From NCBI RefSeq assembly GCF_014489575.1, contig NZ_CP060789.1:1302001-1366000 (forward strand): a stretch of DNA of 64,000 bases, written 5' to 3'. Made by a program: the position numbers and the translations under genes. Below are positions 1 to 64,000 of the stretch, one piece after another; position 1 is the first letter of the stretch; every line of letters starts with the position of its first letter. This stretch comes from Tessaracoccus defluvii (GTDB taxonomy: Bacteria; Actinomycetota; Actinomycetes; Propionibacteriales; Propionibacteriaceae). Below the pieces are notes generated by a model, which saw only the letters and a list, made by a program, of their open reading frames with translations, made no database searches and was not told the origin of the DNA.

Positions 1-537
1 CTGGAGACGCTCGAGAACGCCCTGGCACGCGGCGCGAGGATCTACGGCACCCTGGCCGGCGCCGGCATCAGCAACGACAACCACGACATCGTCCAGCCGG
101 AGCCGACGGGCCGTGGCCAGTCGCAGGCCATGATCAAAGCGCTGCGCGCCGCCGGCCTCGAGCCGCGTGACATCGTCCACGTCAACGCGCACGGCACGTC
201 GACGCCGCAGGGCGACGTGACGGAGGCGAGCTCGATCGCGAAGGCGCTGGGGTCCGCGGTCGACGGCGTCGTCGTCACATCCACGAAGTCGATGACAGGT
301 CACCTGCTCGGCGGCGCCGGGGCGCTGGAGACGTTCGCGACCGTCATGGCGCTGCGCGACCGCGTCGTGCCACCGACGATCAACATCGAGAACCTCGAGC
401 CGGACCTGCCGATCGACATCGCCGTCAACGAGACCCGCCCGCTGGGTGACGGTGCGCTGGCCGCGGTGAACAACTCGTTCGGCTTCGGCGGCTCGAACGT
501 CGCCGTCGCGGTGACGAACGAGAACGTCACCGCCTAA
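1..537 (+). CDS. fabF: Beta-ketoacyl-ACP synthase II (FabF), C-terminal part, 5' end outside window
   Basis: Condensing enzyme of fatty acid elongation (malonyl-ACP plus acyl-ACP) in the cytoplasm. The frame is open from base 1, so the N-terminal part with the active-site Cys lies outside the window; 178 residues are visible. The two catalytic His motifs of KAS I/II enzymes are present: VNAHGTSTPQGD and, further on, KSMTGHLLGGAGA. The C-terminal NNSFGFGGSN motif is also typical of FabF. The gene converges with the DUF3145 gene, whose stop lies only 4 nt further on. Family identity is firm; FabF rather than FabB follows from motif context. Confidence 0.95.
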   Translation: METLENALARGARIYGTLAGAGISNDNHDIVQPEPTGRGQSQAMIKALRAAGLEPRDIVHVNAHGTSTPQGDVTEASSIAKALGSAVDGVVVTSTKSMTGHLLGGAGALETFATVMALRDRVVPPTINIENLEPDLPIDIAVNETRPLGDGALAAVNNSFGFGGSNVAVAVTNENVTA

Positions 538-541
538 GGTC

Positions 542-1066
542 TCAGACCACCTGGTGCAGCCAACGGACCGGCGCGTCCTCCGTCGCGTGACGGAACACGT
601 CGAGCTCCTCGTCCCACGGCACGCCCAGCAGCTTCTCCAGCGCCTTGTGGATCGGCTCCCCGCCGAGGGCATCGTTCGCGACGGCGTGACGGAGCCGGTC
701 CTCCGGCACCAGGATGTCGCCGTAGGTGCCGACGACCGCGGTGAAGGAGCCCAGGTCGGGCGTGTAGGAGTAGCGCTGCCCGTCGGAGGCCGACGTCGGC
801 TCCTCGGTGACCTCGAAGCGCAGCTGCATGAGTCGGGCCAGGGCGGACGACAGGGCGGCACCGGTGCCGACGGGGCCCGTCCACGACCATTCGCCACGCT
901 TGGCTCCTGGTTCGGCGGGCTGCGTCGTCCAGGTCACCTGGACCCTGTTTCCGAGCACCGACCCGATCGCCCATTCGATGTGCGGGCACAGCGCCGCCGA
1001 CGCGGAGTGGATGAGGATCATCCCACGCGCCGTGTGGTGGCTGTTCGTCGAAACGCGAGCAGTCAT
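542..1066 (-). CDS. DUF3145 family protein
   Basis: Actinobacterial protein of unknown function, 174 residues. The sequence from MTARVSTNSHH through ALCPHIEWAIGSVLG to the VPWDEELDVFRHATE region matches what I know of DUF3145, which commonly lies beside fatty-acid synthase genes in Actinobacteria, as here next to fabF. I chose the ATG at 1066 over upstream in-frame starts because an AGGAGGT ribosome binding site lies 7 nt before it. No signal peptide or membrane segment is visible. The role is unknown. Confidence 0.85.
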   Translation of the reverse strand: MTARVSTNSHHTARGMILIHSASAALCPHIEWAIGSVLGNRVQVTWTTQPAEPGAKRGEWSWTGPVGTGAALSSALARLMQLRFEVTEEPTSASDGQRYSYTPDLGSFTAVVGTYGDILVPEDRLRHAVANDALGGEPIHKALEKLLGVPWDEELDVFRHATEDAPVRWLHQVV

Positions 1067-1202
1067 CTTGGGTACCTCCTGGTCGGCCTGATTGCCTTCC
1101 CCTGCGATCATCCGGCCGGAAGCTGCCCCCAATTGTGCACCCGGGCCCGATACGCGCAACGCCCCCTTTGCCTGACCCCCGCGGAGCCGGTAGACATGCC
1201 TC

Positions 1203-3098
1203 ATGACGAACCCCCGCAGCCTCGAGACGGTCCTCCACTACCCCGACGCGATCAGCCAGGTATCCGCCGACGGGGGCGACGTCTACTGGCTCGCCGCGAT
1301 CGCCGCCGAGGACGGCCGGATCACCGTCCGGAGGCTCCGCGACGGCGAGGTCACGGACCTGACGCCCGAGGCCTCGGTGCGTTCGCGGGCGATGGAGTAC
1401 GGCGGCGGCGCCAACAGCGTCGACGCGGGCGTCCTCGCCTGGTGCGACGACCGGACCCGGCAGGTGTGGGTCGCCGACGACTCCGGTCGCCGTCCGCTCA
1501 CCCCTGAACAGGCCCGTTTCATCTACGGCGGCCTCGTCCTGAGCGTCGCTGACGGCGTGCTGCTCGCGGTCCGTGAGGATCACGACGCCGCCCCGGAACC
1601 CCGCACCGAGATCGTGGCGCTGAGCCTCACCGGGGACAATGCCGACGGCGGCCGCGTCATCGCGACGGGGGCCGACTTCTACGCGGGCATCGCCGTGCAG
1701 GCCGGGCGGCTGGCGTGGTTCCAGTGGAACCATCCGCAGATGAGCTGGGATGAGGCCTCCGTCTGGACGGCGACGCTGGCGGACCCGACCGACGCGGCCC
1801 CCGTCGTAGCGAAGCCCGAGGTGGCGGCCAACGGCTCCGTCTGGCTGCCGGACGGCCGTCTCGCCTACGTCTCCGACGAGAGCGGATTCTGGAACTGGCG
1901 GCTTGCCGGCGGGCACAGCTGGGCCATCGACCACGACGCGGCCGGCCCTCTGTGGGTGCTCGACCGCGTGGTCGCCACCGCCGTGGGCGGCACGTCGCTG
2001 GCCTCTGTCGTCTACCGGGACGGACGCGGCGCCGTCGAGGTCTGGAACTGGGCCACCGGCGCGATCACGCGGCCACTGCCCGGCACCTCCGACATCGACT
2101 CGCTGGCCTGGGCCGACGGCGTGCTGTACGCCGTCGCGCAGTGGCCCGATCGCGCCGCCACCCTAGTGGCGATCGACACCAGCGGCGCCGTCACGACCCT
2201 CGCCGGCCCGGCCGAGGGCGATCCTGAGGCCGTGGCGCCCGAGGCGGTCTGGACGTCGACCGACGCAGGTCCGATCCACAGCTGGCTGTACCGTCCGGCC
2301 GCGGAGAACCCGCCCCTGCTCGTGATGACGCACGGCGGGCCCACATCGATGGCGACGTCGTCCTATGACGAGACCCGCCAGTTCTGGGTGTCGCGCGGCT
2401 TCGCCGTCCTCGACGTCAACTACGGCGGCTCCACCGGCTTCGGCCGCGCCTACCGCAACCGGCTCCGTGGCGTGTGGGGCATTCTCGACGTGACCGATGT
2501 GGCTGCGGCTGTCCGCGACGTCACCGGACGCGGGCTGGCGGACCCCGTGCGGGTTTCCATCACGGGAGGCAGCGCCGGAGGATTCACGACGCTGGGTTCC
2601 CTGGTCGGCACCGACCTGTACGCCGCCGGCATCAGCCGGTACGGGATCGGCGACCTGACGACGCTTGCCACCGACACGCACAAGGCCGAGTCCCGGTACT
2701 GCGACGGGCTGGTGGCGCCGTGGCCCGAGGGCCGCGACGTCTACGTGGAGCGCTCCCCCATCCAGCACCTCGACACGCTGACGACGCCGATGCTGATCTT
2801 GCAGGGCACCGAAGACAAGGTGGTGCCGCCGGCGCAGGCGGTGCAGATGGCCGACGCCGTCCGCGCGGCGGGCAGGCCTGTCGCGCTGGTGATGCTCGAG
2901 GGCGAGGGCCACGGCTTCCGGGCGTGGGCGACGCGGCGCACCGCGCTGGAGGCGCAGGTGTCGTTCCTGGAACAGGTCCTGGGCCTACCGCACAGCGACG
3001 ACGTGCCACTGCTGGCGATCGAGAACCTGCCGACGCCGGTCGTCGAAGTCGAGCCGGTCGCCGAGCCGGACCCCGAGACCGGGCCGGTAGCCGACTGA
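1203..3098 (+). CDS. S9 family prolyl oligopeptidase / acylaminoacyl-peptidase-like serine peptidase
   Basis: Cytoplasmic serine peptidase of 631 residues. The N-terminal ~370 residues form a WD/beta-propeller-like domain (repeated GxVYW and WxPDGRLAYVS-type strands). The C-terminal part is an alpha/beta hydrolase: HGGP oxyanion region, GGSAGG nucleophile elbow (Ser about 457), Asp about 538 in GTEDKVVPP, and His about 570 in EGHGF. This is the S9C-type order and length. The C-terminal tail is Pro/Glu-rich. There is no signal peptide, so intracellular peptide breakdown is the likely role. It is divergent from the DUF3145 gene across a 136-nt gap. Confidence 0.92.
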   Translation: MTNPRSLETVLHYPDAISQVSADGGDVYWLAAIAAEDGRITVRRLRDGEVTDLTPEASVRSRAMEYGGGANSVDAGVLAWCDDRTRQVWVADDSGRRPLTPEQARFIYGGLVLSVADGVLLAVREDHDAAPEPRTEIVALSLTGDNADGGRVIATGADFYAGIAVQAGRLAWFQWNHPQMSWDEASVWTATLADPTDAAPVVAKPEVAANGSVWLPDGRLAYVSDESGFWNWRLAGGHSWAIDHDAAGPLWVLDRVVATAVGGTSLASVVYRDGRGAVEVWNWATGAITRPLPGTSDIDSLAWADGVLYAVAQWPDRAATLVAIDTSGAVTTLAGPAEGDPEAVAPEAVWTSTDAGPIHSWLYRPAAENPPLLVMTHGGPTSMATSSYDETRQFWVSRGFAVLDVNYGGSTGFGRAYRNRLRGVWGILDVTDVAAAVRDVTGRGLADPVRVSITGGSAGGFTTLGSLVGTDLYAAGISRYGIGDLTTLATDTHKAESRYCDGLVAPWPEGRDVYVERSPIQHLDTLTTPMLILQGTEDKVVPPAQAVQMADAVRAAGRPVALVMLEGEGHGFRAWATRRTALEAQVSFLEQVLGLPHSDDVPLLAIENLPTPVVEVEPVAEPDPETGPVAD

Positions 3099-3102
3099 CC
3101 CG

Positions 3103-3792
3103 TCAGGGCTGAGCGGGTCGGGGCCCGAAGATCGCGGTACCGATCCGCACACACGTCGACCCGTGGGCAACGGCGAGGCGGAAGTCGCCCGACATGCCCA
3201 TGCTGAGCTCGTCCCAGCCGCCGCCGAAGCGGTTCTGGAGCCGGTCCCTGGCAGCTGCGAGCGCCGCGAAACAGGCGCCGACGGCGTCGGCATCGGGACT
3301 GTTGACGGCGAGCGTCATGAGCCCGCGCGGCTCGAGCGCGTCGAAGGCGGCCAACTGCTCGGCGAAACCAACCACGTCGTCGGGGGTGATCCCCGATTTC
3401 GCCTCCTCGCCGGAGGTGTTGACCTGCACGAGCACCGGCAGCCTCCGCCCCAGCGCCTTGAGGCGTCGCTGCAGCGCGCCCGCGAGCCGCAGCGAGTCGA
3501 GCGACTGCAGTTCAGCGGCGTGCTGCGCGATCAGGCCCGCCTTGTTGGACTGGACCTGGCCGATCGCCACGAACTGGAACGGCTCGCCCAGCTCGCCCGC
3601 CTTCGCCGCGAGTTCCTGGGGGCGGTTCTCGCCGAAGCGGAGGTAGCCCAGCGTGGCGGCCTCGCGGATCGCGTCGATGGGGTGGAACTTGGAGACGGGC
3701 AGCAGCGACACCCCGGCCGGGTCGCGGCCGGCGTCACGGCAGGCGGTGTCGATCTGCTCCCGGACCCGCCGCAGGTTCTCGGCGACGCTCAC
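3103..3792 (-). CDS. YggS family pyridoxal phosphate homeostasis protein
   Basis: PLP-binding protein of the YggS/PROSC family, 229 residues, a TIM-barrel with no known catalytic activity that buffers cellular PLP. The PLP lysine is Lys35 in LLPVSKFHP; FGENRPQEL and the phosphate-binding MGMSGDF and VRIGTAIFG motifs are all present. It starts at a GTG that overlaps the stop of the upstream VWA gene (GTGA), so it is the last gene of the moxR-DUF58-VWA operon. In many other Actinobacteria yggS sits near ftsZ instead. Confidence 0.93.
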   Translation of the reverse strand: MSVAENLRRVREQIDTACRDAGRDPAGVSLLPVSKFHPIDAIREAATLGYLRFGENRPQELAAKAGELGEPFQFVAIGQVQSNKAGLIAQHAAELQSLDSLRLAGALQRRLKALGRRLPVLVQVNTSGEEAKSGITPDDVVGFAEQLAAFDALEPRGLMTLAVNSPDADAVGACFAALAAARDRLQNRFGGGWDELSMGMSGDFRLAVAHGSTCVRIGTAIFGPRPAQP

Positions 3793-4745
3793 GGCCAGCG
3801 TGCCCCGAGCGAGATCACGCCCAGCGCCGCCAGCACGGCGAAGATGAGGGCAAGGCCCGCGTACCGGTCGGTGACCTCGGCGGGCACCTTCTCGGTACCG
3901 ACGGAGGCGCGGATGGCCTCGTAGACCTCGCTCAGCTGCGAGGCCGAGTCGGCCGAGTACTTCTTGCCGCCCGACAGCTTCGCGATCTCGCTCAACTCGT
4001 AGTGGTCGACGGCGACCCGCTGCCGTTGGCCGTCCTGCTCGACGAAGCCGTTGTCGGTGCCGAACGCGATCGTGTAGACGGGCACGCCCGCCTCCTTCGC
4101 CGAGGTGGCTGCGCCGGCCGAGGCGCGACCGACGTTGGTGGCGCCGTCGGAGAGGAGCACGATGGCGGCCGGCGGCGTCTCGTCGGGGTTGTCGGGGTCC
4201 GGTGGCACAAGCTTCAGCGCGTCGAGACTCTTGTAGATGCCCTCGCCGACAGCCGTCGACGGCGCCAGCACCAGTGCGTCGATGGCCCGGTCGAGCACGC
4301 CGCGGTCGGTGGTCGGCGCGACGTTGACGGCCGGCGTGCCGGCGAACGTGACGAGCGCCACGTTGAACCGCTCGGGCAGCGAGCCGATGAACGCCTTCGC
4401 GGCCGCCTGCGCCGCGCGGATCCGGTTCGGGTCGACGTCCTCGGCCTCCATGGACCAGGACACGTCCAGCGCGACGACGATGGTCGCCCGGTCGCGGGGC
4501 TTGTCGACGTAGTCACGTGGGATGGCCCACGCCACGATCAGCGAGGCGAGCGACAGCATCGCCAGCAGGACGGCGCCGTTGCGTTTCCAGGCCGCGTCCT
4601 TCGGCACCACCACGCGCAGCCGGTGGCTGACCTGCGTCTTCGAGCCCCGGTTGGACAGCAGCACGTACAGCACCCCGATGACGGGGATGATCAGCAACGC
4701 CCACAGGCGGCCGGGCATCAGGAACTCCATGCCGAGGAAGGTCAT
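3789..4745 (-). CDS. VWA domain-containing membrane protein (BatA/BatB-like)
   Basis: Membrane-anchored von Willebrand factor A protein, 318 residues. It has two N-terminal membrane segments (MPGRLWALLIIPVIGVLYVL and a LLAMLSLASLIVAWAI stretch), then a VWA domain with an intact MIDAS (DVSWS, then TFAG and SDG), and one C-terminal membrane segment (LALIFAVLAALGVISLG). The ATG at 4745 overlaps the upstream stop as ATGA and has GAGGTGG upstream; an in-frame GTG at 4754 is possible. With MoxR, DUF58 and a second VWA protein it forms the Bat-type operon, thought to work with the MoxR ATPase on metal or protein-complex maturation or stress tolerance. Confidence 0.88.
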   Translation of the reverse strand: MTFLGMEFLMPGRLWALLIIPVIGVLYVLLSNRGSKTQVSHRLRVVVPKDAAWKRNGAVLLAMLSLASLIVAWAIPRDYVDKPRDRATIVVALDVSWSMEAEDVDPNRIRAAQAAAKAFIGSLPERFNVALVTFAGTPAVNVAPTTDRGVLDRAIDALVLAPSTAVGEGIYKSLDALKLVPPDPDNPDETPPAAIVLLSDGATNVGRASAGAATSAKEAGVPVYTIAFGTDNGFVEQDGQRQRVAVDHYELSEIAKLSGGKKYSADSASQLSEVYEAIRASVGTEKVPAEVTDRYAGLALIFAVLAALGVISLGARWP

Positions 4746-5704
4746 CGCGGCCACCTCGCTGCCATGAAGACGGCGCCGAGCGCGGCGACGACCGCGAAGG
4801 CGAGCGCCACCGCGGCGTACGTGGCGGTGATGGGCTTGGAGACGTCCTCGTAGCCGATCACGGAGCCGATCTCCTTGTAGGCGCCCTCCAGGGAGGCCCT
4901 GTCGTCGGCTCCGACGGCGCGGGCGCCGGTCGTCGAGGCGATGGTCTGCAGCGTCGTCTTGTCGGGGGCGACGTTTTCGCGCTTGCCGTCGATGTCGACG
5001 AAGCCGTTCTCGGTGCCGTAGGCGATGGTGAAGATCGGGATGCCCCGCTGCTTGGCCGACGTCGTCGGCCCGGCCGGCGCGGGGCCCTCGGTGTTGGTGC
5101 CGTCGGAGAGCATCACGATCATCGCGGGTGCCGCCTCGTCGCCGTCACCCTCGGGTGCCTGGTCGACGGCGCTCAACGCGGCGGTGATGGCGTCGCCGAT
5201 GGCTGTGCCGTCCTCGAGCTGCAGGGAGTCGAGCACCCGGTCGACGGCGCCGCGGTCGGTCGACGGCGGCATCGCGATGGCCGGGGTGCCGGCCATGGTG
5301 ACGACTGCGACGTTGTAGGAGACAGGCAGGGAGTCGACGAACTCGCGGGCGGCCTGCTTGGCGGCCGACAGCCGGTTCGGGGCGACGTCCTCGGCCGCCA
5401 TCGACCTGGACGTGTCGACCACCATGACGACGGTGGCGCGTTCCCGCGGCTGCTTCTCCGTCCCCAGCGGGTTCGCGTAGGCGAGGCTGAGCGCGACCAG
5501 GGAGCACAGCGACATGGCCACGAACAGGTGCCTGGTCCAGCGTCGCTGCGGCCCGACCACCCTGCCGAGCATGCCCGTGTTGGTGAAGCGGAGCGCGACC
5601 CGGCCCTTGAGCCGGAGGATGATCAGGTACGCGATGATCAGCACGGGCAGCAGGAGCAGCGTCCAGAGGCGCTCCGGGTTGCCGAAGTCGGGGATCCAGC
5701 TCAT
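4742..5704 (-). CDS. VWA domain-containing membrane protein (BatA-like), paralogue of the next gene
   Basis: 320 residues, same plan as the following VWA gene: N-terminal membrane segments (LWTLLLLPVLIIAYLIIL and LFVAMSLCSLVALSLAYA), a VWA domain with DTSRS MIDAS and LSDGTNT, and a C-terminal membrane segment. The two proteins share many local motifs (RATVV-V-D-S-SM-AEDV-PNR), so they arose by tandem duplication. The start ATG overlaps the DUF58 stop (TGATG), which fixes it at 5704 and implies translational coupling. Confidence 0.88.
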   Translation of the reverse strand: MSWIPDFGNPERLWTLLLLPVLIIAYLIILRLKGRVALRFTNTGMLGRVVGPQRRWTRHLFVAMSLCSLVALSLAYANPLGTEKQPRERATVVMVVDTSRSMAAEDVAPNRLSAAKQAAREFVDSLPVSYNVAVVTMAGTPAIAMPPSTDRGAVDRVLDSLQLEDGTAIGDAITAALSAVDQAPEGDGDEAAPAMIVMLSDGTNTEGPAPAGPTTSAKQRGIPIFTIAYGTENGFVDIDGKRENVAPDKTTLQTIASTTGARAVGADDRASLEGAYKEIGSVIGYEDVSKPITATYAAVALAFAVVAALGAVFMAARWPR

Positions 5705-6783
5705 CACTTGCTCACCCCCTGCGGCGGCTGATGCAGGATGGCCGCCGTCCGGCGGTAGTTCAGCACGAAGCGGGCGATGTCGGCGACCCAGTCCCGGTCG
5801 GTCCGCAGCTGGATGTGCCCGGCCCCGGCGCGTCGCAGGGCGACCTTCACGCGTTCCCGCTGGGCGGTGGTCGCAGCGTCCATGCGTCGCTTGGCCGCGT
5901 CGTCGGAGGTGTTGACGTAGCGGGAGAAAGCCGTCTCCGGGTCGCGGATCAGCATCTCGCCGACGTCGGGGAACTCGACCTCGGCACGGTCGATGACCTC
6001 GACGCACAGCACCTGGTTGCGCACCGCGAGACGGCGCAGCGACCGTTCCCAGTCGGGCTCGACGCTCGGATCCAGTTCCGCGTCGCCCGGGGTCAGGAAG
6101 TCGGAGACGACCACCCGCATGCCGCGGCGGCGCTGCGAGCGGTTGAGCAGCTCGATGCCGTCGGCCAGTTCGAGGGTGCCGGGCGCGTGGTCGGGGACGA
6201 TCGGTTCGGTCAGCAGCTTGCGCAGCAGGCCGTACAGCGCGGTGCGGCCCGACCGTGCCGGGAGGCGTTTGACCTTGTCGGGAAGCATCACCATGCCGCC
6301 GAAGCGGTCACCCATCCGCTGGCTAAGGAAGCCGATGGTGGCGATGGCGGCGATGCCCAGGTCACGTTTGGTGATGCCCTCGGTGCCCCAGTTCATCGAC
6401 GGCGTGGCATCCAGCAGCGCCCACACCTCGAGCTCACGGTCGGCCATGGTGTCGCGCACGTGCGGGATGGTGGTGCGGGCGGTGACGGCCCAGTCCATCT
6501 TGCGGACGTCGTCCTGGCCGGGCTGATAGATGCGGGCGTCGTTGGTGTCGGAGCCGGGGCCCGGAAGCAGTCCCAGGTGGTCGCCGTGGAGGAAGCCCTC
6601 CAGGCGGCGGACGATCGTCAGTTCGAGCCGACGCAGCGCGGCCTCAGGGGCGAGCTTGCTGAGCGGGACCGTCGGCCCCGTCGGGGGCCGCAGGACGGAC
6701 CACTCCGCGCCCGTCTTGTCGGGTGCGGGCAGGGGCGGCCCCTGTGGAGGGGGGCCGTTGAAGCTGAAGCCCGGAGTCGACAC
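5704..6783 (-). CDS. DUF58 domain-containing protein
   Basis: 359 residues, GTG start. The core contains the DUF58 signature YQPGQDDVRKMDWAVTART and a degenerate VWA-like fold (ALLDATPSM). The Pro-rich N-terminus (about residues 1-40) is likely disordered. There is no clear membrane segment, so it is probably cytoplasmic. It lies between the MoxR ATPase (6-nt gap) and the two VWA proteins, the order usual for MoxR/Bat operons. The exact biochemical role of DUF58 proteins is not established. Confidence 0.88.
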   Translation of the reverse strand: MSTPGFSFNGPPPQGPPLPAPDKTGAEWSVLRPPTGPTVPLSKLAPEAALRRLELTIVRRLEGFLHGDHLGLLPGPGSDTNDARIYQPGQDDVRKMDWAVTARTTIPHVRDTMADRELEVWALLDATPSMNWGTEGITKRDLGIAAIATIGFLSQRMGDRFGGMVMLPDKVKRLPARSGRTALYGLLRKLLTEPIVPDHAPGTLELADGIELLNRSQRRRGMRVVVSDFLTPGDAELDPSVEPDWERSLRRLAVRNQVLCVEVIDRAEVEFPDVGEMLIRDPETAFSRYVNTSDDAAKRRMDAATTAQRERVKVALRRAGAGHIQLRTDRDWVADIARFVLNYRRTAAILHQPPQGVSK

Positions 6784-6789
6784 GGCGTC

Positions 6790-7854
6790 CTAGGCCCGCC
6801 CGGGCTGGTGCGCGTGCTGCTGATGGCTCGCCTGGCGCTGCTCCTTGTTCCACACGGGGGTGGGCGCGGGGACCATCGCGAGGATGCGGTCCACGACGTC
6901 GGTCGGGTTGATGTTGTCGGCGACGGCGTCGAAGCCGAGGACGATGCGGTGCGCCATGACGTCCTTGGCGACGGCCTGGACGTCGGTGGGGAGCACGTAG
7001 TCGCGGCCGTTGATGAGCGCGAGGGCGCGGGCGGCTGCGACGAGGCCGAGGGTCGCACGCGGCGAGCAGCCGATCTGGATGACGCCGGCGAGGTCGGGCA
7101 TGTCGAAGTCGGCCGGGTTACGGGAGGCGAGCACGAGCCGCACGATGTACTCGGCCACGAGGTTGTGCACGAACACATTGGACGCCATGTCCTGCAGGTG
7201 ACGCACCACCTGCGGGTCCAGCACCCTGTCGGCCTCCGGCGGGGTGACGCTCATGCGTCGGAGGATCTCGAGCTCCTCGTTGCCGCGGGGGTAGGGCACG
7301 TCGACCTTCACGAGGAAGCGGTCGCGCTGCGCCTCGGGCAGGGGGTAGACGCCCTCGGACTCGACCGGGTTCTGGGTGGCGATGACGATGAAGGGCTTCG
7401 GCGCCGGGTACGTCTTGCCGCCGATGGAGACCTGCTTCTCGGCCATGATCTCGAGCATCGCGGACTGCACCTTGGCCGGCGCCCGGTTGATCTCGTCGGC
7501 GAGCACGAAGTTCACGAAGATGGGGCCGAGTTCGATCTCGAAGGTCTCTGCCTTGGCGGAGTAGATGCGTGTGCCGACGATGTCGGACGGCACCAGGTCG
7601 GGTGTGAACTGGACACGCGCGAAATCGCCACCGACGACGGTGGCGAAGGAGCGCACGGCCAGCGTCTTGGCGACACCCGGGACACCCTCGAGCAGGCAGT
7701 GGCCCTTGGCGAGCAGCGCGACCATCAGCTGCTGCACCATGTGCTCCTGACCGACGATGACGCGCTGGACCTGGCTGATCGCCTGGCCCAGCAACTTCGC
7801 GGCTTCCCCCACGCTCTGCGGCAGCGGCGTGTTGTCCGTCGGCGTAATGCTCAC
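6790..7854 (-). CDS. MoxR family AAA+ ATPase
   Basis: Chaperone-like AAA+ ATPase, 354 residues. Walker A is GVPGVAKT (Lys about 63), Walker B is VLADEINRA, and sensor regions follow (IATQNPVE, then LPEAQRDRF arginine finger region). The C-terminal lid is typical of MoxR. I chose GTG at 7854 because GAGGAGT lies about 8 nt upstream and the protein then begins at the usual distance before the ATPase core; the frame is open further upstream but that region has no conserved sequence. First gene of the five-gene operon ending in yggS. Confidence 0.92.
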   Translation of the reverse strand: MSITPTDNTPLPQSVGEAAKLLGQAISQVQRVIVGQEHMVQQLMVALLAKGHCLLEGVPGVAKTLAVRSFATVVGGDFARVQFTPDLVPSDIVGTRIYSAKAETFEIELGPIFVNFVLADEINRAPAKVQSAMLEIMAEKQVSIGGKTYPAPKPFIVIATQNPVESEGVYPLPEAQRDRFLVKVDVPYPRGNEELEILRRMSVTPPEADRVLDPQVVRHLQDMASNVFVHNLVAEYIVRLVLASRNPADFDMPDLAGVIQIGCSPRATLGLVAAARALALINGRDYVLPTDVQAVAKDVMAHRIVLGFDAVADNINPTDVVDRILAMVPAPTPVWNKEQRQASHQQHAHQPGRA

Positions 7855-8005
7855 GCGGTGACTCCTCACGAGATGATTCCCGGCCAACGATAGCGCGGCC
7901 CGGGTAGCAGGCTCCCCGAAGCGGCCGACGGTCGGACCAGGGCCGACAGGCGGCGCCGAACTGCCTGCGGCGTGCTGCTTTGCAGATGTGGTTCCATTGA
8001 CCCTG

Positions 8006-9004
8006 ATGAGCAACGAGGAAGCAGACGCCACCGGCCCGGCTCCGGAGGCCGTGACGCCGGGTGTCGGGGGTCTCGACGACACCCCGACGGTCACGCACGC
8101 CTCCGGGGAGCCGGGCCCGACCCGGGTCGTCGCAGAACCGTACTTTCCACCGGTCGAACTCGCCCCGCAGTTCCCGCTGACCGACGACGATCCCGTCCGC
8201 GTCGGCGACTTCTGGCTCGATGCCAGGTTGACGGCCTCGCCGGCCGGCATGGCATTCGTCGGCCACGAGGACGGTGGCGACTCCGTCATGGTGCTGCTCC
8301 TGTCCGAGGGCGCGGCCGGTGACGCGGCCGCCCGTTCCCGCTTCTCCGGCGAGATCAATGCCATGCACATCGACACCGTCGTGGCACGTGGCGGGGAGAA
8401 CCAGGAGGAGGGTCGCCTCGGCGTCCGTTACCGCGGCGAGGAGGACGATCCGCAGCTCGATCGGCATCAGCCGCTCGCACCGTGGGCTGCGCTGGCCTTC
8501 GACGGCTCCCTGCGCGCCGTCGGGGAGGCGGAACGCGTGTTGCACGCGATCGATCTGTCGCGCACTCCCCCGCTGAGTAAGCCGGCCGGCCCCGAGTACA
8601 TGCTGCACTGGACCGGGAAGACGGGGCACGGCACCACCCGGCTGTGGCCGCTCCCCTGGCCCGGCCGGAAGGACCGCGGCGGCTGGATCACGATGTTGAC
8701 GTCTTTCCTGCTGATGCTGCTGCTGACGGCTGTGGCTCTGCTGCTGGCGATCCTGGTGTTCCAGAATCAGCCGCTGGTCAACGCGCCGCAGCCGATCCCG
8801 TCGCCGGCCTCAGGATCGGGATCCGGTTCGGGTTCCCCCCAGTCGGGCAGCGGCTCAGGCTCGCCGAGCCCCCAGTCGGGCTCGCCCTCCGGCACACAGA
8901 GCAGCGGCGACGGCGGCGGCCCGTACTCGCACAGTCCGTCCATGGTGCAGCCGAGCGGCGACAGCTCCGGGCCTGGCGATCCGAAGCCGAACCCCAAGCT
9001 CTAG
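8006..9004 (+). CDS. Putative membrane protein with Ser/Gly/Pro-rich C-terminal tail, function unknown
   Basis: 332 residues, not recognised as a named family. An acidic N-terminal half of about 220 residues carries short beta-like stretches (VRVGDFWLDARL, VMVLLLSEG). One strong membrane helix (about residues 225-250, FLLMLLLTAVALLLAILVF) follows, then a low-complexity Ser/Gly/Pro tail of ~75 residues containing SGSGSGS-type repeats. Topology is probably N-in with the tail outside. There is no clear ribosome binding site; ATG 8006 is chosen, with an in-frame GTG at 7988 as alternative. It is divergent from the moxR operon (151 nt apart), so a shared promoter region is possible. Confidence 0.7.
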   Translation: MSNEEADATGPAPEAVTPGVGGLDDTPTVTHASGEPGPTRVVAEPYFPPVELAPQFPLTDDDPVRVGDFWLDARLTASPAGMAFVGHEDGGDSVMVLLLSEGAAGDAAARSRFSGEINAMHIDTVVARGGENQEEGRLGVRYRGEEDDPQLDRHQPLAPWAALAFDGSLRAVGEAERVLHAIDLSRTPPLSKPAGPEYMLHWTGKTGHGTTRLWPLPWPGRKDRGGWITMLTSFLLMLLLTAVALLLAILVFQNQPLVNAPQPIPSPASGSGSGSGSPQSGSGSGSPSPQSGSPSGTQSSGDGGGPYSHSPSMVQPSGDSSGPGDPKPNPKL

Positions 9005-9041
9005 GCACGCTGCCCTCCCCCGCTATGCTGTCGCTCGCTAC

Positions 9042-9118
9042 GGGGCGTTAGCTCAGCCGGTTAGAGCAGTGGACTCATAATCCGCCCGTCGCGGGTTCGA
9101 GCCCCGCACGCCCCACCA
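9042..9118 (+). tRNA. tRNA with CAU anticodon (tRNA-Met or lysidine-modified tRNA-Ile2)
   Basis: A full cloverleaf is visible. The acceptor stem GGGGCGT pairs with ACGCCCC. The D-arm is GCTC/GAGC, the anticodon stem GTGGA/TCCGC with loop CTCATAA (anticodon CAT), and the T-arm GCGGG-TTCGAGC-CCCGC. Discriminator A and an encoded CCA (9116-9118) follow. It is not the initiator, which would lack the 1-72 pair. Elongator Met and Ile2 both use the CTCATAA loop; the G-rich acceptor resembles actinobacterial Ile2, but sequence alone does not settle it here. A TATGCT -10-like hexamer lies 12 nt upstream. Confidence 0.93.
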
Positions 9119-9183
9119 CGGTGTCTTGCGGGAACGCGCAACTGCTCGCTCCACTGCTCGACCCATCGATCCCACGCAACCAC

Positions 9184-10292
9184 CTACGGCCCCGTGATGC
9201 TGAAACGCGTCAGGACCGCCTTGTGATCCGTCGGCCACGGGGCCTGCGGTGTGAGGATCTCGTCGGCGCTGTCGTCGACCACGCGCTCGTTGCGGACGAT
9301 GGAGGATCGCGGCCCGACGACCGTGGAGGAGTCGATGGTGAGGCGGTCATCCGGCAGGGCGAAGATGTAGTCGATTCGGTCGCGCTCGTCTGCCTCCGGC
9401 GCCCACGTCAGCTTGGTGGTCGCGAACCCCTCGTTGTCCGACGGCCAGGTGAAGCCGGGATTGGCCACCGGGTCCGGATGGATCTCCCGGTAGGTGTCCA
9501 CGAGGCCCGCATCCAGCAGCTTCAGCGTCGTCTGCCACTGGATGACCACACCGTTGTGGTCGAAGAGGTCGGCCGCCTCGGCGGTCCAGTCCTGCGCCGA
9601 CGGCTCGTTGAAGTCCCCGCCGAGGACGACGACCCGACCGGCGGCACGCTCGCCGTCGATGTCTGCGAGCACCTCGTCGACCGCCGTCGGGCGGCCGGAA
9701 GCCTCGTTGGCCGCGAGCACCTGCTCGACATCGGTCACGGGGCGCCCAGCCGGTCCCAGCTGCCCGATCCGTCGGGCCAGTCGCCCTTGACCTTGCCGCC
9801 GTAGCCGCGCGGCAGGTAGGTCGTGTACCAGCGGTACTCGAGGTGTCCGCCGTAGACCGCGACCTCAGTGCCGTTGACGTCGATGACCGCCTTCGACCAC
9901 CACGTGCCCACCTCGGCTGTGGAGATGACCGGGTAGCGCGAGACGATGCCCGTGTCGGTGCCGAAGTAGTGGTCGTAGCCGAGCAGCCTGCCAACCTTCG
10001 CGGGCGCCCGCCCCACCTCAGGCATGAACGTCACATCGGCGTCGGTCTCGCGGATGATGTCGGCGATAGCCTGGGCGCCGTCGGGGATCTGCGAACCTCC
10101 GTGCCACACGTTGAAGGTGAGAACGTTGAGGCCGCTCACGCCGTCAACCGCCGGTTTCGGGTTGGCGGGTTCCGCGGCTGGCAGGCGCAGTTCGTCGTAT
10201 ACGAGCCACGACGCCAAGCCGACGAGGACCACGAGCACGGCGACGACGGCGACCAGCAGCCACCGGACTCCCCATGGCAGTGTGCGAGCCAT
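9184..10292 (-). CDS. Endonuclease/exonuclease/phosphatase family protein, frameshifted
   Basis: Membrane-anchored EEP-superfamily phosphodiesterase. The N-terminal half (9735-10292) has one membrane helix (WLLVAVVAVLVVLVGLASWLV), then LNVLTFNVWHGG, FMPEVG and YGGHLEYRW. The C-terminal half (9184-9738) has GGDFNEPSAQDW, IDYIF and the catalytic PTDHKAV. The two halves are in different frames and join as LGAP/VTDVEQ. Adding one C to the CCCC run (plus-strand G run 9739-9742) restores a single reading frame, so a sequence error is more likely than decay. It lies 3 nt after the P-loop kinase gene and is probably co-transcribed. The natural substrate is unknown. Confidence 0.85.
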
Positions 10293-10295
10293 GCT

Positions 10296-10970
10296 TCACC
10301 GGCCCTTTCGCTCAGGCGTCGGGCGGCTGTCCCCGGGCATTCGGTTATCCAGCTGGACCACGAGGCTGGCGCGGTCACGGCCGCGCTCAACCAGCGATGC
10401 GTTGGCCATGTCGACCCCGTCCACCCATGCCTCGGCCTCGGAGCGGCTCTCCCCGTGCTCCATGCGGCGTCCCACCAGCCGACGGCGCCGCTCCTCGGGT
10501 GCCACATCGATGAACCACACCTCGTCCAGCTCGCGCCGCACTGCATCCCATCCATCGTCGTCATGCAGGAGATAGTTGCCCTCCGTGAACACCAGCGGCA
10601 CCCCGGGCGGCACCGGAATCGCGCTGCCGATGGCCAGTTCGAGGCCGCGGTCGAATCGCGGGGCGTGGACGACTGCATCCGCCCGGCGGAGACGCTGCAA
10701 CAAGCAGACGTACCCGGCCACGTCGAAGGTGTCGGGCGCACCCTTGGCTGAGCGTCGACCCGCCTGCTCCAGCGTGGGATTGTCCAGGTGGAAGCCGTCC
10801 ATGGGCACGAGCATCGCGAGTCCATCCAGGGCCTTGGTCAGCGCCGTCCCCAGGGTGGTCTTGCCTGCCCCTGGCGCACCGACGATGCCCAGCAGCTTCC
10901 GGGTCCCCGAGTGGGCGAGGCTGGCAGCGCGTGCCAGCAGTTCCGGCACCGTCGCCGCGACTTCCTGCAT
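10296..10970 (-). CDS. Nucleoside/nucleotide kinase family protein (uridine kinase/phosphoribulokinase-like P-loop kinase)
   Basis: 224-residue P-loop kinase. Walker A is GAPGAGKTT near residue 32, followed by PMDGFHLDN with the catalytic Asp region, TFDVAGY, and FTEGNYLLHDD. The lid-like ERRRRLVGRRMEHG segment follows. This pattern fits the family containing uridine kinase, pantothenate kinase and phosphoribulokinase. Members annotated only as nucleoside/nucleotide kinase often phosphorylate sugars or pantothenate-like compounds, so the substrate is left open. The start at 10970 excludes a Pro/Arg-rich, non-conserved upstream extension. Confidence 0.85.
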   Translation of the reverse strand: MQEVAATVPELLARAASLAHSGTRKLLGIVGAPGAGKTTLGTALTKALDGLAMLVPMDGFHLDNPTLEQAGRRSAKGAPDTFDVAGYVCLLQRLRRADAVVHAPRFDRGLELAIGSAIPVPPGVPLVFTEGNYLLHDDDGWDAVRRELDEVWFIDVAPEERRRRLVGRRMEHGESRSEAEAWVDGVDMANASLVERGRDRASLVVQLDNRMPGDSRPTPERKGR

Positions 10971-11083
10971 GGGCCGACAGTAGTGCTGACGCGGCAGAGC
11001 ATCCCCTGGGTGTTCGAAAGATGAGTCGGGCGGGTCTCGTGACCGGGTTGGCGGGACTGCCCGGGCCACCGGCGTGCTGCGCG

Positions 11084-11719
11084 TTAGGAGCCGAGCTCCC
11101 GCTTCATGGCCCGTACCGTCATCGTCGCGGTCTGCAGGTCGGCGCCGGTCAGCTCGCGGTACCGCTTGATGGCGGCGATCTCACCCGTGCCGTGCAGCGC
11201 GCGGATGACCTCGTCGCGCTCGGAGTAGGTGAGGGGTCGCTGCGGCGCGGCCGGTAGCTGGGCCGTGCGGTTCTTGTTGAGGCTCGGCCAGATGACCCAG
11301 ATCCAGATGGCTGTCAGCGGCACGATGAACCAGGCGCCGTCGAGAGCGCCCGTGAGGAAGATGGCGATGAGCAGGATCCACCACTGGGCGTACCACGGCC
11401 TGCTCGGCGACTGCGGTTGAAGTTCGGCCGGCTGACCACCCCACTGGGCCGGGGGCATCGCCGGCTGGCTCGGGCCCCACTGCGCGTACGGGTCGACGCT
11501 GTAGGGGTCCGCCGGCATCCCGGCGGGAGTGGCGCCACCACCCGGCAGATCACGGAAGAGTGCCCGGAGCTCGGCTGCGGTGCGGGCGGCGAACGCCCTG
11601 TCCAGCCGGTCGTTGAACTCGTCGGGAGTCAGTCGCCCGGAGGCGAGATGATCCTGGAGCTGCGCGACGGCAGCCTCCCGCTCCGCATCGCCGATCCGCA
11701 TGCCGTCGTCACCAACCAT
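11084..11719 (-). CDS. DUF1707 domain membrane protein with an L7/L12-like C-terminal motif
   Basis: 211 residues. The N-terminus MRIGDAEREAAVAQLQDHL to ALFRDLPG is a DUF1707 (SHOCT-like) domain. A Pro/Gln-rich linker (about residues 60-120) follows, then a pair of membrane segments (WWILLIAIFLTGALDGAWFIVPLTAIWIWVI in pieces). The C-terminal ~45 residues, with EVIRALHGTGEIAAIKRYRELTG-type sequence, resemble the ribosomal L7/L12 C-terminal fold. The start could be ATG 11719 (GGGGGG before it) or ATG 11701. Function is unknown; DUF1707 proteins in Actinobacteria are often cell-envelope-associated. Confidence 0.78.
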   Translation of the reverse strand: MVGDDGMRIGDAEREAAVAQLQDHLASGRLTPDEFNDRLDRAFAARTAAELRALFRDLPGGGATPAGMPADPYSVDPYAQWGPSQPAMPPAQWGGQPAELQPQSPSRPWYAQWWILLIAIFLTGALDGAWFIVPLTAIWIWVIWPSLNKNRTAQLPAAPQRPLTYSERDEVIRALHGTGEIAAIKRYRELTGADLQTATMTVRAMKRELGS

Positions 11720-11815
11720 CCCCCCAGGGTACCGATCGGGGGCCCGATGGCAGCGCCCTGACCAGGCAGTGTCGCTGCGACCAGCCCTGACCTTGCAGGG
11801 AAGGTGCCACGCGGA

Positions 11816-12430
11816 TCACCTGACGGGCTGCCGCAGGATCGTGCGCAGCTTGTCGGACGTCACCCTGCGGAAGTCGCTGAGGTAGACCTCGTGGTGTCTG
11901 CCGGCCAGGCTGAGCCCATGCTCCGGGATGAACTCGTGGTGCATCCGCTCGAGCACCGGGCCCTCGTCGTCGAACGAGCCGACATGGAGCGTCTGGACAC
12001 AGAGCCCCTCCGACAGCGTCCCGAGCCGGACGTCGTCCAGCCGCGTGGGCCGGTTCCGGGTCCCCGCCTGCTGCACAGCCGTCTGGAAGTCCGCCTCGTC
12101 GAGCCAGGCGGGAACCATGAGCATCAACGTCCAGCTCCACCGGGACTTGTCCCGGGCGACGGTGAACGTGTCCATGTCCTCGGCCCACCACAACCCCTCC
12201 AGCGGCGGCACGACGTAGTCGCGGTCACGCTCCCGCTTGCTGATGAACTTCAGCTTGTAGGCCACGGGATACAGGGCGGCGAGCGCGTCGGTGTAGGCCG
12301 GCGAGGTATTGGGATCGCCGTGCCCGTCGACCATCAGGTACTGCCGGTCGGGCACCTCGACGAGGCGGAAGCCGCCCCGCGGCGCGGAGAAGCTGTCGAG
12401 GGTCTTCTTGAGGTCGATCTTCTCAGGCAT
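11816..12430 (-). CDS. GyrI-like small-molecule-binding domain protein
   Basis: 204 residues beginning MPEKIDLKKTLDSFSAPRG. The sequence (YLMVDGHGDPNTSPAYTDALAALYPVAYKLKF, read in pieces, then YVVPPLEGLWWAE and GPVLERMHHEFIPEHGL) matches GyrI-like proteins annotated in Actinobacteria, which carry a SOUL/GyrI-fold ligand-binding domain without a DNA-binding domain. ATG 12430 is preferred because AGGTGG lies 6 nt upstream; an in-frame GTG at 12439 is also possible. No membrane segment. The ligand is unknown. The 96-nt gap downstream of the DUF1707 start holds nothing that I recognise. Confidence 0.85.
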   Translation of the reverse strand: MPEKIDLKKTLDSFSAPRGGFRLVEVPDRQYLMVDGHGDPNTSPAYTDALAALYPVAYKLKFISKRERDRDYVVPPLEGLWWAEDMDTFTVARDKSRWSWTLMLMVPAWLDEADFQTAVQQAGTRNRPTRLDDVRLGTLSEGLCVQTLHVGSFDDEGPVLERMHHEFIPEHGLSLAGRHHEVYLSDFRRVTSDKLRTILRQPVR

Positions 12431-12602
12431 GTCTGCCACCTGTGCTTGGGTGCGGGCCGGACCTTCGCCGGCGAGGCCAGCGCCTCTTCACCCTAGTGAC
12501 GCCGCAACAACCTCGCCCGAACCGCTCCGAACAACGCCGGGAAACGCTTCTGCGTTGCCCGGATCTGACCATAATTGGCCTACCGTTCGGAAAGGAGATC
12601 AC

Positions 12603-13706
12603 ATGGAAAATGGTTCGAGCAACGCCCTCTACGGCCCCGGTTCCCATCGGCCCGCCGAGCCCTCCGTCACACCTTCGGAGACAGCGACGACGTCCGAAGC
12701 AGAAGCCCGTCTCCAGGCGATCGATGCCGAATGGCGTCGCGCAGTCTTGGAATCCATTGACGACGGCATGCTGCTCTTCGACGCGGACGGCCTCGTGCTG
12801 GAGATGAACCAGGCATTCGTCGACCTGTTCGGCTACACCCTCGACGATGGCCCATTCCGCCCTCCCTATCCCTGGTGGCCCACGGAGGCCGAAGACGCCG
12901 ACACCTTCGATACGATCCGGTGCTACTTCGACGAGGTCCTGGCGGGCCAGACGGAAGACAGAGAGTTCGCCTTCTTCGACCGCAACCGCACGCGGATCTG
13001 GGTCCGCACCAGCGGCACCGCCATCCAGCACGCGACGCTCGGCACCACCCATCTGCGGATCGTCCGCGACATCACCCGCGAGAGAGAAGCCCAGCGGCGC
13101 CGCTCCGCCGCCGCCGACGTGAGTCAGGCGTTCGCGTCTGTCGATGATCTGTCCGACCTCATCGGCATCGCCGAACACGGGTTCGGCCTGCTGTTCGACG
13201 GCGACTGCACCATCCAGCTGGGCGAGGACGACGGCCGGTACTGGTTCAACGCCCGCGAACTGTCCAGCCCGGACTCCCTCCCGGTCGAGGTCCAGATTGG
13301 TCTGGATGGCAGTCCCAGCCCCGACACCATCGCGCTGCGCCCCGGGATACTCCTGATCCCGCCCGCCCCGGGCGTCGGCTGCAGGGCATGGGTCCAGTTC
13401 CCGCGGGCACGGAGGCTCACCGTCGACGAGATGGTCGCGGCCGACCTTCTCGCGGCGGCCTTCGCCGCAGCCCTCAGCCGCCTCCTGGCCCAACAGGAGG
13501 CATCCGACCACCTCACCAACCTTCGACTCGCCGTGGAGAGCCACCGGTTGATCGGCCAGGCGACCGGGATCCTCGTGGAGCGTCACCGCATCCTGCCCGC
13601 CGAGGCCTTCGGTCGACTCCGGCGGGCAAGCCAGCATCGCAACGTCAAACTCCGCGACCTCGCCGAGCAGGTCGTCGAGTCGGGCAACGAGCCGGAGGAT
13701 GCGTAG
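12603..13706 (+). CDS. PAS and ANTAR domain-containing regulator
   Basis: 367 residues. After a Ser/Thr/Pro-rich head (1-40) comes a PAS domain (about 45-160: ESIDDGMLLFDADGLVLEMN, VRDITRERE), then a GAF-like middle region (about 175-300), and a C-terminal ANTAR RNA-binding domain (LRLAVESHRLIGQATGILVER, then FGRLRRASQHRNVKLRDLAEQV). ANTAR proteins bind paired hexaloop hairpins in mRNA leaders and act as antiterminators. AAGGAGAT lies just before the ATG at 12603. It converges with the SigF-type sigma gene, which suggests a stress-signalling module, but its RNA targets cannot be told from sequence. Confidence 0.9.
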   Translation: MENGSSNALYGPGSHRPAEPSVTPSETATTSEAEARLQAIDAEWRRAVLESIDDGMLLFDADGLVLEMNQAFVDLFGYTLDDGPFRPPYPWWPTEAEDADTFDTIRCYFDEVLAGQTEDREFAFFDRNRTRIWVRTSGTAIQHATLGTTHLRIVRDITREREAQRRRSAAADVSQAFASVDDLSDLIGIAEHGFGLLFDGDCTIQLGEDDGRYWFNARELSSPDSLPVEVQIGLDGSPSPDTIALRPGILLIPPAPGVGCRAWVQFPRARRLTVDEMVAADLLAAAFAAALSRLLAQQEASDHLTNLRLAVESHRLIGQATGILVERHRILPAEAFGRLRRASQHRNVKLRDLAEQVVESGNEPEDA

Positions 13707-13727
13707 GTGAGCCCGGGTTCCCTCCCC

Positions 13728-14522
13728 TCAGGCGGCCTGATCAACGTCTCCGTCGAGGAGTCCTCGGAGGCGTTCCAAGGCCTGACGCAGGATGCGTGAG
13801 ATCTGCATCTGGGAGACGCCGAGGCGCTCGCCGATCTCCGCCTGGGTGAGGTCCTCCGCGTAGCGCAGGCTGAGGACCCGCTGTTCTCGAAGCGACAGGA
13901 GGGCAAGCGCACGGCGCAGATCGATCTGTTCGTCGAGGCCGGAGAGATCTGTCGAACCGGCGATCACATCCCCCAGCCTCGAGACGGACCCCTCACCTAC
14001 GGGTGCATCGAGGGCGGCGGGTCGATAGTTGGTCGAGGACATGATGCAGGCCCGCACCTGCTCAGCGTCTGTGTCGAGGTACTCGGCCACCTCGGACTCC
14101 CGTGGCTCGCGATGCAGAGACTGGACAAGGTCGGCTCGGGCTGACTCCACCCTGGGGCGGAGCTCCTGCGTCGACCGTGAAGGCCGCACCGCCCAGCAGT
14201 GGTCGCGGAAGTATCTCCGCAGCTCACCCACGATGGTGGGAACGGCGAATGTGACGAAGGGATTCCCCTCGTCCGTCCGGAACCGTCTGACGGCCAGCAC
14301 GAGGCCGATGCTGGCCACCTGGACGAGATCGTCGTGTTCGGCGCCGCGGCGCGCATAGCGTCGCGCCAAGGCGTCGCACAACGGAAGGTTCGTCTCGACG
14401 ATGAGCCCGGTCACTCGGCGGCGGTTCTCTCCTCCGGTCACAAGATCCAGCTGGCTGAACAGTTCATGGGTCCGCAACTCGCGCTCGGATTCGGTCAATG
14501 TGGTTTCTGGCCCACGTGCCAT
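13728..14522 (-). CDS. SigB/SigF/SigG family RNA polymerase sigma factor
   Basis: 264-residue group 3 sigma factor. Region 2 is clear (ARRYARRGAEHDDLVQVASIG, then FVTFAVPTIVGELRRYFRD), region 3 is moderate, and region 4 is a good helix-turn-helix (LSLREQRVLSLRYAEDLTQAEIGERLGVSQMQISRILRQ, in part). This is the SigF/SigB type that directs general stress genes in Actinobacteria. ATG 14522 has GGGAGAG upstream. No anti-sigma or anti-anti-sigma gene lies beside it in this window, unlike the usual sigF operon. A SigF-type promoter occurs 180 nt away on the other strand in front of the YHS gene. Confidence 0.9.
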   Translation of the reverse strand: MARGPETTLTESERELRTHELFSQLDLVTGGENRRRVTGLIVETNLPLCDALARRYARRGAEHDDLVQVASIGLVLAVRRFRTDEGNPFVTFAVPTIVGELRRYFRDHCWAVRPSRSTQELRPRVESARADLVQSLHREPRESEVAEYLDTDAEQVRACIMSSTNYRPAALDAPVGEGSVSRLGDVIAGSTDLSGLDEQIDLRRALALLSLREQRVLSLRYAEDLTQAEIGERLGVSQMQISRILRQALERLRGLLDGDVDQAA

Positions 14523-14684
14523 GGCAACTCTCCCAACGGGAATCGCCGAAGTCGGCACGTGGTTTGACCGCTTCGTCCTCTCCAGCTTGTCACGGCCGAG
14601 GGCCAACCACAACCCCCGAAGGGGTAAAGGAGAGCGGCCTTCTTGTCACAACATCTCCTCCAGGAGGGATCCCGGTCCCCCCTG

Positions 14685-14708
14685 GTTTGTCACGGCGCCC
14701 GGTGGGTA
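14685..14708 (+). promoter_or_regulatory. SigF-type promoter for the YHS gene
   Basis: GTTT (14685-14688), a 15-nt spacer, then GGGTA (14704-14708). This fits the actinobacterial SigF consensus of GTTT and GGGTA separated by 15-17 nt. The predicted start falls about 25 nt before the YHS ATG, leaving room for its AAGGAG site. Inference: the neighbouring sigma factor reads it. Confidence 0.55.
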
Positions 14709-14741
14709 CTGACGGGATGTCGTCAACCGAAGGAGAGCGAC

Positions 14742-14894
14742 ATGACCACCACGATGCAGTGCCCCATCTGTCAGATGGACGTGGACCCCCAGAACGCCCC
14801 GTCCGCCACCTACAACGGTGAGGAATACCATTTCTGCTCGGAAGGGTGCCGTGAGAAGTTCCTCCAGGATCCAGCAGGCCACGCCCGCCCCTGA
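14742..14894 (+). CDS. Small YHS domain protein
   Basis: 50-residue protein that is almost entirely one YHS domain: MQCPICQMDV with a Cys pair, then YNGEEYHFCSEGCREKFLQDP with two more Cys and a His. YHS domains bind metals and occur in metal-transport and heavy-metal proteins; this stand-alone form may be a metal carrier or sensor. AAGGAGAGCGAC places the ATG at 14742; a longer in-frame start at 14643 is rejected because it would run through the promoter. A strong terminator follows the stop. Confidence 0.88.
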   Translation: MTTTMQCPICQMDVDPQNAPSATYNGEEYHFCSEGCREKFLQDPAGHARP

Positions 14895-14903
14895 CCCCTC
14901 CGG

Positions 14904-14935
14904 AAGGCAGCGGGACTTCGGTCCCACTGCCTTCT
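14904..14935 (+). terminator. Rho-independent-type terminator after the YHS gene
   Basis: GAAGGCAG and GGGAC on one side pair with GTCCC and CTGCCTTC on the other across a TTCG tetraloop, with one mismatch in the stem, followed by TTCCTT. It lies 10 nt after the YHS stop codon. Confidence 0.75.
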
Positions 14936-14989
14936 TCCTTGCCCTGCCAAGGATGTGTAGTTCCGTGACCATGCGGGTATGAGCAGGAC

Positions 14990-15907
14990 ATGAATGGAAC
15001 GGACACCTCGATGAACACCATCAACGACAGCGCAGAGGACCTCGCCACCCGGGGTGGAGGGTTCCCCGCACAGGAGCAGCAACCTCCCGGCCATACGACC
15101 GACATGACGCCCATCCCGGACCACGGGGAGAAGACATGGATCGGACGCGGACGACTCGAGGGTCTCCGGGCCCTGATCACGGGCGGGGACTCGGGAATCG
15201 GACGCGCGGTCGCGATCACTTTCGCCCGGGAGGGCGCCGATGTGGCCATCAGCTACCTTCCCGAGGAACAGTCGGATGCGGAGGACGTAGCGGCGTGGGT
15301 GGAGCGTGAGAGGCGGACATGCATCCTGCTGCCTGGCGATATCCGAGACGAGCAGACGTGCCGGAACACGGTCGATGTCGCGGCGCGTCAGCTGGGTGGC
15401 CTCGACGTGCTCGTCAACAACGCCGGTCACCAGTGGGCGCGCCGTGAGCGAGGCCTGGAGGACGTCACCACTGAGGACATGGATCAGGTCTTCAAGACTA
15501 ACCTCTACGCACTGATCTGGATCACCCAGCAGGCGCTCAAGCACCTCGACAAGGGTGCCAGCATCATCAATGTCAGCTCGATCCAGGCCAGGGAACCCTC
15601 CGCCGCACTCATCGACTACGCGGCCACGAAGGCTGCGATCAACAACTTCACCGTCAATCTTGCTGAGGAGTTGGGCCCCCGCGGGATCCGCGTCAACGCC
15701 GTGGCCCCCGGCCCGATCTGGACCCCCTTGCAGCCCGCGACCAAGAACGGCGAGGACATGCCCAGCTTCGGTGAGAACACCCCGCTCGGCCGTGCCGGTC
15801 AACCGTCCGAGCTCGCAGGGGCCTTCGTCTTCCTGGCATCTCCCCTGGAGGCGTCGTACGTCTCAGGCGCGGTACTGGGGGTCACGGGCGGCCGTCCGGT
15901 CTTCTGA
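14990..15907 (+). CDS. SDR family oxidoreductase (general stress protein 39 / YghA-like)
   Basis: 305-residue NAD(P)-dependent short-chain dehydrogenase. The cofactor motif is TGGDSGIG; NNAGHQWA follows, then Ser in NVSSIQ and the YAATK catalytic pair, and APGPIWTPLQP. The ~45-residue N-terminal extension with GKTWIGRGRLEG-type sequence is typical of the GSP39/YghA stress subgroup. The start may be ATG 14990 or ATG 15011. A GGGTAT -10 element of SigF type lies at 14975-14980; a transcript from it would begin near 14987, which favours the later start. Likely a stress-induced aldehyde or ketone reductase. Confidence 0.9.
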   Translation: MNGTDTSMNTINDSAEDLATRGGGFPAQEQQPPGHTTDMTPIPDHGEKTWIGRGRLEGLRALITGGDSGIGRAVAITFAREGADVAISYLPEEQSDAEDVAAWVERERRTCILLPGDIRDEQTCRNTVDVAARQLGGLDVLVNNAGHQWARRERGLEDVTTEDMDQVFKTNLYALIWITQQALKHLDKGASIINVSSIQAREPSAALIDYAATKAAINNFTVNLAEELGPRGIRVNAVAPGPIWTPLQPATKNGEDMPSFGENTPLGRAGQPSELAGAFVFLASPLEASYVSGAVLGVTGGRPVF

Positions 15908-15927
15908 CGGCCGCCACCTCCGCCAAC

Positions 15928-18107
<2,180 letters not shown>

Positions 18108-18180
18108 GGGTCGGTCCTTTCAGGTTGGCGGCGCGACGGCCCACCCCTGGTCGCGGTGCGGTTCGCGTCGTTGCGATGCT

Positions 18181-18192
18181 GTGTGCGCTCAC
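18181..18192. promoter_or_regulatory. Candidate LacI-type operator between galactanase and regulator
   Basis: TGTGCGCTCACA, palindromic at 10 of 12 positions, with the TGTG-N4-CACA pattern and CG/GC centre seen in many LacI-family operators. It lies 74 nt upstream of the galactanase start and about 140 nt from the LacI start, a fitting place to control both. Based only on its symmetry and place. Confidence 0.4.
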
Positions 18193-18333
18193 AGCCTGAC
18201 ACGGCCGGCCCCCGGACGGAGCAGGTTCGCGAAATCGACACCGGCGCGAAGGCGCCCCGCTGCAGGGCTCGTACCGCTCCCAGTCCATCGGGAACCGCTG
18301 CCGTCAGCCCCGACCTTCCCTAGACTCTGCCCC

Positions 18334-19347
18334 GTGACCGACCACCGACCTCGCCGCCGTCCCACCATCGAGGACGTCGCACGGGCATCCGGCGTCTCGC
18401 GAGGGACCGTCTCGCGGGTCCTCAACGGGGGGCACTGGGTCAGCGACGGTGCACGCTCCGCCGTCGAGAAGGCCATCGACAGCACCGGCTACCGCATCAA
18501 TGCCCACGCCCGCAGCCTCGCCACCGCCCGGGGCGACTCCGTGGCGTTCCTGCTGACCGAACAGCAGGAACGGTTCTTCGACGACCCCAACTTCTCCACC
18601 CTCATGCGCGGCGCGGCCGACGCGCTCGCCGAGCAGGACATGACGCTGGTGCTGCTGCTCGCCGGAACCGACGACGACCAGCGCCGGGCCTCCGACTTCA
18701 TCCGGACCGGCCGCGTCGACGGCGCACTGCTCGTCTCGTCACACGCGGGGCGCCTCGCCTTCCTGCAGGACCTCGTCGACGCCCACGTGCCCGTCATCTC
18801 CTGCGGCGCCCCGCTGGGCCACGAGCGCAGCATCGGCTACGTCGCAGCCGACGACGTCGAGGGTGCCCGGCGCATGGCCGCCCACCTGCTGGCCTCCGGC
18901 AGGGAGCGGATCGGGCTGATCGCCGGACCCCAGGACACCTCCGGCGGGCGCGACCGCCTCGCCGGCTTCCGGGATGAGGTCGGCGACGTCGACCCGGCCC
19001 GGATCGCGTACGGCGACTACTCGCGCGCCTCCGGCGACGCGGCCATGGAGCAGCTGCTGCGGACCGCCCCCGACCTCGACGCCGTCTTCGCTGCGAACGA
19101 CGTCATGGCCGCCGGCGCGATCGACGCCCTGCACAGGGCCGGTAGAAGGGTGCCCGACGACGTGGCCGTCGCCGGCTTCGACGACGCTCCCATCGCCTCG
19201 CGGAACTCCCCCACGCTGACGACGATGCGGCAGCCCTTCGACCGCATCGCTCACGAAATGGTCAGGATGCTGCTCGAGGTGATCGGCGGGCGGCCCGCAG
19301 GCCGGCTCACCCTGCCCACCGAGCTGGTGGTGCGGGAGTCGGCCTGA
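18334..19347 (+). CDS. LacI family transcriptional regulator
   Basis: 337-residue repressor with GTG start. The N-terminal helix-turn-helix is PTIEDVARASGVSRGTVSRVL, with hinge helix sequence YRINAHARSLATAR. The periplasmic-binding-protein-like core has typical LacI strands (VDGALLVSS, ERIGLIAGP, DAVFAANDVMAAGAIDAL, VAVAGFDDAP). The divergent galactanase gene makes galactan oligosaccharides or galactose likely inducers. The upstream in-frame sequence back to 17848 lies inside the galactanase gene and is not part of the protein. Confidence 0.92.
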   Translation: MTDHRPRRRPTIEDVARASGVSRGTVSRVLNGGHWVSDGARSAVEKAIDSTGYRINAHARSLATARGDSVAFLLTEQQERFFDDPNFSTLMRGAADALAEQDMTLVLLLAGTDDDQRRASDFIRTGRVDGALLVSSHAGRLAFLQDLVDAHVPVISCGAPLGHERSIGYVAADDVEGARRMAAHLLASGRERIGLIAGPQDTSGGRDRLAGFRDEVGDVDPARIAYGDYSRASGDAAMEQLLRTAPDLDAVFAANDVMAAGAIDALHRAGRRVPDDVAVAGFDDAPIASRNSPTLTTMRQPFDRIAHEMVRMLLEVIGGRPAGRLTLPTELVVRESA

Positions 19348-19359
19348 CGGGCGCTCGGC

Positions 19360-19836
19360 TCAACCCAGCTGCTCGAGGATCCGGCCCAGCAACCCTGGCC
19401 CGACCCGCCACAGGCCTCTGCGCCCGCGGGCCTCGACCGGTTCCCGCAGCGCGATCGGATCGGTCAGCACCAGATGCTGTTGGCCGCGCAGCGCCCACGG
19501 CGAGCACATGCGCAGGGCGTTGCCGTACTCGTCGGCTCCGCACCAGCTCGCATCATGGGAGTCGACGAGGTTCGCCACGCCGATGACGGCGCCCACCTCG
19601 AACCGACGCTCCCTGCGGATGGAGGACGGGAGTTGTCGCAGCGCCGCGACATCCGGGTGCGCGGGGGCGAAGATCGCCACCGGACCCCGGTAGTTGCCGA
19701 TGGGCAGCAGCCGGTTCTCGATGTCCTTGCCGTCGTGGAAGATCTGCCAGGCCCACGGTTGCTTCACGCTCAACACGCGGAGTTCGCTCAGCGGCGTCAG
19801 CTGCCTCACGGGACTCGGCGTGGTGGCCGTACTCAT
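19360..19836 (-). CDS. ASCH domain-containing protein
   Basis: 158 residues with an ASCH (PUA-like) domain: VLSVKQPWAWQIFHDGKDIENR, YRGPVAIFAPA and GAVIGVANLVD. ASCH domains bind RNA and are proposed transcription or translation co-regulators. The ATG at 19836 has AAAGGA about 9 nt upstream. The gene converges with lacI (12 nt between stops). Its leader region contains two strong hairpins (see 19931-19979). The specific function is unknown. Confidence 0.85.
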   Translation of the reverse strand: MSTATTPSPVRQLTPLSELRVLSVKQPWAWQIFHDGKDIENRLLPIGNYRGPVAIFAPAHPDVAALRQLPSSIRRERRFEVGAVIGVANLVDSHDASWCGADEYGNALRMCSPWALRGQQHLVLTDPIALREPVEARGRRGLWRVGPGLLGRILEQLG

Positions 19837-19930
19837 CACTGGACTTCCTTTCCGATGCGGGGCTCGCCGGAGGGCCCGGCGCAGCTCCTGGGGTGGTGCG
19901 CGGGCGAAGGGGGACAGCCCGCATGCGTCG

Positions 19931-19979
19931 CCGGGCTGCCCATCGGGGCAGCCGGCCCGCCGGACTTCTTCGTCCGGCG
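19931..19979. other. Two adjacent hairpins in the 300-nt gap between ASCH and GH92 genes
   Basis: The gap 19837-20136 has no gene. It contains CCGGGCTGCCC paired with GGGGCAGCCGG (one bulge) and then a perfect 8-bp stem CGCCGGAC/GTCCGGCG with a TTCTTC loop (19958-19979). Neither has a T-run on either side. They sit in the probable 5' leader of the ASCH gene. Confidence 0.45.
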
Positions 19980-20136
19980 TGACGTCTCGTCGCCACGCAT
20001 ACGAACAGTCTAGGGAGGGGCCCTGTCTGGCAGCGTGGCGGGGGTGGCCAAGTGTCGCGGCTGACGCAAGAATGGAGCCGGCGCGTCCACGCATGCCCAC
20101 GCCCCCGTCCGTCACCGCTGAAACGGAGCCCGCGAG

Positions 20137-23100
20137 ATGTCGCTGCGCACCTCCTTCGAACCGTCCGAGCCGCAGCCTCCCGCCGACGGTGGCGTCACCG
20201 TCGGGCCGGGCCCGCGGACGGCGTATGCCAGCCCCGCGGGGCTCGGCTGCACCGGACGTTTCGCGGCCCGCTTCGCCTGGGACGCTCCCGGCGCCCACGA
20301 GGGAGTTCTCCTCGACGGCCCGTTCCCTGTGACCGGCGACAGCCGGCTCAGCTACTGCATCCTCCCCGAGGACGGCCCCGCGGGCGACCGTGACGCCACC
20401 ACCTTCGTCAGCCTCGACCTCGTCCTCGACGACGGCAGCCGCCTGTCGACGCTGCACCCGCTGGATGTCCACGGCATCGCCCTCACCCCGACAGCCCAGG
20501 GCGAGGCACGCATCCTGCTGCCGCGGCAGTGGAACCTCGTCGAATGCGACCTCCCGGCCGCGCTGGCCGGGCGCGTCGTCACCTCCGTTGTCGTCCGTGC
20601 CGACGCGCGGACAGCCGGCACCGTGTGGATCGACGACGTCTCGCTGGCGCCGCGTCCCGTCGTGCCGACCGATCCGGTCGACCTCGTCGACACCCGCCGC
20701 GGCTCCAACTCCGGCTTCACCTTCTCCCGGGGCAACACGTTCCCCGCCACGGCCCTGCCCAACGCGGCGGTCTTCCTCTCCCCCGCCACCCGCCGTTCGC
20801 TGGACTGGTTCTACTGCTGGGCCGACCACAACACGCCGTCGGGGTACCCCGCGCTGGAGGGCCTGGTCCTCACCCACCAGCCGAGCCCGTGGATGGCCGA
20901 CCGCAACCAGTTGCTCATCACCCCCACCTGGGGAGCCGCCGACAGCGGCCCCCACACCTTCCGACACGACAACGAGGACGCCGGCCCCCACCGCTACGCC
21001 GTCCGGCTCGACGGCGGCCTGCTCGTCGAGGCCGCCCCCAGCAGCCACGGCGCAGCGGTCCGCCTCACGCCGCCGGCGGGTGACGGCGTCCTGACCGTCA
21101 CCCTCGACGTCGTCGACGGCGAGCTCGACCTGCGTCGCAGCGGCGACATCTGGGTCGGGTGGCTGGAGAACGGGTCGCGCCGCTCGATCGGCACCACGAG
21201 GCAGTACTTCGCCCTCTCGTTCGACCGGCCCGTCCGCCACGACGGCACCCGCTTCCTCGCCACCGACGGCGGGCCGATCACGCTGCGGATCGCCACCTCC
21301 CTCCTCGGGGTCGACCAGGCCGCGCACCATCTCGCCACCGGGCTCGGCGACACGCTCGACGACCTCGCCGTCACCGCCCGCGCCGCCTGGGCGGAACGGC
21401 TCGCCGTCCTGGAACTCGACGGCGCCACCCACGACGAGTGTGTCAGCGCCTACTCGAACCTCTACCGGCTGAACCTGTATCCGAACTTCACGAGCGAGAC
21501 CGGCCCCGACGGCGTTGCCCGCTACGCCTCCCCCGTGCTGCCCCACGCCGGGCCCAGCGACGACGAGCACACCGGCGCCGTCGTCGTCGAGGGCGAGATG
21601 AGCGTCAACCACGGCTTCTGGGACACGTACCGGACGGCGTGGCCCGCCTACGCGTTGTGGTACCCGGACCTCGCGGCGCGCCTGGCCGACGGCTTCGTCG
21701 AGCAGTACCGCACCGGCGGCTGGATCGCGCGCTGGTCGTCGCCCGGCTACGCCGATGTGATGACCGGCACGAGCTCGGACGTCGCCTTCGCCGACCTCGA
21801 CGCCAAGTCGATCCCCCTGGCCGACCGCCGCGGCACCTATCTCTCCGGTCTGCGCAACGCGACCGCCCGGCCCACGGAGGCCGGCGTCGGCCGCAAGGAC
21901 CTGCGCTACGTCTACCTCGGCGGCCCGACGCCGGAGTGCCACGAGCCCGTCTCGTGGACGTTCGAGGGCGCGCTGAACGACCACGCGCTGGGCCTGATGG
22001 CCAGCCGCCTGCTGGCCGACGAGACCGATCCCGCAGCGGCGAGACGGCTCCGTGACGAGGCGCGCTACCTGCTCGTGCGCTCCGCGGGCTACAGCGCGCT
22101 CTACGACGCGTCGACGGGGTTCTTCCAGAGCCGCAACGAGGACGGCAGCTTCCGCTTCGGCGCCGCCGAGTACGACCCGCGGGTGTGGGGCTACGACTAC
22201 ACCGAAGCCAACGGCTGGACCTTCGGCTTTCCTGCCCCGCACGACCCGTCGGGTCTGGCGGGGCTCGTCGGTGGCCGTGCGGGGCTGTTGGCCAGGCTGG
22301 ACGAGTTCTTCTCCACCGTCGAAGACGGCGACCTCAACGGCAGCTACCACGCCGACATGCACGAGATCATCGAGGCCGCACACACCCGCGCCGGCCAGTT
22401 CGACGTCAGCAACCAGCCCGCCCACCACATCCCGTTCCTGTACGGGTTCACCGACCAGCCCTGGAAGACCGGCGTCGTGACCCGTGACGCGCTGCGACGG
22501 CTGTTCCGCGGCTCCGCGCTCGGGCAGGGCTACCCCGGCGACGAGGACAACGGCGAGATGTCGGCCTGGTACCTGTTCGCGCTGAGCGGGCTGTACCCGC
22601 TGCAGGTAGGCACCTCCCGCTACGCGCTGAGCGCCCCGCACGTGCCGCTGACCCGCTGGCGGCTGCCGGGCGGCGACCTGGTGATCCGCGCCTACGGCGA
22701 CGGCGACGTCATCCAGCGGGTCTCCGTCAACGGCGAGGACTGGCAGCGGAGCTGGATCGACCACGCCGACCTCGTCGGCGGCTGTGAGATCGCTGTCTGG
22801 CTAGGCACGACGCCGACCGGTTGGGCCTCTGAGGTCGGGGATTCGGCGCCGTCGCTGACCGGCTGGGGCGAGCGGCCGCGCCCCTGGCGCGACCTGAGCG
22901 GAACCGGGACCCTGTCCGGCACACCCTCGGCCCCTGCACTCGCGGCGCTCGTCGACGATGTCGGCGACACACCCGTGCCGCTGCACCCGGGTGACGAGGT
23001 GACCTGGACCATCGACGGACACGAGCGGGTCGAGGCCTACACCGTCACCCTCGCGGAGCCGACCGGCGACACCCCCCTCGCGTGGCGGGTGGAGACACGC

Positions 23101-23271
23101 GACCACGACGGTTCCTGGTGGGTCGCTGACCGGCGCTCTGACGAGTCGTTCGAGTGGCCGGGCCAGCTGAGGCCGTTCCTGCTGGATGAGCCGACGGCGA
23201 CGACGGGGCTCCGGCTCATCGTCGAGGCAGGGTCGTTCAGCTGTCTGCAGCTGGAGGCACTGGGCCGCTGA
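20137..23271 (+). CDS. GH92 family alpha-1,2-mannosidase-like glycosyl hydrolase
   Basis: 1044 residues. The N-terminal ~180 residues form a beta-sandwich (carbohydrate-binding-like, DLVLDDGSRLSTLHP). The GH92 body follows: DTRRGSNSGFTFSRGNTFP, VNHGFWDTYRTAWPAYALWYP, WTFEGALND, and the signature GYPGDEDNGEMSAWYLF with the catalytic acids of the family. A C-terminal beta domain (about 880-1044) may be a lectin-like module. No signal peptide is seen, so it is probably intracellular and acts on imported mannosides. GH92 enzymes are Ca-dependent inverting exo-mannosidases. GGAG lies 9 nt before ATG 20137. Confidence 0.92.
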   Translation: MSLRTSFEPSEPQPPADGGVTVGPGPRTAYASPAGLGCTGRFAARFAWDAPGAHEGVLLDGPFPVTGDSRLSYCILPEDGPAGDRDATTFVSLDLVLDDGSRLSTLHPLDVHGIALTPTAQGEARILLPRQWNLVECDLPAALAGRVVTSVVVRADARTAGTVWIDDVSLAPRPVVPTDPVDLVDTRRGSNSGFTFSRGNTFPATALPNAAVFLSPATRRSLDWFYCWADHNTPSGYPALEGLVLTHQPSPWMADRNQLLITPTWGAADSGPHTFRHDNEDAGPHRYAVRLDGGLLVEAAPSSHGAAVRLTPPAGDGVLTVTLDVVDGELDLRRSGDIWVGWLENGSRRSIGTTRQYFALSFDRPVRHDGTRFLATDGGPITLRIATSLLGVDQAAHHLATGLGDTLDDLAVTARAAWAERLAVLELDGATHDECVSAYSNLYRLNLYPNFTSETGPDGVARYASPVLPHAGPSDDEHTGAVVVEGEMSVNHGFWDTYRTAWPAYALWYPDLAARLADGFVEQYRTGGWIARWSSPGYADVMTGTSSDVAFADLDAKSIPLADRRGTYLSGLRNATARPTEAGVGRKDLRYVYLGGPTPECHEPVSWTFEGALNDHALGLMASRLLADETDPAAARRLRDEARYLLVRSAGYSALYDASTGFFQSRNEDGSFRFGAAEYDPRVWGYDYTEANGWTFGFPAPHDPSGLAGLVGGRAGLLARLDEFFSTVEDGDLNGSYHADMHEIIEAAHTRAGQFDVSNQPAHHIPFLYGFTDQPWKTGVVTRDALRRLFRGSALGQGYPGDEDNGEMSAWYLFALSGLYPLQVGTSRYALSAPHVPLTRWRLPGGDLVIRAYGDGDVIQRVSVNGEDWQRSWIDHADLVGGCEIAVWLGTTPTGWASEVGDSAPSLTGWGERPRPWRDLSGTGTLSGTPSAPALAALVDDVGDTPVPLHPGDEVTWTIDGHERVEAYTVTLAEPTGDTPLAWRVETRDHDGSWWVADRRSDESFEWPGQLRPFLLDEPTATTGLRLIVEAGSFSCLQLEALGR

Positions 23272-24107
23272 TCAGCGGGGCCCGACGACGCGATCTGCCA
23301 GGGCTGTGAGCCAGTCCGCCATCCCGTCAGGCCCGTCTGTCAGCACGTCGGCATGGGCGACGAGCACATCCTGTTCGTCGGAGCCGCTGACGACACGGCA
23401 GGTCACGCTCCCGTCCTCACGCAGCGCCGTCAGCTCGGCGAAGGCGGGGAGGTCGCCCAGGTCGTCGCCGCACATCGCGACCACCGTGGCGCTGGTCTCC
23501 TCGACCAGGGACCTGATCGCTTCCCCTTGGTGACGGCGGAGGCCCGGACCTCGAGCACGTTGCGGCCGGGCTCGAGCACCAGGCCGTGGCGTGCGGCTAT
23601 CTCGCCGACCCCTGGCCGGAGCGCCTCGAATGCCGCTGTCGGGTCGGCTGCGCGCCGCGTGTGCACCCCGAGGGCAGCCCCCTTGTCCTCGAGACCGACC
23701 CCGGCCACACCGAACTCGGCGATCAGCGCCTCCAGCTCTGGCCGGGCCGCTGCGATGCCCTCCGGTGTCTCCCTGGCGGGGCCGTCCGCCTCGGCCGGGG
23801 AGTACCGCTCCGCCCCGTAGGCCCCCAGCACGATGAGCGATGCGAGCTCCGGCCGTTCGTCGAGGCGTGCCAGCCTGCGCACCGTGCCGACCGCGCGTCC
23901 GGTGATGATGGCGACGGCGCCCAGCACGCCGCAGAGGCGGCCCAGCGCGGCGGCGGAGGCCTCGTGCAGCCGTGAGTCCTCCGGGTCGGGCACGATCGCG
24001 GCCAGCGTGCCGTCGAAGTCGAGAGCCAGGAGTGCGCGTTCGGGGTGTGCGGCGGCCGCCTCGAAAAAGGCAGCGGAGTGGGGTGTCATGGCCTGCCAGG
24101 TCTGCAT
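23272..24107 (-). CDS. otsB: Trehalose-6-phosphate phosphatase, frameshifted
   Basis: HAD-type phosphatase that makes trehalose from trehalose-6-phosphate. Motif I is LLALDFDGTLA, motif II is AIITGR, then GRNVLEVRASAVTKG; the last segment VAMCGDDLGDLPAF (motif IV) is in another frame (23272-23484). Adding one G to the GGGG run (plus-strand C run 23523-23526) gives VTKGEAIRSLVEE and joins both parts. GGAG precedes ATG 24107. It is divergent from otsA across 69 nt, so the two trehalose steps share a promoter region. Confidence 0.9.
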
Positions 24108-24176
24108 AGACTCCACTCTGCCAGCCTCCCTGGCTCCCCCGAGTCGGTAGTCTGACCGTGAACTGAGGAGAACGAT

Positions 24177-25574
24177 ATGTCTGAGAAGCCCCACTTCGTC
24201 GTGGTGGCCAACCGGCTCCCCGTCGACCGGATCGTCGCCGAGAACGGTGACGTGGCCTGGGGGACGTCCCCGGGTGGGCTCGTGACGGCGCTGGAGCCTG
24301 TCATGCGTAGTCAGGGAGGCGCCTGGGTCGGCTGGCACGGCGCGCCCGACGAGGAGGTCGCCCCCTTCGAGCACGACGGCTACGACGTCGTCCCCGTCCC
24401 GCTGAGCGCCCTGGAGGTCGAAGAGTACTACGAGGGTTTCTCGAACTCGACCCTGTGGCCGCTCTACCACGACACCGTCGCCTTCCCGGAGTTCCACCGC
24501 GAGTGGTGGGACGCGTACCGGACGGTGAACCGGCGCTTCGCCGAGACGACGGCGGAGCTCGCCGCCGAGGGCGCGACGGTGTGGGTGCAGGACTACCAAC
24601 TGCAGCTGGTGCCGAAGATGCTGCGCGAGCTGAGGCCCGACCTGCGGATCGGCTTCTTCCTGCACATCCCCTTCCCTCCCACCGAGATCTTCTCCCAACT
24701 CCCGTGGCGCCGCGAGATCCTCGAGGGCCTGACAGGCGCCGACCTGGTCGGCCTACAGGTCTCCGGCGCGGCATCCAACTTCCTGCGCCTGGCCCGGACC
24801 TACCTGGGCCACCGGGTGGAGAAGGGCGCCGTCCACCTGCCCGACGGCCGCACGTGCCGGGCCCACGCCTATCCGATCGCGATCGACACCCAGGGCTTCG
24901 CCGACCTCGCCGCCTCCCCCGAGGTCATCGCGGAGGCGGAGGCGATGCTCGACGACCTCGGCCACCCGGATCTCCTGCTGCTAGGCGTCGACCGGCTGGA
25001 CTACACGAAGGGTCTGCGGCAGCGGTTGCAGGCGCTGGGCGAGCTGTTCGCCGAGGGGCAGCTGGACCCGTCGAAGGTGGTGTTCCTGCAGGTGGCCACG
25101 CCGTCACGGGAGCGGGTCGAGGAGTATCGGAAGCTTCGCGACGACATCGACCTGCTCGTGGGCCGGATCAACTCCGAGTTCTCAGGCCTGCGCCGCTCCC
25201 CCATCGTCTACCGCCACGCCGGATTCCCCCGTCACACGATGGCGGCGATGTACCGCATCGCCGACGTGATGGTGGTCACCCCCCTGCGTGACGGGATGAA
25301 TCTCGTGGCGAAGGAGTATGTGGCGTGCCGCCCGGACGACACGGGCGCGCTCGTCCTGAGCGAATTCGCCGGCGCGGCCAAGGAGCTCCGGCAGGCCTAT
25401 CAGGTCAACCCGTATGACCTCAACGGCATGAAGGACGTCATCATGCAGGCGGCCACCGACTCGCCGAGCGCCAGCCGGCGCCGGATGCGGTCGCTGAAGC
25501 GGCAGGTGGCCGGCCACACCATCGACATGTGGGCCGATGCCTTCCTGGGCGACCTCGCAGGTCCCGACGCCTGA
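24177..25574 (+). CDS. otsA: Alpha,alpha-trehalose-phosphate synthase (OtsA)
   Basis: 465-residue GT20 retaining glycosyltransferase that joins UDP- or ADP/GDP-glucose with glucose-6-phosphate. Conserved elements: [11 protein letters not shown] and [10 protein letters not shown] at the N-terminus (donor phosphate loop), [37 protein letters not shown], and [17 protein letters not shown] for the nucleotide sugar. The length is normal. GAGGAG lies 6 nt before ATG 24177. Trehalose here likely serves osmotic and stress protection. Confidence 0.96.
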
Positions 25575-25589
25575 CGACGGACCGCCGCG

Positions 25590-28211
25590 TCAGACAGCGC
25601 CCCGCAGCGAATCCAGGAGGCCGGAATCGCGCGCGACGCGCACCGCCTCCCGTCTGCTCCCGGCCTCCAGTTTCCGGTAGATGGACTTGAGGTGCTGTTT
25701 GACGGTGTTCTCCGACACGCTCATGGACTCGGCGATCTCGGCGTTGGAGCACATCGTCGGAAGGTAGAGGAGGACGGCGTGCTCGCGATCGGTCAACGCC
25801 CGGGGCCGCCAGTCCTCCGGCCGTTCGGCGGGCGACGAGGTCGCCAACGCCGTCACAATGAACTCGCTGTGCGTCCCCACGAGGTCCCTGTGCCGCCGCA
25901 GGCCCCGGACGAGCTGATGGTTCGGGAAGAGCAGGGGCAGCGCGGTGCGTTCCTCCGCGGCGAGATCGAGGGCCCGGGCGAGCGCCTCCACGGATGTCGC
26001 CTCGCGCCGTTGCTGGTCCTCCGCCAGCGACAGCAGCAGCCACGCCTCCGCGGCGCCCTCCTCCCTGGTCAGGGCATCTGCCAGCGTCTCCCGGACGCTG
26101 TCCGGCGAGCCGGACGCCAGCTGCAGGCGGGCCTTCGCCAACGTCACGGGGAGGGTGACCTGGGCCTCGGACGTCGCCTCGGCCAGGAGTGCGGCGGCGG
26201 TGTCGTGTTCCCGCCGTGCGATGGCGAGTCTGACCCGCAGCGCGGTCCACGAGTGGTGCAGGAATCCGTTGCCGCCCCGCCAGGCCAGGCTCTCACCCGT
26301 CCGTTCGAGGGCACGGCGGGTTCCTGGCAGGTCACCCACCGTCAGCAGCTGGCGGGCCGTCACGAGCCCAAGCAGGACCCTGGCAAGCGGGTTCAGAGCG
26401 GAGCCTGCCACAGCGACGCACCGTTGCCGGGCACCGAGCGCTCCGCTGAGGTCACCGCCGTCCAGCATGACGATGGCCCGGGCGAGCCAGGCCCACTGGG
26501 CCCACTGCGTCCGCTCCAATCCCTGTGCAGCCGCCCACGTCAGGGCGCTCGCCGCGCACTCCTCCGCCCTCAGGTTGGCTCCGTGCATGGCGTGGGCCAC
26601 AGCCAGCAGGCCGCGGGCCTCGACCTCCAAGGTCCCCCCGCCATGCTGGGCCGCGGCGAACACCGAGGCCTCCGCCAGATGCCCGGTGGCCTTCTCCGGC
26701 TGCCCGGTCCACAGCTCGGCCACGCCGAGCAGGGCGACGGCGGGGCCGGGATCCCTGCCGCGCACGTCGTCTGACATGCGCAGCAGTTCTGCGGCCTGCC
26801 CCGAGAACCGGCGCAGTGCCGGACCGTCCCCGCGAAGGAATGCCTGGTCCGCCTCGATCAGGGCCATCAGCCCCGCCGCCGGCCGCCTCCGTGCCTCCGG
26901 AAGGTCCTCCAGCCCCCGTTGCCCCACCCGTAGGTACCCCTCGGTGTCGTCCAGGGCTCCTTCCCGATGCGCCAGCGCCGCGTGGGCCAGCGCCAGCTCG
27001 GGATGCGCGGCGATCCGCTCCAGCGGGATCCGCGCCAGGGCCTCCGCGACCGGCGAGGTTCCCGGTGCGCGCACCAGCGTCGTGGCGGGCCCCACGATCA
27101 TGGCGCCGATGAGTTCCCAGTCCCCGGCGAGCATCGCCGGCCGGAGTGCCTCGTCCCAGTCGCCTCGCCGCGCATGCCACGTCGCTGCGCACCGCTGCAG
27201 GGCCTGCAGCTTCCGCGGCTCCTGGTCCTCCAACCTGCGCAGCAGCGGGAGGCGCACCAGGGGCTCGACCCGATACCAGGAGGAGTCGGGTGCCTCCCGG
27301 GACGCCAGCTGCGCGTCCTCGACCCGTTCGAGGAGGCAGGCGGCGTCGTCACGACCACTCATCGCCTCCGCCAGCCCCACCGTCAGGCGGTCAGCCACCG
27401 AGGTCGCGGTGAGGAAGTCGACGATCTCCGCGGCGAGTGGGGCGAGGACCTCGTCCTGCACGTAGCGGCGCGTGGAGTCGCCGGGTCGGCCGGACCAGGC
27501 CGGGTCGGTGTGGAGGTCGAGCGCAGCGAGTTCGACGGCAGCCGCCCACCCGCCGGTAGCGTCCAGCAGTCGCTCGATCTCGTCGGCCGGCTGCGGACGG
27601 CCGTGGTGGTGGAGCAGCGCGCCGGTCTCCGCGGCGCTGAAGCGGAGGTCCGGCAGGCCCACCTCCGCCAGTCGTCCCTCGACTCGGAGCCGGGAGTCGG
27701 AGATCTGCGGCACCGCCCGCGACACGAGGATGAACGCCACAGCCCGGGGCGGGCGGCGCAGCAGCTGGCCGAGCCAGGCCGATGTCGAGGCGCCGGTGAG
27801 ACGGTCGGCGTCGTCGAGGACGATCGTGACCCCGCCTGCGGCGACGCAGACGTCCTGGAGGAAGCCGATGTCCGGCCCCCGGGGCGCCACCACGCTCCGC
27901 ATCTGTGTCGGAAGCGCCACGCCCAACGCGGCCACGAGTGTGCGCCAGAACGGGCCGAGTTCGCGATCGGACTCGTCGGCCGACACCCAGACGACCGCTG
28001 TGTCCGGCTCAGCGGTGCGGGCCCAGTCCGCCACGGCCGTCGTCTTGCCCGTCCCGGCCGGGGCGTGGACCAGCGTGACCGGGGTGGCGACGTTGCGGGC
28101 CAGGATCTCGCTCAGACGGGGCCGGGGGCGGGCACCCGGAGTCGGGACCGGCGGGCGTAGCCGAGCCTCGTCATAGCGGGTGCCTCCAGGCACCTGTTCC
28201 CGATGCGTCAT
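25590..28211 (-). CDS. Large LuxR family regulator (MalT/LAL-type ATPase regulator)
   Basis: 873 residues. An N-terminal P-loop ATPase (APAGTGKTTA near residue 45, VTIVLDDADRLTG as Walker B) is followed by ~500 residues of TPR-like helical repeats rich in Ala/Leu, and a C-terminal LuxR helix-turn-helix (LTDREHAVLLYLPTMCSNAEIAESMSVSENTVKQHLKSI, in part). This is the MalT/LAL plan in which an inducer and ATP drive oligomerisation. ATG 28211 with GGGGAG upstream is preferred to more distant starts. It is divergent from the sensor kinase operon; its inducer is unknown. Confidence 0.88.
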   Translation of the reverse strand: MTHREQVPGGTRYDEARLRPPVPTPGARPRPRLSEILARNVATPVTLVHAPAGTGKTTAVADWARTAEPDTAVVWVSADESDRELGPFWRTLVAALGVALPTQMRSVVAPRGPDIGFLQDVCVAAGGVTIVLDDADRLTGASTSAWLGQLLRRPPRAVAFILVSRAVPQISDSRLRVEGRLAEVGLPDLRFSAAETGALLHHHGRPQPADEIERLLDATGGWAAAVELAALDLHTDPAWSGRPGDSTRRYVQDEVLAPLAAEIVDFLTATSVADRLTVGLAEAMSGRDDAACLLERVEDAQLASREAPDSSWYRVEPLVRLPLLRRLEDQEPRKLQALQRCAATWHARRGDWDEALRPAMLAGDWELIGAMIVGPATTLVRAPGTSPVAEALARIPLERIAAHPELALAHAALAHREGALDDTEGYLRVGQRGLEDLPEARRRPAAGLMALIEADQAFLRGDGPALRRFSGQAAELLRMSDDVRGRDPGPAVALLGVAELWTGQPEKATGHLAEASVFAAAQHGGGTLEVEARGLLAVAHAMHGANLRAEECAASALTWAAAQGLERTQWAQWAWLARAIVMLDGGDLSGALGARQRCVAVAGSALNPLARVLLGLVTARQLLTVGDLPGTRRALERTGESLAWRGGNGFLHHSWTALRVRLAIARREHDTAAALLAEATSEAQVTLPVTLAKARLQLASGSPDSVRETLADALTREEGAAEAWLLLSLAEDQQRREATSVEALARALDLAAEERTALPLLFPNHQLVRGLRRHRDLVGTHSEFIVTALATSSPAERPEDWRPRALTDREHAVLLYLPTMCSNAEIAESMSVSENTVKQHLKSIYRKLEAGSRREAVRVARDSGLLDSLRGAV

Positions 28212-28346
28212 GGCCCTTCTCCCCTGCGGAACGTCCGGCGGGCCCCCAGCCCGCGCGTCCGTACCCCGGCGACTCCGCCGGTGCCTGAAGCCTAGGCACT
28301 TTCCGCATCCTCCGGCACTGCCCGGTGTAGGGATCTTCATCACCCT

Positions 28347-28367
28347 CCCCCCTCATTTCTGGGGGGG
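28347..28367. other. Hairpin in the 247-nt LuxR/sensor kinase intergenic region
   Basis: CCCCCC (28347-28352), an 8-nt loop TCATTTCT, then seven G. The gap 28212-28458 otherwise has no gene. The stem would form on either transcript. A TATTGT hexamer near 28409 could be a -10 for the kinase operon, without a good -35. Confidence 0.4.
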
Positions 28368-28458
28368 ATCGCAAGTCGGGCCCGGATCGGGGCCCCACCA
28401 CCCCCTTGTATTGTGCGGGTCAGGGCGGGTCTGTCCTCCCTTTCTCCGAAGGAGTTCC

Positions 28459-29594
28459 ATGACCCCTGTCTCCGTCAGTCGCCGGACAGACCGGCAACTC
28501 GGGTGGCTCATCTCCCTCTGTGCCGTCGTCATGATCGGCGGCCGCATTCCCCTCATCCTCGAGCAGGTGCCCCTGTTCGCTCCGTGGTGGACGACGGCCG
28601 GCCTGTTCGCCGTCTCCCTCGTCGCCGTCTCGGCAGTGGGCGGATTGGTGCTCCCGCTGGCCGTGTTGCGCCCCTCTGGGGCGGGGCCTCCGCGCTGACG
28701 CTGGTCCTGTTGTGGTCGACTGCGCCCGCCTACACAGGCCCCGGCGACCCACCGGTCCCGTGGCTCTGGTCGCTCGAGCCTGTCACCGTCAGCCTCCCGA
28801 TCCTCCTTGCACCCGTACCCATCGCTGTCGCGGGTGCGCTGGCCTCCGGCCTCTCCGTGGCCGCGTCGTCGATGCTGTTCCTGGGTCACGTACCCCACGA
28901 CATCCTCGTGCTGACACCTCCGCACGTCAGCAACCTCGCCTTCCTCGTGATCTTCCTGGGCATGCGGATCCAGCTCACCCGGCTCCGCGAGGCGGAGGAG
29001 GCCGCGAGGCGGGCCGCCGAGGAGAGCACCCTGGCGCGGGCAACCGCTGACAGCCGGGAACGGTTGGGGGCACTCATCCACGACGAGGTGCTCGCCGTGC
29101 TGAATGCCGCGATGCTCTTCGACGGTCCCACGCCCGACGTTCTGCAAGCCGAGGCGGACACGGCCATCTCCGTCCTGCACCGGGAACCGGGCGCCGAACC
29201 GGCCGGGTACGGGCCCGCCGAGTCCGTCGCCCGACTGGCCGCGGCGGCGGCACGGACGTGGAGCGACTCCCGGGTGACCACGCTCGCCGACGGGGAAGGA
29301 CCCATCCCCGCGGGGGTCGTCGCGGAGGTGGGGCACGCGATGGGCGAGGCGATCCGCAACGCACGGCGGCACTCGGGCGCTGACGACGTCGACGTCACCG
29401 TGTCGGCCATCGGCACCGGGCTGACGGTGCGCGTCGCCGACGCAGGCCGGGGCTTCGATCCCGCGACCGTCGCCGACTCCAGGCTCGGGCTGCGGCACAG
29501 CATCCAGCGGCGGATGGAGCTGATCGGCGGGACCGCCGATGTCGCGTCGGCCCCGGGGAATGGGACGGAGGTGGTGCTCCGATGGAGGACGTGA
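28459..29594 (+). CDS. Sensor histidine kinase (NarL-type partner), frameshifted
   Basis: Membrane sensor kinase. The N-terminal part (28459-28698 frame) has two membrane helices (LGWLISLCAVVMIGGRIPLIL and LFAVSLVAVSAVGGLVLPLAV, each quoted in part). The remainder (second frame to 29594) has more membrane segments, then a HisKA_3-like dimerisation helix with phospho-His in ALIHDEVLAVLN, and a HATPase domain (GEAIRNARRHS N-box, VADAGRGFD G1 box, LGLRHSIQRRM). One missing C in the CCCC run 28671-28674 explains the break (LRPLWGGAS restored). CGAAGGAG precedes ATG 28459. It overlaps the next gene by 13 nt. Confidence 0.85.
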
Positions 29595-30573
29595 CGTCGA
29601 GCGGCTCGGGGGCGGCCGGGCTGGCGACGAGGGCCGCGCGCTGGACCATCGCCCTGGCGTGGGCCATGGGACTGTGCAGCGGGCTGCTGTCGGGGTTCCT
29701 CTCCACGGGGACCCCCGTCGTCTGGCTCGGGTACGCGCTCGCCCTGCTCGGGACCTTCCTCCTGACGGATCCCAGGGACGCTCCCCTGACGCTGTGGCGG
29801 GCACTCGCCGTGGTCGCCTGCTCCGTGGCGATCGCCGTCATCGTCCTGGCTCAGCGACCGACCGGCGCCGTCTATCTGTTCGACTTCGCCTCCTTCCTGG
29901 TCGCCCTCCTGATCGCCCGCGGCAACGCGCGTCAGGGGGTGCTCGGCGGCGCGCTCATGGTGCTGGCGGCCGTGGCCTGGGGCTGGGCGACGGGCGCACA
30001 GCCCACCGCGGTGGCGGCGTTGGTCTCGCTGGCCGTGATGGCCCAGGTGCTGGGGCCGCTCTGGAGGCTCGTGCTGCGCTGGATCGTCGGCCGGGCCCGC
30101 GGCCATCGGTCAGCCTCCGCTGCCGCGGAGCGGATCACCCAGGCTGCCCTCCAGGCCGACCGCCTTCGCGTCATCGAACTGAACCAGGTGCGGGCCATGG
30201 CGGAGCCTGTCCTGCGGGAGATCGCCGCGGGGGTCCCGCTGACCGGCGAGTTGCGTCGTCGCATCGCCATCGTGGAGGGTGCGCTCCGTGACCGGCTGCG
30301 GGCACCCGCCTTCCAACAGCCCGTGCTCATCGACGCCGTCGCATCGCTGCGGGCCGACGACACCGACGTCACCGTCGTCTCGCCCACGACATGGACGTCA
30401 TCGGCGTCGACCTCGCCGACGCCATCGCCGCGACGTTCACCGCGGGAGCGCGACGCGTCGTGCTGCGCGCCACCGTCCGCGGAGACAGGGTGCATGTGAC
30501 ACTGAGGCAGGACGACCGCTCGGACGACTTCTACACCGGTTCACCCATTCCGACAGATGTGAGGACGCCATGA
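29582..30573 (+). CDS. Histidine-kinase-like membrane protein without kinase motifs, frameshifted
   Basis: Second membrane protein of the operon, ~330 residues after frame repair. About six membrane helices occupy residues 20-170, then a coiled-coil-like helix (AAERITQAALQADRLRVIELNQVRAM, in part) and a ~110-residue C-terminal domain. That domain resembles a kinase ATPase domain in order (LADAIAATFTAGARRVVLRATVRGDRVHVTL, in part) but lacks N, G1 and G2 boxes, and no phospho-His helix is evident. The frame breaks near 30381-30385 and continues in 30391-30573. It overlaps the sensor kinase by 13 nt and the regulator as ATGA. Confidence 0.7.
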
Positions 30574-31193
30574 TCCGCATCGGCATCGTCGACGACCACC
30601 CGGCGATGGTCGTCGGCACGTCCACGATCATCAACCTGCAGAGCGACCTCCAGGTCGCGGCCACCGGACCCGATGTGCACTCGCTGCTGGAGCTGACCAG
30701 CCAGCTCGATCTTGTTCTGCTCGACCTTGTGCTGACCGACGGCTCAACACCCGCCCAGAATCTGCGGCGGCTGTCGGAACACGGTATCGCCGTCCTCGCC
30801 TACACCTCGGGGGAACGGGCCAGCCTGGTCCGCGCCGCCGTCCGGGCCGGCGCCATCGGGGTCCTCCGCAAGTCGGAGTCCCCGGAGACACTGCTGTCGG
30901 CGATCCGGGCCGCAGCCCGAGGGGAGACCGTCGCCACCGTCGAATGGGCGGCCGCCCTGGATGAGGATGTCTCGCTGCCGCGGGCCGCGCTCACGCCGCG
31001 CGAGGCCCAGGTGCTTGCCCTCTACGCGTCGGGAGCGACGGCGGAGACCGTCGCCGCCGAGCTGTTCATCTCGCGGAACACGGTGACCGACCATGTGCGC
31101 AACATCCGCGCGAAGTATGTCGGGCTCGGACGCGACGTCCGGTCGAAGACGGGCCTGTACAAGAGGGCCGTCGAGGACGGCTTCGTCGACTGA
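30570..31193 (+). CDS. LuxR/NarL family response regulator
   Basis: 207 residues. The receiver has acidic pair D8-D9, phospho-acceptor Asp52 (LVLLDLVLTD), and the conserved Lys (GVLRKSESPETLL). The C-terminal LuxR-type DNA-binding helix-turn-helix is LTPREAQVLALYASGATAETVAAELFISRNTVTDHV (quoted in part: EAQVLALYASG, SRNTVTDHV). It starts at an ATG overlapping the previous stop (ATGA), so it is co-translated with the two sensor proteins. The regulated genes are not evident; the operon may respond to an envelope signal. Confidence 0.92.
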   Translation: MIRIGIVDDHPAMVVGTSTIINLQSDLQVAATGPDVHSLLELTSQLDLVLLDLVLTDGSTPAQNLRRLSEHGIAVLAYTSGERASLVRAAVRAGAIGVLRKSESPETLLSAIRAAARGETVATVEWAAALDEDVSLPRAALTPREAQVLALYASGATAETVAAELFISRNTVTDHVRNIRAKYVGLGRDVRSKTGLYKRAVEDGFVD

Positions 31194-31224
31194 CCGCCGG
31201 CCTCTCCGGGCAGGAGCAGGGCGC

Positions 31225-32311
31225 TCAGCTGCCGATCCGCGCGGCGATCAGGCCCGTCACGATGACGGAGGTGATCGTGACGGTGGCGAAGCCGGCGATG
31301 ATCATCTTCGGCAGGATGGCTCCCTCGATGGCCGCCACCTCCTCGGGCGACTCGCCGGCCCCCTTGGCGGCCTCCTGCGACAGGATCATCGTGCCGGGGA
31401 AGCCGTACAGAGAGGTGAGCCCGATGGCGACCGACATCGGCACCGTGTAGCCCAGCAGCTTGCCGGTGAGAGCCGAGAACGACACGATCCCGAGCACACC
31501 CGCGGCGAAGGCGATCAGCAGCGGCACGGCGAGGGCCGCCACGTCGGCGGGTTCGACGGTGGCCAGGGGCCCGAACACGAGGATCATGATGGCCAGCATC
31601 ATCAGGCCGTAGGAGTCGATGCCGGTCAGGATGCCCGGCTTGAAGATGCCGAGCGCGCGCAGGGCGATCCCGAAGATGAGGGCCACCACGAACGTGTTCA
31701 GAACCCCACCCGTGAGATTGTTGATGAGCAGCGAGAGCAGGACGACGATGCCGACCAGCAGCAGGGTGCCCGGTGTCGTGGTGAGGAACTCGGGCACCTT
31801 CGGCCCGGGCTTCGGCTCGCCGTCGGCCGGGGCCGCCGCCACGGGGCTTTCCAGCCGGCCGGCACGGTACTCGTCACGGAGCCTGGCCGCCTCCTTCCGG
31901 AGGATCAGTGACGTCAGCGGAAAGCCGATCAGGCCCCATGGCCTGCGACACGCCGTCATAGACGCCCTGCCTCCGGCCGCCTCCGAACACGAAGCCGGCC
32001 ACGTAGAGCAGGATGCCGATGCCGACGACGGTCGCCACGCCGATGACGAGGACCTTCCACAGCCGCTTGAACTCGCTGATGCTGATCAGGGTTCCGAGGT
32101 GGACGATGATGAACCCGACGGCGACACCGCCGAGGGCGAGCAGCGACGAACTCGCCAGCAGGTCCTCGGGGAAGATGCCGCTGAGGAAGCCAATGAAGAA
32201 GATGATCGACGCGACGAAGAGCGACGACAGCAGCGACTTCGTCTTCTTCGCCACGAGGTCGCTGACCGTCCACACAGCCATGACGATGGCGAAGGCGAGC
32301 ACTGAGTTCAT
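31225..32311 (-). CDS. Multi-pass membrane protein, ion-transporter-like, frameshifted, unassigned
   Basis: About 361 residues and ten or more membrane helices in two similar halves, each with a Gly-rich re-entrant-like stretch (GGVAVGFIIVHLGTL; IGLTSLYGFPGT). The N-half is MNSVLAFAIVMAVWTVSDL..., the C-half ends MIIAGFATVTITSVIVTGLI. This plan is like GltS, 2-hydroxycarboxylate or keto-deoxygluconate permeases, but I cannot assign a family. A cytoplasmic charged linker (LRKEAARLRDEYRAG) lies between halves. The frame breaks near 31934-31941 (an extra base is the simplest repair, giving SQAWGLIGFPL). It converges with the response regulator gene. Confidence 0.7.
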
Positions 32312-32523
32312 GAGGTTCGGGTCCGGCTGGCGCCCACATCCTGCCGGTGAACGGTGGGGACGGCATCCCCGCAGAGGGTGGCACAGGAGGGCGCTCCGGC
32401 CGTCGCCGTCGCAGGCCGGACCCCCGCCGCCCCGGGATACCCCTCCGCGGGTGAGGCGCCCCAGCGGCAGGGGGTTCAGACTTCCGGCACGAGGGTCAGC
32501 GGTGCACCGCGGAGAGGATGGAC

Positions 32524-32739
32524 ATGACGGAGACTCGCAGCTGGATTCCACGGTCGCCACGGTTCTGGGTAGGGCTCGGCATCGCCGTCCTCGCCGTCGC
32601 CTTCATCCTCCAGAACCGTCACGACGCCGTCATCAACCTGCTCGCTGCGACGGTGAGTGCGCCGCTGTGGCTCGTGTTGTCGCTGGTGTTCGTGGCGGGC
32701 GGCGCCACCGGTTGGCTCGTCAAGCGTCGCAAGACGTGA
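32524..32739 (+). CDS. LapA-like small membrane protein (DUF1049)
   Basis: 71 residues with two membrane helices (FWVGLGIAVLAVAFILQN; LWLVLSLVFVAGGATGWLV) and a basic tail, the usual LapA/DUF1049 plan, including the QNRHD motif after the first helix. ATG 32524 lies 9 nt after GGAGAG and is preferred; ATG 32518 is in frame but too near the ribosome binding site. Its stop overlaps the GTG of the P-type ATPase homologue (GTGA), so the two are translationally coupled. LapA family members act in envelope assembly; no specific role is known here. Confidence 0.82.
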   Translation: MTETRSWIPRSPRFWVGLGIAVLAVAFILQNRHDAVINLLAATVSAPLWLVLSLVFVAGGATGWLVKRRKT

Positions 32740-35165
32740 CCCGGAGCGCGGCGCCGCAGCGTCCCCCCGCTGCCCGCCGCACAGATCCGGCCGCGCGTTC
32801 GAGGGTGCGGGCCTGGGACACCCTGCGTCGCGAGAGCGTGTTCACCGCCTTCAACCTGAACATCATCGGCCTCAGCGCCATCCAGCTGCTGCTGCGGGAC
32901 TGGTGGGGCGCCTTCATGACGATCCTGATGCTCGGCGTCTCGACAGGGATCCGGGTGACACAGGAACTCCTGGCCGCGCGCCGCATCCACACCTACCTCG
33001 CCGATGCCGAGCCCCGCTACACGGTGCAGCGCGATGGACAGAGCATGGCCGTCGCCCGGGACGAGGTGGTCCGGGGTGACGTCCTCATCGTCGGGCCGGG
33101 CGACCATCTGTTGGCGGATGGGATGTGGCTCGGCCCGAGGCCGGTGACGGTCGACGAGTCCCCCGTCACCGGCGCGGCGCCGATGCGGCAGGTCGCGCCC
33201 GGCGAGCGGCTCCTCGGCGGCAGTTACTGCGTGGCGGGACGCGGCGCGTACGTCGCGGAGGCCGTGGGCGACGACCGCCAGCTCGCCCGTCAGCACGCCG
33301 GCCTTCTTCGACGGCCACCGGTCGCCACGCCGCTGGAGCGGGTCGTGGCCCGGACCCTCCAGGTTCTGCTCGCCATCGTGGCGGTCTACGCCGCGGTGCT
33401 CCTGGCCGACTGGGCCAGGCTCGACATGGGGGCGACCGGCGACCTGCTCGTCGACGCCGCCCCGGTGATCTTCAGCATCGCGCCGACGGGCCTGTACCTG
33501 ATGATCATCGTCACCTATATCACCGGGACCGCCGACCTGGCCAACCGCGGGGCGCTGGTGCGTAACGCCCGGTCTGTCGAGTCGCTCGCCGAGACCTCCG
33601 TGGTGTGTTTCACGGATCTCGGGATCCTCGCGGGGACCTCGCTCGAGCTCACTCCCGTGCCTCCCCCGGCCCACCTGGCGCCGCTGCCGGAGTCCACGGT
33701 GCGGCAGATGCTCGGCGACGCGGCCAGGAGCCTGAGCGCAGGCGGCCACCGTCTCGAGCGGGTCGCCTCGGCCTTCGAGGGAGAACGGCGCGGCCTCCGC
33801 GTGGAGGAGCCCCACCTGACGTCGCTCGGCTGGTCGGCCGTCGTCTTCGACGACCCCGACCTCGCAGGGATCTACGTCCTCGGCGAGGGGGACGTGCTCT
33901 CGCCGCACCTGGTCAACCCGCTCCCTGCGACGTTCGAGGCGGACGCCGACACCATCGTGCTGGCGTACCGGCCGGACGAGGTCGCGTTGCGTGACTCCGC
34001 CGGACGGCCCCTGCTTCCGTCCGGACTCATCGCCGTAGCGACCGTCCACCAGGCCAGGCGCCTGCGCCCTGAGGCGATGCAGGTGGTCCGTGGGCTCATC
34101 GCCGCCGGGATCCGCATCAAGGCGTTCTCCCCCGGCTCGCCGACGGAGACGCTGGAGATGCTGCACTCCGCAGGCCTGTCCGACGACGACGTCGCCTTCG
34201 TCGTCTCCAGGGGAGCCGTCTCCCGCGCCACCCTCGAGGCCAGGCCGCGCGAGGAGTGGGCCGGCCTCGCCCTCGACAACGCCCTCTTCGGCGGCCTGTC
34301 CCCCGAGCAGGTCGGCGAAGTCGTCCACCTGTTGCGGGCCTCTGGCGAGACGGTCGCCGTCATCGGTGACGGCGTCAGGGACCTGCCCGCGCTGAAGGCG
34401 GCGTCGCTGCCGATCGCGCAGCCGTCGAGCACACAGGCTGCCCTCGACGTGTCGAGCATCGTGCTGCTCAGCAGTGCGCCTGACGCGCTGCTGCAGGTGC
34501 TCGCCCGCGGCCAGTCGATCATCCGCAGCCTCGTGGACGTGCTGCGGCTCAACCTCACGATGGTGACCGCCTCGGCGTTTCTCATCGTCGCGGTGAGGTA
34601 CCTCAGCCAGGGGTTCCCATACGTGTCGTCGCACGGCTCGGTCATCAACATAGCCACGGTCACGATCCCGTCGCTGGCGCTGTCGCTGGTTCCTCCGCCG
34701 CACTCCCGCCAGGTGTCGAGCGCCTCCTATTCGCGCATGCTGGCCCGGTTCGTGCTGCCGGCCGGATTGCTGCTGGGCCTGACCGCGTTGGCGGTGTACG
34801 TGATCGTGCTGGACGGCGCGGGGCGCTCGTCGGCGCAGCAGGCGGTCGCGTACACCCTGGTCTACGCGGGGCTGCTAGTCGGAGTGCTGACCAGGCGAAC
34901 GCGGACGCAGGCGGGCGTCGCCGTCGCGATCGCCGCCGCCGTCACGCTGCTTCCCCTGCTGCCCTGGACGTCGGGCCGGTTCCGGATCACGTGGCTCCCG
35001 GAGTGGTGGCACTATCCGCTGGTCGTCGGTGCGGTGGTCGTCTGGCTGATCGTGCTGCAGGGGGTGTGGTGGCTGCTGCGACGCCTCGCCAGGAGACCAG
35101 CAGCGTCGGTCCCGTCTGGTCGCGCCACCTCACCCCCGCGCCACGAAGTTGAATCAGACGTATAA
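32736..35165 (+). CDS. P-type ATPase homologue (CtpE-like) with degenerate catalytic motifs
   Basis: 809 residues with the full P-type ATPase plan. Two N-terminal helices, an actuator domain (PGDHLLADGMW), two central helices, phosphorylation and nucleotide domains, and about six C-terminal helices are visible. Catalytic motifs are changed: TGES is TGAA (A147), DKTGT is DLGIL (Asp294 kept, Lys lost), TGD is PGS (466-468), GDGVND is GDGVRD (R548). The general order resembles CtpE-type cation pumps. It probably cannot complete a normal ATPase cycle and may be a structural or regulatory protein. The GTG start overlaps the LapA-like stop. The frame is intact, so the changes are not due to sequence error. 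Confidence 0.82.
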   Translation: MTRSAAPQRPPAARRTDPAARSRVRAWDTLRRESVFTAFNLNIIGLSAIQLLLRDWWGAFMTILMLGVSTGIRVTQELLAARRIHTYLADAEPRYTVQRDGQSMAVARDEVVRGDVLIVGPGDHLLADGMWLGPRPVTVDESPVTGAAPMRQVAPGERLLGGSYCVAGRGAYVAEAVGDDRQLARQHAGLLRRPPVATPLERVVARTLQVLLAIVAVYAAVLLADWARLDMGATGDLLVDAAPVIFSIAPTGLYLMIIVTYITGTADLANRGALVRNARSVESLAETSVVCFTDLGILAGTSLELTPVPPPAHLAPLPESTVRQMLGDAARSLSAGGHRLERVASAFEGERRGLRVEEPHLTSLGWSAVVFDDPDLAGIYVLGEGDVLSPHLVNPLPATFEADADTIVLAYRPDEVALRDSAGRPLLPSGLIAVATVHQARRLRPEAMQVVRGLIAAGIRIKAFSPGSPTETLEMLHSAGLSDDDVAFVVSRGAVSRATLEARPREEWAGLALDNALFGGLSPEQVGEVVHLLRASGETVAVIGDGVRDLPALKAASLPIAQPSSTQAALDVSSIVLLSSAPDALLQVLARGQSIIRSLVDVLRLNLTMVTASAFLIVAVRYLSQGFPYVSSHGSVINIATVTIPSLALSLVPPPHSRQVSSASYSRMLARFVLPAGLLLGLTALAVYVIVLDGAGRSSAQQAVAYTLVYAGLLVGVLTRRTRTQAGVAVAIAAAVTLLPLLPWTSGRFRITWLPEWWHYPLVVGAVVVWLIVLQGVWWLLRRLARRPAASVPSGRATSPPRHEVESDV

Positions 35166-35188
35166 TTCATGCATGAGTGATCTGATTC
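35151..35188 (+). promoter_or_regulatory. Leaderless promoter and nested palindromic operator of the XRE gene
   Basis: A perfect TATAAT at 35161-35166 lies 7 nt before ATG 35173, so the transcript would start at or next to the start codon. Around it, GAATCAGA (35151-35158) and TCTGATTC (35181-35188) form a perfect inverted repeat, with a 10-bp palindrome TCATGCATGA (35168-35177) inside. A binding XRE protein would cover the -10 and the start codon, as expected for autorepression. No good -35 is seen. Confidence 0.6.
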
Positions 35189-35754
35189 GAACGTCGCGAA
35201 AGCGCACCGGACTGACCGGGGCTCAGCTCGCTGATCGCCTCGGAATTTCCGTCGGTGCCGTCTCACGCATGGAGCGATCGGAACGCGCTGGCACCATCCA
35301 GGTCGACACGCTTCGCCGGGCGCTGGCCGCGATGGGGCATGACGTCCGGCTCGACGCTGCGCCCCATGATCCCTACGCGGCCTTCACACCGGCCAATGTC
35401 ACTGATGCCATCAACCTGGCGCTTGACGAGGATCGCCCCGAGTACGCCCTCCGACTCCTGACCCAGGCAGCAGCAACGATCGCCGCCCATCCCGCGCGGT
35501 TCGATGACGATTCGCTGGCACGCCGGCCCTCCCAGATCGGGGACAACCGCTGGGAGCAACTCTTCAGGGCCACTATGAGCGACGCGATTCCCTCGGCACG
35601 ACGGCCCGCCTGGGCAGAGCCCACACGACTCTCGAGGGCCTGGTACCCGTTCGGCCATTACCCCTCACTCAGGAACCGCGCCAAGGCGGCGACACCGGAA
35701 CGGCTCAGGATTCTGAACATCATGATCGACCAGCGCTCTCTGAGCCGGGCATGA
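35173..35754 (+). CDS. XRE family helix-turn-helix protein, antitoxin-like
   Basis: 193 residues. An N-terminal XRE domain (IRTSRKRTGLTGAQLADRLG, then SVGAVSRMERSE) binds DNA; the remaining ~130 residues (DALNLALDEDRPEYALRLL-like helical region, FGHYPSLRNRAKAATPERL) are not recognised. ATG 35173 is chosen because of the leaderless promoter; an in-frame start at 35149 would be inside the operator. The stop overlaps the start of the nucleotidyltransferase gene (ATGA). Lower GC content than neighbours suggests acquisition. Together they look like a toxin-antitoxin pair with this protein as antitoxin and repressor. Confidence 0.8.
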   Translation: MSDLIRTSRKRTGLTGAQLADRLGISVGAVSRMERSERAGTIQVDTLRRALAAMGHDVRLDAAPHDPYAAFTPANVTDAINLALDEDRPEYALRLLTQAAATIAAHPARFDDDSLARRPSQIGDNRWEQLFRATMSDAIPSARRPAWAEPTRLSRAWYPFGHYPSLRNRAKAATPERLRILNIMIDQRSLSRA

Positions 35755-36281
35755 TCGACGGGCTGAGACTGACGCCCGCACGGGCGCGGGCACTCATCGA
35801 CGAACTCGAGGATCGACTCGCAGCGGCGGGAGTTCGCGCCACTATCCGTATCGCCGGCGGTGCCGCGATGGCTCTCCGTTTCCCGGATGATCCAGACCTC
35901 CGAGTCACGATGGACGTCGACGCGGTTTACGCCCCTCGGGCCGATGTGGACCGCGTGATCGCCGATATGGCCCGCGAACACGGGCTCCCAGGGGAATGGA
36001 TGAACAGCGCGGGAGCCGCCTGGAACATCGTCAACGACACTGGCGCGACGATCAGCGTCGCGACACCCGAAGAACTCATCGCCATGAAGATGGCAGCAGG
36101 TCGCCCTCAGGATCTCGTGGATCTCAGAATCCTGGCCGACCACCTGGGCATCACCGACCCACGCAGGCTCGTCGAGCTGGCCTACGCAGGCTACGGCGAC
36201 GACTCCGCTGCGCTCAGCGACCCACGAGAGTCCTACGAACTGTTCGCCCGTGACGTCCTGAGGCCTCGCAGGGGCAGATAG
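35751..36281 (+). CDS. DUF6036/AbiEii-like nucleotidyltransferase, putative toxin
   Basis: 176 residues of the DUF6036 / AbiEii-type nucleotidyltransferase fold: RIAGGAAMALR with the GG-x-A motif, then TMDVDAVYAP with the metal-binding Asp pair, and EELIAMKMAAGRPQDLVDL with the conserved Lys and Asp. This is the family of AbiEii/MenT-like toxins that modify tRNA or other targets. The coupling to an upstream XRE gene (4-nt overlap) is typical of such pairs. A terminator hairpin lies 100 nt downstream, before tRNA-Asn. The toxic activity is an inference from family and context. Confidence 0.78.
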   Translation: MIDGLRLTPARARALIDELEDRLAAAGVRATIRIAGGAAMALRFPDDPDLRVTMDVDAVYAPRADVDRVIADMAREHGLPGEWMNSAGAAWNIVNDTGATISVATPEELIAMKMAAGRPQDLVDLRILADHLGITDPRRLVELAYAGYGDDSAALSDPRESYELFARDVLRPRRGR

Positions 36282-36381
36282 CCAGACCTGAGCGCGACCG
36301 CGGGCTGCGGACGGCGTCAGCACCTCTTCGAACCGCTGGGGCTGATTCCTTGTTGCCCGTATGTTGCACGGGTAAAGAAGT

Positions 36382-36422
36382 AAGCCGCCCCGACCAGGTG
36401 TTTGACCTAGTCAGAGCGGCTT
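36382..36422. terminator. Hairpin terminator between the nucleotidyltransferase gene and tRNA-Asn
   Basis: AAGCCGC pairs with GCGGCTT, extended by a longer internal stem (GACCAGGT with ACCTAGTC). On the minus strand it follows tRNA-Asn and is trailed by ACTTCTTT; on the plus strand the arm is followed by TTTCG. It could serve both genes. The remaining part of 36282-36427 holds only a small CCCGT/ACGGG stem. Confidence 0.65.
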
Positions 36423-36427
36423 TCGAG

Positions 36428-36503
36428 TGGCTCCCCGGACTGGACTCGAACCAGTAACCCTTCGATTAACAGTCGAATGCTCTGCCAATTGAGCTACCAG
36501 GGA
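36428..36503 (-). tRNA. tRNA-Asn (anticodon GUU)
   Basis: On the minus strand the acceptor TCCCTGG pairs with CCGGGGA. The D-arm is AGCTC/GAGC, the anticodon loop CTGTTAA with GTT, the T-arm ACTGG-TTCGAGT-CCAGT, discriminator G, and an encoded CCA at 36428-36430. A hairpin terminator follows at 36382-36422. Confidence 0.96.
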
Positions 36504-36584
36504 TCAGCGTTTCCGCCGAGTCAGGACTCTATCAGCGGTCCGCACGGGCCCGCAAATCGGAGATTCGGAACCTCCCGGGACCCC

Positions 36585-37079
36585 TCAGAGGTAGACCTGC
36601 TTCAGCCGTTCAGTCTCCGCGACGACCGCCTCGGCGGTCACGGGGTCGGTCAGATCGGCGTTGCCGGACGGCACCGCGTACCAGTGCAGCGTGTCATCGG
36701 CTCCCAGTCCCCTGCGCGCGATGATCTGCACCTGACCACGGGCGACGTCGATCACCGTGTACACCACGGTCGACGCCTCCACCCGTTCCTTGAACACGTC
36801 CGGGAAGCGGTTCGCCACCGCCACCTCCACCTCGTGGCGGGCGTCGTCGGTCGTGCGCCACCGAAACGATCCGCGCTCCGAGTTCCAGCCACCGCCGCCG
36901 ACCTGTTCCCACGGCCAGACCGTCCAGACGCCGTCGCGACGCACGCACAGCTCGGTGCGGCAGGCCACCAGCAGTGCCTCGTCGGCGCCCTCCGCCTGGG
37001 CGAGTGCCTGCGGCTTCCGACCCAGCACCTCGGCGAGTTGGTCGAGGTCTGCAGGGGCGGGGCGTTTGATCCAGCGCAT
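36585..37079 (-). CDS. Conserved hypothetical protein
   Basis: 164 residues, soluble, not recognised as a named family. Starts MRWIKRPAPADLDQLAEVLG; a middle part with WTVWPWEQVGGGGWNSERGSF-type sequence and a C-terminal VIDVARGQVQIIARRGLG stretch suggest an alpha/beta protein. No motif for catalysis is evident. The start at 37079 marks where recognisable coding begins; further upstream the same frame runs into the divergent sigma factor's leader. The 106-nt gap to the sigma gene must hold both promoters. Confidence 0.7.
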   Translation of the reverse strand: MRWIKRPAPADLDQLAEVLGRKPQALAQAEGADEALLVACRTELCVRRDGVWTVWPWEQVGGGGWNSERGSFRWRTTDDARHEVEVAVANRFPDVFKERVEASTVVYTVIDVARGQVQIIARRGLGADDTLHWYAVPSGNADLTDPVTAEAVVAETERLKQVYL

Positions 37080-37185
37080 GGCCCCATTGTGCCCGTTGTG
37101 GAAAAGTGGTGTTGTCCGTCCTCCTGCTGTCCACAGGCCGCGTCCGGGGGCTGACTTCAGGCGCCGCCCGGCGGAGGGTGGCCCC

Positions 37186-37989
37186 ATGGACACCGCACTC
37201 ATCCGATTCCCGCCCCGCCGTCTCGGGGACGGCGACGACCTGGCAGCTGCCCGCGCAGTCGAGGCCGGCGTGTACGCCGCCCACCTCCTCGAACATTCCC
37301 GGGCTCCCGACCCGCGCCTGGAGCAGGTGGTCCGTGCCGGCGAGGAGGCTGCGCTCGCCCTCTGGGCCATCGGGCTGAGGATCGCCTGGAGCAGGGCGTG
37401 CGCGATCGCCACGCTCCGTCGCCTGCCTGCGGACGACCTGTTCCAGGACGCCTGCGTCGCGCTGGCGGAGGCGATCCGCCGGTTCGACCATGCCCGCGGC
37501 GTCCGCTTCACCACCTTCGCGTTCCAGGCCATCCAGCACTGCCTGCTCAGCGCCGGTCGGCACCGTCCCCTCTCGGCCACGCCCACACGGCGGGACCGTG
37601 AGGCCGCCGCTCAGCTCAGGGCCGAGCTGGAGCGCGACGCCGCTTCCTCCATCCGGAGCGCCGCGCGTCGGGCGGGGGTGAATACGGGGGCTGCGGCCCG
37701 CGGGTTGACCCGCATCGTCGACCTCACCGCCGTCGCCACGGCCGACCCGGCGGCCGCGCGCTCGTTCGAGCTGGCAGAGGAGGGCACCGACTTCCTGGAA
37801 CTGCTGGCGCCGGAGCACCGGCAGGTGCTCGAACTTCGGCATGGGCTCCGGGGCGGCGGAACACGGACTCTCGTGCAGGTGGCGGTCGCCCTGCACATCT
37901 CGTCGTCGACGGCGGCGCGCTGGGAGGCGGCCGCCATCGCTGCGGCCCGGCAGATCCTCGACGCGGACAGGACGGCCGCGCCGCCCTGA
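37186..37989 (+). CDS. Sigma-70 family RNA polymerase sigma factor
   Basis: 267 residues. Region 2 is clear (LRIAWSRACAIATLRRLPADDLFQDACVALAEAIRRFD, in part; then GVRFTTFAFQAIQHCLL), region 4 is LLAPEHRQVLELRHGL and VAVALHISSSTAARWE. The middle region is short and diverged. This is a group 3/alternative sigma factor, not a typical ECF. GGAGGG lies 8 nt before ATG 37186. There is no anti-sigma gene next to it. Convergent with dnaG, with only 2 nt between stops. Confidence 0.85.
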   Translation: MDTALIRFPPRRLGDGDDLAAARAVEAGVYAAHLLEHSRAPDPRLEQVVRAGEEAALALWAIGLRIAWSRACAIATLRRLPADDLFQDACVALAEAIRRFDHARGVRFTTFAFQAIQHCLLSAGRHRPLSATPTRRDREAAAQLRAELERDAASSIRSAARRAGVNTGAAARGLTRIVDLTAVATADPAAARSFELAEEGTDFLELLAPEHRQVLELRHGLRGGGTRTLVQVAVALHISSSTAARWEAAAIAAARQILDADRTAAPP

Positions 37990-37991
37990 GG

Positions 37992-39827
37992 TCAGTCGTG
38001 CAGGATCGCCAGCAGTTCCCGGCGCTGGCGCTCGAGCTCGGTGAGCTGGACGAACTGGGCGCGATGACTCGCGGCCTCCTCGATGGGATCGGTGCGCTGG
38101 ATCCTGGACTTCAGGTCGCGCAGTTCCCTCCGGACCCTGTCGAGGCGCAGCTGTGAGGTGTGCTTCAACGCATAGCTCTCGTCGGCCTCCATCACCAGCG
38201 GCTCGACGAGCAGCGCCAGCAGCAACTGCTGCAACTGTTCACTCTGCGCGGCAGCCCGCAGCCGCTCGGTCCAGTCCTCTCCGAACGGGTTCGCGGCGAT
38301 GAGTCCGAACACCGCCACGTAGCCCGGATGGGTGAAGTCGTCCGGGGTCGCCGAGTTCCAGGCCGCGTCGAACAGGAGCGGGTGCTGGAGCATCAGCTTC
38401 AGGGTGTCGCGTTCGGCCAGAAGCGCAGGGTCCGCAGGGTTGGGCATTCCCGCCGCGTCGCCTTCTGGCGGTTCAGGTCCGTCGAGCGGCTCGTGGTGTG
38501 GAGCGTTGGCTGCTTGGCGGCGGACAGAGGCACCCTCGCGGCGCACCTCTTCGATGTCCATGCCGAGCACGCCGGCGAGTTCCCGCATGTACTGGTCGAC
38601 CAGCGACTTGTCGCGGATCGAACCGAGCAGCGCCACCGCCTCCCTGGCCGCGGCGAGGCGCCCTTCCGCCCGGTCGAGGTCGTAGCCCTTGGCGATGTTG
38701 GACATCACGAACCGGTACAGCGGAACGCGCCTGGCCACCAGTTCACGGAGGGCGGCCTCGCCGTGCTGCATCCGCAGGTCACACGGGTCGAGGCCCGTGG
38801 GCTCGATGGCCACGTAGGTCTGGCTGATGAAGTTCTGGTCGCCCTTGAACACCTTGAGGGCCGCCGCCTGGCCCGCCTTGTCGCCGTCGAAGGTGAAGAT
38901 GACCTCGCCGTGGAGCCCGTCGGTGCGGCCCATGAGCCGCTGCAACAGCCGGGCATGGTCGTCACCGAAGGCGGTGCCGCAGGAGGCCACAGCGGTCTCG
39001 ACACCGGCCAGATGCGCGGCCATGACGTCGGTGTAGCCCTCGACGATCACAGCCTGCGAACGGCGCCCGATCTCGCGACGGGCCAGATCCAGCCCGTAGA
39101 GCACCTGCGACTTCTTGTAGACGGGCGACTCCGGCGTGTTGAGGTACTTGGCGGGCATCCGGTCGTCGTCGTAGATGCGTCGCGCGCCGAACCCGAGGGT
39201 CGCCTGGGCCGAGTCACGGATCGGCCACAGGACCCGCCCGACGAAGAAGTCCCGGCCGCCGTCACGGCTCAGCCCGGCGGCCTTCAGCACCTCCTCGGAG
39301 AACCCCTTGCCCCGCAGCGTCTGCGTCAGGGCCCGGCCGTGACGCGGCGCGTAGCCGATGGAGAACCGCAGCGCGATGTCCCTGTCGAAGTCCCTTCCTG
39401 CGAGGAAGCGCCTGCCTTCGATGGCTTCAGGCGAATCCAGCTGGGCCGCGAAGAACTCCCGGGCCGCATCGTTGGCCTCGAGAATCTGTTTGCGGAGCCC
39501 CGGCTGCCGCGTCGTCCCGTCATCCTCGATCCGCAGCGTGATCGCGGCCCGGTCAGCGAGTACCTGCACCGCCTCGACGAACGACAGGTTCTGCTGGCGC
39601 TGGAGGAAGTCGATGACGTCGCCGCCCACCTGGCAGCCGAAGCAGTAGTAGAGGCCTCGCGCAGGGGTGACCTGAAAACTGGGGGTCTTCTCGTCGTGGA
39701 ATGGGCACAGCCCTTTGAGCGCCCCACCACCCGCGTTGCGCAGCGCGACGTAGTCGCCGACGACGTCCTCGATCCGGCTGCGCTCACGGACGGAGGCGAT
39801 GTCCTCTTCGTGGATCCGCCCTGCCAT
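37992..39827 (-). CDS. dnaG: DNA primase (DnaG)
   Basis: 611-residue replicative primase that makes RNA primers for DNA polymerase. An N-terminal CHC2 zinc finger (LCPFHDEKTPSF, then YYCFGCQVGGD), a TOPRIM catalytic core (VIVEGYTDVMAAH, FTFDGDKAGQAA), and a C-terminal helicase-binding region (about 440-611) are all present in normal order and length. ATG 39827 starts MAGRIHEEDIASVRERS, as in other actinobacterial primases. The divergent permease gene starts 35 nt away. Confidence 0.97.
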   Translation of the reverse strand: MAGRIHEEDIASVRERSRIEDVVGDYVALRNAGGGALKGLCPFHDEKTPSFQVTPARGLYYCFGCQVGGDVIDFLQRQQNLSFVEAVQVLADRAAITLRIEDDGTTRQPGLRKQILEANDAAREFFAAQLDSPEAIEGRRFLAGRDFDRDIALRFSIGYAPRHGRALTQTLRGKGFSEEVLKAAGLSRDGGRDFFVGRVLWPIRDSAQATLGFGARRIYDDDRMPAKYLNTPESPVYKKSQVLYGLDLARREIGRRSQAVIVEGYTDVMAAHLAGVETAVASCGTAFGDDHARLLQRLMGRTDGLHGEVIFTFDGDKAGQAAALKVFKGDQNFISQTYVAIEPTGLDPCDLRMQHGEAALRELVARRVPLYRFVMSNIAKGYDLDRAEGRLAAAREAVALLGSIRDKSLVDQYMRELAGVLGMDIEEVRREGASVRRQAANAPHHEPLDGPEPPEGDAAGMPNPADPALLAERDTLKLMLQHPLLFDAAWNSATPDDFTHPGYVAVFGLIAANPFGEDWTERLRAAAQSEQLQQLLLALLVEPLVMEADESYALKHTSQLRLDRVRRELRDLKSRIQRTDPIEEAASHRAQFVQLTELERQRRELLAILHD

Positions 39828-39861
39828 GACCCCGCAGTCTAGTAGCACTATCGTGAGGCCC

Positions 39862-40626
39862 GTGACGGTCGAACCCGGGTGGCAGTTGGCGGTGGCCCTC
39901 GCCGCCTTCGTGGTGCTCGGCGTTGCGGTGGCCCGCGCGGGCAGACTGCCGCTGGTCTCCGCCATCCCCTGGGCCGCCGTCCGCGCCGCCGTGCAGCTGG
40001 TGGCCGTGTCGCTCGTCGTCGGGTTGGCTCTGTCGCACCCGGCGTGGGCGTTCGGTTTCCTGACGGTGATGTTCACCATCGGGGTGGTGACGACGGCGCG
40101 GCGGACCGAGCTGAAAGGGCTCCGGCCGCGGCTCGCAGCCGCAGCGGCGATGGCCGCAGGTGCGGTGCCGGTGCTCCTCATCGTCTTCCTCAGCGGCGCG
40201 GCGCCGCTGAACGGTGCCGCCATCGTGCCGATCGGCAGCATCGTCGTCGGCAACATGATGACGGCGCACACGCTCGCGGCACGGCGCGCATTCGCCGAGT
40301 TGCGCGCACGGATCCCGGAATACGAGGCGTACCTGTCGCTGGGATTCACCAGGAACACCGCGGTGACGGCGATCGTCACGGAGACGCTGCACGAGGCGAT
40401 CATCCCGGCTCTCGATCAGACGAGGACGGTCGGCCTGGTGACGTTGCCCGGCGCCTACATCGGGGTGCTGCTGGGCGGCGGGTCGCCGTGGGAGGCCGCC
40501 GCCGCACAGGTGCTCGTGCTGGTGGGGATCAACACCGGCCAGGCCTGCACCGCAGTCACAGCCAGGTGGCTGATGGCGCGGGGGCTCCTGCTGCCCCCGG
40601 ATCTGCTGGAGCGGCTGCGTCCCTGA
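39862..40626 (+). CDS. FetB/UPF0014 family ABC transporter permease
   Basis: 254-residue membrane protein with about seven helices. The FetB signature is present: RAAVQLVAVSLVVGLAL, IGSIVVGNMMTAHTL, and TLPGAYIGVLLGGGSPWEAAAAQ (in part). In E. coli FetB with the ATPase FetA exports iron. No FetA partner lies beside it here. GTG 39862 is chosen; an upstream GTG at 39853 is in frame. Export of a metal or other cation is likely but not shown. Confidence 0.85.
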   Translation: MTVEPGWQLAVALAAFVVLGVAVARAGRLPLVSAIPWAAVRAAVQLVAVSLVVGLALSHPAWAFGFLTVMFTIGVVTTARRTELKGLRPRLAAAAAMAAGAVPVLLIVFLSGAAPLNGAAIVPIGSIVVGNMMTAHTLAARRAFAELRARIPEYEAYLSLGFTRNTAVTAIVTETLHEAIIPALDQTRTVGLVTLPGAYIGVLLGGGSPWEAAAAQVLVLVGINTGQACTAVTARWLMARGLLLPPDLLERLRP

Positions 40627-40632
40627 GCCGCG

Positions 40633-41741
40633 TCAGGCCCCGCGGCCGATGCCGGGCGGCAGGAGCCGCGGATCCCAGCCCAGCAGTTGCTGGGCCTGCT
40701 CGAAGGCGAACCGGTCGGTCATCCCGCCGACATACGTGACGGCGCCGCGCACCAGATCCTCGTGCCGGTACTCGGCCGGGAGCGCCTGCGACTGGCCGAG
40801 GTAGTAGGTGACCAGGTCCGTCAGGACCCGCACGACGGTCACGGACTGCGCCACCGACTCCTCGCGCGTGTAGATCCGCTCGTAGTTGAAGCGGCGCAGC
40901 TCGGCCAACGCCTCCGCGGTGCGCGCGTCCATACCGATGCGCCCCGTGTCGGCGGCGGTGGCGATCACGGCGTTGATGAAGGTGCGCAGTTGCTCCCGGC
41001 GGGTGGCCCCGGCCACCTCGCGGACCACCTCGGGCACGTCGTCGATCGCGACGATGCCGGCGGCGATGGCGTCCTCGAGGTCGTGGGCGCAGTAGGCGAT
41101 CCGGTCGGCCCAGGAGACGATCTCTCCCTCGGGCGTCGACGGCGCGGGCCGCGACCAGGAGTGGTTGCGGATCCCGTCGAGCGTCTGCGCCGTCAGATTG
41201 AGGTCGGCCAGCACCACGTCGGCGCCCCACGGCCCGTGGTCGTATCCGTCGGCGATGAACTGGTCGAAGGCGTCCTCGGACGCGTGTCCGCCGGGCCCGT
41301 GCCCACAGTCGTGGCCGAGTGCGATCGCGTCGGTGAGGGTGACGTTGACGCCGATCCCCGGGCCATCGCGACGGCCGCCTGGGCGACCTCGAGCGCATGG
41401 GTCAGCCGGGTCCGTTGATGGTCGGTCGGGTAGACGACGACCTGCGTCTTGCCCGCCAGCCGACGGAACGCGGCCGAATGCACGATCCGGTCCCGGTCAC
41501 GCTCGAAGCAGGTGCGGAAGAGGTCCGGTTCCTCGGGGCGGACCCGGTCCCCGGCGCCGTCGGCGAAGCTGGCCTCGGGTACATAGAGCCGGCGCTCGAG
41601 ATCCTCGCGTTGCTCCCGGAGCCGGGGTTCGCGCGGCGACAGGGTCGCCGTCGAGTCGGAGTGGGCGGCGATCACGGCGGAGCCGTGGCCGCGCATGGTC
41701 GTCGCCCAGGCCCGGGCGCGTGGCAGCACAGAGTCGTTCAT
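40633..41741 (-). CDS. dgt: Deoxyguanosinetriphosphate triphosphohydrolase-like HD protein, frameshifted
   Basis: dNTP triphosphohydrolase that hydrolyses dGTP to deoxyguanosine and triphosphate; in Actinobacteria it lies beside dnaG as here. The N-terminal part (frame 41193-41741) has [15 protein letters not shown] and [10 protein letters not shown] with the first metal His. The second frame (to 40633) has [17 protein letters not shown] with the HD pair and further [17 protein letters not shown]. One missing G in a GGGG run (plus-strand C run 41356-41359) joins [12 protein letters not shown]. Length after repair is about 370 residues, normal for the shorter Dgt class. Confidence 0.9.
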
Positions 41742-41791
41742 TCTGCCGCCAAGCTACCGCACCCGGGCGCGCGACCGGTCCAGGCCGGAGG

Positions 41792-43078
41792 TCAGCGCTC
41801 GTCGCGCGGCACCCACGGCGACAGCTCCGGCCCCGTGTACACCTGACGAGGCCGGTAGATCCTCTGCCTGGGGTTGTCGGTGACCTCCTTCCAGTGCGCG
41901 ATCCAGCCGGGGGTCCGGCCGATCGCGAACATCACCGTGAACATGTCGACGGGAATGCCGATGGCGCGGAGGATGATGCCGGAGTAGAAGTCGACGTTGG
42001 GGTACAGCCGGCGCGACACGAAGTAGTCGTCGGCCAGCGCCACCTGCTCCAACTCCCGGGCGATGTCGAGCAGCGGGTCGGTGACGTGCATGGCGTCGAG
42101 GAGCCGGTCGGCGGCGTCCTTCAGGATCCTGGCGCGGGGATCGAAGTTGCGGTACACGCGGTGGCCGAAGCCCATCAGCTTGGCGCCGGACTTCCGGTCC
42201 TTCACCCGGGCCACGTAGTCGCGGGTCGTCATCGCGCCCTGCCGGATGCGCTCCAGCATCTCGATGACCTGCATGTTGGCGCCGCCGTGCAGGGGGCCCC
42301 ACAGCGCGTTGACCCCGGCGGACACCGATGCGTACAGGTTTGCCCCCGACGAAGCGACCATCCGCACCGTCGACGTGGAGCAGTTCTGCTCGTGGTCGGC
42401 GTGGAGGACGAGGAACATGTTGAGCGCGTGCGCCTCCTCCGGCGTCGCCTCGTAGTCCCGGTAGGGCACGGAGAACATCATGTGGAGGAAGTTCTCCGCG
42501 TAGTTCAGGTCGTAGCGCGGGTAGATGATCGGCTGGCCGACGTGCGACTTGTAGGAGGCAGCCGCGATGGTGCGGGTCTTGGCGATCAGGCTGGCCGCGG
42601 CTTCCCGGAAGCCGTTCGCGTCCGTGAACTGGTGTTCCGGCAGGTCGTGGCTCTGCAGCGCGCTGATCATCGCCGACAAGATGCTCATGGGATGCGCGTT
42701 GGTCGGGAAGCCGTCGAAGTGCTTGCCCATGTCCTGGTGGAGTGCCGAGTTCTCGGTCAGCAGGCTGCGGAACTCGGCGCGCTCCTCCTCATCCGGCAGT
42801 TCGCCGAAGATGAGCAGTTCAGCCGTCTCGATGAAGCTCGAGTTCACTGCGAGGTCCTCGATCGGGACGCCCCGGTAGCGGAGGATGCCGTTTTCGCCGT
42901 CGATGAACGTGATGGCCGAGCTGCATGAACCCGTGTTGGCGTAGCCGTCGTCGAGCGTGATGAGCCCCGTACTGGAACGTAGCGCCGAGATGTCGACCGC
43001 CCGCTCCCCCTCAGTTCCGGTGACGATGGGCAGCTCATGGCTGACGCCGTCGATAATGATGGTTGCGGTCTCGGACAT
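41792..43078 (-). CDS. gltA: Citrate synthase
   Basis: 428-residue hexameric-type (type II) citrate synthase that joins oxaloacetate and acetyl-CoA, first step of the TCA cycle. Catalytic elements are intact: HADHEQNCSTSTVR, GPLHGGANMQVIEML (His of the active site), MGFGHRVYRNFDPRA, and the C-terminal Asp in YPNVDFYSGIIL. GGGGAG precedes ATG 43078. The divergent oxidase gene begins 151 nt away. Confidence 0.97.
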   Translation of the reverse strand: MSETATIIIDGVSHELPIVTGTEGERAVDISALRSSTGLITLDDGYANTGSCSSAITFIDGENGILRYRGVPIEDLAVNSSFIETAELLIFGELPDEEERAEFRSLLTENSALHQDMGKHFDGFPTNAHPMSILSAMISALQSHDLPEHQFTDANGFREAAASLIAKTRTIAAASYKSHVGQPIIYPRYDLNYAENFLHMMFSVPYRDYEATPEEAHALNMFLVLHADHEQNCSTSTVRMVASSGANLYASVSAGVNALWGPLHGGANMQVIEMLERIRQGAMTTRDYVARVKDRKSGAKLMGFGHRVYRNFDPRARILKDAADRLLDAMHVTDPLLDIARELEQVALADDYFVSRRLYPNVDFYSGIILRAIGIPVDMFTVMFAIGRTPGWIAHWKEVTDNPRQRIYRPRQVYTGPELSPWVPRDER

Positions 43079-43229
43079 CTTCTCCCCGATCCGTCCCGCG
43101 CTCGCGGGACCATTCCGGAAATCCTGCCAGGCTGGCGGAGCGTGCCCGGATGCGGGGTCCGCTAGGAGCGGGATGGGACTGACGGCACGCTCCGGCCCAC
43201 TAGGTTGGGGGCACGACGAGGAGGCCCCC

Positions 43230-44483
43230 ATGCACGCACAGCATCCCGGCACGAACTGGGCCGGAAACATCGCCTACGGCGCCCGGACACTGTTCACACC
43301 GCGCAGCCTCGACGAGGTCGCCGACCTTGTTGCCCGCGAGCCCCGGCTGCGGGTGCTCGGCAGCCGGCATTCGTTCAACGGGCTCGCCGACACGGACGGG
43401 GTGCTCCTCTCGCTGGCAGCCCTGCCGCAGGAGCCGGTCGCGCTCATCGCCGACGACGTGGTCCGGGTGCCTGCGGCCGCCCGTCACGGCGACGTCGTGG
43501 CGGAGCTGGCCGACCTCGGGGTGGCGTTGCAGAATCTGGCGTCGCTGCCGCACATCTCCTTCGCCGGCGCCGTCGCGACAGGCACGCACGGTTCGGGCGA
43601 CGGGATCGGCACGCTGAGCTCGCACGTCGAGGCGATCGACTTCCTGGGCGCCGACGGCGAACTGCACCGCATCGCCCGCGGCGACGCCGACTTCGAGGGC
43701 CACGTCGTACACCTGGGCGCGCTGGGGATCGTGGTGTCGCTGGACATCCGTGTCGTGCCCGCCTTCGATGTCGCGCAGACGGTCTACGAGGGCGTGACGT
43801 GGGATGCGGCCCTGGCCGAGTTCGACGCCCTGACCTCGTTGGGGGCCTCGGTCAGCTGCTTCACGACCTGGCGCGATGTCGAGCGCATCGACCAGGTGTG
43901 GGTGAAGTCGCGGGTTCCGGCCCCGGCCCCCGACCTGTCCGCGTTCGGCGGGCGCCCCGCGGACGGCCCGCGTCACCCGGTTCCTGGCATGGACCCGACA
44001 CCCTGCACGCGGCAGGGAGGGGTCCCTGGCCCCTGGTACGACCGGCTTCCCCACTTCCGCCTCGGCTTCACCCCGTCGGCCAGCGCCGAGATCCAGTCCG
44101 AGTATCTGCTCGACCGGGCCGACCTGCCGGCCGCCATGGCTGCGCTGCGACGGATGGACCGCCGGATCGCGCGGCTGCTCCACGTCTCGGAGATCCGCAC
44201 GATGGCCGCCGACGACCTGTGGCTGTCACCCGCCTACGGCCGCGACACCGTCGGTATCCATTTAACGTGGCGTGACGACGCGGCCGCCGTCGCCGCGCTG
44301 CTGCCGGACATCGAGGCGGCGCTGCCTGCGTCGGCGCGACCCCACTGGGGCAAGGTGTTCTCCATGGGCGCCGCCGAGGTCCACCGGCGGTACCCGCGGC
44401 TCGTCGAGTTCGCGGACCTGCGGCAGTCGCTCGATCCCGAACGGAAGTTCGTCAACGACTTCCTCGCGGGCCTGGGCCTCTGA
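43230..44483 (+). CDS. FAD-dependent alditol oxidase (AldO/xylitol oxidase type)
   Basis: 417 residues, close in length and sequence to Streptomyces AldO. It oxidises the terminal hydroxyl of alditols such as xylitol or sorbitol with O2, giving H2O2. N-terminal NWAGNIAYGA and the FAD-linking His in LGSRHSFNGLAD, then SLPHISFAGAVATGTHGSG, the mid FTTWRDVERIDQVWVKSR and PVPGMDPTPCTRQGGVPGPW region, and C-terminal RPHWGKVF are all as in AldO. AGGAGG lies upstream of ATG 43230. Arabinono-lactone oxidase is a less likely alternative. Confidence 0.9.
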   Translation: MHAQHPGTNWAGNIAYGARTLFTPRSLDEVADLVAREPRLRVLGSRHSFNGLADTDGVLLSLAALPQEPVALIADDVVRVPAAARHGDVVAELADLGVALQNLASLPHISFAGAVATGTHGSGDGIGTLSSHVEAIDFLGADGELHRIARGDADFEGHVVHLGALGIVVSLDIRVVPAFDVAQTVYEGVTWDAALAEFDALTSLGASVSCFTTWRDVERIDQVWVKSRVPAPAPDLSAFGGRPADGPRHPVPGMDPTPCTRQGGVPGPWYDRLPHFRLGFTPSASAEIQSEYLLDRADLPAAMAALRRMDRRIARLLHVSEIRTMAADDLWLSPAYGRDTVGIHLTWRDDAAAVAALLPDIEAALPASARPHWGKVFSMGAAEVHRRYPRLVEFADLRQSLDPERKFVNDFLAGLGL

Positions 44484-44496
44484 GGCCAGGGCCGCG

Positions 44497-45648
44497 CTAG
44501 CCGCCCGAGACGTCCAGTTCGGCCTCGGCCAGGTCGAGCTCGCAGCCGGACGTGTCGTCGTACCAGCCATGCGGCAGCACGACCTTGCCGCGCGGAGAGC
44601 CCTGCCTGCCACGGGGCGTGCCGAGTTCGGCGACGGGGAACTCGGCGTCCGGGTCGAGCATCCCGACAAGCTCGTGCAGTTCCGCCAGCGACGACACCAT
44701 GGCGAAGCGGCGGCGCAGCTCGCCCACCGGATAGCCCTTGAAGTACCAGGCCATGTGCTTGCGCAGGTCGGTCAGGCCGTGGCGCTCGCCCTGCAGGCCG
44801 GCCAGAAGCTCCGCGTGCCGGATGATCATCCGACCGACCTCGCCCAGCGTCGGCCGTAGCCGCTGGCCCTCGCCCCGGAACGCGGCCGCGAGGTCGCCGA
44901 ACAGCCACGGACGGCCGAGGCACCCGCGGCCGATGACGACGCCGTCGCAGCCCGTCTCGTCCATCATGCGCAGTGCGTCCTCGGCTTCCCAGATGTCGCC
45001 GTTGCCGAGCACCGGGATGTCGACGGCGGCGACCAGCTCGGCGATCCGTTCCCAGTCGGCCTCGCCGGAGTACGCCTGTGCGACCGTCCTGCCGTGCAGG
45101 GCGATGGCGGCGGCCCCCTCCTCCTGCGCGATCCGGCCGGCGTCGAGGAACGTCTCGTGGTCCGCGTCGATGCCGATGCGGGTCTTGATGGTGACGGGGA
45201 CCCCGAACTCGTCGGCCGCCCGCACTGTCTCGCGGACGATGGCGCGGAGCCGGTCCCGCTTGTAGGGCAGCACCCCGCCGCCGCCCTTGCGCGTGACCTT
45301 CGGGACGGGACACCCGAAGTTGAGGTCGATGTGGTCGACGGCGAAGTCGCGGGCCAGGATGCGGGCCGCGTCGGCCATGACGTCGGGGTCGACGCCGTAG
45401 AGCTGCACCGAGCGGGTCTTCTCCCCTGGGTCGAACGCGAGCATGTCGCGGGTCTTCTGGTCGCCGACGACGAGCCCGCGCGACGTGATCATCTCGCACA
45501 CGTACAGCCCGGCGCCCTGCTCCCGACACAGCTGCCGGTAGGCGGCGTTCGTGACCCCTGCCATCGGCGCGAGGACGACCGGCAGGTCGACCACGACGGC
45601 GTCGGGGCGGCTGGGTGCGTGCAGGCGCAGCGGGGCGAGGGTGGGCAT
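44497..45648 (-). CDS. dusB: tRNA-dihydrouridine synthase (DusB type)
   Basis: 383-residue FMN-dependent enzyme that reduces uridines in the tRNA D-loop. The TIM barrel has APMAGVTNAAYR, the catalytic Cys in LNFGCPVPKVTRKGGGG, KTRIGIDADH, and LGNGDIWEAEDAL with GCDGVVIGRGCLG. The C-terminal RNA-binding helical region has LRKHMAWYFKGYPVG. AGGAGA lies 5 nt before ATG 45648. In many Actinobacteria dusB lies near dgt and dnaG, as here. The C-terminal 40 residues are weakly conserved. Confidence 0.94.
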   Translation of the reverse strand: MPTLAPLRLHAPSRPDAVVVDLPVVLAPMAGVTNAAYRQLCREQGAGLYVCEMITSRGLVVGDQKTRDMLAFDPGEKTRSVQLYGVDPDVMADAARILARDFAVDHIDLNFGCPVPKVTRKGGGGVLPYKRDRLRAIVRETVRAADEFGVPVTIKTRIGIDADHETFLDAGRIAQEEGAAAIALHGRTVAQAYSGEADWERIAELVAAVDIPVLGNGDIWEAEDALRMMDETGCDGVVIGRGCLGRPWLFGDLAAAFRGEGQRLRPTLGEVGRMIIRHAELLAGLQGERHGLTDLRKHMAWYFKGYPVGELRRRFAMVSSLAELHELVGMLDPDAEFPVAELGTPRGRQGSPRGKVVLPHGWYDDTSGCELDLAEAELDVSGG

Positions 45649-45685
45649 GAGTCTCCTGGTTCGAGGCCGGTCAAGTCTACGACCG

Positions 45686-45726
45686 CGTCGCCGGGGGGCA
45701 GAATCGCAGCCCTGCCCCCGGCGACG
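45686..45726. terminator. Long hairpin between alpha-galactosidase and dusB
   Basis: CGTCGCCGGGGGGCAG pairs with CTGCCCCCGGCGACG across a short loop, with a single G bulge. It lies after the alpha-galactosidase stop and before dusB. There is no T-run, so it may stop transcription only in part or be Rho-aided. Confidence 0.5.
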
Positions 45727-45752
45727 GCCGTGCCACCGCTGGGCGGCGGTCG

Positions 45753-47902
45753 CTACCCCTTGACGCGCTCCAGCTCGAAGATGACCGCCGTCTCCGGCAA
45801 CAGGTGGGGCGCCCTGATCCCGGCCGTCATCAGCACCCGACCCGTCAGCTCGAACGCCTCGCGCTGCCACACCGGCCGCGCATCGGCCGGCGTCAGCTGG
45901 CGGTCGATCGCCGTCAGTCGGTAGACGGCGTCCGGGTCCAGGCCCGGGAACCGCAGCTGGCCCAGGCTGCCGACAGCGGTCGCCGTCAGCTGCGACAAGG
46001 AGTAGATGGCCTTGCGCGGGGTGACGATGCCCTTGAAGTAGGTCTCGGGTTCGCTCATGTCGACGCGCACCTGCCGCCCGGTCAGCAGCACCTCACGGTT
46101 CGCCTTGTACCAGTCGATCCACCAGGCGAGTTCGGTCAGCTCATCCTCCGTGGCCTGCGCCAGATCCCATTCGATGCCGAGATGCCCGAACACGGCGGTG
46201 GCGGCCCGGAATGACAGATCGTGCCAGCGTGCGGTGCTGTGCGACCGCCCGGAGGCGATGTGACTGCCCTGGAACTCGGCCGGGATGAGTTGCCCCGTCC
46301 ACGGCAGCATGCGCTGCCGCTCGGCCGGATCGATGACATCGGAGACCCATACCCGCTCCGTCCGGGTCAGCACCTCAAGGTCGACGCGGGCGCCGCCGGA
46401 GCTGCACGACTCGAACTCCACCTCCGGGCGCCGCTCGCGGAGCGCGTCGAGCAACCGGTAGAACGCCAGCGTCTGTTCGTGGACCCCGGGGCGGCCGTCG
46501 GGCGCGATACCCGCGTCGACGAGGTCGCGGTTGTGATCCCACTTGACGTAGTCGATGCGGTAGTCGCCGAGGACCGCATCGATCTGCGAGAACACGTGCT
46601 GCCATGCCCCCTCGATCGCCAGATTCATCACCTGCTGGTTGCGCGCCCGCACGGGCAGGCGGCCAGCGGGCTGCATGATCCACTCGGGATGCGCGCGGGC
46701 GACATCGGAGTCCTCGTTGATCATCTCCGGCTCGAACCAGAGCCCGAACTGCATCCCCAGGTCGTGCACCCGGTCGACCAGCGGGGACAGGCCTACCGGC
46801 CACATGTCGGCGGACACGACCCAGTCACCCAGCCCCGAGCTGTCGTCGCGGCGCGACCCGAACCACCCGTCATCGAGCACGTAGCGCTCGACGCCCAGCG
46901 CAGCCGCCCGCTCGGCCAGGTCGATCAGCCTGGCCTGGTCGTGGTCGAAGTAGACGGCCTCCCACACATTGAGCGTCACAGGACGGTCGGCCGACGGCGC
47001 GTGCGGCAGTGAGCGGAGGAACCCGTGGAAGCGGTCGGCGACGGCATCGAGGCCGTCGGCACCGTAGGAGAAGTAGATCCAGGGCCCTGAGTAGGCGGCT
47101 CCGTGGTCCAGGCGGACCTCGCCCGCGAGCAGCAGCTCTCCGCCGGAGATCGTCGCGAAGCCCGTGGCGTCCCGCTCAGCCTGATGGATGTGGTTGCCGC
47201 TGAAGGCGGTGTGGACGGCATACACGTCACCGGTCCGGAAGCCGAAGCCGGGGCTGCCTGCGTGCAGGACGTAGGCGGCGTCGGCGCCGGTGCGTCCGCG
47301 GCGACCCTCACGTCGGTGCTGCCCGACCGGGAAAGCCGTGCGCTGCGGGAACCGTTCGACGCCCCAGCGGCCGGCGAAGTCCAGCAGTTCGGTCGCCGAC
47401 GTCGGCACGGGCATGGACAGGGTGAGTTCGTCGAGCTGGTAGCCGTCGGCGCCACGGTTGGTGACCGTGGCGCGGGCACGGACCAGCCCGTGCGCGGTGA
47501 GCTCGACCTCGAGGCTCAGCTCGAGGGCGGCATCCGCGGCCTCCGCTTCGAACTGCACCGCGCCGGGCCCTGCACTGGTGAACCCCTCGACCACGGCTCC
47601 GTCGACCGAGACACGTGTGACGCGCCAGTCAGGTGTCCAGTCGCGGCCGGCGCGGGAGCCGATCAGGCCAGGTCGGACAGAGGCGCCGTAACGCGCCTCG
47701 CCCAGGAGTCCCAGTGGACCGGCTGGTCGGGCTGGCTGCCGCCGATGAGCGGCACGCCTGTGTCGGCAACGGCGTCGAAGGCAGCGGCGTCGAGGACACC
47801 CAGGTCACCACCCCAGTGGACGACGCGCGGTAGTCGGTCATCCTCCACGAGGAGAGCCAGGGAGACGCCGTCAGCAGACAGCAGGATGCGGGTGCGTGAC
47901 AC
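45753..47902 (-). CDS. GH36 alpha-galactosidase, frameshifted near the N-terminus
   Basis: About 715 residues after repair. It removes alpha-linked galactose from raffinose-type sugars and galactosides. The N-terminal beta domain begins at GTG 47902 (AAAGGA upstream) and has PLIGGSQPDQPVHWDS; the barrel part has ERYVLDDGWFGSRRDD, MQFGLWFEPEMIN, nucleophile Asp in YVKWDHNRD, ESCSSGGARVDL, and acid/base Asp in RVWVSDVIDP. The N-terminal 70 residues are in another frame; one missing C near 47705 gives DSLGEARYGAS. No signal peptide, so it acts on imported sugars. It is followed by no regulator. Confidence 0.92.
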
Positions 47903-47935
47903 GGAGGGTCCTTTACGTTTCTGCAGCGGGGTGGA

Positions 47936-48241
47936 TCAGAGCGAGCGGGGCAGGTTGTCGCCCAGCTCCTCAGGCGGGAGGTAGGCCCCCGCCTCGTCGA
48001 TGGCGCGCGACAGCAGCGGCGTGAGCACCATTTTTGCCTCGTAGCCGTTGAACGAACGGCGGTACGCCCCGACCGACTCCCACCGGGACACGATGGCCCA
48101 CAGGTCCGGCTCGTCGAGATTACGCACGAGGTCGATGCCCAGGCAGCCGGGTCGTTCACGCCACCAGGTGACCGCGGCGGCGGCCTCCTCGGCGAAGTCG
48201 ACCCCTGCGGCCCGGAAACGGCTGATCGCGAGCATGGCCAT
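47936..48241 (-). CDS. Antibiotic biosynthesis monooxygenase (ABM) family-like protein
   Basis: 101 residues with a ferredoxin-like ABM fold pattern: MLAISRFRAAGVDFAEEA, then PGCLGIDLVRNLDEPDLWAIVSRW (in part) and VGAYRRSFNGYEAK. Such small proteins act as heme-degrading or quinol monooxygenases or have no known activity. ATG 48241 or ATG 48235 may start it; neither has a clear ribosome binding site. It lies 34 nt before the alpha-galactosidase start and may be co-transcribed with it. Confidence 0.72.
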   Translation of the reverse strand: MAMLAISRFRAAGVDFAEEAAAAVTWWRERPGCLGIDLVRNLDEPDLWAIVSRWESVGAYRRSFNGYEAKMVLTPLLSRAIDEAGAYLPPEELGDNLPRSL

Positions 48242-48333
48242 CAGCCTAGCTGCACACCACCGACCCGGTTTCGCCATCTCCCCCACGTGACCCGGGGCAC
48301 GTGTCAGGCTGATCGCTCGAGGGGTCGACGGTG

Positions 48334-48350
48334 ACTCCTCCGAGAGGAGT
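48334..48350 (+). promoter_or_regulatory. Hairpin that would hide the ribosome binding site of the sugar-binding protein gene
   Basis: ACTCCTC (48334-48340), a 3-nt CGA loop, then GAGGAGT (48344-48350): a perfect 7-bp stem whose right arm is the ribosome binding site of ATG 48357. If it forms in the mRNA it would limit translation. Upstream, CACGTG occurs at 48284 and 48298, a possible protein-binding site. Confidence 0.45.
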
Positions 48351-48356
48351 TGTGTG

Positions 48357-49703
48357 ATGAGCCATTCACAAGGACGAGTAGGGCTTCTTGCAGCTGTCAC
48401 CGTCGCAATGAGCCTGACCCTCACCGGCTGCCTGCAGGATCCGAATCCCCGCGCCGGCGGCGCCGGAGGCGGCGAGGGGGTCGCCCAGGGGGGAAGCACC
48501 GACGGCGACAAGGTCGTCACCGTCCTCGGCGCCTTCGGCGGCGACGAGGCGGTCGGCTTCCGCGAGTCACTCAAGAAGTTCGAGGCCGAATCCGGCATCA
48601 AGGTCGAGTACAACAACTCCACCGACTTCACCACGATCATCAAGGCCCGCGTGCGTTCAGGCGACACCCCCGACATTGCGATGTTCCCGCAGCCTGGCGG
48701 CCTCATCGAGCTCGTCAAGGAGAACCAGATCCAGGCGATCGACACCTATCTGGACTACGACGAGATCAACTCGACGCTGATCCCCGGCTTCCTCGACGCA
48801 GCCCGGGTCAACGGACGCGTCTACGGCGCGCCGATGCGCATGGCCGTCAAGTCCATCGTCTGGTACCCGGCCGCCTACGAGGCGACCGGAAAGCCGACCG
48901 AGTTCACGTCGGTCCAGGAGATGCAGCAGATCGGGGCGGAGATCGCGACCGAGGGCACAGCCCCCTGGTGCGTCGGCTTCGAATCCGGACCCGGCACCGG
49001 CTGGCCGGGCACCGACTGGATCGAGGAACTGGTGCTGCGCATGTGGGGCCCTGACGTCTACGACCAGTGGACCAGCCACAAGATCCCCTTCAACGACGAG
49101 CGCATCGTCGCCGCCTTCGAGGAGATGGACAAGCTGCTCCTGACCGACGGCGCCTCCTGGGGCGGGTCCAGGGGCATCCTCGCCACGGCCTTCGGCGACG
49201 CGATGAACCCGGCCTTCGAGACTCCGGCCAAGTGCTACTGGATGCGGCAGGGCAACTTCATCTCCGGCTTCTTCCCCACGACCATCCAGTCGAACCTGGA
49301 CGCAGAAGTCGGCACGACGGTCTTCCCCCCGTATGAGGGCGGATTCGCGGGCCAACCGATCCTGGGCGGCGGCGACATCGCGGCCCTGTTCAACGGCGAC
49401 GATCCTGACGCGATCGAGGTCATGAAGTTCCTCACGAGCGACCAGTTCGGCGGAGAGTGGGCACAGATGGGCGGCTGGCTGTCGCCTCACAAGACCTTCG
49501 ACGCGGCCAACTACCCGGACGAGACGACCCGCAGCATCGCCGAGATGGCCGCCAACGCCGACGTGTTCCGCTACGACGGCTCCGACCTGATGCCCAACGC
49601 CGTGGGCGGCGGCAGCTTCTGGAGCGGCATGGTCGACTTCACCTCCGGCGCGAAGACCGCGCAACAGGTGGCAGACGACATCGAGAAGTCGTGGCCCCAG
49701 TGA
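48357..49703 (+). CDS. ABC transporter substrate-binding lipoprotein, alpha-glucoside type (AglE-like)
   Basis: 448 residues. The N-terminal lipobox (LTLTGC) anchors it to the outer face of the membrane. The mature protein is a family 1 sugar-binding protein: VVTVLGAFGGDEAVGF, IKVEYNNSTDF, DTPDIAMFPQPGGL, with FESGPGTGWPGTDWIEELVLRMWGPD (in part) as in AglE proteins of alpha-glucoside systems. It is the first gene of a three-gene transporter operon (SBP, two permeases); no ATPase is encoded, so a shared MsiK-type ATPase is likely. The nearby alpha-galactosidase suggests alpha-galactosides as an alternative substrate. Confidence 0.92.
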   Translation: MSHSQGRVGLLAAVTVAMSLTLTGCLQDPNPRAGGAGGGEGVAQGGSTDGDKVVTVLGAFGGDEAVGFRESLKKFEAESGIKVEYNNSTDFTTIIKARVRSGDTPDIAMFPQPGGLIELVKENQIQAIDTYLDYDEINSTLIPGFLDAARVNGRVYGAPMRMAVKSIVWYPAAYEATGKPTEFTSVQEMQQIGAEIATEGTAPWCVGFESGPGTGWPGTDWIEELVLRMWGPDVYDQWTSHKIPFNDERIVAAFEEMDKLLLTDGASWGGSRGILATAFGDAMNPAFETPAKCYWMRQGNFISGFFPTTIQSNLDAEVGTTVFPPYEGGFAGQPILGGGDIAALFNGDDPDAIEVMKFLTSDQFGGEWAQMGGWLSPHKTFDAANYPDETTRSIAEMAANADVFRYDGSDLMPNAVGGGSFWSGMVDFTSGAKTAQQVADDIEKSWPQ

Positions 49704-50868
49704 TGAGCACCGCAACAGTCACGGCTTCCAGGCCCCCGACCACCACCAAGGCGGCGCAGTCGCCGGCCGACCCGAAGCGGATCCTGATCGGCGCCCTGGC
49801 CATGATCCTGGTCGGCTGGTTCATCGGCAACGGGTTCCTGGCCCTGGCCTACTACCCGCAGTGGTTCTCTGTGGGGCTCCCCGTCCTGGACAAGGTGATC
49901 CAGGCCCTGCTGGCCATGGTGCTCGGCATCGGCGGCGCGGTGCTGTTCTTCTTCTGCATGAACGTCTTCGTCGAAGGGCTTCCTGGACGACTCGGGCAGT
50001 TCCTGATGCCGTACGCCTGGATCCTCCCGGCTACTTCACCGTCGGACTGCTCCTGCTCTACCCGGCGGTCCAGACGGTCAACTACTCGTTCGCCAACGCC
50101 GACTCCACCGCCTACGTGACGCCGTTCTACAAGAACTTCCAGGAGGTACTCACCTCCGAGGAGTTCACGCGCACCATCGGCAACAACCTCCTGTGGTTGC
50201 TGCTCGTGCCCGCGTCCACGGTGATCATCGGCCTCCTGGTGGCGGTCCTGGCGGACCGGCTCTCCCCCAAGGGCGAGAGCATCTCGAAGGCCATGATGTT
50301 CATGCCGATGGCGATCTCGTTCGTCGGTGCCTCGACCATCTGGGGTTTCATCTACGACTACCAGTCGGGAGACACCCAGATCGGCCTGCTGAACGCGATC
50401 GTCGCGGCGGTGGGAGGCGAACCGCAGTCGTGGCTCACCATCGACAGGTTCGCGCTGAACTCCATGCTGCTGATGGTGATCGTCGTCTGGCTCCAGGTCG
50501 GCTACGCGATGGTCCTGCTCTCGACGGCGATCAAGAACGTCCCCGAGGACACCCTCGAGGCCGCGAGGATCGACGGCGCCTCCGAGCTGAAGATCTTCTT
50601 CCTCGTCGTCGTCCCCCAGATGAAGGGCACCATCATCACCGTGTTCGTCACCGTCTTCATCATGGTCATGAAGATCTTCGACATCGTCTACGTGATGACC
50701 AACGGCAACTTCAAGACCAACGTCATCGCGAACATGTTCTTCCAGGAGTTGTTCGTGCAGCGCAACGCGGGCAAGGCGTCGGCGATCGTCGTCATCCTGC
50801 TCGTCGCCGTCATCCCGGTGCTCATCTACCAGGTGCGCCACTTCAAGCGTGAGGAGGCCGAGCGATGA
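49703..50868 (+). CDS. Sugar ABC transporter permease (AglF/MalF-like), frameshifted
   Basis: About 388 residues after repair. N-terminal helices (ILIGALAMILVGWFIGNG and LLAMVLGIGGAVLFFFCMN) are in the first frame; the rest is in the second frame to 50868 and has GYFTVGLLLLYPAVQTV, a binding-protein-dependent transport domain and the EAA loop (EAARIDGASELKIFFLVVVP, in part). One missing C in the run 50026-50028 restores ILPGYFTVG. The start ATG overlaps the preceding stop (TGATG) and the stop overlaps the next start (ATGA). Confidence 0.9.
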
Positions 50869-51713
50869 GCAAGGCAGTCGACACCGAGCAGAAGCGCAGT
50901 TGGGTCTCCATCGTCGTCATGACGCTGCTGTGCATCCTGTGGCTCATCCCGACCTTCGGGCTGCTGATCACGTCGTTCCGCAGCATCGACCTCATCAACT
51001 CCAGCGGCTGGTGGACGGGCCTCCTCGGGCCGTTCACTGCGGAGAACTATGCGGGCGTGTTCCAGAAGACCGACATGGGGACGTCGTTCATCAACTCGTT
51101 CGCCGTCGCCATCCCGGCGACGATCATCCCGATCACACTGGCGGCGTTCGCGGCGTACGCGTTCACATTCCTCGACTTCCGGGGACGCGATTTCCTGTTC
51201 GTGACGATCGTCGCGGTGATGGTGATCCCCATCCAGGTGGCACTCCAGCCGATGTTGGACATGCTCGGCCCGCGCGGGATCAACATCTCCGGCCAGTACG
51301 TGTCGGTGTGGCTGCTCCACGCCGGCTTCGGCATGCCGCTCGCGATCTACACCCTCCGCAACTACATGACGACGCTGCCGCGATCGATCATCGAGTCGGC
51401 GAAGGTGGACGGCGCGTCGCACTTCCAGACGTTCTGGAGGCTGGTGTTCCCGATGTCGATGCCCGCCATCGCGGGGTTCGCGATCCTGCAGTTCCTGTGG
51501 GTATGGAACGACCTGCTGATCGCGATGATGTTCCTGAAGCCGCAGAACTCGACGGTGATCGTGTCGCTCGCGGGCATCATGGGCACGCAGGGTCAGGGCT
51601 GGGAACTCCTGACGGCGGGCGCCTTCGTCTCGATGCTGGTGCCGATGGTGATCTTCTTCGGCATGCAGCGGTTCTTCGTCCGCGGCATGACGTCGGGAGC
51701 GGTGAAGGGGTAG
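50865..51713 (+). CDS. Sugar ABC transporter permease (AglG/MalG-like)
   Basis: 282 residues, six membrane helices. Starts MSKAVDTEQKRSWVSIVVM with a first helix; the EAA motif is IIESAKVDGASHFQTFWRLVFP (in part), and the C-terminus RFFVRGMTSGAVKG is typical of MalG-type permeases. It overlaps the MalF-like gene by 4 nt (ATGA). It pairs with that protein to form the membrane channel of the importer. Confidence 0.95.
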   Translation: MSKAVDTEQKRSWVSIVVMTLLCILWLIPTFGLLITSFRSIDLINSSGWWTGLLGPFTAENYAGVFQKTDMGTSFINSFAVAIPATIIPITLAAFAAYAFTFLDFRGRDFLFVTIVAVMVIPIQVALQPMLDMLGPRGINISGQYVSVWLLHAGFGMPLAIYTLRNYMTTLPRSIIESAKVDGASHFQTFWRLVFPMSMPAIAGFAILQFLWVWNDLLIAMMFLKPQNSTVIVSLAGIMGTQGQGWELLTAGAFVSMLVPMVIFFGMQRFFVRGMTSGAVKG

Positions 51714-51754
51714 CCCATCGAGACACCGCTCGTCAGGAAAAGGAGCCGGTCCGT

Positions 51755-51791
51755 TTGACCTCAGCCGGGCGCTAGTTGATAATGATTCTCA
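51755..51791 (+). promoter_or_regulatory. Promoter with Zur box, leaderless, of the zinc uptake operon
   Basis: TTGACC (51755-51760), a 17-nt spacer, GATAAT (51778-51783): a near-consensus sigma-70 promoter. The predicted start coincides with ATG 51791, so the mRNA would be leaderless. The 15-bp imperfect palindrome TGATAATGATTCTCA (51777-51791) is close to Zur-box sequences and covers the -10 and start point, as expected for zinc-dependent repression. Confidence 0.75.
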
Positions 51792-52756
51792 TGACGAAGC
51801 GCCTGGCCCTGTCCCTGACCGCCGTGCTCGCCCTCTCCGCGTGCGCCGGCTCCCCAGCCGACTCACCGGGTGGCGATCACGGCGAGGCGGGCCCGCGGGT
51901 CGTCGCGGCGTTCTACCCGCTCGAGTGGGCCTCCTCGCAGGCGCTCGGCACCCTCGGCGCCGTCGACACCCTCACGGCCCCCGGCGCCGAGGCCCACGAC
52001 CTCGAACTCACCCCCCGCCAGATCGCCTCCCTGGCCGAGGCCGACCTCGTCGTCTACCTGAAGGGATTCCAGCCCGCCGTCGACAACGCCATCGAGCAGT
52101 CCGGCGCCGACCGGGTGCTGGACGTGGGCGAGCTCGTCTCCCTCCTGCCCGCCGACGGCGCCCACCACGACCACGGCGACGAGGCAGGACACGACGAGGA
52201 GGAGCACAGTGTCGACGACGGCCACGACCACGGCGCGTTCGACCCCCACTTCTGGCAGGACCCGGAGCGGATGTCCCAGGTCGTCGAGGCCCTTGCCGAC
52301 GAACTCGCCGCGATCGACCCGGCCAACGCCGACGCCTTCGCGGCGGCCGCCCTCGCCGCGGCCCGCGACCTCACCGCGCTCGACGAGGAGTTCGCCGTCG
52401 GACTGGAGCAGTGTGCGCGGCGCGAGTTCATCACCACGCACACCTCATTCGGCTACCTGGCGGACCGCTACGACCTGACCGAGATCGGCATCGCCGGCCT
52501 CAACCCCGACGACGAGCCGTCCCCGGCACGGATCGCCGCGATCCACGACGAGGCCACTGCCCACGGGATCACGACGATCTTCTTCGAGACCCTGACCTCC
52601 GACGCCGTCGCCAAGGCCATCGCCGGCGACCTCGGGCTGCACACTGCGGTGCTCGACCCGTTGGAGGGCATCACCGAGCAGTCGCCGGGGCAGGACTACC
52701 CTGCCATCATGCGAGCCAACCTCGAGGCCCTGAGGAGCGCCAATGACTGCGCCTGA
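51791..52756 (+). CDS. znuA: Zinc ABC transporter substrate-binding lipoprotein
   Basis: 321 residues. A lipobox (LALSAC) follows the signal helix. The cluster A-I metal-binding plan is present: EAHDLELTPRQ with the first His, a His/Asp/Glu-rich acidic loop (about residues 120-145, HDHGDEAGHDEEEHSVDDGHDHG, in part), FDPHFWQDP, TTHTSFGYLADRY, and the C-terminal FFETLTSD with the fourth ligand region. The His-rich loop points to zinc. ATG 51791 is chosen over TTG 51776 and ATG 51782, which lie inside the promoter. It overlaps znuC by 14 nt. Confidence 0.92.
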   Translation: MTKRLALSLTAVLALSACAGSPADSPGGDHGEAGPRVVAAFYPLEWASSQALGTLGAVDTLTAPGAEAHDLELTPRQIASLAEADLVVYLKGFQPAVDNAIEQSGADRVLDVGELVSLLPADGAHHDHGDEAGHDEEEHSVDDGHDHGAFDPHFWQDPERMSQVVEALADELAAIDPANADAFAAAALAAARDLTALDEEFAVGLEQCARREFITTHTSFGYLADRYDLTEIGIAGLNPDDEPSPARIAAIHDEATAHGITTIFFETLTSDAVAKAIAGDLGLHTAVLDPLEGITEQSPGQDYPAIMRANLEALRSANDCA

Positions 52757-53494
52757 ACTGATCTCCGCCGACGGCGTCTACGTCTCCATCGGGGGGATGC
52801 CGGTGCTGCGGGACGTGTCGCTGCAGGTCTCGGAAGGTGAGGCCGTCGCCCTCATCGGGGGCAACGGCTCCGGCAAGTCGACCCTGGTGCGGACACTGCT
52901 CGGCATCCTCCCCCACCAGGAGGGAACCATCTCCCTCTTCGGCCAGGAGGTTCCCGGGTTCAAGGACTGGTCGAAGATCGGCTACGTCCCCAGCACAGCG
53001 CGCTGGCGGTCGCGAACGGCACCGTCCGCGAGATCGTGTCGACCGGACGACTCGCCCACCGCTCGCCCTTCCAGTGGCTGAAGCGCGCCGACCGGGAGAT
53101 CGTCACCCGCAGCCTCGAACAGGTGGACCTCGTGGGCCGCGCCGACTGGCCCTTCCGGGCGCTGTCCGGCGGGCAGAAGCAGCGGGTGCTGATCGCCCGC
53201 GCGCTCGCGTCAGAGCCGCGGCTGCTGGTGATGGACGAACCGCTGGCCGGCGTCGACCTGCACAGCCAGGGCGGACTGGCCGCCCTGCTCGGCCGGCTGC
53301 GGGACAGTGGGCTCGGGCTGCTGGTGGTCCTCCATGAGCGGGGCCCCATGGCCGACATCCTGACCCGGTCGATCACCCTGTGCGACGGCCGCATCGTCGA
53401 TCACGAGGCCCCAGCAGGCGCCGCCTGCGTCGACCCGCCCACCACACCCGACGTCCTCGGGCTGACCGATCCGATCGCCGGGAGCATCGCATGA
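52743..53494 (+). CDS. znuC: Zinc ABC transporter ATP-binding protein, frameshifted
   Basis: About 250 residues after repair. Walker A is GGNGSGKST in the first frame (52743-53081); the second frame (to 53494) has the LSGGQKQR signature, LLVMDEPLAGVD Walker B and the VVLHERGPM H-loop. One missing C in the run 52988-52991 changes the read VPSTAR to VPQHSALAVANGTVRE with the Q-loop. It overlaps znuA by 14 nt and znuB by 4 nt. Confidence 0.93.
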
Positions 53495-54477
53495 TCGACC
53501 TGTTCGCCCTTCCGTTCATGCAACGCGCGATCCTCGCCGCGGTCCTGAGCGGCCTGATGGCCCCTGCCATCGGCACCTTCATCGTCCAGCGCAAGATGTC
53601 GCTGCTCGGCGACGGCCTCGGCCACGTCGCGATCATGGGCGTCGGGCTCGCGATGCTGACCGGCTGGGCACCCATGCCCGTCGCCGTCGTCGTGTGCGTC
53701 GCCGGTGCCGTGATCGTCGAGCTCCTGCGACAGCACGGGAAGGCCTCCGGTGACCTCGGGCTGGCCATCCTGTTCTACGGCGGCCTGGCCTCCGGCGTGC
53801 TGATGGCGGGCATGGCCGGCCAGGGCGCGGGCGGGCTGTCGAGTTACCTGTTCGGCTCCCTCACCTCGGTGAGTCAGGCCGACATCTGGCTGATCGTCGT
53901 GCTCGCCGTCGTCGTGCTGCTCTGCACGATCGGGCTGGCCCCACGGTTGTTCTCGGTCGCCGTCGACGAGGACTACTCGCAGGTGCTGGGCATCCGCGTC
54001 AAGGTCCTCAACCTGCTCGTCGTCGTCCTCGCCGCGGTGACCATCACCGTGTCGATGCGCACGGTCGGCCTGCTGCTCGTCAGCGCTCTCATGGTGATCC
54101 CCGTCGCCACCGCCCAGCAGTCGTTCGTCGGGTTCTTCCCCGCCTTCTTCGGCTCCATGGCGATCGGCATGCTGGCCGCCCTCGGCGGAACGATGGGCTC
54201 GTTCTACCTCGACACCGCGACCGGCGCCACCATCGTCGTGACGGCGATCGGCCTGCTGGGCCTGTCCTGGCTGATCGGTGGACGGCTGAGACGGGAGGAC
54301 CGGTTCATCCCGTTCGTCGAGGACCACGGGGACCACACGCATGAGCCGGCCGAGGGTGGCCCGGCCGGATCCCATGGCCATGAATCACACCTGGCCATCC
54401 AGCACGGCGACCATCTGGACTACGTCCACGACGGCCACCGGCACGCCTGGCACGGAGACCACTATGACGAACACTAG
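53491..54477 (+). CDS. znuB: Zinc ABC transporter permease
   Basis: 328 residues, about eight membrane helices of the ABC-3 permease family: MQRAILAAVLSGLMAPAIGT, VQRKMSLLGDGLGHVAIMG, LVSALMVIPVATAQQ. The C-terminal ~50 residues form a His/Asp/Glu-rich tail (HGHESH, HGDHLDYVHDGHRHAWHGD, in part) that may bind zinc in the cytoplasm. It starts at an ATGA overlap with znuC and overlaps zur by 14 nt. Confidence 0.94.
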   Translation: MIDLFALPFMQRAILAAVLSGLMAPAIGTFIVQRKMSLLGDGLGHVAIMGVGLAMLTGWAPMPVAVVVCVAGAVIVELLRQHGKASGDLGLAILFYGGLASGVLMAGMAGQGAGGLSSYLFGSLTSVSQADIWLIVVLAVVVLLCTIGLAPRLFSVAVDEDYSQVLGIRVKVLNLLVVVLAAVTITVSMRTVGLLLVSALMVIPVATAQQSFVGFFPAFFGSMAIGMLAALGGTMGSFYLDTATGATIVVTAIGLLGLSWLIGGRLRREDRFIPFVEDHGDHTHEPAEGGPAGSHGHESHLAIQHGDHLDYVHDGHRHAWHGDHYDEH

Positions 54478-54874
54478 GAACACCCGGCAGACGTGGCAGC
54501 GGGCGGCGGTCCGCGACCTGCTGGAGGGCGGCGAGGAGTTCCGCACCGCTCAGCAGGTCCACGACCAGCTACGGGAGGTCGGCGCGAAGGTGGGCCTGGC
54601 CACCGTCTACCGGGCGCTGCAGGCGATGGCCGAGGCCGACGAGGTCGACGTGCTGCGCACCCCGGACGGCGAGGCGGCGTACCGGCGCTGTTCGTCGGGC
54701 CACCACCATCACCTGGTGTGCCGGTCCTGCGGGTTCTCCATCGAGATCGAGGCGCACGAGGTGGAGGCCTGGGCCGCGAAGGTCGCCGCCGCCCACGGGT
54801 TCACCGACACCGGCCACGAGCTGGAACTCTTCGGCCTGTGCCGCGACTGCGTGGCGGCTGGGGCAGAGGACTGA
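54464..54874 (+). CDS. zur: Fur family zinc uptake regulator (Zur-like)
   Basis: 136 residues. N-terminal winged helix (QRAAVRDLLEGGEEFRTAQQ, then GLATVYRALQAM), a metal site region GHHHHLVCRSCG with the first CxxC, and a C-terminal LCRDC second CxxC for structural zinc. At the end of the znuACB operon and coupled to it, it is most likely the zinc-responsive repressor that binds the box at 51777 and so controls its own gene. Confidence 0.9.
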   Translation: MTNTRNTRQTWQRAAVRDLLEGGEEFRTAQQVHDQLREVGAKVGLATVYRALQAMAEADEVDVLRTPDGEAAYRRCSSGHHHHLVCRSCGFSIEIEAHEVEAWAAKVAAAHGFTDTGHELELFGLCRDCVAAGAED

Positions 54875-54881
54875 GCCCGGC

Positions 54882-55604
54882 TCAACGCTCGAAGTACGGC
54901 AGCGACCGCAGGGCCCTGTCGAGGTGCCAGGTCGCGTAGTTGACGACCATCCCGTCGACCCGCCTGGCCACGCCGAGGTCCGCAGCCGTGGCCGCGTCCC
55001 AGTCCCCCGCGAGCAACGCCCCCAGGTGTCCGCCGCAGTCGGCGTCGAGCTGCACGGAACCGGACGTCCGGCAGCCGGTGCACACCGCACCGCCGCCCTG
55101 CGGTGAGAACCAGCGGGGCTCGGCCGCGCCGCAGCCCGCGCACTCGGCGGTGGAGACGGCGTAGCCGGCGATCGCCAGCGCCCGCAGCAGATAGGAGTCG
55201 ACCACGAGCGGGGCCGGCAGCACCGCCGTCTCCAGAGCCCGGATCGCCCCCAGCAGCAGCCGGTACTGCTGCAGCGCCGGCGTCGCCTCCTCGGCGACGA
55301 GTCGGTCGGCCGTCTCGACCAGCACCTGCGCCGCCGTGAACCGGCCGTAGTCCGAGGCCAGCGTGCTGACGTGGAGGGCCTCGGCCTGCGTGACGACCTC
55401 GAGCGAGCCGCGCCCCTCGGCGAACTGGACGTCGATGTGCTGGAAGGGCTCGAGGCGGCCGCCGAACTTGCTGGAGGTGCGCCGCACCCCCTTGGCGACG
55501 GCCCTGATCTTGCCTTTGCTGCGCGTCAGCAGCGTGATGATGCGGTCAGCCTCACCGAGTTGGTGGGTCCGCAACACCACGGCATGGTCGCGGTAGGTGG
55601 GCAC
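54882..55604 (-). CDS. recO: DNA repair protein RecO
   Basis: 240-residue RecF-pathway protein that loads RecA on gaps and anneals ssDNA. The N-terminal OB fold (YRDHAVVLRTHQLGEADRI, LLTRSKGKIRAVAKGVRR) and the C-terminal zinc finger (CAGCGA, then AVCTGC) are complete. The start is GTG 55604. It is convergent with zur and divergent from uppS, an arrangement common in Actinobacteria. Confidence 0.95.
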   Translation of the reverse strand: MPTYRDHAVVLRTHQLGEADRIITLLTRSKGKIRAVAKGVRRTSSKFGGRLEPFQHIDVQFAEGRGSLEVVTQAEALHVSTLASDYGRFTAAQVLVETADRLVAEEATPALQQYRLLLGAIRALETAVLPAPLVVDSYLLRALAIAGYAVSTAECAGCGAAEPRWFSPQGGGAVCTGCRTSGSVQLDADCGGHLGALLAGDWDAATAADLGVARRVDGMVVNYATWHLDRALRSLPYFER

Positions 55605-55634
55605 CGCTCGAGTCTAGGCCGCTAGGCTGCGAGG

Positions 55635-56398
55635 GTGCCTCAGCCTCGCCGTCAGCCAACGCCGCACCCGAGCGGCGCCACCCCGCCCGCCCTGCCGGCC
55701 AAGGCGCTGCCACGGCATGTGGCCATCGTCATGGACGGCAACGGACGCTGGGCGAAGCAGCGGGGCCTGAAGCGCACCGAGGGCCACGCGATGGGTGAGG
55801 CGTCCCTGCTGGACGTCATCCACGGCGCGATCGAGCTCGGCATCCCCTACCTGTCGGCCTACGCGTTCTCCACCGAGAACTGGAAGCGCTCCCCGATGAG
55901 GTCCGCTGGCTGATGGGCTTCAACCGCGACGTCATCCACCGCCGCCGCGACGAGCTGAACGAGCTCGGGGTGCAGATCCGGTGGGCCGGGCGCCGACCGC
56001 GGCTGTGGGGCTCGGTGATCAGGGAACTCGAGGTGGCCGAGGAGATGAGCCGGGCCAACGACACCCTGACGCTGCAGTTCTGCGTCAACTACGGCGGCCG
56101 CGCCGAGATCGTCGACGCGGCCCGGGAGATCGCGCGCCTCGCGGCGGCCGGCAAGCTCGACCCCGACCGGCTGACCGAGGAACGGTTCGCGAAGTTCCTC
56201 GACGAACCCGAGATTCCCGACGTCGACCTGTTCCTGCGCTCGTCAGGCGAGCAGCGCACGTCGAACTTCCTGCTGTGGCAGTCCGCCTACGCGGAGTTCA
56301 TCTTCCTCGACCGGCTGTGGCCCGACTTCGACCGCCGCGACCTGTGGGGCGCCGTCGAGCAGTACGTGACGCGGGAGCGTCGCTTCGGGTCCGCCTGA
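55635..56398 (+). CDS. uppS: Isoprenyl transferase (undecaprenyl diphosphate synthase type), frameshifted
   Basis: About 255 residues after repair. Makes the C50-C55 polyprenyl diphosphate that carries cell-wall precursors. The N-terminal part (55635-55913) has [16 protein letters not shown] with the catalytic Asp; the C-terminal part (55913-56398) has [32 protein letters not shown] with the IPP-binding site and [12 protein letters not shown]. One missing C in the CCCC run 55891-55894 restores [13 protein letters not shown]. As this gene is essential in almost all bacteria, the break is almost surely a sequence error. GTG start at 55635. Confidence 0.95.
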
Positions 56399-56409
56399 CG
56401 CCCGAGCCG

Positions 56410-58959
56410 TCAGTCGAGGCGGGAGAAGGCCGTTGCCCGGACGACGGCGGCGCCTGCCGCGTCGCTGGCCGGCAGGTCGACGTCGGCGGTGATCCGCCAG
56501 TCGTGGTTGCCTGCCGGGTCGTCGATGATCTGCGTGACCCGCCAGTGCTCCTTGCCCCTGTCGATCTCGAACAGGTGCGGTCCCCGCGCGGCGCCACCGG
56601 TGCCGATGTCGTCGTGCTCGTCCCAGTACCCGGCCAGGGCGTCGTCCCAGGCTGCGGCGTCCATGACGACCTCGAGCGCAGGCTCCGCGAGCCCGGCGGC
56701 GGCCGCCTCCATGCGTCCCAGCTCCTCCCACCGGTCGAATGCGGCGAGCTCGACGCGCCGGAACATGGCGGTGCGGATCATCGCGAGGAAGGCGCGCTCG
56801 TTGCCGGTGACCGGGCGCGGCGGGGGCGGCGGGGCGCCCTGGGCGGCCAGCTCCGCGGCGGCGGCGACCTTGTCGGGGTCCGTGAGCGCCTCCCATTCGT
56901 CCAGCAGGGACGAGTCGGTCTGCCGGACAGTCTCCCCCAGCCACTCGACGAGGTCGTCGAAGGACTCGTCGCGGAACTCGTCGGGGACGGTGTGGCGCAG
57001 GGCCCGGTAGGCGTCGGACAGGTAGCGCAGCACGGTCCCCTCGCTGCGCTGCAGCTTGTAGAAGGACACGAACTGGGTGAAGTTCATGGCCCGCTCCCAC
57101 ATGTCACGGACCACCGTCTTGGGCGACAGGGCCGACGCGTCGACCCACGGGTGGGACTGCGAGTAGATGCCGATGGCATGCTCGAGGAGTTCCTCGAGGG
57201 GCTTGGGCCAGGTGACCTGTTCGAGGAGTTCCATCCGCTCCTCGTACTCGACGCCGTCGGCCTTCATCTGCGCCACGGCCTCGCCGCGGGCGGCGAACTG
57301 CTGGGCCAGCAGCACCTGGAACGGGTCCTCGAGGACGGCCTCCAGGACGGAGACGACGTCCAGGTGGTAGGTCGGCGACTCCCGGTCGAGCAGTTCGAGC
57401 GAGGCGACGGCGAACGGCGCGAGCGGCTGGTTGAGGGCGAAGTCCTCCCCCACCGACTCGGCCATGACGCACCAGCCGCCGTGGCGATCGGGCTCCTCCA
57501 GCTTCACCAGCACGCCGGAGCCGAGGAGGCCGCGGGTCAGGGCCAGCGCGCGTCGCTTCAGTGCGCGGCGCCTGTCCGGGGACTCGTGGGAGGTGTCGAG
57601 AAGGTCGCGCATCGCCTCGTAGCTGTTGCCGGGGCGCTGCGCGATGTTCAGGATCATGCCGTGGGTGACCTGCATGCGGCTGGTCAGGTTCTCCGGCTGC
57701 GCGACGATGATCTTCTCGTAGGTGTCCTCGTTCCAGCCCACGAATCCGTCCGGCGGCTGCCTCCGGACCACCTTGCGCCGCTTCTTGGGGTCGTCGCCGG
57801 CCTTGGCGAGCGCCCGCTCGTTCTCGATCACGTGCTCGGGTGCCTGGACGGCGACGAAGCCGACCGTGTCGAACCCGGCCCGCCCGGCCCGGCCTGCGAT
57901 CTGGTGGAACTCGCGGGAGCGCAGCCGACGCACGCGGCTGCCGTCGAACTTCGTCAGCCCTGTGAACAGCACGGTGCGGATGGGCACGTTGATCCCGACG
58001 CCCAGGGTGTCGGTGCCGCAGATGACCTTGAGCAGGCCGGTCTGGGCCAGCTGTTCGACGAGCCGCCGGTACTTCGGGAGCATGCCGGCGTGGTGCACGC
58101 CGATGCCGCGGCGCACCAGTCCGGACAGGATCTTCCCGAATCCGGGGCCGAACCGGAAGGCGCCGATCTCCTCGGCGATCCGGTCCGCGTCGTGGCGGGT
58201 GATGAGATGCACGCTGAGCAGGCTCTGGGCCCGCTCCAGCGCGTCGGCCTGCGTGAAGTGGACGATGTAGACGGGCGCCTTCATCTCCTGGACCAGGTCG
58301 ACGACCTTCTCCTGCATCGGGGTCATCGACCACTCGAACACGAGCGGGACGGGCCGTTCGGCGTCGTCGACGAGGCTGGTGGACCGGCCGGTGCGGAGGC
58401 TCAGCTGGTCGGCCATGGCGGACACGTCGCCGAGGGTGGCGCTCATCAGGAGGAACTGCGCCTGCGGCAGTTCGAGCAGCGGAACCTGCCAGGCCCAGCC
58501 GCGGTCGGGCTCGGAGTAGAAGTGGAACTCGTCGGCGATCACCATGCCGACGTCGGCGCCGCTCCCCTCGCGCAGTGCGATGTTGGCCAGCACCTCGGCC
58601 GTGCAGCAGATGATGGGGGCGTCGGCGTTCACGGAGGCGTCGCCGGTCACCATGCCGACGTTCTCGGCGCCGAACACCTGGCACAGGGCGAAGAACTTCT
58701 CGCTGACGAGCGCCTTGATGGGCGCGGTGTAGAAGCTGACACGGTCGGTGACGAGGGCAGCGAAGTGTGCGGCCAGCGCGACCAGGGACTTGCCCGACCC
58801 GGTCGGCGTCGCGAGGATCAGGTTGTTGCCGGAGAACAGCTCGATCGCGGCCTCGTCCTGGTGCGGGTACAGCGAGATGCCCTGCTCGACGGCCCAGGCA
58901 GAGAAGTGTTCGTAGAGGGTGTCCGCATCACCGGACACGCGATCGGTGAGCTTGACCAT
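56410..58959 (-). CDS. Ski2-like DEAD/DEAH-box helicase with DUF3516
   Basis: 849 residues. Motif I is ATPTGSGKS, motif II is ADEFH (a DEFH variant of DEVH), motif III is MSATLGD, and motif VI is HQIAGRAGRAGFD. The long C-terminal region (about 400-849) is the DUF3516 domain seen in actinobacterial homologues of RNA helicases. It is predicted to unwind RNA or DNA; the precise substrate is unknown. The stop is 12 nt from that of uppS (convergent). Confidence 0.92.
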   Translation of the reverse strand: MVKLTDRVSGDADTLYEHFSAWAVEQGISLYPHQDEAAIELFSGNNLILATPTGSGKSLVALAAHFAALVTDRVSFYTAPIKALVSEKFFALCQVFGAENVGMVTGDASVNADAPIICCTAEVLANIALREGSGADVGMVIADEFHFYSEPDRGWAWQVPLLELPQAQFLLMSATLGDVSAMADQLSLRTGRSTSLVDDAERPVPLVFEWSMTPMQEKVVDLVQEMKAPVYIVHFTQADALERAQSLLSVHLITRHDADRIAEEIGAFRFGPGFGKILSGLVRRGIGVHHAGMLPKYRRLVEQLAQTGLLKVICGTDTLGVGINVPIRTVLFTGLTKFDGSRVRRLRSREFHQIAGRAGRAGFDTVGFVAVQAPEHVIENERALAKAGDDPKKRRKVVRRQPPDGFVGWNEDTYEKIIVAQPENLTSRMQVTHGMILNIAQRPGNSYEAMRDLLDTSHESPDRRRALKRRALALTRGLLGSGVLVKLEEPDRHGGWCVMAESVGEDFALNQPLAPFAVASLELLDRESPTYHLDVVSVLEAVLEDPFQVLLAQQFAARGEAVAQMKADGVEYEERMELLEQVTWPKPLEELLEHAIGIYSQSHPWVDASALSPKTVVRDMWERAMNFTQFVSFYKLQRSEGTVLRYLSDAYRALRHTVPDEFRDESFDDLVEWLGETVRQTDSSLLDEWEALTDPDKVAAAAELAAQGAPPPPPRPVTGNERAFLAMIRTAMFRRVELAAFDRWEELGRMEAAAAGLAEPALEVVMDAAAWDDALAGYWDEHDDIGTGGAARGPHLFEIDRGKEHWRVTQIIDDPAGNHDWRITADVDLPASDAAGAAVVRATAFSRLD

Positions 58960-59009
58960 GCCGTCACCCTATCGTCTCGGGCGCGACCGCCCGCGTCGAC
59001 GGCGGGTGC

Positions 59010-59837
59010 TCAGCCCTGTGGGCCGATGCGGTGCAGCGTCACCTGGGACTGATTGAACAGCCGGAACTCCGGCCCGGTGGTGCCCAGCCCGGAGTCGATG
59101 TAGAGGGTGGCGTCGCCGTCGGTGTAGGCGCCCTTGCTGATGCGCGGGAAGAGCTGCCCGCCGGGCTGGTAGATCGCCCCGACGAGCGGCAGCCGGATCT
59201 GGCCGCCGTGGGTGTGGCCGCACATCGCGTAGTCGACGCCGTGGGCGTCCAGCTCGGGCAGGATCTCCGGCGAGTGCGTCAGGACCAGCCGGAACCCGTC
59301 GTCGGGCAGGCCGTCGACAGCGGCGGCGAGGTCGCCGTTGCCGGTGAAGTAGTCGTCGACGCCGATCAACGAGACCGGGCCGAATCCTCCGGTGATGACG
59401 GTGTGCTCGTCGTCGAGGATGGTCACGCCATGCGCCTCGAGCAGTCGGTGGACCTCGGCGTGGTCGGCCGACCAGTGGTCGTGGTTGCCGTCGACGAAAT
59501 AACGGGGCGCGTCGATGCCTGCGAGTCCCGCCAGCAGCCGTCTGGCAGGGTCGAGGGTCCGGTTGTGGGTGTTGACCAGGTCGCCGGTGATGGCGATCAG
59601 GTCCGGCTCGGCGGCCCGCACCAGCTCGACAATGTCGCGCACCTGCGTGGTGCGGGGGATGTTGTGGAAGTCCGTGACCTGGACGACGCGGAGTTCGGCG
59701 GTGAGCTCATCGGTGACGAAATGGGTCTCATTCAGGCGGGTGGTGCGCACCTCCCAGGTGCCCCGGGCCAGGACTGCGAGCCCCAACGCCAGGAGGATCC
59801 CGAGGGAGGCCGCCACCCGGATGCGCCGACGCCGCAC
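59010..59837 (-). CDS. Membrane-anchored metallophosphoesterase (start uncertain, possible frameshift)
   Basis: 275 residues as given from GTG 59837. One N-terminal helix (VAASLGILLALGLAVLARGT) precedes a calcineurin-like phosphoesterase: VTDFHNIP, ITGDLVN, DGNHDHW, THSPEIL and CGHTHGGQ, the complete metal-site set. Upstream, another frame begins with a GTG overlapping the leuA stop (59977, GTGA) and encodes a Lys/Arg/Thr-rich stretch; the present frame is also open to about 59900 with basic sequence (PYPARRTRAAQ). This suggests that the true start is 59977 and a frameshift lies near 59890. The substrate may be a phospholipid or nucleotide. Confidence 0.82.
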   Translation of the reverse strand: MRRRRIRVAASLGILLALGLAVLARGTWEVRTTRLNETHFVTDELTAELRVVQVTDFHNIPRTTQVRDIVELVRAAEPDLIAITGDLVNTHNRTLDPARRLLAGLAGIDAPRYFVDGNHDHWSADHAEVHRLLEAHGVTILDDEHTVITGGFGPVSLIGVDDYFTGNGDLAAAVDGLPDDGFRLVLTHSPEILPELDAHGVDYAMCGHTHGGQIRLPLVGAIYQPGGQLFPRISKGAYTDGDATLYIDSGLGTTGPEFRLFNQSQVTLHRIGPQG

Positions 59838-59973
59838 CGCCCGGGCCTTCGCCTGGGCGGCCCGGGTGGTGCGGCGAGCGGGGTAGGGCTGGCGGGCGTG
59901 CGCGCCGACACACCCTTCGCCGTCGGCTTGGCGGAAACCCTCCCGGTGGTGGACTTCCGCGCCGCCGTCCCAC

Positions 59974-61782
<1,809 letters not shown>

Positions 61783-61807
<25 letters not shown>

Positions 61808-61836
61808 CAACCAAGAAGCAGGAAGTGCCGTGCCAC
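61783..61836 (-). CDS. leuA leader peptide
   Basis: 17 residues (VARHFLLLGCRSEAQSN) beginning at GTG 61836 with three consecutive Leu codons (61813-61821) and a stop inside the attenuator loop. The layout is that of ribosome-mediated attenuation of leuA known in Actinobacteria. A TAGGGT hexamer a few nt upstream of the GTG may be the -10 of a leaderless transcript. Confidence 0.7.
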
Positions 61837-61915
61837 GAGCGTCACCCTAGCACCGGGAGGGTCGCGGACAGGGGAAGTCGCCCCGGAATGTGGACAGGTC
61901 GCTGTGGGAGGGCGT

Positions 61916-62033
61916 GCACGAATCTCCACTGAGCCGCCGCTACGTGCATATCGCCACAGCGGCGGCCAGAGCCAGCAGAATGCACGCTGGAGCCAGATTC
62001 GTGCTCGGGGCAACAGACCGATGGACGACGAGC
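61916..62033. repeat. Palindromic repeat element, copy 1
   Basis: 118-nt unit repeated at 62092-62209 with about six mismatches. It is bounded by GCACGAATCT and AGATTCGTGC (perfect inverted repeats), contains inner CGTGCAT/ATGCACG arms, and in this copy also GCCGCCGCT/AGCGGCGGC. It ends in GATGGACGACGAGC. The 455-nt gap between the leuA leader and the sugar permease has no gene other than these repeats. Confidence 0.8.
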
Positions 62034-62091
62034 ATGACGGACGCCCGACGAGCCTGACAGACGCACAAGGCTCCCGAGGCACCGTCCCTGA

Positions 62092-62209
62092 GCACGAATC
62101 TCCGCTGAGCCGCCGCTACGTGCATATCGCCACAGCCGCGGCCTGAGCCAGCAGAATGCACGCTGGAGCCAGATTCGTGCTCGGCGCAGCAGACGGATGG
62201 ACGACGAGC
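62092..62209. repeat. Palindromic repeat element, copy 2
   Basis: Second copy of the unit at 61916-62033, period 176 nt. The outer 10-12 nt arms (AGCACGAATCT/AGATTCGTGCT) are kept perfectly; the inner GC-rich stem is broken by two changes. It is followed by two 19-nt units (CCGACGACCGTGACCGATG at 62221 and a one-base variant at 62241) and a third GATGGACGACGAGC at 62256. Confidence 0.8.
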
Positions 62210-62291
62210 CAGACGGACGTCCGACGACCGTGACCGATGCCCGACGACCGTGGCCGATGGACGACGAGCCAGGCGACTGAACAGCCAGCCC

Positions 62292-63082
62292 CTACTTCAC
62301 CGCACCCGCCGTCAGACCTCCGATCAGGCGCTTCTCGATCAGAGCGAACAGGATGATCACCGGCACGATCGCGATCAGCGCCACCGTGAACAGGTACTGC
62401 CAGTCCTGGATATAGAGGCCCAGGAAGCGCGGCATCGATACCGTCAGCGGCTGCAGGTCCGGCGCGTTGACGAGGATCAGCGCCGCCGCGTACTCGTTCC
62501 ACGAGTTCACGAAGACGAAGACGATCGCCGTCACGATGCCCGGCCACACCAGCGGCAGCGAGATGCGGAACATCGTCTGCAGGCGGCCGAGGCCGTCGAT
62601 GAGGGCGGCCTCGTCGATCTCCTTCGGCACCCCGGCGAAGAACGCCTGCATGATCCAGATGGCGAAGCTCAGGTTGAAGGCCGCGTTGATGAGGATCAGC
62701 GCCCTCCATACCGCGTAGCCCGACCAGCCGCGGAACTCCTGGAACAAGCCCACGGCGAGCACCGTCGGCTGCAGCATCTGCGTGCACAGCACCAGCAGAA
62801 GGAAGACGAGGCGCCCCGGAAACCGGAAGCGCGCGACGTAGTAGGCGGCGGGCGTCGCGACGACGAGCACCAGCAGCGTCGCGCCGAGGGAGATCACCGT
62901 CGTGGCCAGCAGCGACGCAGCCGGGTTCACCTCGCTGGACCAGACCGTCAGGTAGTTGCTGAACTGGGGCGACGCCGGGAAGTAGGCCGGCGGAATGTCG
63001 GTCACCTCCAGCCGCGTCTTCAGCGACGTGATGAGCATCAGCGCGTACGGGAACCCGAAGAAGGCGACGATGGCCAGCGACC
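62292..63082 (-). pseudogene. Sugar ABC transporter permease (MalG-like), N-terminus missing
   Basis: The C-terminal ~263 residues of a MalG-type permease: SLAIVAFFGFPYALMLITS, then TTVISLGATLLVLVVATPA, the EAA loop (EIDEAALIDGLGRLQTMFRI, in part) and the end LIGGLTAGAVK. The frame is open upstream into the substrate-binding gene but has no N-terminal cytoplasmic segment or start; the sequence joins directly to the middle of that gene. An internal ATG at 63038 gives 248 residues but would lose part of the first helix. So the locus is probably deleted or misassembled. Confidence 0.75.
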
Positions 63083-63967
63083 CGCCAGGGCGACCTTGAC
63101 GCCCTTGGCCTCGGCGTCCGTGACGATCGGCGAGTGCGCAACGAGCATGCCGAGCAGGCCGGCCTGGAAGAGGGTCGCGACGTCCTGCCGGTTGTCCTCG
63201 AGGTTCGGCTGCGTGTAGCCCGCCTCGAACATCTTCTTCATCTGGGTGAAGCCCTCGACGGCCTCGGGGGTGTCGGCCTTGAGTTCACCGTCGACGATCC
63301 AGGAGCCGCCGGCTCCCCAGAGCCACAGGGACGACTCGACCTGGGCCTCCTCGTTGCCGAGCGGCATGCCGTAGGCCTTGACGTCGCCGCCGAGAGCGGC
63401 CAGCTTCGCGGAGGCCTCCTCCAGCTCGGCCCACGACTTCGGAGCGGCGGCGATGCCGGCCTTGTCGAACAGGTCGACGTTGTAGGCCATCATGCGGGCG
63501 CTGGCGATGTCGGGCGCGGCCCACTGCTTGCCGTCGGCGCTCTGGCCGTTGGCCAGCAGGGACGGCTCGATGGCGGCCAGCGTCTCGGCGCTGACAACCT
63601 CGTCGATCGGATACAGGATGCCCGCCTCGGCGGACGCTGCGAAGGCGTTGTCGTTCAGGATGTCCGGGTAGTCATTGGCCTGGATGCGGGCGGCGACCTT
63701 GTCGGAGAAGCCCTCCCAGCCCTCGATCTGCAGCTTCACCTCGACCTTGGGGTAGGTCTTGTTGAACTCCGCGATGATCTTGTCCCAGTCACCCTTCGAC
63801 GAGTCGGCGTACGACGGCGCGAGGATGCTGATCGTCGTCTCGAGCGCCGCGGGTCCTCGGACGTGGCGGGCGTTCCGCCGTCGCCGTTACCGCCACCGCC
63901 GCCGCAGGCCGACAGCACGAGCGCCGGATAGGGCGGCCATACCAAGCTTGAGGACACGTGCGTTCAC
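63083..63967 (-). pseudogene. Sugar ABC transporter substrate-binding lipoprotein, frameshifted and 3'-truncated
   Basis: Begins at GTG 63967 (AAGGGAG upstream) with VNARVLKLGMAAL; the lipobox LVLSAC is in a second frame and the mature part (TTISILAPSYADSSKGDWDK, EVKLQIEGWEGFSDKV, ANDYPDILN) in a third. Breaks lie near 63922-63927 and 63851-63853. The protein reads well to GVKVALA (63083) and then passes into the permease sequence, so the last ~100 residues and any first permease gene are lacking. Family 1 extracellular sugar-binding protein, substrate unknown. Confidence 0.78.
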
Positions 63968-64000
63968 GTGTGACTCCCTTCATCGGGTCACTACGCCACC

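Follow-up and report, generated by a model that had tools for sequence, protein, structure and literature searches.

A family of bacterial P-type ATPase homologues that has lost its catalytic residues and kept the P-type architecture

Introduction

A phosphorylated aspartate is the defining feature of P-type ATPases, and ERMA, which we take to be TMEM94, is a degenerate member of the group in animals. The ERMA report describes a complete P-type fold in which several catalytic motifs are lost; Mg transport with ATP is reported for the protein despite the loss of TGES and GDGVND (GSSANL) and an occluded N pocket, it keeps Asp-Lys (DKQGIL) with a catalytic Asp reported as essential, and a second ATP site is proposed (PMC13322241). 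The P4-ATPase domain of the Plasmodium guanylate cyclase GCbeta is also degenerate, with most signature residues reported as not identifiable (PMC6592433). Among bacteria, CtpE is reported to belong to family 23 and to act as a pump for Ca uptake (PMC5615198), and the CtpE-type family has been named P6 (PMC10654040).

Here we describe a protein from a 64,000-nucleotide stretch of the Tessaracoccus defluvii genome, hereafter the window. Its closest described relative, by sequence and by tree, is CtpE (FUPA family 23, P6), with which it shares the domain order (hhalign E 1.7e-127 over 789 columns). Unlike CtpE, the clade to which it belongs lacks the catalytic Asp, the Lys that follows it, the motif III Lys, the ATP-site Arg/Lys and the PEGL/PYGL site of TM4, and the TGES Glu is mostly gone; many members also have an extra N-terminal helix, and the gene neighbourhood differs. 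ERMA shows the opposite pattern of Asp-Lys and GDGVND loss, and the Plasmodium domain differs in being eukaryotic, cyclase-fused and of P4 type. No description of such a bacterial family was found in the literature searched.

An intact frame and a predicted P-type fold

The pseudo-ATPase frame is open over 809 codons and ends in TAA (Table 1). Its GTG start is putative, the same frame being open upstream to 32007, and an alternative in-frame GTG lies at 32805 (residue 24). Pfam recognises an E1-E2_ATPase domain (PF00122, 1.6e-24) and a HAD domain (PF00702, 5.8e-8), and the A, P and N domains and the transmembrane core are present in P-type order. The AlphaFold2 model (pLDDT 85.8, pTM 0.83) is matched by whole P-type ATPases in the PDB. 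These results bear out an earlier note on this DNA, made from the letters alone, which had described an unbroken 809-residue frame of P-type order. The PDB matches are a mixture of E1 and E2 structures and are not diagnostic of either state for the model. The family profile matches 144 PDB sequences, and ERMA is absent from the best 60 of them.

Table 1. Coordinates of the features in the window
Feature	Position	Strand	Basis
Large LuxR-type regulator with AAA domain	25590..28343	-	PF00196 + AAA
Sensor kinase-like protein, HATPase domain	28413..29594	+	PF02518
Response regulator, receiver + LuxR-type HTH	30570..31190	+	PF00072, PF00196
Membrane-protein gene in two frames (31937-32362, 31228-31935)	31228..32362	-	tblastn
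LapA-like two-helix protein, 71 aa	32524..32739	+	PF06305 3.4e-6
Pseudo-P-type ATPase (P6/CtpE-related), 809 aa, GTG start	32736..35165	+	open frame, Pfam, AF2, clade
TGAA (residues 145-148) at TGES actuator motif	33168..33179	+	sequence + alignment
Thr293-Asp294 at catalytic Asp + Lys positions of DKTGT	33612..33617	+	hhalign + MAFFT, gapless
Gly365 replacing N-domain Arg/Lys (RWSA/KWSA)	33828..33830	+	clade vs canonical row counts
S465-P466-G467 at (S/T)GD motif	34128..34136	+	alignment
Val526 replacing HAD motif III Lys (PEQK)	34311..34313	+	clade vs canonical row counts
GDGVRD (544-549) at GDGVND: Asp545 + Asp549 kept, Asn to Arg548	34365..34382	+	row counts

Loss of the catalytic residues

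The phosphorylation motif had been read in the earlier note as DLGIL with the catalytic aspartate kept as Asp294, which is wrong by one residue. Profile-profile and multiple alignments place VVC-F-T-D-L-G-I-L without a gap on VVC-T-D-K-T-G-T-L, so that Thr293 occupies the position of the catalytic Asp and Asp294 that of the Lys. The catalytic Asp position is Thr in all 31 rows of the actinobacterial clade; of the other 42 clade rows, 40 have a residue other than Asp there, compared to Asp in 76/76 canonical rows. The Lys position is E/D in 31/31 actinobacterial-clade rows. (The actinobacterial and other/Chloroflexota groups are tree clades named from few named members; residue counts omit the duplicates L016_x, L042_x and L157_x, and P0122, of 410 aa, lies outside the analysis.) Relatives that read CFAKAGILTG (Ala-Lys) represent an intermediate state at this site, and the clade as a whole offers a natural series of Ala-Lys, Ala-Arg, Ala-Gln, Ala-Glu and Thr-Glu/Asp.

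The remaining motifs are affected to different extents. TGES does read TGAA, as had been noticed earlier; its Glu position is Ala147 here and is retained as Glu in 8/31 actinobacterial-clade and 6/42 other clade rows. The (S/T)GD motif, previously given as PGS, aligns with SPG. The reported loss of GDGVND holds for the Asn (0/31 in the actinobacterial clade), but both Mg-binding aspartates remain, D545 in 30/31 and D549 in 31/31 rows. Further losses, beyond those listed earlier, fall at V526, G365, D405 and G520. The motif III Lys position holds V in 26, A in 3, I in 1 and M in 1 of the 31 actinobacterial-clade rows (K in 75/76 canonical rows), and the N-domain Arg/Lys position is Gly in 73/73 clade rows (R in 48 and K in 28 of 76 canonical rows). 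D405, which replaces the R417-type Arg, is E/D in 21/31 actinobacterial-clade rows, and G520 stands at the Arg524-type position. We take the G365 position to be the K492-type position of SERCA, and that of D405 to be the R560-type. Positive charge is removed or reversed at the DKTGT Lys, R417-type and N-domain R/K sites. Canonical residues left in the window copy include E141, R444, K462 and K554.

As a reference set, we took the 63 columns that vary in no more than two of the 76 canonical rows. Twenty-nine survive in 28 or more of the 31 actinobacterial-clade rows, many of them structural Gly, Pro or Asp together with the GDGxxD loop, and 23 are kept in at most 6 rows. The lost columns include the catalytic Asp, the Lys and the three Thr of DKTGTLT, the GD of (S/T)GD, the motif III Lys, the GDGVND Asn and the N-domain Phe, Ser and Arg. 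Several catalytic-site residues persist in many of the other degenerate rows (N-domain Phe in 37/42, (S/T)GD Asp in 23/42, Lys in 10/42). These losses suggest that the protein has no ATPase activity.

A single clade related to the CtpE ATPases

The degenerate sequences fall into one clade of 75 tips with an SH-aLRT of 100, which probably adjoins the CtpE/"P6" ATPases; the motif columns were excluded from the tree, and a single change of state accounts for the clade. Its sister comprises three canonical rows, L044, L157 and L045 (support 99), and the nodes below this one have support of 35-52; P0002, rows shorter than 690 aa (P0061, P0065, P0090) and L050 lie outside the tree. Mostly canonical homologues, with this copy as an isolated decaying gene, would have counted against the reading in the earlier note, but the search shows otherwise. 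The nearest rows of the homologue search, P0002-P0065, read without DKTGT in 64 of 64 cases among the matches listed (120 of 297), P0063 having DKADT, and the canonical CtpE rows, P0066-P0121, score below them, with DKTGT in 56 of 56 read among the same matches. The altered motifs are a property of a family in at least two phyla. Isolated decay is rejected for the family, in view of the clade, the shared losses and the low dN/dS in a related pair (see below). The matches G436 and G383 of the phylum sample (1e-176 and 1e-167) proved to be canonical.

The extra N-terminal helix occurs in 33/37 and 11/25 degenerate database rows versus 0/55 canonical rows. Some clade members carry the database labels 'magnesium-transporting ATPase' or 'HAD-IC family P-type ATPase', which should serve as a warning to annotators.

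Conservation has shifted towards the membrane helices

At matched identities of 35-45% and 45-55%, TM3-4, TM5-6 and TM7-10 are more conserved in actinobacterial-clade than in canonical rows, and A, P1 and P2 less so; the membrane shift is absent from the 55-70% bin, i.e. it is seen in two of three bins, and the sequence pairs compared are not independent. TM1-2 shows no shift and the N domain is also slightly more conserved. The pseudo-ATPase is under purifying selection in one close pair, G106/G039, with a dN/dS of 0.124 (0.145 for the neighbouring regulator).

The extra constraint on TM3-TM10 would also be expected of a passive transporter, in which the former pump core has become a channel, uniporter or lipid scramblase that needs no ATP, and TM4 Pro250, present in 73/73 clade rows, fits such a role. 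We nevertheless consider this unlikely, albeit worth keeping in view: the Glu/Tyr position of the PEGL-type site in TM4 is Thr251 here and Ser/Thr in 31/31 actinobacterial-clade rows, TM4-TM6 of these rows contain no acidic residue that reaches 90% conservation, and the predicted model is silent on whether a pore is open.

A transport and stress island, and the LapA-like neighbour

The pseudo-ATPase lies among a set of island genes (LapA-like, DUF1269, YbaS-like glutaminase, AbgT, CitMHS and a LuxR-type regulator) at 8/9 loci in Propionibacteriaceae versus 0/21 CtpE loci. The island is split over three places in the window's genome; G086 has a pseudo-ATPase without any island gene in its 17-kb stretch, and three island stretches (L204, L207, L209) are without a pseudo-ATPase. 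DUF1269 (E<1e-20) is found in 7/8 pseudo-ATPase genomes vs. 7/139 others (Fisher p 1e-7, in a test that ignores relatedness and with a threshold set after seeing the data). A YbaS-type glutaminase is in the same cluster at 6/9 pseudo-ATPase loci, and in the window's genome it lies elsewhere; of the PDB chains, E. coli YbaS is the nearest to the island enzyme, and that of L171 has PRK12356 and 1u60 as best matches. We know of no pseudo-P-type ATPase in systems of glutaminase-dependent acid resistance (AR2_Q). Such systems are described in enteric bacteria and Brucella (PMC6250119, PMC5695133), and the YbaS-like glutaminase is what the island shares with them; the AbgT and CitMHS transporters set the island apart, and its acid function is putative.

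The five Chloroflexota loci (L047-L051) showed no shared partner. L047 and L049 have in common an HTH gene and an aldehyde ferredoxin oxidoreductase (AFOR)-TauE pair, a DUF308 protein is found near the L047 gene, and L050, the one locus of the five with a DUF1269 homologue upstream, has two DUF1269 proteins and a ligand-gated-channel-like protein there.

The LapA-like protein scores 27.3 bits against PF06305, just below the 28-bit cut-off, and has no NCBIfam match. The earlier note saw it as coupled to the ATPase homologue, and it could be the obligatory partner in a dedicated two-part system: its TGA stop overlaps GTG 32736 in the sequence GTGA, and a LapA-like gene is present at 8/9 loci. 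We think this improbable. The overlap is confined to the window; in other genomes the LapA-like gene is part of a larger island, at a distance of 0.7 to ~8 kb from the pseudo-ATPase, and it is on the opposite strand at 5/8 loci. L204 has a LapA-like gene in an island stretch that contains no pseudo-ATPase, and the five Chloroflexota loci gave no LapA match at E 1e-6, a test of little power for a protein of this size. Origin of the LapA gene by fission of the fused N-terminal helix is not clear either: LapA TM2 scores a mean of 11.8 against the fused helices of 36 rows, and 5 of 21 control proteins reach this value (mean 2.7, sd 9.8). G106 has both the fused helix and a LapA gene.

Partnership with a canonical CtpE pump is not obligatory. 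A canonical copy was read in G000, strong canonical-profile matches are found in G009 (825 bits), G086 (800 bits) and, split over two pieces, G103, and G113 has three further candidate matches of 301-320 bits; G106, G039 and G082 have only pseudo-ATPase(s) and partial matches below 250 bits.

A proposed role

Catalytic erasure common to a family of bacterial relatives looks like a pump kept for another job. The case for a family of pseudo-ATPases is strong, whereas its function can only be proposed. We give roughly even chances to a maintained pseudo-P-type ATPase that now acts as an ATP-independent accessory or regulatory membrane subunit serving its island. It would have arisen once, from an ancestor related to the CtpE-like (FUPA23, proposed P6) ATPases, losing ATP binding and phosphorylation and retaining the A, P, N and 10-helix architecture. 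The cytosolic domains may then provide a binding or regulatory platform, with the membrane helices as the seat of the conserved function. The most likely client in Propionibacteriaceae would be the transport and stress island that encodes it, with its glutaminase, two transporters, DUF1269 and LapA-like proteins and LuxR-type regulator, perhaps in acid or amide stress. More tentatively, the clade as a whole may have given up phosphorylation, its members becoming subunits (or gated pores) that work without ATP in islands for secondary transport and acid stress. They would then be a class of pseudo-pumps in bacteria that parallels ERMA/TMEM94 with the opposite pattern of loss. That a stable bacterial lineage has the 10-helix, three-domain machine minus its chemistry suggests another use for which the fold can be kept, and the Asp-Lys series is natural material for asking what it does when uncoupled from ATP.

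It is very unlikely that ATP is still hydrolysed or bound, with Thr293 as acceptor or through an ERMA-like second site, the GDGxxD Mg loop being a remnant in use. The uniform Thr and the retained D545/D549 would fit such chemistry, as would Mg transport by ERMA; however, ERMA retains Asp-Lys and its Asp is reported essential (PMC13322241), and the pseudo-ATPase has lost the Asp, the DKTGT and motif III Lys, the N-domain Arg/Lys and the R417-type Arg.

The window copy and its neighbours

The window copy has a long branch in the tree. It is without two features of its relatives, the N-terminal helix and the GLTEAEA segment, and it breaks 12/162 near-invariant clade positions, the fourth highest number of 31. 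Pairs that include it have a dN/dS of 0.50-0.68, vs. 0.25-0.39 among four other copies (dS is near-saturated); it evolves faster. That this copy is a decaying gene, as these features could indicate, is very unlikely, given the open frame, the conservative nature of 8 of the 12 changes, the 21 member sequences of cluster P0002, the low dN/dS of the related pair and the clade-wide conservation of the losses.

The nearby membrane-protein gene in two frames has no Pfam or NCBIfam match; its counterpart in L170, at 75-78% identity, is a single unbroken frame of 416 aa. The large LuxR-type regulator is presumably MalT-like, and homologues of it are present in the islands of relatives (L167, L168, L170-L172, L204 and L207-L209, by tblastn).

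Loss of catalytic residues in the pseudo-ATPase

In an alignment of the 809-residue pseudo-ATPase with 76 canonical relatives (CtpE-related, reading DKTGT), C291-F-T293-D294-L-G296-I-L298 pairs gaplessly with C-T-D-K-T-G-T-L, in agreement with a profile-profile alignment. Thr293 therefore lies at the catalytic Asp position, and Asp294, taken in the earlier note for the retained catalytic residue, occupies the Lys slot. This register is supported by other members, which read CFAKAGILTG, CFARAGILTG, CFAQAGILTG or CFAEAGILTG; the CFAKAGILTG rows have Ala for Asp and retain the Lys. The actinobacterial clade mostly reads CFT(E/D), then V, L or I, then G. Asp-Lys is retained in two rows, P0063 and L051, where the GDGVND loop is lost instead.

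Residues at functional positions, by group
Position	Canonical (n=76)	Actinobacterial clade (n=31)	Other degenerate rows (n=42)
Catalytic Asp	76/76	T 31/31	A27 T5 S3 G3 V2 D2
DKTGT Lys	76/76	E22 D9	E22 K10 R6 Q4
Motif III Lys	75/76	V26 A3 I1 M1	mainly A (26), K 3
N-domain Arg/Lys	76/76	Gly 31/31	Gly 42/42
TGES Glu	76/76	8/31	6/42
GDGVND Asn	76/76	0/31	8/42
Mg-ligand Asp residues		30/31, 31/31	36/42, 37/42
N-domain Phe			37/42
(S/T)GD Asp			23/42

A broader comparison covered the 63 columns in which ≥74/76 canonical rows share a residue. The actinobacterial clade keeps 29 (≥28/31 rows), including many structural Gly and Pro residues, actuator Asp residues and the GDGxxD loop, while 23 are kept in ≤6/31 rows and 11 fall between. 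Many lost columns are at phosphorylation and nucleotide sites; others (e.g. N85, S177, A206, A294, G569) have no obvious catalytic role. The residue pattern looks like selective erasure, further advanced in the actinobacterial clade.

Phylogeny and distribution

Among the best 120 of 297 matches in a homologue search, at least 64 degenerate clusters (P0002-P0065; 331 member sequences summed) preceded the canonical CtpE proteins. Among the best 120 of 251 in a profile search, the lowest degenerate cluster scored 587 bits (P0065) vs. 511 for the best canonical one (P0067). In a tree of 155 rows and 752 columns (motif columns excluded, LG+G4, SH-aLRT support only), all 75 degenerate tips formed one clade (support 100), with a single change of state. 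The sister branch (node 99) is made up of canonical rows: L044/L157, the same gene from a Chloroflexi MAG, and L045, from an Eremiobacterota MAG. Lower nodes, which would fix the clade's place within P6, are weak (35-52). The earliest branch of the degenerate clade, L158, reads CLGKTGAL, the catalytic Asp being replaced by Gly with KTG still there; the same genome has a typical member, L153. Named members comprise Propionibacteriaceae (Propioniciclava, Propionicimonas, Granulicoccus and Propionibacterium MAGs), an Actinomycetaceae MAG and Anaerolineae/Chloroflexota MAGs.

Few genomes carry the gene: within the window's family, nine copies (E below 1e-150) were found in 8 of 147 genomes, and among the 14 listed genomes of the window's genus one was positive. 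Of the weaker family matches (1e-67 or weaker), L010, L020 and L021 were read by motif and are canonical. Across 396 sampled genomes of the phylum, none apart from the window's own gave a match better than 1e-180, and the next ten matches that were read proved canonical. Matches to 1e-180 in 301 Chloroflexota genomes included two degenerate members, both in one genome, the remaining seven all being canonical. One genome with the pseudo-ATPase in an open frame, G103, has canonical CtpE profile matches in two pieces.

Selection and constraint

Substitution patterns indicate that the pseudo-ATPase is maintained, not decaying, at the family level. The close pair from genomes G106 and G039 gave a dN/dS of 0.124 (NG86, 779 codons), whereas a regulator gene nearby gave 0.145 and a META-domain gene 0.274. 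Values were 0.25-0.39 among four other, more distant copies and 0.50-0.68 between these and the window copy, at near-saturated dS, so the window copy evolves faster.

In matched-identity pairs, which are not independent (55 actinobacterial-clade and 1165 canonical pairs at 35-45% identity; 266 and 392 at 45-55%), identity in the actinobacterial clade exceeded canonical values in TM3-4 (0.56 vs. 0.29 and 0.62 vs. 0.47, respectively in the two bins), TM5-6 (0.50 vs. 0.36; 0.59 vs. 0.50) and TM7-10 (0.35 vs. 0.23; 0.42 vs. 0.34), and slightly in the N domain (0.39 vs. 0.35; 0.45 vs. 0.42). The A domain showed the opposite (0.38 vs. 0.45; 0.46 vs. 0.52), P1 and P2 were likewise less conserved in both bins, and TM1-2 was even or lower (0.44 vs. 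0.43; 0.47 vs. 0.56). The TM effect was absent at 55-70% identity. Canonical residues are swapped clade-wide at five positions (E201, R279, V542, P582, Q593), the last two at the beginning of TM5; in pumps this helix is the stalk that couples the P domain to the membrane.

In 33/37 and 11/25 database rows, but in 0/55 canonical ones, the N terminus bears a hydrophobic helix with basic residues after it. The window copy lacks this helix and belongs to the more diverged rows, being changed at 12 of 162 near-invariant positions, the fourth highest of 31; it is therefore not the best representative of the clade.

Proposed role and parallels

Judged by its residues, the pseudo-ATPase should be unable to run the pump cycle as known, because the Asp, the DKTGT Lys, the motif III Lys, the N-domain Arg/Lys and the R417-type Arg are missing. 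Charge reversal at two of these sites, the Lys slot and the R417-type position, is expected to repel the ATP phosphate. What remains would be a folded three-domain cytosolic head atop a constrained membrane core, and the preferred reading is a subunit with an accessory or regulatory role that works without ATP. The main rival is a passive conduit; TM4-TM6 of the actinobacterial rows contain no conserved acidic residues, making a Ca channel at the former site less likely. The retained Mg loop could serve a structural purpose or sense Mg or phosphate.

CtpE is described as a Ca uptake pump of the functionally uncharacterised family 23 (PMC5615198) and has been proposed as P6 (PMC10654040). Functionally, the closest parallel is ERMA of animals, which is reported to have lost TGES and GDGVND and to have an occluded nucleotide pocket while retaining Asp-Lys, with an essential Asp (PMC13322241). 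Compared with that account, the loss pattern is reversed in the pseudo-ATPase clade. Plasmodium GCbeta bears a degenerate P4-type domain (PMC6592433). We recognised no account of the degenerate clade in the open-access literature searched; an earlier mention may exist elsewhere.

Gene neighbourhood

Island genes were found in 8/9 Propionibacteriaceae pseudo-ATPase loci (7-19 kb around relatives' genes; the whole window for its own copy): LapA-like in 8/9, DUF1269 in 7/9 and glutaminase in 6/9, with queries taken from L170, L171 and the window, loci that partly self-match. Further island genes encode AbgT, an M17 aminopeptidase, META, HtrA-like and CitMHS proteins, a LuxR-type regulator and a 416-aa membrane protein that matches no Pfam family. 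Island genes occurred in 0/21 CtpE loci of the family (L210-L230, 10-18 kb, E 1e-6), told from pseudo-ATPase loci by best match, DKTGT being read in L010, L020 and L021 (the latter two lie in L211 and L212). Three island stretches, L204, L207 and L209, are without the pseudo-ATPase, and LapA is present in L204 alone of these. In the window's genome some of the island genes were located, spread over three places. DUF1269 (E<1e-20) is found in 7/8 pseudo-ATPase genomes vs. 7/139 others (Fisher p 1e-7, relatedness not corrected).

For the L171 glutaminase the nearest match is E. coli YbaS (1u60, 235.7 bits; next 204.9), the enzyme of glutamine-dependent acid resistance (PMC6250119 and PMC5695133), which makes an acid- or amide-stress role a plausible hypothesis.

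The two-frame membrane-protein gene of the window is either truly interrupted or the product of an assembly error. The XRE-type and AbiEii-like genes look like a toxin-antitoxin-type pair. DUF308, encoded beside one Chloroflexota copy, is the HdeD-type domain.

Coordinates of the pseudo-ATPase, its relatives and neighbouring features
Feature	Location	Coordinates	Strand	Remark
M17-AbgT-glutaminase	window's genome	near 661-665 kb
DUF1269-CitMHS	window's genome	near 312 kb
Regulator, two-component genes, 416-aa protein (two frames), LapA-like gene, pseudo-ATPase	window
Membrane-protein gene	window	31228-32362	-	over two frames
Uninterrupted 416-aa frame	L170	3638-4885
LapA-like gene	window	32524-32739	+
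Pseudo-ATPase	window	32736-35165	+
XRE-type HTH gene, then AbiEii-like nucleotidyltransferase gene	window	35149-36281	+	directly downstream of pseudo-ATPase
L158	G545:C168	4650-7136
CtpE profile matches	G103:C1	3183381-3185688
Neurotransmitter-gated-ion-channel-like ligand-binding domain protein	L050 (Chloroflexota)	3495-5462	+	between DUF1269 gene and pseudo-ATPase
DUF308 protein	L047 (Chloroflexota)	4969-5535	+	immediately upstream of pseudo-ATPase
Aldehyde ferredoxin oxidoreductase-TauE pair	L049 (Chloroflexota)	3203-5782	+	adjoins or ≤5 kb from pseudo-ATPase
Aldehyde ferredoxin oxidoreductase-TauE pair	L047	12860-14661	-	adjoins or ≤5 kb from pseudo-ATPase
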